Shown in pieces: positions 1 through 37,329 of a stretch of DNA of 37,329 bases. A model generated the notes under the pieces. The model ran no database searches. It had not been told where the DNA came from and saw only the letters and a list, made by a program, of their open reading frames with translations. The number at the start of each line of letters is the position of its first letter. Positions within the stretch are counted from its first letter, which is position 1. Location of the stretch: assembly GCA_021813825.1 (NCBI GenBank), contig JAKAJI010000010.1:1-37329 (forward strand), read 5' to 3'. This stretch comes from Acidobacteriota bacterium. GTDB taxonomy: Bacteria > Acidobacteriota > Terriglobia > Bryobacterales > Bryobacteraceae. The position numbers were made by a program, and so were the translations under genes.

Positions 1-1465
<1,465 letters not shown>

Positions 1466-1502
1466 TCAAATCTCCCTTGCTGAATTGCTCTCAGAAAATC
1501 GC

Positions 1503-1817
1503 TTAGGCGGCCTTGGTCTTCTTGCTGCCGCCCTCAATCACGGCGAGCACTTCGTCCTCGCGCATGATCAGGTACTCTTCCCCATCGAGCTTGATGTCGC
1601 TGCCCGAATACTTGCCAAACAGGATGCGGTCGCCCGGCTTCACATCGAGCGGAGCAACTTTGCCGTCTTCGAGGCGCTTGCCGTTGCCGACAGCAACCAC
1701 TTCGCCTTCCTGCGGCTTCTCTTTCGCGGAATCTGGAATATAAAGAGACCCGTGCTTGGTCTCGGATTCTTCAATGCGCTTGACCACAATGCGGTCGTGG
1801 AGCGGTCGAATATTCAT
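1503..1817 (-). CDS. groES: 10 kDa co-chaperonin GroES
   Basis: GroES is the heptameric lid that caps the GroEL ring and encloses substrate. The 104-residue protein begins [14 protein letters not shown], the classic N terminus. It contains a mobile-loop region ([18 protein letters not shown]), a GEVVAVGNG strand and the C-terminal [14 protein letters not shown] strand. It is slightly longer than the usual 95-97 residues because of a basic tail (GGSKKTKAA). The start is supported by a perfect AGGAGG (complement of 1828-1833) 10 nt upstream. It is the first gene of the groESL operon and lies about 100 bp downstream of a CIRCE-like operator. Confidence 0.97.
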
Positions 1818-1915
1818 CGCTTCGGAACCTCCTAAAGGAACGTAGGGTGAACTGTTTGCTCGTTCGGCCGCGAGAGATCGCGGCTCGGTTGCGTTTTTGA
1901 GCTACAGCTATCTTA

Positions 1916-1942
1916 TTAGCACAGTTCCCCGAGGAGTGCTAG
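1916..1942 (-). promoter_or_regulatory. CIRCE operator (HrcA binding site) upstream of groESL
   Basis: The sequence reads TTAGCACAG, a 9-nt spacer, then GAGTGCTAG. The known CIRCE consensus is TTAGCACTC-N9-GAGTGCTAA. The left arm matches 7 of 9 positions, the right arm 8 of 9, and the spacing is exact. It lies 98 bp upstream of the groES start codon. A -10-like TACTAT on the minus strand (complement of 1955-1960) would start transcription just before it, which is the usual position for HrcA repression, but no good -35 was found. HrcA itself is not in the window. Confidence 0.85.
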
Positions 1943-2106
1943 TTTTTGTCGGTAATAGTAAGAAAACAGGCAGGAAATTGTTCTTGACAATCGGGCACTC
2001 AAGGCTGGTCCCGTAGTGTGGACCGGATAACATTCAAGAGGGCTTACACGCTGCAGACGAGCGCCGGTGCGGGTGGCTTACACTAAGGAGAGAGAACTTT
2101 ATCCCG

Positions 2107-4410
2107 ATGTGGCGCACTCGCCCGCTCCTGCTGCTGGCCATGGCCGCCATCATCGCCGCCGTCGGCTTTTCCTACCTGAACCAGGTGCGAACCCGCAGCC
2201 GGGCCGCTCCGAAGACCCCCTCCATTTTGCCCGACAATACCGCGTCCACAGCGCAGGACTGGAGCTGGCGGCAGACAGCGAACGGAAAGACGACAGTCGA
2301 GATCCGGGCGCATGATTTCCGGCAGGTGCGGCAGCCGAACGAGTTCGAATTGCAGGGCGTGGAATTGCACCTGTTTAGCCGGGACGCGACCAGCTACGAC
2401 CTGGTGAAATGCGCCAAGGCCAGTTTCGACATCGGCACCGGTGTACTGTTCAGCGACGGGTCGGTAGAGATCACGATGAACGTACCGGCGGATGAGCCGC
2501 CGAGTGGGAAGTTGATGGTGATCCGCTCCTCGGGCGTGCATTTCGAGACGAAGACCGGACGCGCGACGACGGAGCGATCGGCGAGTTTCTTGTTCGACCG
2601 GGGCAGTGGGGACTCGGTGGGCGCCGATTACGATCCGCAGACGCATGAGTTGCACCTGCTCAGCCAGATTCACCTGCTATGGCGCGGGAACAATCCGAAG
2701 GCGCCGCCGATGCACATTGAAACCGGCGATCTCATTTATAAGGAGAGCGAGGGAAAGGTGTATTTGTCGCCGTGGGCGAAGCTGGAGCGCGATACGCTGA
2801 CGATGAACGGCGGCCCGACGGTCGTGACGCTGTCCGGCGGGGCGATTTCGCTTGTCGAGGCGGATAGTGGGCATGGAACGGAAGCCCGGACCGACCGGAA
2901 GTTGGACTTTTCGGCGGCCCACCTGATATTGAACTTCGACGACAGCGGCGAGATCGACCATATTTCCGGCCAGCCCGATGCCCAGCTTGTATCGGAGTCG
3001 AAGAGCGGCAAAACGACGATTCACACCGACCATATTGATCTGCGCTTCGCCGTGGTGCGGCAGGGCACGGTTTCCGAGAGCCAGTTGACCGAGGCGGTGG
3101 CGCAGGGGCATGGCGTCATAGTGTCGCAGCCCGCTCCGGATACGAAAGCGGCGAATCCGGAGACGAGAATCCTGAAAAGCGACGCGATCACGATGAAGAT
3201 GCGTCCGGGTGGGAAAGAGTTGGAGACGGTGACGACGGACGCGCCGGGGACGCTGGAATTTCAGCCCACGCAGACGAACCGTCCGCACCGGTTCATGACC
3301 GGCGAGCGGCTGCAGATCGCTTACGCGGCGGCCAATCAGATTCAATCCGTGCGAGCGTCGAACGTCACGACGCGGACCGAAAATCCACGGCCGCCGGGGG
3401 CAAAGAGCGCGCCACCTCCGGCGATCACCTCGAGCAAGGACCTGAACGCGATCTTCGATCCGAAGACGGATCAGCTTGCGCAGCTCGAGCAGTGGGGCGA
3501 TTTCCATTATGAGTCCGGTGACCGGCGAGCGACGGCGGAGAGCGCGGTGCTCGAGCAGCAGAAGAACCTAATGACGCTGAACGGGCAGGCAAGGGTGTGG
3601 GATTCGACGGGATCGACGTCGGCGGACAAGATTGTGCTGAATGAGAAGGACAGCGACTTTACGGCGGATGGTTCGGTGAACTCGGTCCGGCTGCCGGACA
3701 GCAACGGTTCCTCTTCGGGCATGCTGTCGGCGAATGAGCCGATGCACGCGCGGGCGGACCATATGCAGAGCCGGGACCGCAACCGGGAGATCACGTACCG
3801 GGGCCATGCGGTGGCCTGGCAGGACGCCAACCGGCTGCAGGCGCCCGTGATTCAGATCGACCGCGTGCACGCGAGCCTGGAGGCGCATGGCGGGGTGGTG
3901 AGCGAGTTAATCGACAAGAAAGACAGCTCGGGGAAAGGTGCGGCGAAGAGTCCGGTGTTTACGGTGGTGCGGGCGCAGGACTTGACTTATAACGATCGCG
4001 AGAAACTGGCACATTATACGGGCGGCGTGACCCTGGACCGGCCGGGGCTGACGGTGACGGGGCGCGAGGTGTTTGCGTATCTGCGGGCTTCGGACAACAA
4101 GGGGGCGAAGCCTCCGGCGGCGAATGCGCCGGCAGCGGATAACGGATCGTCGCTCGATCATGCGCTGGCGAAGGGGGCTGTCGAGATTGTGTCGACGACG
4201 ACGGCCCGCAAGCGGGTGGGAACGTCCGAGGTAGCCGAGTATTCCGTGGACGACGGGAAAGTGGTGCTCGAACAGGGTAAGCCGAAGCTGGTGGATAGCC
4301 TGAAAGGGACGACGAGCGGCGAGCGATTGACCTGGTTTGCCAACAATGATAGGCTGCTGGTGAGCGGCACGGCCAGTCAGCCCGCGAGCAGCCTGCTTCG
4401 CCGCAAGTAA
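2107..4410 (+). CDS. LptC/LptA-like LPS-transport protein (large, OstA-like)
   Basis: Probable periplasmic component of the lipopolysaccharide transport bridge. The 767-residue protein starts with a single membrane anchor (residues ~6-23, [18 protein letters not shown]). An LptC-like region follows ([20 protein letters not shown], then [11 protein letters not shown]). After that come repeated beta-rich OstA/LptA-type segments of the form '[19 protein letters not shown]', '[19 protein letters not shown]' and '[18 protein letters not shown]'. LptC is normally ~190 and LptA ~170-190 residues, so this looks like an LptC N terminus continued by several LptA-like jellyroll units. The gene ends 7 nt before lptB, which supports the function. 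An AAGGAG at 2085-2090 is rather far (16 nt) from the chosen ATG. The domain assignment is by pattern, without a profile search. Confidence 0.8.
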
Positions 4411-4417
4411 TCGCTGG

Positions 4418-5191
4418 ATGCCTGTAAAGTCGCTCCAAACCAAAGAATTATTGAAGTCCTACCGGGGCCGCAAGGTGGTGGACAGCGTCAGCCTGCGGGT
4501 GCAGCAGGGTGAAGTGGTGGGACTCCTGGGCCCGAACGGCGCGGGGAAGACGACCTCGTTCTACATGATCGTGGGGCTGGTGAGCCCGGATGCGGGGAAG
4601 GTGTTGCTGGAGGACCTCGACATCACCGAGATGCCGATGTACCAGCGGGCCCGGCGAGGAGTGAGCTACCTGCCACAGGAGCCTTCGGTATTCCGCAAGC
4701 TCAGTGTCGAGGACAACCTGATGGCCATCCTTCAGACACTGCCTCTGAGCGGGGCCGAGAGGCGGGACAGGATGGACCGGCGGATCCGGCAGATGGGTCT
4801 GGAGACCGTCCGGCACAACAAAGGCTATGCGCTCAGCGGCGGCGAACGGCGGAGGGTGGAGATAGCCCGATCGCTGGTGATCGATCCCGACTTCCTGCTG
4901 CTGGACGAGCCGTTTTCGGGGATCGATCCGATTCAGGTGCTGGAGCTGCAAAAGATCATCTTCGAGTTGCGCAACAGCGGGATCGGCATTCTAATTACCG
5001 ACCACAACGTGCGGGAAACTCTTGCGGTGACCGACCGGGCCTACATCATCAACGAGGGGAAGATTTTCCGCGCCGGAACCCCTGAGCAACTTGGCAACGA
5101 TGCCGAGGTTCGCCGGGTGTACCTGGGCGAGAACTTCAACCTCGAACTGGCCGCCGGCCGCTGGCGCGTTCCGGCCGAGCCGATGCCGTAA
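4418..5191 (+). CDS. lptB: LPS export ABC transporter ATP-binding protein LptB
   Basis: LptB is the cytoplasmic ATPase that powers extraction of LPS from the inner membrane by LptFG. The 257-residue protein has Walker A GPNGAGKT (residues 38-45), the Q-loop YLPQEPSVF, the ABC signature [13 protein letters not shown], Walker [13 protein letters not shown] and the switch histidine ITDHNVRE. The [14 protein letters not shown] stretch and the C-terminal YLGENF are characteristic of LptB rather than of other ABC ATPases. It lies 7 nt after the LptC/LptA-like gene, so the two are very likely co-transcribed. The C terminus carries a short extra tail ([16 protein letters not shown]). lptF and lptG are not in the window. 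Confidence 0.95.
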
Positions 5192-5455
5192 AGTGGGGGC
5201 GGATCGTCCGAGAAGAGTCGAAGTGTGAGGAGTCGCATCGGACGCCATCCTTTTTCTACTTGCTTCGGGGCCTCGGCAAGGAAGTCTTTCGGGAATTGGG
5301 TGGCGGGGAGGAGTTTCTGCGCCGGGAGCGGGAGCCATTCTATGGTGATCCCGAAGATGCTTCGCCGGAGCCGCACGTCCGATAGCCTGCCTAGAGGCAA
5401 GCGCTTCCTCGCCGGGATTCCGGACGCATTCGATATGCTGGCGTGAGGAGAAAAC

Positions 5456-6487
5456 GTGGAATACAGACTCTTGGGTGCGAGCGGGCTGGAAGTTTCGGTG
5501 CTGAGTTTCGGCACGATGACGCTGGGCGGCGAAGGGCGGTTTGCCGCGATGGGGAACGTACAGGTGGACGAGGCGCGGCGGTTTGTGGATCTGTGCCTCG
5601 AAGCCGGCGTAAACCTGTACGACACGGCGGACATGTACTCGGCGGGAAAGTCCGAAGAGGTTCTGGGCAAGGCGCTGGGATCGCGGCGCAAGGAAATTGT
5701 GCTGGCGACGAAAGTCTTCGTGCGGATCGAGCCCGGAACGAACAAGGCGGGACTTTCGCGGAGGCATATCGTCGAGGCCTGCGAAGCGAGCCTGCGCCGG
5801 CTCGGGACGGACTACATCGACCTTTACCAGGCGCACAACTTCGATTCGCTGACGCCCCTCGATGAAACGCTGCGGGCTTTCGATGATCTGATCCGGGCGG
5901 GGAAGATTCGCTACGCGGGCTGCTCCAACTACTCGGGCTGGCAACTGATGAAGGCGCTCTCGATCTCCGACAAATTGGGGACTTCGCGCTACATCTCGCA
6001 GCAGATCAACTACTCCCTGGTGGCGCGTGACGCCGAACACGAACTGGTGCCCTTGGGGCTGGACCAGAAGACGGGGATCATGGCGTGGAGCCCGCTGCAA
6101 GGCGGGCTTCTTTCCGGTAAATTCCGGCGCGGGGAGGGGCGGCCCGCCGAATCCCGGTTGAACACGCTGGAGACCGCCGGCACGGTGGATATGGAGCGGG
6201 TGTACCGGATTGTGGAGGCGATGGACGGGATCGCGTCCCAGCGGGGCGTCTCCGTCGTGCAGGTGGCTCTGAACTGGGCGATGCGGAAGCCGGGCGTGGA
6301 CACGGTGATCATCGGCGCCCGGAACGAGCGGCAGCTTCGGGACAACCTGGCGGCGGCAACCTGGACCCTCAGCAACTCCGAGATGGAGCAGCTTGACGAG
6401 GTGAGCGCCTTGCCGCTTCCCTATCCCTACTGGCATCAGCGGAGGTTCGCTGCCGAACGAAACCCGCCGTTGCCGCACACGCGGTAG
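5456..6487 (+). CDS. Aldo/keto reductase, potassium-channel beta-subunit-like
   Basis: NADPH-dependent oxidoreductase of the aldo/keto reductase superfamily, cytoplasmic, substrate unknown. The catalytic tetrad is complete: D56 and Y61 (NLYDTADMYSAG), K86 (VLATKVF) and H127 (YQAHNFD). The cofactor-binding end IIGARNERQLRDNLAA is also present. The 343-residue length is typical. Translation starts at a GTG with GAGGAG (5445-5450) 5 nt upstream. It is related to the second aldo/keto reductase at 22400-23452 over its whole length, including an unusual shared C terminus (YPYWHQR followed by RNPPL). A 264-nt stretch separates it from lptB, so it is probably a separate unit. Confidence 0.92.
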   Translation: MEYRLLGASGLEVSVLSFGTMTLGGEGRFAAMGNVQVDEARRFVDLCLEAGVNLYDTADMYSAGKSEEVLGKALGSRRKEIVLATKVFVRIEPGTNKAGLSRRHIVEACEASLRRLGTDYIDLYQAHNFDSLTPLDETLRAFDDLIRAGKIRYAGCSNYSGWQLMKALSISDKLGTSRYISQQINYSLVARDAEHELVPLGLDQKTGIMAWSPLQGGLLSGKFRRGEGRPAESRLNTLETAGTVDMERVYRIVEAMDGIASQRGVSVVQVALNWAMRKPGVDTVIIGARNERQLRDNLAAATWTLSNSEMEQLDEVSALPLPYPYWHQRRFAAERNPPLPHTR

Positions 6488-6590
6488 GACGGAGCGGCCG
6501 AAACGGGCTGGGACAGCCGTTCCCACTACCGGCCCTTCCCGGTGCGGGCGGGGCATCAAAGCGCGAGTACAATAGGGGCGGAGGCATCTG

Positions 6591-7874
6591 ATGCCGATGA
6601 TTGCCGAGGCGACTCCCTCAGTCGCGTCCGTGGAGACAAACCCATGGATTTCCGCCGCCGCGCGGTTTGACGAAGCTGCAGCCAAGCTCGGGTTGGACGA
6701 GGGTTTGCAGAAGGTCCTGCGTCTGGCGGCCAAAGAAGTTACCGTTCATATTCCCGTGATTCTTGATGATGGCCGGATTGAGGTCTTCACCGGGTATCGC
6801 GTACAGCATTCGATCGCCCGCGGTCCGGGCAAGGGCGGGATCCGCTACGCCCCGGACGTGACGCTGGACGAGGTGCGCGCGCTGGCCGCGTGGATGACGT
6901 GGAAGTGCGCGGTGGTGAACATTCCGTTCGGCGGCGCGAAGGGCGGCATTATCTGCGATCCGTCGTTGCTCAGCCAGGGAGAACTGGAGCGGATCACGCG
7001 GCGTTACACCGCCGAGATCGTTGAAATTCTCGGGCCGGAGCGCGACGTGCCGGCACCGGACATGAATACGAACGAGCAGACGATGGCGTGGATCATGGAC
7101 ACGTACTCGATGCATGTGCGGCATACGAGCACGGCGGTGGTGACGGGCAAGCCGCTCGAATTGGGCGGGTCGCGAGGACGTCCGGAGGCCACAGGCCGGG
7201 GCTGCATGATCGTCACCGCACAGGCGTTGCGCAAGTTGGGGCTGGATCCGTCGTCGGCGCGGGTGGTGATTCAAGGTTTCGGCAACGTCGGCGGGATGGC
7301 CGCGCGGCTGATGGCGCGAGCCGGGTTCCGGATTGTTTGCATCGCCGAATACGACGGCGCGGTGTATAACCGCCACGGGCTCGATATCGAAGCGCTGATG
7401 AAGTTCCGGAAGGACACCGGCTCCATTGTCGGTTTTCCCGAGTCGGAGCCGATCGACCGCGACGAAGCGATGTTCCTGGAGTGTGAAGTGCTGTTGCCTG
7501 CGGCGAAGGAGAACGTGATTACGTCGGAAAACGCGGCCCGGATCCGCGCGCGGATCCTGTGCGAGGGTGCCAACGGTCCGACGACGTTTGTGGCCGACCG
7601 CATTCTGGCCGACAACCGGGTGTTCGTGATTCCGGACATCCTGGCCAACGCGGGTGGTGTCACCGTATCCTATTTCGAGTGGGTTCAGGACCGGCAAGGC
7701 TATTTCTGGAACGAGGCGCTGGTGAACGGGCGGCTCGAAGAGATCATGGTGAACAGCTTCCGCGACGTGGTGAGTTACGCGGAGAAGCACGGCGTGCACA
7801 ACCGCACGGCGGCCTACATGGTCGCGCTCGACCGCGTCGGTTCGGCCATCCGCATGCGCGGCCTGTACGCATGA
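6591..7874 (+). CDS. gdhA: Glu/Leu/Phe/Val dehydrogenase (glutamate dehydrogenase)
   Basis: Catalyses reversible oxidative deamination of glutamate to 2-oxoglutarate with NAD(P), linking carbon and nitrogen metabolism. The 427-residue protein has the substrate-binding block [13 protein letters not shown], the catalytic-lysine block [11 protein letters not shown], the DVPAPDMNT motif, the Rossmann glycine motif [10 protein letters not shown], and the C-terminal [13 protein letters not shown]. Length matches the ~410-430 residue hexameric class. GGAGG at 6580-6584 sits 6 nt before the chosen ATG; a second ATG two codons on is possible. mutS follows after 48 nt. Cofactor specificity (NAD or NADP) cannot be read reliably, so the symbol is by family. 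Confidence 0.95.
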
Positions 7875-7922
7875 GCGGGCGCGGCGCGGGCCGCGTTATT
7901 CCAATCGGGCCGGCGTTGTCTT

Positions 7923-10513
<2,591 letters not shown>

Positions 10514-10517
<4 letters not shown>

Positions 10518-11584
10518 GAGTCGCGGGGTTGTTGAGCGGGACGTCCGCGGACGGGGTGGATGTCGCGATCGTGGATATAGACGGCGCCGCGCTGCGGACA
10601 GTAACGCACGGGGTGGTTCCGTATGCCTCGGATGTGCGCGAGGCGATTTTCGGCGCTTCGAATGCGGTCACTCATACGGCGGAGTTGGCGCGGCTCAATG
10701 TGTTGCTGGGGGACATTTTCGCCGAAGCTCTGGTTGAAGTCTGCCGGGCGCATGGGATCCCGATAGCTTCCATTGAGCTGATCGGCTCGCACGGCCAGAC
10801 TGTGTACCACCAGGGCGATCCGGCTCCGTTCCATGGGCGCATGGTTGCGGCGACGCTGCAGATCGGCGAGGCGGCGGTACTTCGCGAGCGGACCGGGATC
10901 CCGGTCGTGAGCGATTTCCGTTCGGCCGACGTTGCCGCCGGCGGGCAGGGCGCACCTCTAGTCCCGTTTCTCGATTTCCGGCTGTTCCGCTCGGAGACCG
11001 AAGGGCGTGCGGCACTGAACATCGGCGGCATCGCGAATGTGACCATTCTTCCGGCGGGAGCACGGCTCGACGACGTGGTAGCGTTTGACACCGGTCCGGG
11101 GAACATGGTGATGGACGCGCTTGTCCCGCCCTTTGACCGCGACGGGGCGCGGGCGCGCGGGAGCACGGTGAATGAAGCGCTGCTCGATCGGTTGCTGAGC
11201 GACCCGTTCTACCATCGTCGGCCGCCGAAGAGCGCGGGCCGGGAGCAGTACGGCGCGGAGTTTGTCCGCGACACAGGCATCGATATTTCGACGGCGTGCG
11301 AGTTGACGGCGCGCACCATCGCAATGGGTGTGCGGCGGTTCGATGGAATCGGCGAGATGATTGTCAGCGGAGGGGGCGCGCACAACGGCTATCTGCTGGA
11401 GCGGTTGCGGGCGCTGGTTCCGGCCCGCATCGTGACGTCGGAGGAATACGGTGTCGATATCGATGCAAAAGAGGCCGTGCTGTTCGCGCTGCTGGCTTAC
11501 GAGCGGTGGTGTGGGCGTCCCGCGAATGTGCCGTCGGCGACCGGTGCGCGGAGAGCGGTACTGCTGGGCAAGATCAGCGTTTAG
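10514..11584 (+). CDS. anmK: Anhydro-N-acetylmuramic acid kinase AnmK
   Basis: Phosphorylates and hydrolyses 1,6-anhydro-MurNAc to MurNAc-6-phosphate in peptidoglycan recycling. Family signatures in this 356-residue protein are GLLSGTSADGVDVA at the N terminus, IGSHGQTVYH, the VPFLDFRLF/LNIGGIANVT block, VAFDTGPGNMVMD (nucleotide site) and VSGGGAHNGYLLERL. The GTG start overlaps the mutS stop by 4 nt. The 3' end overlaps the convergent unknown gene (from 11574) by 11 nt. Pairing of mutS and anmK has no obvious functional meaning and is probably just operonic packing. Confidence 0.95.
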
Positions 11585-12068
11585 CGTCGGTGCGCCCGGC
11601 GAGCGGGCGGATGGACACGGCGCCGCAGACACCGACACCGGTGTTGAGCAGCGCATTTAAGAAATTGAAGAGCACCGAGTACACGGTTTGCTCGCTCATC
11701 GGCTGCTTTCCGGGAAGGCGGAAGGTGGAGGGAAGCTCCTTCGAGATCTGCACCCGGATGGCGTAGGGAAGTACGCGGCCCGAACGGTCCTTCACGTTGG
11801 ACAACGCCATCGGCGTTTGCAGCACGGCTCCACTGCGGCCGTCCACGTAGAACTGGCAGCGCGAGAACCAACCCAGGTTGGCCGGATCGGCGGCGTCAAA
11901 TAGCAGGAGCGGGGTCTTGCGGTCCGGCACGGCGAGGTCGAGGCTGAGGCTGCGGCTCAACTCGTCGATACGGAACTCGAAGCCGGCCTGCTTGACGGCG
12001 TTGGACACGAGTTCGTGGTCGAGCTCGAGGAGCAGGAATTTATGATCACCGGCCTGGACGACCTGCAT
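11574..12068 (-). CDS. Conserved-looking hypothetical protein
   Basis: I do not recognise this protein (about 164 residues). It has no signal peptide or membrane segment at its start (MQVVQAGDHKFLLLELDHEL). It is mixed alpha/beta in character, with an acidic N-terminal half (LDLAVPDRKTPLLLFDAADP) and a region suggesting a small binding domain (CQFYVDGRSGAVLQTPMALS). The C terminus has a hydrophobic stretch (SVLFNFLNALLNTGVGVCGAVSI, about 23 residues, split here only as a description). An in-frame GTG two codons upstream (12072-12074) is an alternative start. It is convergent with anmK and overlaps it by 11 nt. It is divergent from the Tad gene at 12209, with 140 nt between them for both promoters. 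Confidence 0.6.
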   Translation of the reverse strand: MQVVQAGDHKFLLLELDHELVSNAVKQAGFEFRIDELSRSLSLDLAVPDRKTPLLLFDAADPANLGWFSRCQFYVDGRSGAVLQTPMALSNVKDRSGRVLPYAIRVQISKELPSTFRLPGKQPMSEQTVYSVLFNFLNALLNTGVGVCGAVSIRPLAGRTDAKR

Positions 12069-12208
12069 AAACACCTATTCTACCGTTGGCGGGTGGCTGT
12101 TCCGGGAGGGCGGTTCTACCTAAGGCGTTTTCGGACGGTTTCTCGGGGAAACGTTCAATTTCGCAGTGCGCATTGCGGTGATGTCATGGAGTCTGGGGGT
12201 GCAGTCGA

Positions 12209-13414
12209 ATGGCTGGAACCGCATTGCCTGAGAAGAGGGGGGCTCGAACCGCGGCCGCCTTGGGACCGCGCCGTCTGGGCCTTGGGCAGACTGCGAGTAG
12301 CCGGCGCCGTGAGGCGGGCTTCGTGCTGATTACGATGGCCGCTTCGGCCATCGCGCTGATTGCGGTGCTCGGTCTCGCGGTCGATGTTGGGCGGATGTTT
12401 ATCGCCAAGAATGAGACCCAGGCTTACTGCGACGCGGCGGCCCTGGCGGCGGCTTTGAAGCTCGATGGCACGACGACCGGCATTGCCAACGCGACGACGG
12501 CGGCGCAAAACGTCCCCGACAAGTGGAACCTGAATTCAACTAGCGTCAGTAGTCCGACGATCCAGTTCGGCACTTCGATTTCGGGGCCGTGGGTGTCAAG
12601 TCCGAACCCAGCAACCGGTTACACATATGTCCAGGTGAGTGCCAGCGTGCCGCTGGGTCTCCTCTTCTTGCCGATGGTCGTGGCCCAGAGCACGTCCAAC
12701 ATCACGGCACACGCGATTGCGGCGCAGGTTTCGACGAATACGATTCCACAAGGGCTGGCGCCCTATTCGGCGGTGAGTACGAACCCTACGGGACCGAACT
12801 TCGGCTTAGTGGTGGGAAACTCCTATGACATTCAGTGGCCGCAATTTAACGGATCGCGCGGCGGGTGCGGCCCGAGCAATCCAAGCCGCTGCTTCAACTC
12901 ACCGCCGTGCTCGGGCGATTCGGTCTCATCGCAGATGGCTGTGGTCACGGATTGGGGAAGCTCGAACAACGGCTACTGGGGCAGTAACTCAAACAGCGTG
13001 ATTGCCCAGGAGTTACTCGATAACATTCAGATGGAGACGGTGAGTACGGGGACGAATATCGCGCCGGTGCTGACAAATGGGAACAAGAACAGCGAAGCGA
13101 TCTATCTGGATCAGCGCGCCAGCCAGGACATCAACGGCACCGATAACACCGTGACCGGATACTTCGCCGATCCGAACAACCTCCGGCGGCTGATCGCGGT
13201 GCCAATTGTCGATCCGACGAGCACGACGAGTACGACGGTGCTTGGATATGGTTCGTTTCTGCTTTACACAAATGGTCTGCCCAGTAACTACTACACGAGC
13301 AATACGAACGGGAACTCACCGTTCTGCGCGATATATGCCGGGCCGTACAATGCGGGCGGCGGGGTAGGCACCGGCGGGCAGAACGGTGCGACATATGTGA
13401 GGTTAATGCAGTGA
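12209..13414 (+). CDS. TadG/TadE-type pilus-assembly (pseudopilin-like) protein
   Basis: Likely part of a Flp/Tad-type surface apparatus. Residues ~36-60 form the typical N-terminal hydrophobic helix of Tad proteins (EAGFVLITMAASAIALIAVLGLAVDVG), preceded by a basic cytoplasmic stretch. The next residues (AKNETQAYCDAAALAAALKL) match the conserved region of TadG proteins. The remainder of the 401 residues is Ser/Thr/Asn-rich, Cys-containing and extracytoplasmic, without the von Willebrand domain seen in longer TadG proteins. It is the first of three genes that overlap at their stop/start codons. The tadA ATPase and tadB/C platform genes are not in the window. Confidence 0.8.
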   Translation: MAGTALPEKRGARTAAALGPRRLGLGQTASSRRREAGFVLITMAASAIALIAVLGLAVDVGRMFIAKNETQAYCDAAALAAALKLDGTTTGIANATTAAQNVPDKWNLNSTSVSSPTIQFGTSISGPWVSSPNPATGYTYVQVSASVPLGLLFLPMVVAQSTSNITAHAIAAQVSTNTIPQGLAPYSAVSTNPTGPNFGLVVGNSYDIQWPQFNGSRGGCGPSNPSRCFNSPPCSGDSVSSQMAVVTDWGSSNNGYWGSNSNSVIAQELLDNIQMETVSTGTNIAPVLTNGNKNSEAIYLDQRASQDINGTDNTVTGYFADPNNLRRLIAVPIVDPTSTTSTTVLGYGSFLLYTNGLPSNYYTSNTNGNSPFCAIYAGPYNAGGGVGTGGQNGATYVRLMQ

Positions 13415-13878
13415 GGCGCAGGCTGAAGTTGGCATCGCGCTGCCGGGGCGGGCGGGACGGAAACGCGTTGCTCGAGTTCGCGATCGGTTCGAGCCTGCTG
13501 ATCGCCGCCTTTGGCGGCACGTTCCAGTTCGGCTACACGTTTCTGCAGTACAACAACCTCGAAAACGCGGTGGCGCGCGGTGCGCGGTATGCATCGCTCA
13601 TCCCCTACGATTCAGCGACGACGAGTCCTGCTTCGGACTTCCAGACGGCGGTCCAGAACGTGGTGCTTTACGGAAACCCGAACGGTGGTACAACACCGGT
13701 TCTACCCGGCCTCACCGCCTCCAACGTCAACTTGACTGTGACTTTTACGAACGGTGTCCCGAGCGCCATGACGGTGTCGATCACCGGCTACACCATCAAC
13801 TCGATCTTCGCAGCCACGACCCTGAGTCTGAAACCAAGGGTCACGTACGCTTATCAGGGAGTGTGGTCACCTGTATGA
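13411..13878 (+). CDS. TadE-like pseudopilin protein (first copy)
   Basis: A 155-residue protein with a basic N terminus and then the TadE helix (GNALLEFAIGSSLLIAAFGG, residues ~20-39), including the glutamate that follows the small residues as in pseudopilins. The next segment (YNNLENAVARGARYASL) is also typical of TadE. The rest is an exported beta-rich domain rich in Thr, Ser and Asn. The GTG start overlaps the previous stop (GTGA), so it is translationally coupled. It is probably processed and exported with its neighbours; the function is assigned by family only. Confidence 0.82.
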   Translation: MRRRLKLASRCRGGRDGNALLEFAIGSSLLIAAFGGTFQFGYTFLQYNNLENAVARGARYASLIPYDSATTSPASDFQTAVQNVVLYGNPNGGTTPVLPGLTASNVNLTVTFTNGVPSAMTVSITGYTINSIFAATTLSLKPRVTYAYQGVWSPV

Positions 13879-14327
13879 TGAACTTCACGTCTGCTCAAGT
13901 CTCAGCGCGCCGCAGGGCGAGAAGTAAGGGAAGCACGCTCATCGAGACATCGCTCGTGCTGCTGGCGTTTGTAATGATGCTGATCGGCGCATTCGACTTC
14001 GGCCAGTTTCTCTTCATCCAGCAGGCGCTGGTGGAGCGCGCGCGCTACGCCGCCCGCTGGGGCGCGATTAACAACGCGACGGACTCGACGTCGATCACGA
14101 ATATGGTCCTCTACGACCAGGCCACTGCGCCGCAGGAAGGCACGTCGAGTTACTTCAATCTGACCGCATCGAACGTCTCAGTAAGTAACCCCGATACCGG
14201 GACGAACAATAACCGGCTTGTGGTTACGATCTCGGGCTACACCTACCACGTCGTTTCGCCTTACATCGCCGGAACTTATACTGGTCCCCCGATTGTGGTT
14301 TCGGTTCCGCTCGGCATTTACGACTGA
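13875..14327 (+). CDS. TadE-like pseudopilin protein (second copy)
   Basis: A 150-residue TadE-family protein: basic N terminus (RRRARSKGSTLIETSLVLLA), hydrophobic helix (FVMMLIGAFDFGQFLF) and QQALVERARYAARWGA after it. The C-terminal part is beta-rich and exported. The start was chosen at the ATG of an ATGA overlap with the preceding gene; a GTG four codons upstream is open but less likely. Two adjacent TadE-like proteins plus a TadG-like one is a common minor-pseudopilin set of Tad loci. Confidence 0.82.
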   Translation: MMNFTSAQVSARRRARSKGSTLIETSLVLLAFVMMLIGAFDFGQFLFIQQALVERARYAARWGAINNATDSTSITNMVLYDQATAPQEGTSSYFNLTASNVSVSNPDTGTNNNRLVVTISGYTYHVVSPYIAGTYTGPPIVVSVPLGIYD

Positions 14328-14452
14328 CGGCTCCCGCGAGTCTCCTGCCGCTGTGACGTTGCACAGCGGGCTTCGTGCCCTCCTGCCCCGTTGCCACTTC
14401 GACTGTGACCGGTGTGCTCGAACGGTGGGCATGCGATAGCGGAGGAGTACGA

Positions 14453-15304
14453 ATGGCTCCGGGGGCACTTGCCCGCTGTGTTCAGCGTGGAGTCAGTTGT
14501 CCGGCCGGCGAGATGGTGGAACGTATTCTCGCCCGCGTGCAGGAGTTTGGCGCCGGCGAGCTCTCCGATGACCTGACGCTGCTGATCGCACGGGCCGCCC
14601 GGTACACTGAAAGCTTGAACCCCGCCCGAGCGCTGGTACTTTTCGACATCGACGGGACTCTGATCCGTAAGGCCGGTGGGCATCACCGTGCCGCGCTGGA
14701 GGACGCCGTATATCGCGTGTCGGGGCTACGGGTCAGCACGGCGGATGTGCCGGTGGCGGGCATGCTGGACCGGGACATCATTACCGCGATGATGCGGGCT
14801 CACGGCGCCAGTGCGCGGCGGATTCGGGAAGATATGCCGGCAATTGCCGCGGCGGCGCAACGGCTCTATGTGCGGCGCTGCCCGGATCTTCGAGGCAAGG
14901 TCTGTCCCGGCGTGCGCCCGCTGTTGCGAAGGCTGCACCGTTCGGGGGCGGTGCTCGGCCTGGTGACCGGCAACCTCAGCCGCATCGGATGGAAGAAGAT
15001 GGAGCGCTCAGGACTGCGCGACGCGTTCTCGCTCGGTGCATTTTCGGAGATGGCGCGCGACCGTGCGGGACTGGTCCGCATCGCGATGCGCGAAGCGCGG
15101 CGGCTTGGCCTGGCCTCGCCAGGCGCGCGTGTCTCTCTCATCGGCGATCACGCCAACGACATTCGGGCGGCGCGGTTGAGTGGCGTCCAGGCGATCGCGG
15201 TCGCCACCGGCGTCCTCAGCCTCGCCGAACTCGCGGCACACTCGCCGGATCTGCTGGTGCCGGACCTCCGCGCGCTGCCGATCGAGGCCGTTACAGGCGC
15301 GTGA
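14453..15304 (+). CDS. HAD-family hydrolase (phosphoglycolate-phosphatase-like) with PP2C-like N-terminal remnant
   Basis: HAD-superfamily phosphatase, probably acting on a small phosphorylated metabolite. Motif I LFDIDGTL carries D65 and D67. Motif II is around LGLVTGNLS. Motif III/IV is near WKKMERSG and SLIGDHANDIRAAR. From the first HAD residue the domain is ~225 residues, normal for this family. The ATG at 14453 has a strong GGAGGAG (14441-14447) 5 nt upstream. It adds ~50 residues that look like the end of a SpoIIE/RsbU-type PP2C phosphatase (ERILARVQEF followed by SDDLTLLIARA, residues ~21-48). An in-frame TTG at 14615 would give the HAD domain alone. The true start is uncertain; the HAD call is firm. 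It ends directly against the convergent DUF2059 gene. Confidence 0.8.
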   Translation: MAPGALARCVQRGVSCPAGEMVERILARVQEFGAGELSDDLTLLIARAARYTESLNPARALVLFDIDGTLIRKAGGHHRAALEDAVYRVSGLRVSTADVPVAGMLDRDIITAMMRAHGASARRIREDMPAIAAAAQRLYVRRCPDLRGKVCPGVRPLLRRLHRSGAVLGLVTGNLSRIGWKKMERSGLRDAFSLGAFSEMARDRAGLVRIAMREARRLGLASPGARVSLIGDHANDIRAARLSGVQAIAVATGVLSLAELAAHSPDLLVPDLRALPIEAVTGA

Positions 15305-15844
15305 TTACTGCTGCTTCTGCAGATTGTCCTGCGCGGGCGGCGCGGTCTGCGCTGGTTTTGAATGTTCGATCGTGTACTCCTGCACGATGCGCCGCAACTC
15401 CGGATACACGCCCGCCATCTGCTGCTGCGCCAGGGCCATACTCTTAGAGGCGAGTACCGGCATTTTGGTGAGCATCGCTTGACCTGCGGGCGACTTGTAG
15501 AAACGCAGCATGCCGTCGATCTCTTCTTCCGTGAAGGCGTCGGAGTAGAGCTTGGTGAAGCCGGGCTTCATTTTTTCCCAGCTCAGCCGGGAGGACAGAT
15601 AGTCGAGAATCCGCGTCTGCAGTTCGTCGCTCATCTCATGCGGATCGCCTGGCACGCCCATCTGCTGCTCGACCGAAGGCAGCACCGCCTTCATCTGGTC
15701 CATCATCTGTTTTTGCACCTGGTCGACCTTCGTCAGGCGGAAGATCTCGTCGATCTTGGCGCTTTTCGTCGCATCGTCGGCCCACACCGACGGAATGAAG
15801 AGGATCGCGCCGGCGCACCCGGCGAGAATACGAATCGGACTCAC
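15305..15844 (-). CDS. Exported DUF2059-family protein
   Basis: A 179-residue protein with an N-terminal signal peptide (MSPIRILAGCAGAILFIPSV, cut expected after VWA). The DUF2059-type helical region follows: FRLTKVDQVQKQMMDQM, then LYSDAFTEEEIDGMLRFYKS and SPAGQAMLTKMP. The family is periplasmic and of unknown biochemical function. The start is a GTG with AGGAGGG about 6 nt upstream on the minus strand. The C terminus is Gln/Pro-rich (PAQTAPPAQDNLQKQQ). The stop codon abuts the stop of the convergent HAD gene with no gap. Confidence 0.85.
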   Translation of the reverse strand: MSPIRILAGCAGAILFIPSVWADDATKSAKIDEIFRLTKVDQVQKQMMDQMKAVLPSVEQQMGVPGDPHEMSDELQTRILDYLSSRLSWEKMKPGFTKLYSDAFTEEEIDGMLRFYKSPAGQAMLTKMPVLASKSMALAQQQMAGVYPELRRIVQEYTIEHSKPAQTAPPAQDNLQKQQ

Positions 15845-15921
15845 GAGGCCCTCCTATTTGAAAGTGTAGAACGTGCCGGGTCACTGGCACGGCTCGCGTG
15901 CTAGCCTCGAAGGGAACGGAC

Positions 15922-18174
15922 TTGGGCGCCAATCTCGAGGCAGCCATTCTGGCCCACATTTCGAAGCAGCCGCACGGCCGTGCGTCGCTGAAGCAGCTTT
16001 ACCGCGAACTCGGCGCACGAGGCACGGAGCGGCGCGACCTCGATCTCGCTCTGGCGCGGTTGACGGCGCGGGGCGAACTGGTCGAGCCACGGCCCGGCCA
16101 ATACCTTTCGCCCGCCCAAAGCACGGAATACATCGCCGGCCGCCTTCGAATGCACCGCGACGGATTCGGCTTCGTCATTGCGGACCATCCGCCAGCAGGT
16201 ATTGAAGGGGACATCTACATTTCGCGCGAGGACGCGACGCGCGCCATGCACGGTGACCGCGTACTGGTGCGGCTTGGGCGCATCGAAAGTGACGGCCGCG
16301 CGTCGGGCTCCATCGTCAAGGTGCTGACCCGCGCGCACGCCACCGTGGTTGGCGAATTTCGCGTCACGCGGCGCGGGTGCGCGGTTGCGCCGCACGACGA
16401 TCGCATCCGGCAGTGGATCCGCATTCCCGAGGGGCTGGAACTGCCGCGCGAAACGCTTTCGGCGGACAGGGTCGGCGCGGCAACCACCGTACCCACGGAG
16501 CCCGCGGGTCTCGATGGCGCGATCGTTAACGTCGAGATCCTGGAGTTCCCGGAAGATGGCGAACCCGGCGTGGGGCGAGTGATCGAATTCCTCGGGTTTC
16601 CGGACGAATTTGGCGTCGACGTCGAGATCATAATTCGCAAGCACCATATTCCCCACCGGTTTCCGCATGACGTGCTCGCCGAAGCCGCGGCGGCGCCGGC
16701 TGAAGTCGTCGAAGCCGAGGTGCAGGACCGGCGCGATTTTCGTGCCTTCGACATTGTGACCATCGACGGAGAGACGGCGCGGGATTTCGACGACGCAGTA
16801 TGGGTAGACCGCCTGCCCAACGGGAACTTCGAACTTCACGTCCATATCGCGGATGTCAGCCACTATGTCGCACCCGGATCGGCGATTGACCGCGAAGCGC
16901 GTTTGCGCGGCACGAGCGTCTATTTCCCGGACCGCGCCGTGCCGATGCTTCCGGTCGAGCTGTCGACTGGAATCTGCTCGCTCAAGCCGATGGTCGACCG
17001 GCTTGTGGTTTCCGCATTGCTCGAGATCGACCCCCACGGCGACCTCGTCGCGCAGGAATTCACGCGGGGCATCATCCGAAGCGCGGCACGAATGACGTAC
17101 ACAGCCGTTCACGCGCTGCTCGAAGGCGATGCGTCACTGCGCGAACAATACGCTGCGCTGGCTCCGCGGTTCGAGCTGATGCGCGAATTGGCGTTGGCGT
17201 TGAACCGTAAGCGAACGCGGCGGGGTTCAATTGACTTTGACTTGCCGGAGCCGCTGATCGAATTCGACGAGTTCGGCGAGATGACCGGCGTCATTCGCGG
17301 TCCGCGCAACATCGCGCACCGCATCATCGAGGAGTTCATGCTGGCCGCGAATGAAGCCGTGGCCAGCCACCTGGAACATCTCGGCCGCGCGCTGCTGTTC
17401 CGCATCCACGAGCAGCCCGACCCGCGGCGCGTGGCGGAGTTTGACGAAGCCGCCGCGCAGTTCGGCTATTCGCTTGGTTTCAGGTCCGCACCGCGCCGCC
17501 GGGGTCCGCCGCAGCGCGAGCCTTCCGGAGGCGAAGTGACGTCGCGGACTTATCAGAGGCTGATTCGCAAGTTCGAGGGCAAACCGGAAGAGCGCATCCT
17601 AAGCTATCTGATGCTCCGGTCTCTGAAGCAAGCCCGTTACAGCGAGCAGAACCGCGGCCACTTCGCACTCGCCGCCGCAAGCTACACGCATTTCACCTCG
17701 CCGATCCGGCGTTATCCGGACCTGATCGTGCATCGCGCGCTCACCGCGGCCCTCGATCTCGCCGACGAGCCGTACGCGCTGTTCGATCTCCGCGCGATCG
17801 CCCAGGAGTCGTCCGAGGCTGAACGCCGCGCCGCGGAAGCTGAGCGGGATCTTGTCGAATGGAAGAAGGCGCGGTTCATGGAAGACCGCGTTGGTGAGGA
17901 GTTTCCCGCGATGATCCTGAACACGGCGAAATTCGGGTTCTTTGTTGAATTGCAGGATCTGTTCATCGAGGGCCTGGTTCCGATCGACACGCTGCCGGAC
18001 GAGCGGTTTCATTTTCACGAGGCGACGCGGAAGATCGTCGGCTCGCGCAGCCGGGTAACCTATTCGGCCGGGGACCGCGTGACGGTGCGGCTGGACCGAA
18101 TCGATCCGATCGACCACAAGCTCACGTTTGCCGTCGTCCCTCCCCCGTCCGCGCGGCGCCGCAAGAAGAAGTAA
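15922..18174 (+). CDS. rnr: Ribonuclease R (RNB-family 3'-5' exoribonuclease)
   Basis: Processive 3'-5' exoribonuclease that degrades structured RNA. Domains in order are an N-terminal winged-helix-like segment (ISKQPHGRASLKQLYREL), cold-shock domains (GRLRMHRDGFGFVIAD, GDRVLVRLG), the RNB catalytic domain with the metal-binding aspartates in DGETARDFDDAV, the conserved YTHFTSPIRRYPDL, and a C-terminal S1 domain (FVELQDLFIEGLVPID) with a basic RRRKKK tail. The TTG at 15922 has GAAGGGA (15909-15915) 6 nt upstream and gives 750 residues. A GTG at 15898 without a Shine-Dalgarno would add 8 residues. The next gene starts 10 nt after its stop. Confidence 0.95.
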   Translation: MGANLEAAILAHISKQPHGRASLKQLYRELGARGTERRDLDLALARLTARGELVEPRPGQYLSPAQSTEYIAGRLRMHRDGFGFVIADHPPAGIEGDIYISREDATRAMHGDRVLVRLGRIESDGRASGSIVKVLTRAHATVVGEFRVTRRGCAVAPHDDRIRQWIRIPEGLELPRETLSADRVGAATTVPTEPAGLDGAIVNVEILEFPEDGEPGVGRVIEFLGFPDEFGVDVEIIIRKHHIPHRFPHDVLAEAAAAPAEVVEAEVQDRRDFRAFDIVTIDGETARDFDDAVWVDRLPNGNFELHVHIADVSHYVAPGSAIDREARLRGTSVYFPDRAVPMLPVELSTGICSLKPMVDRLVVSALLEIDPHGDLVAQEFTRGIIRSAARMTYTAVHALLEGDASLREQYAALAPRFELMRELALALNRKRTRRGSIDFDLPEPLIEFDEFGEMTGVIRGPRNIAHRIIEEFMLAANEAVASHLEHLGRALLFRIHEQPDPRRVAEFDEAAAQFGYSLGFRSAPRRRGPPQREPSGGEVTSRTYQRLIRKFEGKPEERILSYLMLRSLKQARYSEQNRGHFALAAASYTHFTSPIRRYPDLIVHRALTAALDLADEPYALFDLRAIAQESSEAERRAAEAERDLVEWKKARFMEDRVGEEFPAMILNTAKFGFFVELQDLFIEGLVPIDTLPDERFHFHEATRKIVGSRSRVTYSAGDRVTVRLDRIDPIDHKLTFAVVPPPSARRRKKK

Positions 18175-18184
18175 TCTGTTTCTG

Positions 18185-18982
18185 ATGCGATTTGTTAGGG
18201 CAACTCTTACCGTCCTCCTCGCGCTGTGGGTGTGCTTCGTGGCGCTCATCTACCATCAGATGCTTCAGCCGCCCGGAGTTTTTGCGTCTTTTATGGCGAA
18301 GATGCCCGGCTTGGTGTTCCTTGTGCTCCCGTTCGAAACCTTGTGGACGCAGGCGCGGGCGGGCAACGCCTCGGTGGACACGATGGCGCCCGATTTTACG
18401 CTCACGCCGGTCCGCGGCGGACAGCCGGTTCATCTTGCCTCCCTGCGCGGCGTACGTCCGGTTGTGCTGGTTTTTGGGAGCTACACTTGACCGCCTTTCC
18501 GGCGGGAGGTTCCCGTCCTGAACGAGATGTATCGGAAGTACAAGGACCGCGTGGCGTTCTACATCGTCTACATTCAGGAGGCGCATGCGAGCGACTTCTG
18601 GCAGATGCCGGACAACATCCGGCAAGGAGTGATTTTCCGGAATCCGACGACGCTCGTTGCCCGGGAAGCGGTGGCGGGAAGCTGTGTGCGCAAGCTGCAC
18701 ATCGCGATTCCCGCGTTACTCGACGGCATGGATAACCGCGTGGAAGCAGAGTACAAGGGTTGGCCGGACCGGCTCTACTTGATCGACGCGCAAGGGCGGA
18801 TTGTATTCCGGAGCAAGCCCGGGCCGTTCGGTTTCCATCCGCGTGACATGGAACCCCTGCTCGACCAAGTGGCCGCGGAGAAGTTAAGCCTTGGGATGCG
18901 CCCGGTCGTACTCGGCCATCAGGTCGGTGAGCGAGAGTTGGGTGTAGCGCTGGGTAGTGGACAGACTCGCATGGCCGAGTAG
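18185..18982 (+). CDS. Iodothyronine-deiodinase-like membrane selenoprotein; UGA at 18488-18490 read as selenocysteine
   Basis: The frame from ATG 18185 is interrupted only by TGA at codon 102 and continues open to TAG at 18980-18982 (265 residues if Sec is inserted). There is an N-terminal membrane anchor (LTVLLALWVCFVALIYH), then a thioredoxin-fold domain (TMAPDFTLTPV, VVLVFGSYT-U-PPF). The UGA falls exactly where deiodinases have Sec (SCT-U-PSF in vertebrate enzymes). The family block YIQEAHASD follows ~35 residues later, and DRLYLIDAQGRIVFRS with GPFGFHP near the C terminus. Family members perform reductive dehalogenation or thioredoxin-like redox chemistry; the bacterial substrate is unknown. 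A hairpin (18501-18517) lies at SECIS distance. The last 99 nt are antisense to the end of xerC. Start lacks a clear Shine-Dalgarno; it is 10 nt after rnr. Confidence 0.88.
18501..18517 (+). promoter_or_regulatory. Candidate bacterial SECIS hairpin for the UGA at 18488
   Basis: GGCGGGA (18501-18507) pairs with TCCCGTC (18511-18517), one pair being G-U, around the loop GGT. Opening the last A-U pair gives a 5-nt loop, AGGTT. The apical loop begins about 17 nt after the UGA and carries a G in its first two positions. As generally described, bacterial SECIS elements have a loop 16-37 nt after the UGA with such a G. A competing hairpin, CCGCC-TTTCC-GGCGG, lies at 18491-18505. Not folded computationally. 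Confidence 0.55.
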
Positions 18983-19783
18983 CTCCTGAATGGCGCGTAA
19001 ATCGGCGCCGTCGGCGAGCAAGTGTGTCGCGTAGGCGTGGCGAAAGCTGTGCGGATGGAGCGAGGAGTCGCCACTGAGGGCAATCGCGTAGAGCTTTACG
19101 ATTCCGCGGGCGCCGCGATCTGTGAGTTTACCGCCGCGCGCGTTCAAAAACAGGGCCCGCTCGGCGGGGTCACGCGGCAACCGGTTCTCCAGGTATCGCA
19201 CCAGGGCTTCCTCGACCTTCGCGCCGTAAGGAACCTCGCGCTCCTTGCTTCCTTTGCCACGGACGCGCAGCCAACGCTCGTCGCGGTCGAAGTCTTCGAG
19301 TTTCAGGCCGACCAACTCGCTGATTCGCAGCCCGCAGCCATACAGTAACTCGAACAGCAGCCGGTCGCGGGCAGGGAACGGGCGTTCGAGTTTGTTTGTG
19401 GATACCGCATCGATGAGTTGATTGGTGGTTTCGGCGTTCGGCACGCTGGGAGCGAGTTTGGGCGCGCGGGGCGTCCGCACTCTCTTTGCCGCGTTCGCGG
19501 GAACCTCGCCGCGGCGATGGAGGAAGCCGAAGAGACCCCGCACGGCGGCAAGCTTGCGGCGGATGGTGATGGCGCTTAGGCTCTGGGCGTAGAGGTTACC
19601 CATCCACTCGCGAAATTCGAGCGTGCCGAAGGCGGCCGGCGCCGGTGGCGCGCCCTCGGGCGGAGAAAAGTAGGTCAGAAACTCGCGCAGGTCGGCGCCG
19701 TAATTGCGCACCGTGTGGGCGGAAGCGTTGCGCCGCCGGAGTTCGTCGAGATAAGCGTCAATGGCTTCGCCCAGCGGGCTCAT
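18884..19783 (-). CDS. xerC: Tyrosine recombinase XerC
   Basis: Site-specific recombinase that with XerD resolves chromosome dimers at dif. The 299-residue protein has an N-terminal SAM-like core-binding domain (YLDELRRRNASAHTVRNYGA) and a C-terminal catalytic domain. Catalytic residues are visible: R in YGCGLRISELVGL, K in RGKGSKEREVP, H-x-x-R in HPHSFRHAYATHLL, H in ELLGHASLSTTQ and the nucleophile Y in QRYTQL. The ATG at 19783 overlaps the trmFO stop (ATGA), which decides the start; an upstream extension to 19834 is open but would lie inside trmFO. trmFO-xerC adjacency is also known in Bacillus (gid-codV), supporting XerC rather than a phage integrase. Confidence 0.93.
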   Translation of the reverse strand: MSPLGEAIDAYLDELRRRNASAHTVRNYGADLREFLTYFSPPEGAPPAPAAFGTLEFREWMGNLYAQSLSAITIRRKLAAVRGLFGFLHRRGEVPANAAKRVRTPRAPKLAPSVPNAETTNQLIDAVSTNKLERPFPARDRLLFELLYGCGLRISELVGLKLEDFDRDERWLRVRGKGSKEREVPYGAKVEEALVRYLENRLPRDPAERALFLNARGGKLTDRGARGIVKLYAIALSGDSSLHPHSFRHAYATHLLADGADLRAIQELLGHASLSTTQRYTQLSLTDLMAEYDRAHPKA

Positions 19784-21114
19784 CGGACTTCGGCGGAAAG
19801 CATCGCGTCGAGGCTTTCGAGCGCCCTCCGGCAAATGGCGGCGTGGCGTGCGCGCCGGTCTCGTCCGAGTCGGATCCGCTCCGCCTCTTCGAGCGGTGGC
19901 AGCAGGTCAAAGGTGATGTTGGCGGGCTGATAGTTCGATGGGTCTGCACCCGAGACATAAGCGCACAGCGAGCCGAGAGCGGTTTCGCGCGGAAAGGGAA
20001 CCACCGGTTCCTCCTGCGCGAGTGCCGCCGCGCTCCGCCCGGCGATGAGTCCGGTGGCGATGGATTCGACGTACCCTTCGACGCCGGAGATCTGGCCGGC
20101 GAAGAAGATCTCCGGCCGGGAGCGCAGTTGCAGCGTGGGCTTGAGCAGCGAGGGCGCGTTGATATACGTGTTGCGATGCACCTGGCCGTAGCGCAGGAAC
20201 ACGGCCTGTTCCAGGCCTGGGATCAGGCGGAACACGCGCTGCTGTTCCTCGAAGCGAATGTGGTTCTGGAAGCCGACCAAGTTGTAGCTTTCCGCGCGCA
20301 GGTTCTCCTGGCGCAACTGCACCACGGCGTACGGCCGGCGTCCGGTGCGCGGGTCGGTCAGCCCCATTGGCTTCATGGGACCAAAGCGCAGCGTGTCGCG
20401 TCCGCGGCGGGCGAGTTCTTCAATCGGCAGGCAGGCTTCGAAGAATTTTGGGTGGTCTTCGGGGATATGCGACGGCGCGCTCCGCGCGGCTAGCACCTCA
20501 TCAACGAACCGCTCGTATTCTTCGCGGTTGAGCGGGCAATTCAGGTAATCGTCGGAGCCGTCGATCGACTTGCCATAGCGAGAGGCGGCGAAGACGATGC
20601 CGCGGTCGATGGTGGACGCATCCACGATCGGGCTGATGCTGTCGTAGAAAAACAGGCGGTTGGTTCCCGTGAGGCGGCTGATGTCTTCGGCGAGCGCGCC
20701 GGAGGTGAGCGGACCGGTGGCGACGATGACGATTCCCTCGCGCGGGATTTCACGAACTTCGCCACGAACGACGTCAATGCGCGGGTTGCCCGTGACTGCT
20801 CGCGTGGCTTCTTCGGCGAAGATGTCGCGATCGACGGTGAGCGCCTGCCCGCCGGGGACACGCGCCCGCGCGGCGGCATCGAGCAGGGCCGAACCCATGC
20901 GCCGCAATTCTTCTTTGAGCAGCCAAGGTGCGGTATCGGCGCTTTCACTCTTCAGCGAGTTACTGCAGACCAGTTCGGCGAAACGGTCCGTCTTATGCGC
21001 GGATGTGCTCATGAGAGGACGCATCTCATGGAGAGTGCAATCGAGGCCCGCACGAGCGACTTGCAAGGCCGCCTCGACACCCGCTAATCCGCCGCCTAAA
21101 ATCGCAATTCGCAC
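19780..21114 (-). CDS. trmFO: Folate/FAD-dependent tRNA m5U54 methyltransferase TrmFO
   Basis: Makes 5-methyluridine at position 54 in the tRNA T-loop using methylene-tetrahydrofolate and FAD. The 444-residue protein begins with the FAD-binding motif ILGGGLAGVEAA (residues 5-16). It has the family block LVCSNSLKSE with C50 and FEACLPIEE with C228, equivalent in position to the two functionally important cysteines described for TrmFO. It also has PMKPMGLTDPRTG and ISGVEGYVESIATG. Translation starts at GTG 21114. It overlaps xerC by 4 nt downstream and is divergent from the Tat oxidoreductase gene at 21168, with only 53 nt between them. Confidence 0.97.
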   Translation of the reverse strand: MRIAILGGGLAGVEAALQVARAGLDCTLHEMRPLMSTSAHKTDRFAELVCSNSLKSESADTAPWLLKEELRRMGSALLDAAARARVPGGQALTVDRDIFAEEATRAVTGNPRIDVVRGEVREIPREGIVIVATGPLTSGALAEDISRLTGTNRLFFYDSISPIVDASTIDRGIVFAASRYGKSIDGSDDYLNCPLNREEYERFVDEVLAARSAPSHIPEDHPKFFEACLPIEELARRGRDTLRFGPMKPMGLTDPRTGRRPYAVVQLRQENLRAESYNLVGFQNHIRFEEQQRVFRLIPGLEQAVFLRYGQVHRNTYINAPSLLKPTLQLRSRPEIFFAGQISGVEGYVESIATGLIAGRSAAALAQEEPVVPFPRETALGSLCAYVSGADPSNYQPANITFDLLPPLEEAERIRLGRDRRARHAAICRRALESLDAMLSAEVR

Positions 21115-21153
21115 TTGCTCTCAGGATATCGGACCCGGCGGAGTCTCCGAGGA

Positions 21154-21159
21154 TATACT
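21154..21159 (+). promoter_or_regulatory. -10-like TATACT directly before a possible leaderless start
   Basis: TATACT ends 8 nt before the ATG at 21168, so transcription from it would begin at or next to the start codon. No convincing -35 is present at 17 nt. A GAGG lies about 15 nt upstream of the ATG, so ordinary initiation from a more distal promoter is also possible. Confidence 0.35.
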
Positions 21160-21167
21160 GGCAGATT

Positions 21168-22382
21168 ATGCCGGACCAAGACGTCAACCGCCGAAGCGTG
21201 CTTCGCACGGCCGCCACGGGCGCAATCGCCGTTACCGCCGCCAGTTACTCGCGCGTACTGGGCGCCAACGACCGCGTTCAACTCGGTCTGATCGGCTGCG
21301 GCTCGCGCGGCCAGTATGACATGGGGATATTTCAGAAGAATCCGGCGGTTCATGTCGCTGCGCTCTGCGACGTCTGGGGCGACCGCGTGGACGAGGCCGC
21401 CCAGAAAGCACCCGACGCGAGGAAGTACGGCGATTACCGCAAACTTCTCGAAGAAGGCAAAGACCTGGATGCGGTTCTCATCGCCACGCCGGACCACTGG
21501 CACTCGCGCATCTCGATCGCCGCCGTGCAAGCCGGCAAGGACGTTTACTGCGAGAAGCCGCTGACACTGACAATCGAGGAAGGCCCGAAGGTCGTCAAAG
21601 CGGCGCGCGAAAACAACCGCGTATTTCAGACCGGCATGCAGCAGCGCTCCGGACCGCATTATATGCAGGCACGGGACGAGTATATCCAGGCGGGAAAGTT
21701 GGGAAAAATCACGCTGGCGCGCACCTGGTGGCACGGCAACGCGTGGCACCTGCGCAAGGCGCCCGCCACGCTGGCGCAGAAGCCGGCGAACCTCGATTGG
21801 GATATGTTCCTCGGCCCGGTGAAGTGGCGCGACTGGGATCCGCAACAGTACTGGAATTTCCGGGCTTACCTCGATTTCGGCGGCGGGCAGGTGACGGACC
21901 TGTTCACCCACTGGATCGACGCGGTGCATATGTTTATGCTGCAGGACGACCCCATCAGCGCCGTGGCGGCGGGCGGCATCTATGCGTATCCCGATGGGCG
22001 CACGGCGCCGGACACGATCGACATCCTGCTGGAGTATCCCGCCAAGTGGACCGCGACGTTTGAAGCGACGCTCGCACCCGGGATCAAGGGCGCGGCGATT
22101 CAGATGTGCGGTACCGAAGGAAACCTATATATCGACCGGTCGAAGTTCGTTTTCACGCCCGCCGACCGCGGGGCGCAGCCTACGGAAGTGAAGGCGGCGC
22201 GCGAGTTGACCATCGACCACGTGGAGAATTTCCTGGCCTGCATGCGCAGCCGCCAACGGCCCAACGGCGACGTGTACATCGGTCACCGCAGCGCGCAGGC
22301 ATCGCATCTGGGCAACCTGGCATACGAGCAGAAGCGGCGCATTCAGTTCGACCCGCAGCGGGAAGAGATTCTGCCCCTCTAG
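21168..22382 (+). CDS. Tat-exported Gfo/Idh/MocA-family oxidoreductase
   Basis: NAD(P)-dependent sugar oxidoreductase family; substrate unknown. The 404-residue protein starts with a twin-arginine signal (NRRSVLRTAATGAIAVTAAS, residues 7-26). The Rossmann motif IGCGSRG follows at ~43-49, then ATPDHWHS and the catalytic-type motif YCEKPLTLT around residue 128, and the C-terminal alpha/beta domain (TWWHGNAWH, YLDFGGGQVTDLFTHWID). Members with Tat signals are frequent in Acidobacteria and Planctomycetes and are thought to be periplasmic. It is followed 17 nt later by an aldo/keto reductase in the same direction, so the two probably act together on a carbohydrate. Confidence 0.92.
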   Translation: MPDQDVNRRSVLRTAATGAIAVTAASYSRVLGANDRVQLGLIGCGSRGQYDMGIFQKNPAVHVAALCDVWGDRVDEAAQKAPDARKYGDYRKLLEEGKDLDAVLIATPDHWHSRISIAAVQAGKDVYCEKPLTLTIEEGPKVVKAARENNRVFQTGMQQRSGPHYMQARDEYIQAGKLGKITLARTWWHGNAWHLRKAPATLAQKPANLDWDMFLGPVKWRDWDPQQYWNFRAYLDFGGGQVTDLFTHWIDAVHMFMLQDDPISAVAAGGIYAYPDGRTAPDTIDILLEYPAKWTATFEATLAPGIKGAAIQMCGTEGNLYIDRSKFVFTPADRGAQPTEVKAARELTIDHVENFLACMRSRQRPNGDVYIGHRSAQASHLGNLAYEQKRRIQFDPQREEILPL

Positions 22383-22399
22383 GCGGGCCAATAACTTCT

Positions 22400-23452
22400 A
22401 TGGAACTACGGCAACTTGGCAAGTCCGGGCTGATGGTCCCGGTTCTCTCCTTCGGTACCGGCACCTTCGGCGGGCGCGGTGAGCTATTCCAAGCCTGGGG
22501 CGCCACCGAGGTGGAGGAGGCCCGGCGATTCGTGGGCATCTGTCTCGACGCCGGCGTCAACCTGTTTGATACGGCGAACGCTTATTCGGCGGGACGCTCG
22601 GAGGAGATCCTCGGCGAAGCGGTTCAGGGGCGGCGGCATCAACTTCTGATTGCTACGAAGGCCTTCTTCCGGATGGGCGAGCATCCAAACGAAGGTGGAA
22701 CTTCGCGCTATCACCTGATCGCCGCCTGCGAAGCGAGCCTGAAGCGGTTACGAACCGATTACATCGACCTTTACCAGATGCACTGCTTCGACGCGATGCC
22801 TCCGGTGGAGGAAACACTTCGCGCGTTGGACGACCTGGTGACCGCCGGGAAGGTGCGCTACATCGGCGCGTCGAATTTCTCGGGCTGGCACATGATGAAG
22901 TCGCTCATGACCAGCGACCGCTACGGATGGTCGCGCTACGTCGCGCACCAGGTTTACTATTCGCTGATCGGTCGCGAGTATGAATGGGAACTGATGCCGC
23001 TCGGGCACGATCAAGGCGTGGGAGCGCTGATCTGGAGTCCGCTTGGCTGGAGCCGGCTGACGGGCAAGATCCGCCGCGGCCAACCTGCGCCCGGCTCCGG
23101 ACGCCTGCCCAAGACCGCACAGTACGGACCGCCGGTGGATGAGAACCTGCTGTTCAACGTGGTTGACGCGCTTGATGAAGTGGCGAAGGAGACCGGAAAA
23201 TCGATCCCGCAGATCGCGCTGAACTGGCTGATCCAGCGGCCTACGGTCTCCTCCGTCATCATGGGAGCGCGCAATGAGCAGCAGTTGCGCGACAACCTGG
23301 GCGCGGCGGGATGGAAACTCACGCCGGAGCAGATATCGAAACTGGATGCGGCTAGCGATGTGACGCCGGTTTATCCCTACTGGCACCAGCGCCAGACGGC
23401 TTCGGACCGGAACCCTCCTCTGGTTGGGCCGGGGGCCGCAGTTCAGCGCTAG
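22400..23452 (+). CDS. Aldo/keto reductase, potassium-channel beta-subunit-like (second copy)
   Basis: NADPH-dependent oxidoreductase, 350 residues, cytoplasmic by lack of a signal. The tetrad is complete: D57 and Y62 (NLFDTANAYSAG), K87 (IATKAF), H128 (YQMHCFD). The cofactor end IMGARNEQQLRDNLGAA is present. It is a full-length paralogue of the protein at 5456-6487, sharing the ending YPYWHQR with RNPPL close behind. The ATG at 22400 follows the Gfo/Idh/MocA stop by 17 nt. The stop overlaps the convergent redoxin gene by 4 nt. The frame is open further upstream, but that part lies inside the previous gene. Confidence 0.92.
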   Translation: MELRQLGKSGLMVPVLSFGTGTFGGRGELFQAWGATEVEEARRFVGICLDAGVNLFDTANAYSAGRSEEILGEAVQGRRHQLLIATKAFFRMGEHPNEGGTSRYHLIAACEASLKRLRTDYIDLYQMHCFDAMPPVEETLRALDDLVTAGKVRYIGASNFSGWHMMKSLMTSDRYGWSRYVAHQVYYSLIGREYEWELMPLGHDQGVGALIWSPLGWSRLTGKIRRGQPAPGSGRLPKTAQYGPPVDENLLFNVVDALDEVAKETGKSIPQIALNWLIQRPTVSSVIMGARNEQQLRDNLGAAGWKLTPEQISKLDAASDVTPVYPYWHQRQTASDRNPPLVGPGAAVQR

Positions 23453-24594
23453 CGCGAATTCCAATAGGCCTGCTGGCCGATGTAATCATCGTCGGGCAGA
23501 TGACGGAGAATCAACCGGCGGAGTTCCAAGGGGTCGGCGGCGCCTTGGGTGGAAAATAAGACCGCGCCGCCGGGCCCGAGAAGCACGGTGTACGGGACCC
23601 CGCCGTTCCACTTCGGGTCGAAGGCCGCCATCATGGCGTATGTGTCGTCGCTTGAGAAAAGGAGATTGCGGCTGGTGGCGTGCTGTCGCTCGAGAAAGGC
23701 GAAGACGCCTTTACGTTCATCAGGGAACTGGGCGGCGACCGTGACCAGGTCGAACGCCCGCTTGCCGTACATTCGGTACATCTTCTCGAACTCGGGGAAC
23801 TCTTCGACGCAGGGCCCGCACCAGGTTGTCCAGAAATCGACAAGCACCACTTTGGCGGAGGTGTTCCCGCGTAACGCGCTAAGTTCTGCGGCGGAAGCCA
23901 TGTCGAGCTTCACCGGTTGGGCGTTGATCTTGAGGAGTTCTTCAGCTTGGCCGCCTTTCGTTGACCATTTGATGGAGCAGCCCATGGTGGGGCGAACGGG
24001 GTTTGCCACGGGTTTACCGGCGAGCAAGGCGTCGATGGCGTCGCGAGCGTCGTGAATTCGGGCGAGGTTCTCGCGCATGCTCGAGTCGACACGGCCCTGG
24101 TAGCGCAGCCTGCGCTGAGCGTCAAAGATGAACACGTGCGGCGTCGAAACCGGGCCATACGCACGGGCTACGCTCTGTGTGGCGCCGTCATATAGATAGG
24201 GAAAGTTGAACTGCCGGTAGGCGGCGCGGATCTTCATCTCATCGAGAGAATCGCCCACATCGGTATAACCCATCTCATCGAGCCGGACGGCTTTCGGGTC
24301 GTTCGGCTGGATGGCCACAAGCGCCACGCCCTTGTCCTGATAATCGGCGGCGAGTTGCTTGATGCGGCCTTCGTAAAGCTGCGCGGTGGGGCAGTGGTCA
24401 CACGTGAAAACGACGACGAGGATCTTGGCCGAGTTGTAGTCGGCCAGCGAGTGCATTTTGCCATCGATGCCCGGCAGGTGAAAATCCGGGGCCGGAGAAC
24501 CGATCGCGAGCGTAGGCACTGTTTCTGCGCCGACAACGGAGACAGCGATCAGTGCCGTGAGAATCAGCGTGGCCATTCTCGAGACGAGTTTCAT
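23449..24594 (-). CDS. Exported two-domain thioredoxin-fold protein (AhpC/TSA-like plus TlpA-like)
   Basis: A 381-residue periplasmic redox protein. A signal peptide (LILTALIAVSVVGA, cut near AGAET) is followed by a first redoxin domain (PAPDFHLPGIDGKMHSLADY) whose active-site-like motif is FTCDHCPTA. The second thioredoxin/TlpA domain has the canonical LVDFWTTWCGPCVEEFP. Two different CxxC motifs in one chain suggest a thiol relay or combined peroxide/disulfide handling; the substrate is not predictable. The start is an ATG at 24592-24594. The gene converges on the aldo/keto reductase, overlapping it by 4 nt, and is divergent from the HTH-like membrane protein at 24663. Confidence 0.9.
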   Translation of the reverse strand: MKLVSRMATLILTALIAVSVVGAETVPTLAIGSPAPDFHLPGIDGKMHSLADYNSAKILVVVFTCDHCPTAQLYEGRIKQLAADYQDKGVALVAIQPNDPKAVRLDEMGYTDVGDSLDEMKIRAAYRQFNFPYLYDGATQSVARAYGPVSTPHVFIFDAQRRLRYQGRVDSSMRENLARIHDARDAIDALLAGKPVANPVRPTMGCSIKWSTKGGQAEELLKINAQPVKLDMASAAELSALRGNTSAKVVLVDFWTTWCGPCVEEFPEFEKMYRMYGKRAFDLVTVAAQFPDERKGVFAFLERQHATSRNLLFSSDDTYAMMAAFDPKWNGGVPYTVLLGPGGAVLFSTQGAADPLELRRLILRHLPDDDYIGQQAYWNSR

Positions 24595-24662
24595 GATTCC
24601 CCATCATACGCGCGGGATCGGCCGGCGGACGGCCCGAGTGGGCCTATGATAGGATTCCGGAC

Positions 24663-25967
24663 GTGGGAGGGGCGGTGACCACGCAGGAAGTCACGATTGG
24701 CGCGGAGGAAAAGCGCGCGGCGCTCGAAGGCGTACTGAGGAGCCAGGCATTCGCACGAAGCGATCAGCTAAAGCGTTTCCTTCGTTATATTTGCGAGATG
24801 GAAATTGCCGGCCGGGCGCAGGAGATCAGCGAGTACACAATTGGCATCGAAGCGCTCGGCCGGCCCCCGGGCTACACGCCGCATGATGATTCTTCGGTCC
24901 GCAGCCGGGCGTATGCGCTGCGACAGAAACTGCAGGAGTATTACGAGAAGGAAAACCCGGGCGCCGAGCTGCGGGTTGAACTGCGCAAGGGATCATACAC
25001 ACCGTCGTTCGTGAGCCAGACCGAATCGTCGGTGGAGCGGATGACTCCGGCGCCGGAACAGGCGCGGCGGTTCAATGTCCGTCTTACGGTGGGTGCGGTG
25101 GCATTGAGTTTGATTGCTGCGTTGGCCGGATGGATGGCCGGTTCGCGGCGAAACCTGCCCGACTCCGTTCTGCGGGAAGCCTGGGGGCCGATGCTGGCGC
25201 CGGATGGCAACGCGATGATTACGATTCCTTCGCCGCCGGTGATGCTGTTGATGAATTACCCGGAAGGCGGCGTCCCTCCGGTGGAAGGCATCGGGCCGGC
25301 ACCCCCGGAGGCTGCGGCATTTTTTCGGGCGCTTCACCCGAATCGCGGCGGAGGAGTGTATTTGCAATCCACGGTGAACGATGCGCTACTGGGGGACGCG
25401 CTGGCGGCGTCGGCCGGCGTGCGCGTGTTGGCGAGCGCCGGGCAACGGGCGCAGGTGCTGCCGGAGAACGGCATGCGGCCCATGGCCCTACGCGGACGGA
25501 ATGCGCTCATCATCGGTTCGCCCAGTTACAGCCACCTTGCGGCGCGCATCCTGAGCAATATGCCGTACTCAGTGTACTATGATGCGGCGGCGAAGCAGGA
25601 GGTCGTCGCCGACGCTCCGCCGGACTCTAATCCGAAACATATATTTCGTCCGGTTTACGACGAGAACGGTCAACTCAAGGAAGTCTACGGACTGTTGACG
25701 GTGCTCCCTGTTTCGTCCGGCTCGAGTGCTGGCGCGCGGCTGGCGGTGTTTTCGGGGATCACGTCGGCGGGCCCGCAGGCCGCTATGGAGTTCTTCGCCT
25801 CACCGGCGAGCTTGCGCGTTCTGAAGGCTCGTCTCGCCGCCCAGGGTATCCAACACTTTCCTCCTTCCTACCAAGTAGTGGTGCACTGCCTTTTGGATGG
25901 TACGCTGGCATTCAGTTGGACTTACCAGACGCACGCTGTCGTCTCACACCCGACGTTACTGGAGTAA
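24663..25967 (+). CDS. Acidobacterial-type membrane protein with N-terminal winged-helix-like domain
   Basis: A 434-residue protein whose first ~120 residues match a domain seen repeatedly in Acidobacteria: LKRFLRYICEMEIAG, then ISEYTIGIEALGR, DDSSVRSRAYALRQKLQEYY and LRKGSYTPSF. That domain resembles a DNA-binding response-regulator output domain. One membrane helix follows (VGAVALSLIAALAGWMAG), then an extracytoplasmic C-terminal domain of unknown function. The topology suggests a one-component membrane sensor/regulator. The GTG at 24663 has AGGA about 9 nt upstream; a GTG at 24675 with GGAGG 4 nt upstream is an alternative start. The 208 nt downstream hold no gene that I can support. Confidence 0.75.
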   Translation: MGGAVTTQEVTIGAEEKRAALEGVLRSQAFARSDQLKRFLRYICEMEIAGRAQEISEYTIGIEALGRPPGYTPHDDSSVRSRAYALRQKLQEYYEKENPGAELRVELRKGSYTPSFVSQTESSVERMTPAPEQARRFNVRLTVGAVALSLIAALAGWMAGSRRNLPDSVLREAWGPMLAPDGNAMITIPSPPVMLLMNYPEGGVPPVEGIGPAPPEAAAFFRALHPNRGGGVYLQSTVNDALLGDALAASAGVRVLASAGQRAQVLPENGMRPMALRGRNALIIGSPSYSHLAARILSNMPYSVYYDAAAKQEVVADAPPDSNPKHIFRPVYDENGQLKEVYGLLTVLPVSSGSSAGARLAVFSGITSAGPQAAMEFFASPASLRVLKARLAAQGIQHFPPSYQVVVHCLLDGTLAFSWTYQTHAVVSHPTLLE

Positions 25968-26175
25968 ACGGATGCTGCTAGCAGACGCTCCCAACTTATT
26001 CCAAACAAAAGCAGATGACGTTGCGTAACCGTGACGCGACGGGAAGTGACTGCGTTTCTCCTTGCTTTTTTTCTCCACCCGGATTAGGTTGTCAACAACG
26101 TGCTGTTCATCGGTCGCTCGTGCACTGTAGGCGAGCCGCGCTTGGGGGCGTAATTAGAAAACAGGAGTCACAGCC

Positions 26176-27096
26176 ATGACGCTGAAAGTAGGGGCCTCAC
26201 ACGTCGTGAGGGGGATTTTGTTGACCGCTGCGCTCACCATTCCGCTGGCCGCACAAATCGGCATGTTCAGCAAGGAGCAGTTGATTGCCCTGACGAGTGA
26301 ATGGAAGGGGGATCGGTTCCCGGACGGGCGCCCGAAGGTTCCCGATTCCGTTCTCGACCGGTTGAAGGACACCACGGCCGAGGAGGCCTGGAGTACGCTG
26401 CGACACGCCGGGTACCGGTTGCAGTTTGAAGGCAACTGGAAGGAGATCAACCCGGGCGAGCGGTTGATCGGCCGCGCGGTCACGGCGGTGTTCATGCCCT
26501 ACCGTCCGGACATTAACGCTTACATCAACGGAGAGGGCAAGAAGGAGGGCCGCGTCGGGCACGGACAGAATTCCTGGGTGATCGACACGCTGGTGCATCG
26601 CGACGTCATGGTGGTCGACCTGTTCGGCAAGGTGGACGGCGGCACCATCATTGGCGACAACCTGGGAACGTCGATCATGACAAAGACCGGAACGGGCCTG
26701 GTAGTGAACGGGGCAGTTCGCGACCCAACCGGGATATCCGAGATCAAGGGTTTCCATGTGTTCGCCCGGGCCTTTCACCCCTCAGCGATCGCCGAGGTGA
26801 CGCTGATGGGGATGAACGTGCCGATCCGTATCGGTCAGGCGACGGTGCTGCCAGGCGACATCGTTCTGAGCGACCCGGATGGAATTACCTTCATTCCCGC
26901 GCAACTGGCCGAGAAGGTGGCTGACGATTCCGAACTGACGCACTACCGCGACGACTGGGGCCACGAGATGCTGCGCGAAGGCAAGTACGCGCCGGGGCAG
27001 GTGGACGGGCAGTGGTCTCCGCAAATGATCGAAGAGTTCAACAAATACCTCGAAAGCAAGGGCTCGAAACTGCGCTTGCCCGTGAAGCAGCAATAG
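26176..27096 (+). CDS. Exported RraA-like protein (RraA/HMG-aldolase superfamily)
   Basis: A 306-residue protein with the RraA-superfamily core GDNLGTSIMTKTG, VVNGAVRDPTGI and PGDIVLSDPDGITFIPA. In related aldolases/decarboxylases the Asp after the Arg in the VRD motif binds the metal; RraA itself is an RNase E inhibitor. Unlike those cytoplasmic proteins it starts with a clear signal peptide (residues ~10-27, HVVRGILLTAALTIPLAAQ) and is longer than the usual ~160-230 residues. AGGAG (26163-26167) sits 8 nt before the ATG. The enolase-superfamily gene follows by 25 nt, so a role in catabolism of a keto- or sugar acid is more likely than RNase control. This last step is inference. Confidence 0.82.
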   Translation: MTLKVGASHVVRGILLTAALTIPLAAQIGMFSKEQLIALTSEWKGDRFPDGRPKVPDSVLDRLKDTTAEEAWSTLRHAGYRLQFEGNWKEINPGERLIGRAVTAVFMPYRPDINAYINGEGKKEGRVGHGQNSWVIDTLVHRDVMVVDLFGKVDGGTIIGDNLGTSIMTKTGTGLVVNGAVRDPTGISEIKGFHVFARAFHPSAIAEVTLMGMNVPIRIGQATVLPGDIVLSDPDGITFIPAQLAEKVADDSELTHYRDDWGHEMLREGKYAPGQVDGQWSPQMIEEFNKYLESKGSKLRLPVKQQ

Positions 27097-27121
27097 CAGA
27101 CGGAATCGGAGACGAATTCAT

Positions 27122-28528
27122 ATGGCAAACATACTCAGTGGGAAATTCGGCCGGCGGGCACTCCTGAAGACTTCAGGCGGCCTGCTGACCGCAAAGATGA
27201 TCGAGAGGGAATTGGAAGCGCAGGAAGCGCCGTTCCGGAACGTCAACACGAACTCGAGTCCATCGACGTTGAAGATCACCGACATGCGCATTGCCACCAT
27301 CGTGAAGCCGGGGCCGAGTCCCTGCACGATCGTGCGCCTGGATACGAATCAGGGCGTCTACGGGTTGGGCGAAGTGCGCGATGGCGCTAGCGCGACGTAT
27401 GCGCTGTTCCTGAAAAGCCGCGTGGTGGGGGAGAATCCTCTCAACATCAACAAGATCTGGCAGAAGATCAAGCAGTTCGGCTACCACGGGCGGCAGGCGG
27501 GCGGCGTCGTATCCGTCGAAGAGGCGTTGTGGGACATCGCGGGCAAAGTGTACGGAATTCCGATTTACCAGATGTTGGGCGGCAAGTTCCGCGATAGCGT
27601 CCGCATCTACGCGGACACTACCGAGTCCGAAGATCCGGCCGTGTACGCGGCGCGGGAGAAGGCTCGCAAGGAAGAGATGGGGCTGACCTGGCTCAAGATG
27701 GATCTCAACATCAACCTGATCTCCAAGGTCCCCGGAACCGTGATGCAACCCTCGGGGATGAGCCAGTGGGAGATGCGCAACCTTCCGCATCCCTTCACTG
27801 CGATGGAAATCACCGACAAGGGCATCGACAAGTTGTGCGAGTACGTGGCGGCGGTCCGCGGCGCAGTCGGCTACGAGATTCCGCTTTCGATGGATCACCT
27901 GGGCCATCTCGGCGTGAATTCCATTATTCGCCTCGGCAAGGCCTACGAGAAGTACAACCTCGAATGGATCGAAGACGTGATCCCGTGGCAGTACACCGAA
28001 TTACTACAGCGCATTACGATGGAAAGTCCGACGCCGCTGATTACAGGCGAAGACATTTATCTGAAGGAGGGCTTCATCAAGCTCTGCCAGGCGCACGCGG
28101 TAAGCAAAATTCACCCGGACATCTCGACGTCCGGCGGCATTCTGGAGACGCATAAAATCGGCGATGCCGCCTGGGAGTATGGCGTTCCGATGGCGATGCA
28201 CTACGCCGGAACACCGATCGGCGCAATGGCCTCGGTACACGTGGCGGCGGCGACGGAGAACTTCCTGGCCTGTGAAAACCACTCGCTCGATGTGCCGTGG
28301 TGGCAGGATCTGGTGGAAGGCATCGAGAAGCCGATCATCAACAAAGGCTTCATCAAGGTTCCGGACAAGCCCGGGTTGGGCGTGACGCTCAACGATGAAG
28401 TCGCTAAGCAGCATCTGATGCCGGGGACCGGCTACTTCGAGCCGACCCCGCAGTGGAATCATGAGCGGTCGGGCGACTGGCTGTGGAGCCGGTTCGGGCG
28501 GCCCTCGGATCCGGACGTAGAGGTGTAG
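27122..28528 (+). CDS. Mandelate racemase/enolase-superfamily protein with Tat-like N terminus
   Basis: Enolase-superfamily enzyme, probably a sugar-acid dehydratase or racemase. Active-site residues are recognisable: the lysine on strand 2 (WLKMD, K192), metal ligands D258 (SMDHLGH), E281/E284 (EWIEDV), E310 (ITGED), and H360 (AMHYAGT) as general acid/base. The N-terminal capping domain includes DMRIATIVKPGPSP and ALWDIAGKVYGIPIYQMLGG. The extra N terminus contains a twin arginine (FGRRALLKTSGG) but the hydrophobic part is weak, so export by Tat is only possible. 468 residues is longer than the usual ~400. It follows the RraA-like gene by 25 nt. Confidence 0.88.
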   Translation: MANILSGKFGRRALLKTSGGLLTAKMIERELEAQEAPFRNVNTNSSPSTLKITDMRIATIVKPGPSPCTIVRLDTNQGVYGLGEVRDGASATYALFLKSRVVGENPLNINKIWQKIKQFGYHGRQAGGVVSVEEALWDIAGKVYGIPIYQMLGGKFRDSVRIYADTTESEDPAVYAAREKARKEEMGLTWLKMDLNINLISKVPGTVMQPSGMSQWEMRNLPHPFTAMEITDKGIDKLCEYVAAVRGAVGYEIPLSMDHLGHLGVNSIIRLGKAYEKYNLEWIEDVIPWQYTELLQRITMESPTPLITGEDIYLKEGFIKLCQAHAVSKIHPDISTSGGILETHKIGDAAWEYGVPMAMHYAGTPIGAMASVHVAAATENFLACENHSLDVPWWQDLVEGIEKPIINKGFIKVPDKPGLGVTLNDEVAKQHLMPGTGYFEPTPQWNHERSGDWLWSRFGRPSDPDVEV

Positions 28529-28535
28529 CGGGGAA

Positions 28536-28563
28536 GCGCCCCGGGGAGAGTTTCCCGGGGTGC
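28536..28563 (+). other. GC-rich hairpin between the enolase-family gene and the TonB receptor
   Basis: GCGCCCCGGG (28536-28545) can pair with CCCGGGGTGC (28554-28563), with one G-U pair; the inner bases GA/TT may extend it to a very short loop. It begins 8 nt after the stop codon at 28528. No T-run follows, so it is not a canonical intrinsic terminator. It could reduce read-through or stabilise the upstream transcript. Confidence 0.45.
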
Positions 28564-28656
28564 GTCTGCCGAGGTGGACGACAGACGTTAGTCGGGGAAG
28601 TGGTTGGAATTGTTTTGGTGGAAGCAGTTCTAAAAGCAAAGGGGGCTTTTGCGTCT

Positions 28657-31600
28657 ATGTCGAAGAAATTGTCGGCGCTGTCTGTCACGGCGCTGATTGC
28701 ATCCGTATTCTGTTTGCCGGTGGCCGGACAGGTTACAACCGGGACTATTCTCGGTACCGTACGAGACTCCAGCGGGGCGCCTGTTGCGGCGGCGAAGGTG
28801 ACGATCACCGACATTAACAAGGGAACCGTCACGAGTTATGCGACGGATCAGACTGGAACTTACAACGCTCCGTTCCTGATTCCAGGCACTTACAAGGTTG
28901 TTGTCGAAGCGCAAGGATTCAAGCGCGCCGAGACAGATAACGTGATTTTGGACGTTGACCAGAAGGCACGTCTGGATTTCGCGCTCGAGGTTGGTGAACT
29001 CACCCAGACGATGGAAGTCGTCGCCACGGCGCCTCTGGTCCGGGCCGACAGCGCGGAGTTGGGTGACGTGGTTACGCAGCGCTCCGTGCAGATGCTGCCG
29101 CTGAACGGCCGGAACTTTGCGCAGCTCGTGTACCTGGTGCCGGGCGTAACGCCCGGCCAGGTCGGCGAGAATCTGTCGGGCGCGAGTTCGTTCAATCCGC
29201 GTGCCGCTTCCGACTTTAACGCCCTAGGCAGCCAGGCCAACGCGAACGCGTGGCTGGTAGACGGCATCGACGACAACGAGTACACGTTCAACACCGTAAT
29301 GGTGCAGCCGTCAGTCGAGTCGATCGGCGAGTTCAAAGTGTTGACGGGGACGTTTTCCGCGGAGTTCGGCCGGGGCGCCGGCGTAGTGAGCGTTTCGACG
29401 CGGTCCGGCGCGAACGATTACCACGGCGAGTTGTTCGAATATCTTCGCAACAGCTACATGGATGCCCGGAATTACTTCAATCCGACCACGCAGAGGCAAC
29501 CGGAGTTCCGCCGGAACCAGTTCGGCGCGGCGGTCGGCGGCCGCATCATCAAGGACAAGCTGTTCTTCTTCGCCGATTACTACGCGATCCGCGCGCTGAA
29601 AGGCATCACGTTCGTCAATAGCGTGCCAACCGCGGCCGAGCGTACGGGCGACTTCAGCAACTACTTCAACTCGAAGGGGAATCTGATCACGATCTACAAT
29701 CCGTTCACGACGCAGCAGGTAGGCAATCAGATCACGCGGCAGCCTTTCCCGAATAACGTTATTCCAGCGAATCTCATCAATCCGGTGGGCTTCAACGTGG
29801 CGAGCATTTATCCCCTGCCGACACTACCGGGAAGCTTCAATAACTACACATCCGCAGCGAATCAGATCACCGATGACAACGGAGGCAATTCGCGGCTCGA
29901 CTATCGCATCAGCGACAAAGACTCGATGTTCTTCCGCTACTCGTACGAGTACTTCAGCTTCACGAATCCCGCGTCAGGACAGGGCGCCTGCTGTCTTCCA
30001 ACTCCGGCCTCGGCCGCGCAGCAGTTCCAACTCGGACCCTACGTCGCGGGCCCGCAGACCACGAACCTGGCTGCGCAGGGGGCTGCCCTGAACGAAACCC
30101 ACATCTTCAGCCCGACGCTGCTCAACGAATATCGCATGGGATTCGCCCGAACCAATCCCTACACGGTGCCTTCCGGCTACGGCCTCGCGTCGGCAACGTC
30201 GCTGGGAATCCAGGGCATCAACATCTCTCATTTCACTAGCGGCCTGCCGAACCTGAACATTCAGGACTTTACGGGCATCGCCAGCGGCGCCGCGTTCCTG
30301 CCGGCAAACCCGAAGCAGACCAACATCCAGTTTGAGGACAACCTCTCCTGGACCAAGGGCACGCACCAGATGAAGTTTGGCTTCCGCTATATCCGCGAGT
30401 TGGTTACGCCGTTTACCAACACGAACACGCGCGGCACGATCAGCTTCAACGACAACTTCACGAACAATCCGGTGAATGCCGTTGGAGGCTCTGGCATCGC
30501 CACACTGCTGCTCGGCTATTCGACCGGCGGATCGCGGGGATTCCTGATTACGCCGTATTACATGACGAACCAGGAGTTTGCCGGATTCTTCCAGGACGAC
30601 TGGAAGGCGACGTCGCGGCTTACCTTCAACCTCGGTCTCCGGTACGACGTGTTCACGCCGGATGTGGAAATCCGGAACCGGCTGGTCAATTTCAATTTCA
30701 ATACGCTCAGCCTGGTGTATGCGGGCGTGAATGGAACCTCAGACACCGCGGGCGTGCAGACCCGGTATAACGACCTTGCGCCACGGTTCGGCTTTGCTTA
30801 CGATTTGACCGGAAAGCAGACGACGATCCTACGCGGCGGGTTTGCGATCTCGTACTTCCCTGGCCCGTTCTCCGGTTCGAACGAACTCGGACAGCAGGTT
30901 CCCTATACGATTTCGCAGAACTACGCGGTGAACACCTATCCGTTAAGCTTCACTAACGTTCCGCAGATTCAGAACCTGTTCCCGCCGATCGCGCCGATTC
31001 AGCCCATGAACACGGCAGAGCTGAATGCCGCTTCCCCGGCCGTGATCGGACACCAGTTCAATAACCTGACTCCCTACATGGAGAGCTGGAACATCGACAT
31101 TGAGCATCAGATCTCTTCGAGCACGATGCTCGAAGTCGCCTATGCGGGGAGCCGCGGTGTCCACCTCACTTACTGCTACAACCCGAACGAGGTTCTGCCG
31201 GGTACGCCCGGTGTGGATTCGGCCAGTTCGCTGGCTTCACGCCGCATCATTCAGCCGCTGAACAACGTGTCGAACATGACCCAGTGCGACGAGCGGAATA
31301 TGTCGAACTATCACGGGCTGCAGGTAAAAGTGACGAAACATTACTCCCACGGCATGTCGGCATTGCTGAGTTACACTTACAGCCGTTCGCTCGACTACGG
31401 CGGGTCGGCGGCTAGCGGTGGCGGCGCGGTGGGCAATCCGCAGACGATCACCAACCTCGCGGCGGGCTACGGACCGTCGGGCTTCGACCAGATGCACCGT
31501 TTTGTCGGCAGCTACACGTATGAACTTCCGTTCGGGAAGGGAAGGAAGTGGCTCCAGCAAGGTATCGCTTCCTACATCCTGGGTGGTTGGGAAGTGGACG

Positions 31601-32013
31601 GCATCGTGACATTCGCTAGCGGACTTCCGTTCACTGTGTATCTCAACAGCGGCGTCAATTTCGGCGCGCCGAGCTGGCCGAACCGCATCGCTTCCGGCAC
31701 TTTGTCGAATCCGCAGCAGTCGCTGTGGTTCAATCCGGCCGCGTTCAAAGCGCCGCCACCGAACACGTACGGAAACTCGGCGCGCGGTGTGCTCTATGGC
31801 CCGACGACGTCGAACTGGGACCTGTCCATGCTCCGTCATATTCCAATCTGGGAGCGCATCAGCATGGAATTGCGTATGGACTTCTTCAATGCGTTCAATA
31901 CTCCAAACTTCGGATTCCCGAACGCAAACATCGGCTCACCCACGGTCGGTGTAATCACGTCGACGGTGAACGACAACCGCGACCTGCAGGCCTCGGTCCG
32001 GATCGTGTTCTGA
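28657..32013 (+). CDS. Oar-like TonB-dependent receptor with carboxypeptidase-regulatory-like domain
   Basis: Outer-membrane protein of 1118 residues. Signal peptide (LSALSVTALIASVFCLPVAG) is followed by an immunoglobulin-like carboxypeptidase-regulatory domain (GTVRDSSGAPVAAAKVTI, LIPGTYKVVVEAQGFK). The plug region has LPLNGRNFAQLVYLVPGV and GAGVVSVSTRSGANDYHG. A large beta-barrel ends in the terminal aromatic residue of outer-membrane proteins (SVRIVF). This architecture is strongly expanded in Acidobacteria and is thought to import oligosaccharides or other large ligands. The ATG at 28657 was chosen because it directly precedes the signal peptide; the frame is open to 28483, inside the previous gene. 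An intrinsic terminator follows at 32037-32074. Confidence 0.93.
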   Translation: MSKKLSALSVTALIASVFCLPVAGQVTTGTILGTVRDSSGAPVAAAKVTITDINKGTVTSYATDQTGTYNAPFLIPGTYKVVVEAQGFKRAETDNVILDVDQKARLDFALEVGELTQTMEVVATAPLVRADSAELGDVVTQRSVQMLPLNGRNFAQLVYLVPGVTPGQVGENLSGASSFNPRAASDFNALGSQANANAWLVDGIDDNEYTFNTVMVQPSVESIGEFKVLTGTFSAEFGRGAGVVSVSTRSGANDYHGELFEYLRNSYMDARNYFNPTTQRQPEFRRNQFGAAVGGRIIKDKLFFFADYYAIRALKGITFVNSVPTAAERTGDFSNYFNSKGNLITIYNPFTTQQVGNQITRQPFPNNVIPANLINPVGFNVASIYPLPTLPGSFNNYTSAANQITDDNGGNSRLDYRISDKDSMFFRYSYEYFSFTNPASGQGACCLPTPASAAQQFQLGPYVAGPQTTNLAAQGAALNETHIFSPTLLNEYRMGFARTNPYTVPSGYGLASATSLGIQGINISHFTSGLPNLNIQDFTGIASGAAFLPANPKQTNIQFEDNLSWTKGTHQMKFGFRYIRELVTPFTNTNTRGTISFNDNFTNNPVNAVGGSGIATLLLGYSTGGSRGFLITPYYMTNQEFAGFFQDDWKATSRLTFNLGLRYDVFTPDVEIRNRLVNFNFNTLSLVYAGVNGTSDTAGVQTRYNDLAPRFGFAYDLTGKQTTILRGGFAISYFPGPFSGSNELGQQVPYTISQNYAVNTYPLSFTNVPQIQNLFPPIAPIQPMNTAELNAASPAVIGHQFNNLTPYMESWNIDIEHQISSSTMLEVAYAGSRGVHLTYCYNPNEVLPGTPGVDSASSLASRRIIQPLNNVSNMTQCDERNMSNYHGLQVKVTKHYSHGMSALLSYTYSRSLDYGGSAASGGGAVGNPQTITNLAAGYGPSGFDQMHRFVGSYTYELPFGKGRKWLQQGIASYILGGWEVDGIVTFASGLPFTVYLNSGVNFGAPSWPNRIASGTLSNPQQSLWFNPAAFKAPPPNTYGNSARGVLYGPTTSNWDLSMLRHIPIWERISMELRMDFFNAFNTPNFGFPNANIGSPTVGVITSTVNDNRDLQASVRIVF

Positions 32014-32036
32014 CAGTTACCTCAACCCGTACACTG

Positions 32037-32074
32037 AAAATCGGATCGCCCTTCGCGGGGCGATCCGATTTTTT
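32037..32074 (+). terminator. Strong intrinsic terminator after the TonB receptor gene
   Basis: AATCGGATCGCCC pairs perfectly with GGGCGATCCGATT around the loop TTCGCG, giving 13 base pairs. The stem is followed directly by T residues (32069-32074) and preceded by A residues, so it may also act on the opposite strand. It lies 24 nt after the receptor stop codon. Confidence 0.92.
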
Positions 32075-32148
32075 CTGCGCCGTTTGCTAAAAAAGTTGGG
32101 AGACAACGCGGCCGGCGGAAGCAAGCGCCCAACAGGAAGGATATAGCC

Positions 32149-32619
32149 ATGCTAGAAAAACTCATTCGCACCAAGAACGATCACGGGTTGGCGATCGCGC
32201 GCCTGGTGCTGGGTATTGTCTTCCTGGCTCATGGCTCGCAGAAGATGCTCGGACTGTTCGGCGGCTCTGGATTCAGCGCGACGATGGGATTCTTCGAACG
32301 TGGCATGGGAATTCCTGCGCCACTGGCGTTTCTGGCGATCGCAGCCGAGTTCTTTGGCGGTCTCGGGCTTGTTCTCGGTCTGTTGGGGCGTGTGGCGGCA
32401 TTCGGCATCGCGGTGAACATGCTGGTAGCAATCTTTACAGTCCACATCAAGAACGGTCTGTTTATGAACTGGAGCGGAACGCAAAAGGGCGAGGGCATTG
32501 AGTATCACCTGCTCGTGCTCGCCATCACGGCAGCGGTGATGATTGGCGGTTCGGGCGCGTGGTCGGTGGACGGGGTCTGGGGGCAAAGTTTCGCGGCGGG
32601 GCGGAACCCGATACGATGA
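32149..32619 (+). CDS. DoxX-family membrane protein
   Basis: A 156-residue integral membrane protein with four hydrophobic helices: LAIARLVLGIVFLAHGSQKM, PLAFLAIAAEFFGGLGLVLG, AAFGIAVNMLVAIF and LLVLAITAAVMIGG. The early ARLVLGIVFLAHGSQKMLG and central AAEFFGGLGL are typical of DoxX. Some members interact with thiosulfate/quinone or redox enzymes, but the biochemical role of most is not known. AGGAAGG (32136-32142) lies just before the start. Because of the terminator upstream it begins a new unit, which may continue into mbfA 62 nt downstream. Confidence 0.9.
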   Translation: MLEKLIRTKNDHGLAIARLVLGIVFLAHGSQKMLGLFGGSGFSATMGFFERGMGIPAPLAFLAIAAEFFGGLGLVLGLLGRVAAFGIAVNMLVAIFTVHIKNGLFMNWSGTQKGEGIEYHLLVLAITAAVMIGGSGAWSVDGVWGQSFAAGRNPIR

Positions 32620-32681
32620 GTCGAGCGGCCACCGCGTGAGGAGTTCCTCTCAAGCGGGGACGCGAGGCGGTCCCGCTTACC

Positions 32682-33638
32682 ATGGCGAAAAATTTCAAAG
32701 ATCTTACAGAGCAGGAAATCCTCGCACTGGCGATCTCGCTCGAGGAAGAAGACGGGCGGATTTACGGCGATTTTGCCGAGGCGTTGCGCGCTGGTTACCC
32801 GGCCACGGCGCAGATGTTCGAGGAGATGCAGGCCGAGGAGTCCCAGCATCGGGCCTGGCTGATCGAAACATACCGGCAGAGATTCGGCGAGCACATTCCC
32901 TTAGTCCGGCGCCAGGATGTGAAAGGTTTTGTCGAGCGCAGACCAGTGTGGCTCTACAAGCCTCTGGGGGTAAAGGCTGCCCGGCGGGCGGCGGCGACGA
33001 TGGAAAGCGAAACCCGCCAGTTCTACGAGCGCGCGATCACGAAGGTGAGCGACGCTTCGGTGCGAAAACTGCTCGGCGACCTCGTTGAGATCGAGCAAAG
33101 GCACATCGCGACAGCCGGTGCGATGGAAGAACGGCTGACGGCAGACACCAAACAACAGGAAGAGGACGTGGCGCGGCGGCTGTTTGTGCTGCAGATCGTG
33201 CAACCGGGCCTGGCCGGGCTGATGGACGGCTCCGTGTCGACGCTCGCGCCGGTTTTCGCAGCGGCGTTCGCCACGCGCAATAGCTGGGACGCGTTTCTGG
33301 TGGGCATTGCGGCTTCCGTTGGCGCAGGCATCTCGATGGGCTTTGCCGAGGCCCTGTCCGATGACGGTTCGCTCACCGGGCGCGGGCATCCCTGGGTGCG
33401 CGGGGCGGTATGCGGACTGATGACTACCGCCGGCGGCATCGGGCACACACTGCCGTATCTGATTCCCGATTTTCGTGTAGCGACTTCAGTTGCAGTGGGG
33501 ATCGTGGCGATTGAACTGGCAATCATCAGTTGGGTGCGGCATCGTTACATGGACACGCCGTTCTTGAGCGCGGCGATGCAGGTGATCGTAGGCGGCGTGC
33601 TTGTGTTCTTGACGGGCATTCTGATTGGGAGCGCATAG
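32682..33638 (+). CDS. mbfA: Membrane-bound ferritin MbfA (erythrin-VIT1 family)
   Basis: A 318-residue protein with an N-terminal rubrerythrin/ferritin-like four-helix domain and a C-terminal VIT1/CCC1-like membrane domain. Diiron ligands are visible as acidic helices and ExxH motifs: SLEEEDGRIYGDF, AEESQHRAWL, ESETRQFYERA and EIEQRHIA. The membrane part includes QPGLAGLMDGSVSTLAPVFA and GAGISMGFAEALSDDG, as in vacuolar iron transporters. Characterised MbfA proteins export iron and protect against iron and peroxide stress. Length agrees with MbfA (~325). It is followed 6 nt later by the dehydratase gene. No Fur/Irr-type site was recognised. Confidence 0.9.
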   Translation: MAKNFKDLTEQEILALAISLEEEDGRIYGDFAEALRAGYPATAQMFEEMQAEESQHRAWLIETYRQRFGEHIPLVRRQDVKGFVERRPVWLYKPLGVKAARRAAATMESETRQFYERAITKVSDASVRKLLGDLVEIEQRHIATAGAMEERLTADTKQQEEDVARRLFVLQIVQPGLAGLMDGSVSTLAPVFAAAFATRNSWDAFLVGIAASVGAGISMGFAEALSDDGSLTGRGHPWVRGAVCGLMTTAGGIGHTLPYLIPDFRVATSVAVGIVAIELAIISWVRHRYMDTPFLSAAMQVIVGGVLVFLTGILIGSA

Positions 33639-33644
33639 TAAAAC

Positions 33645-35624
33645 ATGGCAGAGATACCGTCGTTCGAGGTCATCGCCGATAGCGGTGACGAATCCATTTA
33701 CTCCGTGCGGTCGGCCGCGGTGGGCCCGCAAGGCACGCTGCCGCTGACGGAGAAGATGCTGCGGGAGCGGCCGTCCGGCGATCTGTTCGGACTGACGCAG
33801 GACGTCGGCATGGGCTGGAGCCCGTCGCGGCTGACAGGCGACGAGACGCTGATCTTGAGCACGCACGGCGGCGTGCGTGCGCCCGATGGGACGCCGGTGG
33901 CGCTGGGTCTTCACACAGGGCACTGGGAAGTGAACCTGCTCGTAGAAGAGGCAGCGCGGGAGTTGAGCGCCGCGGGCGGCATGCCCTTTGCGGCCTATTG
34001 CACGGATCCCTGCGACGGGCGGACGCAAGGAACGGTCGGAATGTTCGACAGCCTGCCCTACCGCAACGACGCGGCGATGGTGCTCGGGCGGCTGATCCGT
34101 TCGCTGCCTACGCGGCGCGGCGTGCTGGGCGTGGCGACCTGTGACAAGGGATTGCCGGCGATGATGATGGCGCTGGCCGGCGCGCGCGATCTGCCGTGCG
34201 TGCTTGTGCCCGGCGGTGTAACGCTGCCGGCCGAGGGCGCCGAGGATGCCGGAACGGTGCAGACGATCGGAGCGCGCTTCGCGCACGGGAAGATCACGCT
34301 CGACTACGCGGCGGACATGGGCTGCCGGGCATGCGGCACGCCAGGCGGAGGGTGTCAGTTCCTCGGCACCGCGGCGACATCTCAGGTCGTGGCCGAAGGT
34401 TTGGGCATGGCGTTGCCACATTCGGCGCTGGCGCCTTCCGGCGAACCGATCTGGCTCGACATGGCCAAACGATCGGCGCGGGCATTGCGGGCTCTCGTCG
34501 CACGGGGCCTTCAAATGCACGATGTGTTGACGGAAGGCGCGCTACACAACGCGATGGCGGTGCACGCGGCGTTCGGCGGATCGACGAACCTGCTTCTTCA
34601 TTTGACGGCTGTGGCGCATGCCGCGGGACTTCGTCGGCCGGCCAGGGAAGATTGGGAGCGGGTGAACCGGAGCGTGCCGCGGTTAGTGGACGCGCTGCCG
34701 AACGGCCCGCGGAATCATCCGACCGTCCGCGTGTTCCTGGCCGGCGGCGTGCCCGAGGTGATGCTGCATCTGCGCCGCGCCGGACTGCTCGAGACGCGGG
34801 CGATGACGGCGGCGGGCGTCACCGTCGGCGAAGCGCTCGATTGGTGGGAGAAATCGGAACGGCGCGCCAGGCTGCGGGCTTTGCTGCGCGAGCGGGACGG
34901 CGTGGATCCCGATGAGGTGATCTTTTCCCCCGATCGCGCCGCGGCAAGCGGGCTCACGTCAACCGTTTGTTTTCCCGTGGGGAACCTGGCGCCGGAAGGT
35001 TCGGTGATCAAGAGCACGGCGATCGATCCTTCGGTGGTGGACCCGGATGGCGTGTACCGCATGACCGGTCCAGCACGGGTGTTCTTGACCGAGGCGGCGG
35101 CGATCGGGGCGATCAAGCGTGGCGAGATCCGGTCCGGAGACGTGATGGTGCTGATCTGCCGAGGACCGCTGGGCTCGGGGATGGAGGAGACTTACCAGGT
35201 AACCTCGGCTCTGAAGCATCTGGAGTTCGGTAAACACGTATCGCTGATCACCGACGCACGGTTCAGCGGCGTTTCTACCGGGGCATGCATCGGGCACGTG
35301 TCGCCGGAGGCGCTCGCCGGTGGGCCAGTGGGTAAGTTAGTGGACGGCGACGTAATTGAGATCATCGTGGACCGCGTCCGTCTCGAGGGAAGCGTGAACT
35401 TAGTCGGCTCGGGCGGGCGCGTGTTCGGGGCCGAAGAAGGAACGCGCCTGCTCGCGTCACGACCGATGCGCGACGACCTGCGGGCCGACGAGGCGCTGCC
35501 TGATGCGACGCGGCTCTGGGCCGCGCTGCAGCAGGCAAGCGGCGGACCCTGGGCCGGTTGTGTGTACGATGTGGAGAAGATCCTGCGGGTGATCGAAGCA
35601 GGGCGCCGGGCGCTGGGGGAGTAG
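33645..35624 (+). CDS. YjhG/YagF-type D-xylonate dehydratase (IlvD/Edd family)
   Basis: Fe-S dehydratase converting a sugar acid (D-xylonate in characterised members) to a 2-keto-3-deoxy acid. The 659-residue length is close to the 655 of E. coli YjhG/YagF and longer than IlvD. YjhG-type blocks are present: [93 protein letters not shown] and [20 protein letters not shown]. Cluster cysteines lie in the DPCDG, TCDKG and GGCQF segments. The start follows mbfA by 6 nt. The last ~50 codons recur at 37177-37329. With the enolase-family and RraA-like genes nearby it suggests sugar-acid use. Confidence 0.92.
35463..35615 (+). repeat. Direct repeat, copy A: 3' end of the dehydratase gene
   Basis: This segment recurs in the same orientation at 37177-37329. 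Over the last 138 nt (35478-35615 against 37192-37329) I count 17 mismatches, about 88% identity. The final 37 nt (35579-35615) are identical. The repeat may extend past the window, since copy B is cut by the window end. Confidence 0.9.
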
Positions 35625-35709
35625 CGGGGAGTTAGTACGCGGATTCTTAACGTAAGTTACTGAATAAGTCGGTCGGCTTAGTACCGAAACATTACGTTTG
35701 GAATAGCTA

Positions 35710-35738
35710 TTGACACAGACCTAGCTTCGGAGTATAGT
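35710..35738 (+). promoter_or_regulatory. Consensus sigma-70 promoter for the exported protein at 35761
   Basis: TTGACA (35710-35715), an exact 17-nt spacer, then TATAGT (35733-35738). Transcription would start near 35745, with GAGG (35749-35752) 8 nt before the ATG at 35761. Upstream, AACGTAA (35649-35655) and TTACGTT (35692-35698) form a 7-bp inverted repeat that might be an operator. It is the only near-perfect housekeeping promoter I recognised in the window. Confidence 0.75.
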
Positions 35739-35760
35739 TCTGTACCACGAGGTCGCGTCA

Positions 35761-36608
35761 ATGAGGATGACGCGAAGTTTGCTGATCCTGGCCACAACGT
35801 CCGCACTTGCGGCCCCCCGGCGTCAGTCGAACCAGATAAGCAGCAACTACCCGCTGCTAAATAGTCACATCGTGACATTGACCGGCACGGGACGAACCGT
35901 CGGCGAAGCCCCGAACATGCCGAAGCGAGGAAACACGCAGTCGCAGGTCTGCGAGTTCACCATCAGCCTCGCACCAAACGAGTGGGCGAAGGAAGTTAGG
36001 GGACTCCCTTCGACGCAGCCGCGCTTCAATCCGGACGGTACCTGCGAAGGGGAGTTCGAGGTGGGAACACCTCCAGATAGCGCTCTACCGCCGCAGACGG
36101 TGGCTGGCAGGGCCCGGGCCGCCCGCAACCTGTCCAGCCCCTATGTCGTTGGTGTGTACTGCACGGCTCGGCTTACGGGGGAGCTTACTACCCAGACCCC
36201 ATCCAGCTTTGGGTCAATTCAGAACAGCTCAATATCACCTGGGGCTTCAACAACCGCCCCACTGTGTGCCCGGGACTCGTGTCGTACTCTCGGAGCGTTC
36301 CGGCGTCGGCCCCGGGATGGTACACGACTTTAGTTAGCCAGAGCGCCTTCACGTTCTGCACGCCTACAAATCCGCCGAACGTAACGGGCGGCGCAGGCGC
36401 CAATGACTACGCGACCTGGGAGGATGACAGTTTCCCAACCTGCGTCGGCCCCGTGTACGCGTATTACACCCCTTTGAACATGTATGGAGATAATTTCGGG
36501 AACATATACTACAACTTTGCCTGGTATTTGGTGGGCTCCGTCCCGTACTGCGTGGACCTCCTTACGCCTAATGTGAAAGCATATAGGACTTCTATCTCGT
36601 GCCAATAA
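35761..36608 (+). pseudogene. Exported hypothetical protein interrupted by a -1 frameshift at a G tract
   Basis: Frame one starts with a signal-peptide-like N terminus (MRMTRSLLILATTSALAAP) and encodes a Pro/Asn/Thr-rich, Cys-containing secreted protein through VVGVYCTARLTG. At GGGGG (36177-36181) the coherent reading moves to another frame, giving GGAYYPDPIQLWVNSEQLNI and then WYTTLVSQSAFTFC, ending TSISCQ at 36608. One additional G would join both parts into a single protein of ~282 residues. I do not recognise the family. The second part is rich in Tyr, Trp, Asn and Cys, as in extracellular proteins. The region is visibly AT-richer than its surroundings. It has its own strong promoter. The frameshift may be real, a phase-variation tract or a sequencing error. 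Confidence 0.65.
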
Positions 36609-36741
36609 CCGCCCGCCGCGCCGCGGAACCAGTGGCAGCCTGGGGCTTGATCGGCCCGAGCCGCGGTATCGAATCCAGGTCACCATCATCCAGCCTCGAG
36701 AGCTGGCGCGTGGCGCACCGTCACCGCCGGAGGCTAGCGCC

Positions 36742-37146
36742 ATGAAGTGGGGGAGTGACCGGCGGCGCCAAATCGCTTATCTACCGGAACGCGCCCTCAC
36801 CCTCCTGGTTGCGGCGGCGGTTGCGCTCACCGCAATTCCATCCGGACTTTCTCGCTTGCTGGATCTCGCCGGACCCAATATGCTAACGTCCCCACAAAGA
36901 CAGGGGGCGTGGATGTTGCTGGTGCTGGTAAACGGAGGCCTGATCTTAGCGGCGGCGCTCGCGGCCGCGGGCGCGATAGCTCTTAAACCGGGGATGATCC
37001 TTCTGGCAGGGATGGTCCTGCTACTCGAAGTCTGGACCAGCTTTACGCTGGCGCCAGTTACGCTCGTCGAGGGTGTCGTCTGCTGTGGAGCAGCATGGCG
37101 CATTCGCGAATCGTCCGCGTCGCTTCGACCGCCCCCTGCATCGTAG
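36742..37146 (+). CDS. Small hypothetical membrane protein
   Basis: A 134-residue protein with a basic N terminus and three or four hydrophobic stretches: LTLLVAAAVALTAIPSGL, GAWMLLVLVNGGLILAAALA, AGAIALKPGMILLAGMVLLL and VTLVEGVVCCGAAW. I do not recognise the family. GGAGG at 36729-36733 lies 8 nt before the ATG, which supports it as a real gene. It sits in the accessory segment between the two copies of the dehydratase 3' end. It shares no obvious function with the frameshifted exported protein upstream. Confidence 0.6.
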   Translation: MKWGSDRRRQIAYLPERALTLLVAAAVALTAIPSGLSRLLDLAGPNMLTSPQRQGAWMLLVLVNGGLILAAALAAAGAIALKPGMILLAGMVLLLEVWTSFTLAPVTLVEGVVCCGAAWRIRESSASLRPPPAS

Positions 37147-37176
37147 GTCTTACCGCACTGCGTTCTCAAGGCGCAG

Positions 37177-37329
37177 CCGACGCGCGAAGGTCTGCGGGCC
37201 GACGAAGCGCTACCCGAAGCGACACGGCTCTGGGCGGCGCTCCAACAGGCGAGCGGCGGATCCTGGGCCGGCTGCGTCTACGACATCGAGAGGATCCTGC
37301 GGGTGATCGAAGCAGGGCGCCGGGCGCTG
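37177..37329 (+). pseudogene. Direct repeat, copy B: truncated second copy of a YjhG-type dehydratase C terminus
   Basis: The frame encodes [20 protein letters not shown] and goes on to [20 protein letters not shown] at the window end, nearly identical to the last residues of the dehydratase ending at 35624. There is no start codon and no 5' part: an in-frame TAG lies at 37144-37146, only ~30 nt before homology begins. Twelve of the 16 differing codons are synonymous, so the copy diverged while still under coding constraint. The window ends inside it, so I cannot tell whether a stop follows. Confidence 0.85.

Follow-up and report, generated by a model that had tools for sequence, protein, structure and literature searches.

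Evidence for a deiodinase-family selenoprotein gene with a conserved in-frame UGA and downstream hairpin in Acidobacteriota

Bacterial relatives of the iodothyronine deiodinases, in both selenocysteine (Sec) and Cys forms, were described from the Sargasso Sea in 2005 (PMC1088965), which bears out the statement in an initial annotation of the DNA studied here that Sec-containing deiodinase-like proteins had already been reported in bacteria. Reviews list these selenoproteins as UxxC proteins with no known function (PMC9312934, PMC13188914), and the literature that we searched contained no characterised bacterial deiodinase-family enzyme. The gene analyzed below lies in a stretch of 37,329 nucleotides (the window), contig C85 of a 5.1-Mb MAG (563 contigs; completeness, 94.6%), whose nearest named relatives in a scan of public genomes are Bryobacterales/Acidobacteria MAGs. 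Its protein is a new branch of the already known bacterial deiodinase-like selenoproteins, with which it shares a Sec at the deiodinase active site, the PF00837 domain and a bacterial SECIS directly after the UGA. Unlike the tabulated UxxC proteins, from which this motif sets it apart, it has U-P-P-F, with no Cys at +3 and an invariant Cys at +65. Its branch further departs from the tabulated description in its N-terminal membrane anchor, its occurrence in Acidobacteriota and, in part of the loci, its linkage to selA-selB.

The gene occupies positions 18185 to 18982 of the plus strand and, as judged from frame, profile and homologues, encodes 265 residues with Sec at position 102. The UGA (18488 to 18490) lies in a GSYT-U-PPF motif within the sequence VFGSYT-U-PPFRREVP, and its reading as Sec is supported by the frame, its conservation and a downstream hairpin. 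Translation confirmed the earlier claim of a frame open except for TGA at codon 102, the sole internal stop. Since selenocysteine is encoded by a stop codon, the gene is hidden from standard callers, which end it at codon 101; it illustrates how an enzyme family may escape notice despite strong conservation. Directly upstream, 10 bases apart, is rnr (RNase R; 15898 to 18174, plus strand; identified by profile search and locus comparison), which is the upstream gene in seven loci, those of the window and six relatives. At the 3′ end, a convergent gene for a XerC-like tyrosine recombinase (18884 to 19834, minus strand) overlaps the selenoprotein gene by 99 bases. The last ~32 codons run antisense to the terminal part of the xerC-like gene and are predicted to be disordered in the structure model; apart from the window, just its two nearest relatives have them. 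In the overlap (18884 to 18982), the other homologues stop ~30 codons earlier than these three. Among the genes neighbouring the selenoprotein gene, none indicates halogen metabolism, and the plasmid records searched yielded two remote matches only. Elsewhere in the window, the minus strand encodes a protein with two tandem AhpC/TSA-Redoxin-type stretches (23449 to 24594).

Both sequence and predicted fold support the assignment to the deiodinases made in the initial annotation. PF00837 (T4_deiodinase) matches residues 63 to 228, across the TGA, with an E value of 1e-26 and 94.1 bits against a curated cut-off of 27, and the read-through product matches mouse Dio3 (4tr3; E = 3e-17; 33% identity over 144 residues) and Dio2 (9h48; E = 5e-15). 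The NCBIfam model NF038285 (“deiodinase family protein”) covers the same domain (profile positions 177 to 338 of 347) and has a longer N-terminal part; its score of 197 bits is under its cut-off of 250. In Foldseek searches with the model, Dio2 and Dio3 took ranks 1 and 2 (TM by target, 0.77 and 0.71, respectively), with ResA next. The YIQEAHASD, DRLYLIDAQGRIVF and GPFGFHP blocks noted earlier are present and align with few gaps in the order and spacing of Dio3/Dio2. The comparison that had been drawn with an SCT-U-P motif stands as regards Sec position, order and spacing, but the actual motif is GSYT-U-PPF, and because Tyr stands where Dio1/Dio3 have Cys, the “proximal Cys” is absent. Like Dio1-3, the protein has a membrane anchor, a thioredoxin fold and the GSxT-U-PPF, EAH, omega-loop Trp, acidic-Arg pair and GP motifs. 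In contrast to them, it is without the proximal Cys (Tyr100 in the aligned column) and the distal-column Cys (Ile175 in the column of Dio3 Cys239), has Pro in place of the relay His and is predicted to face the periplasm.

The UGA was then followed through two sets of homologues. In the close set, comprising the window's genome and 40 relatives, a related gene was found in 16 genomes. TGA occupies the same codon in 12 genes from 11 of the 40 relatives, one of these genes being frameshifted further on; one other relative (G012) has GGA in its place. In the public scan, all loci retained (the best 80 of 266 relatives, all labelled Acidobacteriota) have TGA at the codon 102 equivalent (80/80). 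Since the two sets share genomes, statistics were based on 85 distinct genes, in all of which TGA is kept and conservation runs continuously across it, the residues 3′ of the TGA being as conserved as those 5′ of it. The six Cys codons (TGC/TGT) seen at the Sec position all come from a separate, TPR-fused paralogue. As to whether homologues have Sec or Cys at residue 102, a check suggested in the initial annotation, the answer is thus TGA in the 85 genes and Cys in the TPR paralogues; rather than another frame with conservation ending at the UGA, close relatives retain the reading frame, the UGA and the sequence that follows.

The GGA (Gly) codon of G012 (locus L035, minus strand, stretch 1920 to 1861) is accompanied by an intact SECIS hairpin and a tRNA-Sec with anticodon tca. 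It represents either a recent loss or a mistake in sequencing; recoding of Sec by a sense codon in this genome was rejected because its tRNA-Sec has this usual anticodon. In another relative (G016; L040/L045), the deiodinase gene is frameshifted just 3′ of the SECIS, and a third (G032) carries two UGA-containing deiodinase paralogues (L034 and L041).

A hairpin follows the UGA at 18501 to 18518 (plus strand), with a GGU loop at 18508 to 18510. Numbered from the UGA, it reads G11 N12 CGGG A-GGU-U CCCG N26 N27 C28, with the pairs G11-C28, N12-N27, C13-G25, G14-C24, G15-C23, G16-C22 and A17-U21, a bulge at 26 and the GGU triloop at +18 to +20. Codons 5 to 8 after the UGA are CGG (85/85), GAG (85/85), GTT (79 of 80 Val codons) and CCC (81/85). 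These codons make up 100, 100, 99 and 95% of same-residue codons at the hairpin in the 85 genes, as against 24, 58, 16 and 33% in the remainder of those genes. Both partners of pair 12-27 are silent third codon positions, and the pair is G-C in 35 genes, C-G in 36, G-U in 10 and unpaired in 4 (n = 85). Three switches of this pair fall on well-supported branches of a tree built without the hairpin codons; all are concordant, a number too small for a formal sign test. We discarded an alternative register that lacks the bulge at +26, as its two outer pairs form in 46 to 47 of the 85 genes versus 81 to 85 with the bulge. The distant acidobacterial homologues differ in stem sequence, but most, though not all, again place a G(G)U hairpin loop at +15 to +22; our in-house hairpin scan, which demanded a G(G)U loop, missed the GGC-loop members L145 and L157.

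Folding of the single sequence over the 51 bases after the UGA gave no standout signal (z = 0.34), and the per-gene test against synonymous recoding was modest (p = 0.019 for the window); the case for a SECIS therefore rests on comparison. An Rfam search around the gene gave no match. A genome-wide pattern search recovered the gene's own hairpin and otherwise only matches with one or two mismatches, 21 in total versus 9 in the reversed control. The selD gene of the same genome (L020, G000:C425) has an in-frame TGA at its active-site position, and after this TGA comes a 7-bp hairpin that has an A-GGU-U top and its GGU loop at +21. The sharing of this top by selD and the deiodinase gene (dio) is consistent with one SelB reading both. 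Taken together, the codon invariance, the covariation and the selD motif provide comparative support for a putative bacterial SECIS hairpin after the UGA.

A search of the genome for the selenocysteine machinery, as proposed in the initial annotation, was successful in part: a tRNA-Sec with anticodon tca is on contig C98, selD is on C425 and selA is split between C419 and C205, the latter holding its N-terminal part, but selB was not found in the 563 contigs, even with a congener's SelB as the query. A match of EF-Tu strength was likewise absent from the MAG in that search. A selB gene is present in all three congeners; of the 41 genomes searched, 35 have one above the curated cut-off and 38 have a strong SelB or EF-Tu-type match. 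Because the EF-Tu match is also missing and all three congeners have selB, the gap in this MAG is probably one of assembly, though this falls short of proof. In the public set, 13 loci have selB immediately 5′ of dio, and in 10 of these selA precedes selB (selA-selB-dio). Two cultured relatives that carry the gene, Occallatibacter savannae AB23 (L110) and Acidicapsa dinghuensis 4GSKX (L124), have this three-gene arrangement. The acidobacterial branch is widespread and often adjoins genes of the selenocysteine machinery.

On these comparative grounds the locus very probably encodes a functional deiodinase-family selenoprotein, as regards both its identity and its decoding. That the TGA is a true stop, leaving a decaying gene or two short proteins, is very improbable: standard translation does terminate at codon 101, and one relative has GGA and another a frameshift, but exactly TGA is kept in 85 distinct genes together with a hairpin maintained for it at silent sites, conservation is equal on both sides of the TGA, and Sec machinery is present. 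The likelihood is smaller still, indeed negligible, that a sequencing or assembly error produced TGA from a TGC/TGT Cys codon; the MAG is in many contigs and a Cys paralogue exists, but the same TGA recurs in dozens of independent assemblies, including those of named strains. On the conserved TGA and the silent-site covariation we rejected chance read-through, a pseudogene and assembly error, the last of these being refuted for the family as a whole.

The residues of the protein were surveyed in 89 homologous sequences, a few of which came from the same genomes twice. A transmembrane anchor is predicted at residues 4 to 24 (18194 to 18256, plus strand) by hydropathy and by a helix at residues 2 to 27 of the model. 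An N-terminal hydrophobic segment is found in 89/89 sequences, with a mean net charge of +3.2 before it and +0.5 after it. Since the N terminus is positive ahead of a single hydrophobic segment, the catalytic domain is predicted to lie outside with the N terminus in; a single N-terminal anchor with the domain on the periplasmic side is likely. The earlier description as a membrane-anchored selenoprotein, rather than two fragments, thus agrees with an anchor predicted throughout the survey, with the conserved UGA, frame and hairpin, and with the presence of tRNA-Sec, selA and selD. The deiodinase domain (residues 63 to 228; 18371 to 18868, plus strand) has a predicted thioredoxin fold, as indicated by PF00837, the model and Foldseek. 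In the AlphaFold2 model (13 sequences; mean pLDDT, 78.6), Sec follows a core strand and opens a helix, the arrangement seen in thioredoxin folds; an EAHxSDxW loop after beta-2 was found, with low model confidence there (54 to 67).

Y100, T101, U102, P103, P104, F105, E132, H134, W139, C167, D195 and R196 are invariant in all 89 sequences, as is GSxT-U-P, with its Thr preceding Sec. T101 corresponds to Dio1 Thr125, which is essential, and E132 to Dio1 Glu156, a proposed proton relay (PMC9141512). E132-A133-H134 (18578 to 18586, plus strand) is by alignment the counterpart of Dio3 Glu200/His202. D195-R196 corresponds to the Glu-Arg pair of Dio2, for which a role in gripping the substrate by its amino and carboxylate groups has been proposed (PMC11592359), R196 (18770 to 18772, plus strand) aligning with the substrate-site Arg226. 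C167 (18683 to 18685, plus strand), a second redox-capable residue at Sec +65, recurs in the Cys paralogues. Pro154, present in 88/89 sequences, occupies the column of the solvent-side relay His (Dio3 His219/Dio1 His174).

We propose that the UGA at 18488 is read as Sec by the ordinary bacterial route, with tRNA-Sec charged via SelA and SelD and delivered by SelB bound to the SECIS hairpin, which starts 11 bases after the UGA. One N-terminal helix would then anchor the protein, and its charge distribution would place the thioredoxin-fold domain in the periplasm, where the selenolate of Sec102, at the helix start, could attack an electrophilic atom of the substrate. Going by the alignment, Thr101 and Glu132 would be positioned for proton delivery as proposed for Dio1/Dio3, and Asp195/Arg196 might hold the amino acid end of a substrate as proposed for Dio2. 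The oxidised Sec could be re-reduced by way of the invariant Cys167 or by an external thiol. As for the electrophile, our leading but tentative guess is a ring-bound halogen in the aromatics of soil organic matter; a peroxide comes just behind it and is somewhat more doubtful, and a protein disulphide is unlikely. Pro154 in place of the relay His, Tyr100 in place of the proximal Cys and Ile175 in the distal-Cys column all speak against deiodination chemistry.

In the peroxide case, the same selenoprotein would be a membrane-tethered peroxide reductase, akin to a 1-Sec peroxiredoxin or GPx, in which H2O2 or a lipid peroxide oxidises Sec102 to a selenenic acid that Cys167 or a thiol reduces. We regard this as possible, on somewhat less than even terms: the profile search also hit AhpC-TSA and Redoxin (E = 1e-9 and 6e-8), the 1-Cys peroxiredoxin AhpE appears lower in the Foldseek list, and the invariant Cys167 could resolve Sec. 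However, the deiodinase profiles and structures score better, and the invariant EAH...W loop and D-R pair exceed what a peroxidase needs. A ResA/CcmG-type thiol-disulphide oxidoreductase acting on periplasmic proteins would account for the single N-terminal anchor and the ResA-like core (ResA TM, 0.82 to 0.88 by target length). It is a rather improbable reading, as the second Cys of U/C-x-x-C is missing, +3 being Phe105 in 89/89 homologues, and sequence similarity to ResA is weak (E = 8e-6). We lean toward chemistry resembling that of a dehalogenase and rate peroxide reduction as almost equally probable.

The same genomes (L037-L044) also encode a TPR protein that probably begins with a signal peptide and bears, at its C terminus behind the repeats, a deiodinase domain with Cys in place of Sec; the window's own genome has it as well, split over contigs C158 and C213. 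Its deiodinase domain is 40 to 45% identical and has the same EAH motif and an equivalent of Cys167; it differs in having Cys rather than Sec and TPR repeats rather than a membrane anchor. In a small tree, this form joins the window's group with weak support (84/84), a position that would point to a change from Sec to Cys in it. The animal Dio2/Dio3 domains fall with another acidobacterial U-P-P-F group, a placement that is not fully supported (94/92), with the window's group beside them. As the sampling was confined to Acidobacteriota and two animal domains, we make no claim from this tree on the origin of animal deiodinases.

A more far-reaching scenario, speculative and doubtful in its entirety, would be that of an acidobacterial periplasmic, Sec-dependent reductive dehalogenase that removes iodine or bromine from soil aromatics and is often encoded in a selA-selB-dio cluster, with the animal deiodinases descending from the bacterial U-P-P-F type. 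The homologues gathered here open up a large, clearly bounded set of bacterial U-P-P-F deiodinase relatives, some of them in named strains, which makes testable both the role of the bacterial deiodinase-like selenoproteins and the question of which bacterial branch gave rise to the animal enzymes. Two members from other Acidobacteriota (L153 and L157), in a group nearer the animal deiodinases, have FGSCT-U-PPF, identical to the active-site motif of Dio3.

Follow-up and report, generated by a model that had tools for sequence, protein, structure and literature searches.

The window, by which we mean the whole stretch of 37,329 nucleotides analysed here, lies in a 5.1 Mb draft genome of the Acidobacteriota and carries, in succession, genes for an RraA-like protein, an MR/MLE enzyme of the enolase superfamily and an Oar-like TonB-dependent receptor, preceded by an open reading frame (ORF) that is regulator-like by our own reading only (Table 1). 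The ORF coordinates agree with the preliminary description in the placement of the three genes and in their spacing, with 25 nt between the two enzyme genes (27097-27121) and 128 nt before the receptor gene (28529-28656), whose start was taken as the ATG at 28657, nested in a longer ORF with a GTG at 28483. The hairpin described ahead of the receptor was also found, but it was rejected as a terminator, since it lacks a T-run and its stem, judged by eye, is altered in L119, a near-identical relative of the window. A pattern scan for promoters and terminators performed no better on the window than on shuffles, with 6 terminator-like matches against a shuffle mean of 5.7, and did not list the hairpin that folding placed 3′ of the receptor.

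Table 1 Features of the RraA-MR/MLE-receptor locus, in window coordinates
Feature	Position	Strand	Basis or remark
Upstream ORF, 434 aa	24663..25967	+	No Pfam/NCBIfam match; position ahead of the trio kept in the genus
RraA-like protein, 306 aa	26176..27096	+	PF03737, 81.2 bits; D161-X20-R182-D183 metal motif; RraA fold
Sec-type leader of RraA-like protein, residues 1-26	26176..26253	+	Leader rule; cleavage site placed by eye
MR/MLE (enolase superfamily) enzyme, 468 aa, predicted sugar-acid dehydratase	27122..28528	+	PF13378, 149.3 bits; 2qq6 match; catalytic residues
Eroded twin-arginine leader of MR/MLE enzyme, GRRALLK-TSGGLLTA-K	27149..27196	+	
Hairpin in MR/MLE-receptor gap, without T-run	28536..28563	+	12 pairs
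Oar-like TonB-dependent receptor, 1118 aa, Sec-type leader	28657..32013	+	PF25183, 829.5 bits
Terminator-like hairpin and T-run 3′ of receptor	32037..32072	+	Folding

Homologues of the upstream ORF also adjoin other Oar-like receptors (L117, L118), so its family may be one of receptor-linked regulators. Before the locus, positions 21168-24594 encode a Gfo/Idh/MocA protein, whose leader is Tat-like, and an aldo/keto reductase, with a two-domain redoxin/TlpA-like protein on the opposite strand; these genes are largely retained in L119 and partly in L120. Beyond the receptor, a DoxX-family gene and then the iron exporter MbfA (NF045676, 507.8 bits; cut-off 450) occupy 32149-33638 (+), followed 1.6 kb 3′ of the receptor by a leaderless D-xylonate dehydratase of the YjhG/YagF family (33645-35624, +; TIGR03432, 1143.6 bits; cut-off 808), a gene also present in L119.

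The RraA-like protein scored above the PF03737 cut-off of 24.5 bits and below every NCBIfam cut-off, the best model being PRK08245 (118.6 against 208 bits). Identification as the RNase E regulator RraA was rejected on the basis of a score of 40.9 bits, where NF006875 needs 136, and of the predicted export of the protein. AlphaFold models of the RraA-like and MR/MLE proteins had mean pLDDT values of 91.7 and 86.0, respectively, and the best PDB matches of the former, namely 3k4i, 3noj (HMG/CHA aldolase) and 5x15, assigned it to the RraA fold. Across an alignment of 44 rows, D161 was retained in 41 and both R182 and D183 in all 44, in a D-X20-R-D arrangement that we take to be the metal and catalytic motif of RraA-fold class II pyruvate aldolases. 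Fold, domain and motif thus place the protein with these aldolases, and aldolase activity is predicted. In HMG/CHA aldolase, R123 and D124 have roles at the active site (PMC5065237). Separately, a chain with the RraA fold in PDB 5ir2 carries the label cellulase, and a search of the open-access literature by this code found no paper on it.

The MR/MLE enzyme matched PF02746 (43.9 bits) as well as PF13378, and its model resembled other putative dehydratases in the PDB besides 2qq6. Three metal ligands and a His-Asp dyad (D258, E284, E310, D333 and H360) were conserved in 32 of 32 rows; together with the two domains, these are the features by which we assign a sugar-acid dehydratase, an activity that we predict for this protein. 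Mandelate racemase carries the motif KxK, and identification as mandelate racemase proper was rejected because all 32 rows have KxD instead (K192-x-D194). The nearest NCBIfam model was galactonate dehydratase (PRK14017), but the score of 187.6 bits fell below its equivalog cut-off of 311. A second MR/MLE subfamily, approximately 50% identical to P0002, adjoins a cupin protein with a Sec leader rather than RraA, as observed at L104, L105, L106 (contig C291 of the window's own genome) and L107.

Subsequently, we turn to the association of the two enzyme genes. An order-level survey of 250 genomes (cut-offs E<=1e-100 for MR/MLE and E<=1e-40 for RraA) yielded MR/MLE orthologues in at least 132 genomes and RraA in at least 171. 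Among the matches listed, 41 rows, the window's own included, were close RraA homologues (>=55% identity); 28 of these, distributed over 10 of 20 genera, had a same-strand MR/MLE gene no more than 300 nt away, and the other 13 did not. In a wider scan of 80 loci from many phyla, 76 were scored, the gene caller having missed RraA in L128-L131, which were excluded. MR/MLE was not immediately adjacent to RraA at 51 of these 76 loci; over the 80-locus set, it filled 29 of 154 slots adjoining RraA as against 4 of 712 other slots, an excess over chance in a comparison uncorrected for genome relatedness. Moreover, at 7 of 20 loci, MR/MLE orthologues (65-79% identity) lay beside or near other RraA paralogues (39-46%) with order or orientation altered, an observation more readily explained by a functional connection than by common descent alone. 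The window's genome encodes five RraA genes, two with an MR/MLE neighbour, and 15 MR/MLE matches over the cut-off; its second RraA-MR/MLE pair is on contig C159. Two further loci (L048, L049) were RraA-MR/MLE-RraA triplets, each with two unlike RraA proteins. Several contigs apparently recur under two designations (L119/L228, L120/G389 and L122/G449), so counts from different surveys are not independent. Collectively, the RraA-MR/MLE arrangement is genuine, conserved and unusual.

Export signals were called with a home-made rule for Sec and Tat leaders, not a trained predictor; the gene caller and cluster names were our own, and the phyla of the 76 RraA loci were assigned by us from record titles. 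The rule scored 89 of 104 RraA proteins and 57 of 62 MR/MLE proteins (Tat-like) but only 1 of 48 control proteins, drawn from nine clusters judged intracellular by reading (c12, c23, c27, c28, c32, c33, c36, c38 and c63), and it fires also on membrane proteins, carriers among them, and on one Rossmann-fold protein of the window (19780-21114). The window's RraA-like protein bears a Sec-like leader, with a charged n-region, a hydrophobic core and small residues before the mature start, and is probably exported. Its kin agree with this prediction, in line with the Sec signal that had been proposed for it: 62 of the 76 scored loci carried such a leader, comprising 11/11 in Acidobacteriota, 48/49 in Bacteroidota, 2/2 in Verrucomicrobiota and 1/1 in Latescibacterota (62/63 in total), as against 0/3 in Chloroflexota, 0/9 in Poribacteria and 0/1 in Zixibacteria (0/13), where the protein begins near the domain. 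We regard this contrast within one domain family as the best check on the rule. At two Poribacterial loci with MR/MLE nearby (L146, L155), both proteins were leaderless. Both families are mostly cytoplasmic, and one might suppose that the leaders arise from wrongly chosen start codons and that the two enzymes are ordinary cytoplasmic proteins, as the failure of the window's MR/MLE enzyme under the Tat rule would also suggest. We regard this explanation as very improbable, because the same domain carries a leader almost throughout four phyla and never in three others, a Tat-like start is kept by 38 of 41 MR/MLE proteins, and a single control protein scored.

The twin-arginine N terminus attributed to the MR/MLE enzyme holds for the family, and the motif itself is present in the window (GRRALLK), but there the leader fails the Tat rule for want of an uncharged hydrophobic stretch: TSGGLLTA provides 8 uncharged residues before a lysine, the shortest such stretch among the RR-bearing A2 rows (11-28 in the others), and a Poribacterial A2 row without a leader has 9. 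The three failures among the 41 loci were the window, L228 (G530) and L229 (G466), whereas orthologues at 70-81% identity, and likewise L120, retain a Tat-like leader. TatC is encoded in the window's genome. A frame-shift behind the eroded leader was rejected, the other reading frames, judged by eye, being unhelpful. Export of the window's dehydratase is consequently doubtful, and because of this erosion the two steps may now be split between compartments in this genome. A stronger version holds that in the window's clade RraA alone is still exported and the dehydratase is cytoplasmic again, so that the enzymes no longer act in series and the locus is a remodelled exported module. The erosion is common to three sister genomes and to none other of the 41 loci, in an MR/MLE enzyme otherwise intact with every catalytic residue, as this version would predict; we nevertheless consider it rather unlikely, given that the same genomes keep the RraA-MR/MLE-receptor order and the RraA leader, and that the persisting RR and weak hydrophobic stretch may still allow some export.

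The receptor was correctly recognised as Oar-like, combining the PF25183 barrel with CarboxypepD_reg and Plug domains and a leader that is Sec-like by the home-made rule. The order upstream ORF, RraA, MR/MLE and receptor is shared by the window, L228, L229 and L120, the last apparently identical to G389, the fourth sampled species of the genus, and the coordinates of the three named genes are consistent with linkage in all four sampled species. Across the order, a close receptor homologue was found in 53 genomes and adjoined MR/MLE in 5, namely the four genus members and G463; strict conservation of the three-gene order was not found beyond the genus among these 53 genomes. In a phylum-level sample, a 55% identical receptor adjoined a 55% identical MR/MLE in G125, and a 53% receptor adjoined a 29% MR/MLE in G291, while remoter Oar-like receptors (28-29%) adjoined MR/MLE in L232, L239 and L242. 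The coupling to a receptor that had been proposed therefore stands within the genus but is rare elsewhere, and of the conserved neighbourhood it is the RraA-MR/MLE pair that extends further, the three-gene order hardly doing so. The receptor link is real but local, a genus-level companion of the pair.

Carriers accompany the pair more widely. We examined 20 of the 28 order-level pairs, omitting the four genus members, G398, G343, G334 and G324, and found an LctP or BASS carrier flanking 13 of these 20, all of which come from outside the genus. An LctP lactate/glycolate permease is at most one gene upstream in 10 (directly adjacent in 8), and a BASS/PanS-type carrier lies directly downstream in 3. 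No carrier adjoins the window's pair. Of 49 Bacteroidota loci, 23 have BASS no more than two genes away from RraA. Furthermore, a DgaE-like ammonia lyase, mostly leader-bearing and often accompanied by RidA and an amidohydrolase, replaces MR/MLE at 15 of the 49 Bacteroidota loci; the overlap of DgaE-like with MR/MLE loci was 0, against 4.9 of 49 expected, with relatedness uncorrected. MR/MLE dehydratases and DgaE-type lyases both produce 2-keto-3-deoxy acids, so the simplest role common to the RraA proteins would be the next step on that intermediate. L170, L160, L197 and other Bacteroidota loci place RraA beside an exported DgaE-like lyase, RidA, an EF_0837-like amidohydrolase and a sorbosone-dehydrogenase/cytochrome c protein. 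The DgaE-like loci are a possible periplasmic amino-sugar-acid pathway.

From the computed families, folds, catalytic residues, leaders, pairing and carriers, we infer that the RraA-like and MR/MLE genes together constitute an acid-sugar module of two steps, exported in most relatives, a reading that we favour on balance. The Tat-exported MR/MLE enzyme would remove water from an aldonate, or from a similar sugar acid, yielding a 2-keto-3-deoxy acid that the Sec-exported RraA-like enzyme would cleave to pyruvate and an aldehyde; small carboxylates would then enter through the LctP or BASS carrier that adjoins the pair in many relatives, and in the window's genus the Oar-like receptor may be the route by which the precursor passes the outer membrane. 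Aldol cleavage to pyruvate is preferred because of the carriers, but it is not assured, because FlDet, an RraA-family enzyme of Flavobacterium sp. UMI-01, dehydrates and decarboxylates 2-keto-3-deoxyglucarate and does not accept 2-keto-3-deoxygluconate (PMC8563752). By analogy, the RraA-like protein could be a 2-keto-3-deoxy-aldarate dehydratase/decarboxylase that forms α-ketoglutaric semialdehyde instead of pyruvate and an aldehyde, a reaction for which FlDet shows the family to be capable; we consider this quite unlikely here, since native FlDet retains the initial methionine and is leaderless, and the LctP and BASS carriers fit a small carboxylate at least equally well.

The two-step module with aldol cleavage agrees with the periplasmic pathway put forward in the preliminary description at the level of the family, through the pairing, the co-varying export signals, the catalytic residues and the carriers; the weak point is the window's own clade, where the Tat signal is eroded. 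The computed evidence points neither to a pair of cytoplasmic enzymes nor to a neighbourhood without conservation. More broadly, and tentatively, Acidobacteriota, Bacteroidota and Verrucomicrobiota might share a modular, exported, non-phosphorylating route, a proposal to which we give somewhat less credence than to the module itself. In it, a Sec-exported RraA lyase would be fed by one of two branches, a Tat-exported MR/MLE enzyme for acid sugars or, for amino-sugar acids, a Tat-exported DgaE-like lyase together with RidA and a deacetylase, and the keto acid would be taken up by LctP or BASS carriers.

By standard teaching, the dehydration of sugar acids and the cleavage of keto acids belong to the cytoplasm. 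If the route exists, an Entner-Doudoroff-like pathway would have its sugar-acid half outside that compartment: acid-sugar carbon would reach the inner membrane already cut to small carboxylates, uptake inferred from genomes would run through LctP/BASS carriers rather than sugar-acid permeases, and a concrete role would fall to a large protein group whose current annotation is RNase regulator or hypothetical protein. The gene sets in cultured Dyadobacter, Spirosoma and Mucilaginibacter strains make the route testable. Our search of the open-access literature, with subscription journals and preprints outside its scope, found no paper on exported RraA-MR/MLE pairs; novelty is not thereby proven.

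Compared with known systems, the window's MR/MLE enzyme shares domains, metal ligands and the His-Asp dyad with D-galactonate dehydratase and its kin, but differs in its sub-cut-off score, its KxD motif and the N-terminal leader of its relatives. The DgaE-like loci resemble the EF_0837/DgaE amino-sugar-acid clusters, in which an amidohydrolase, a DgaE-like lyase and an aldolase-like enzyme adjoin; in contrast, the enzymes of the loci described here are predicted to be exported, and RraA takes the place of a KDPG-type aldolase. HMG/CHA aldolase (3NOJ) shares the RraA fold, and its active-site Arg and Asp align with R182 and D183, whereas it is cytoplasmic, serves aromatic catabolism and matches the window's RraA-like protein at 43.8 bits. 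This aldolase (PMC5065237) and FlDet (PMC8563752) are two fitting precedents for the RraA step. FlDet, compared here by description, also belongs to the RraA family and has a 2-keto-3-deoxy sugar acid as its substrate, but it is described as leaderless, not beside an MR/MLE gene and accepting only 2-keto-3-deoxyglucarate (PMC8563752). Finally, the periplasmic 3-ketoglycoside pathway (LacABC/DUF1080) resembles our proposal in placing proposed sugar chemistry in the periplasm ahead of uptake, but it consists of glycoside oxidation and hydrolysis and has no enzyme family in common with the RraA-MR/MLE pair (PMC9007349).
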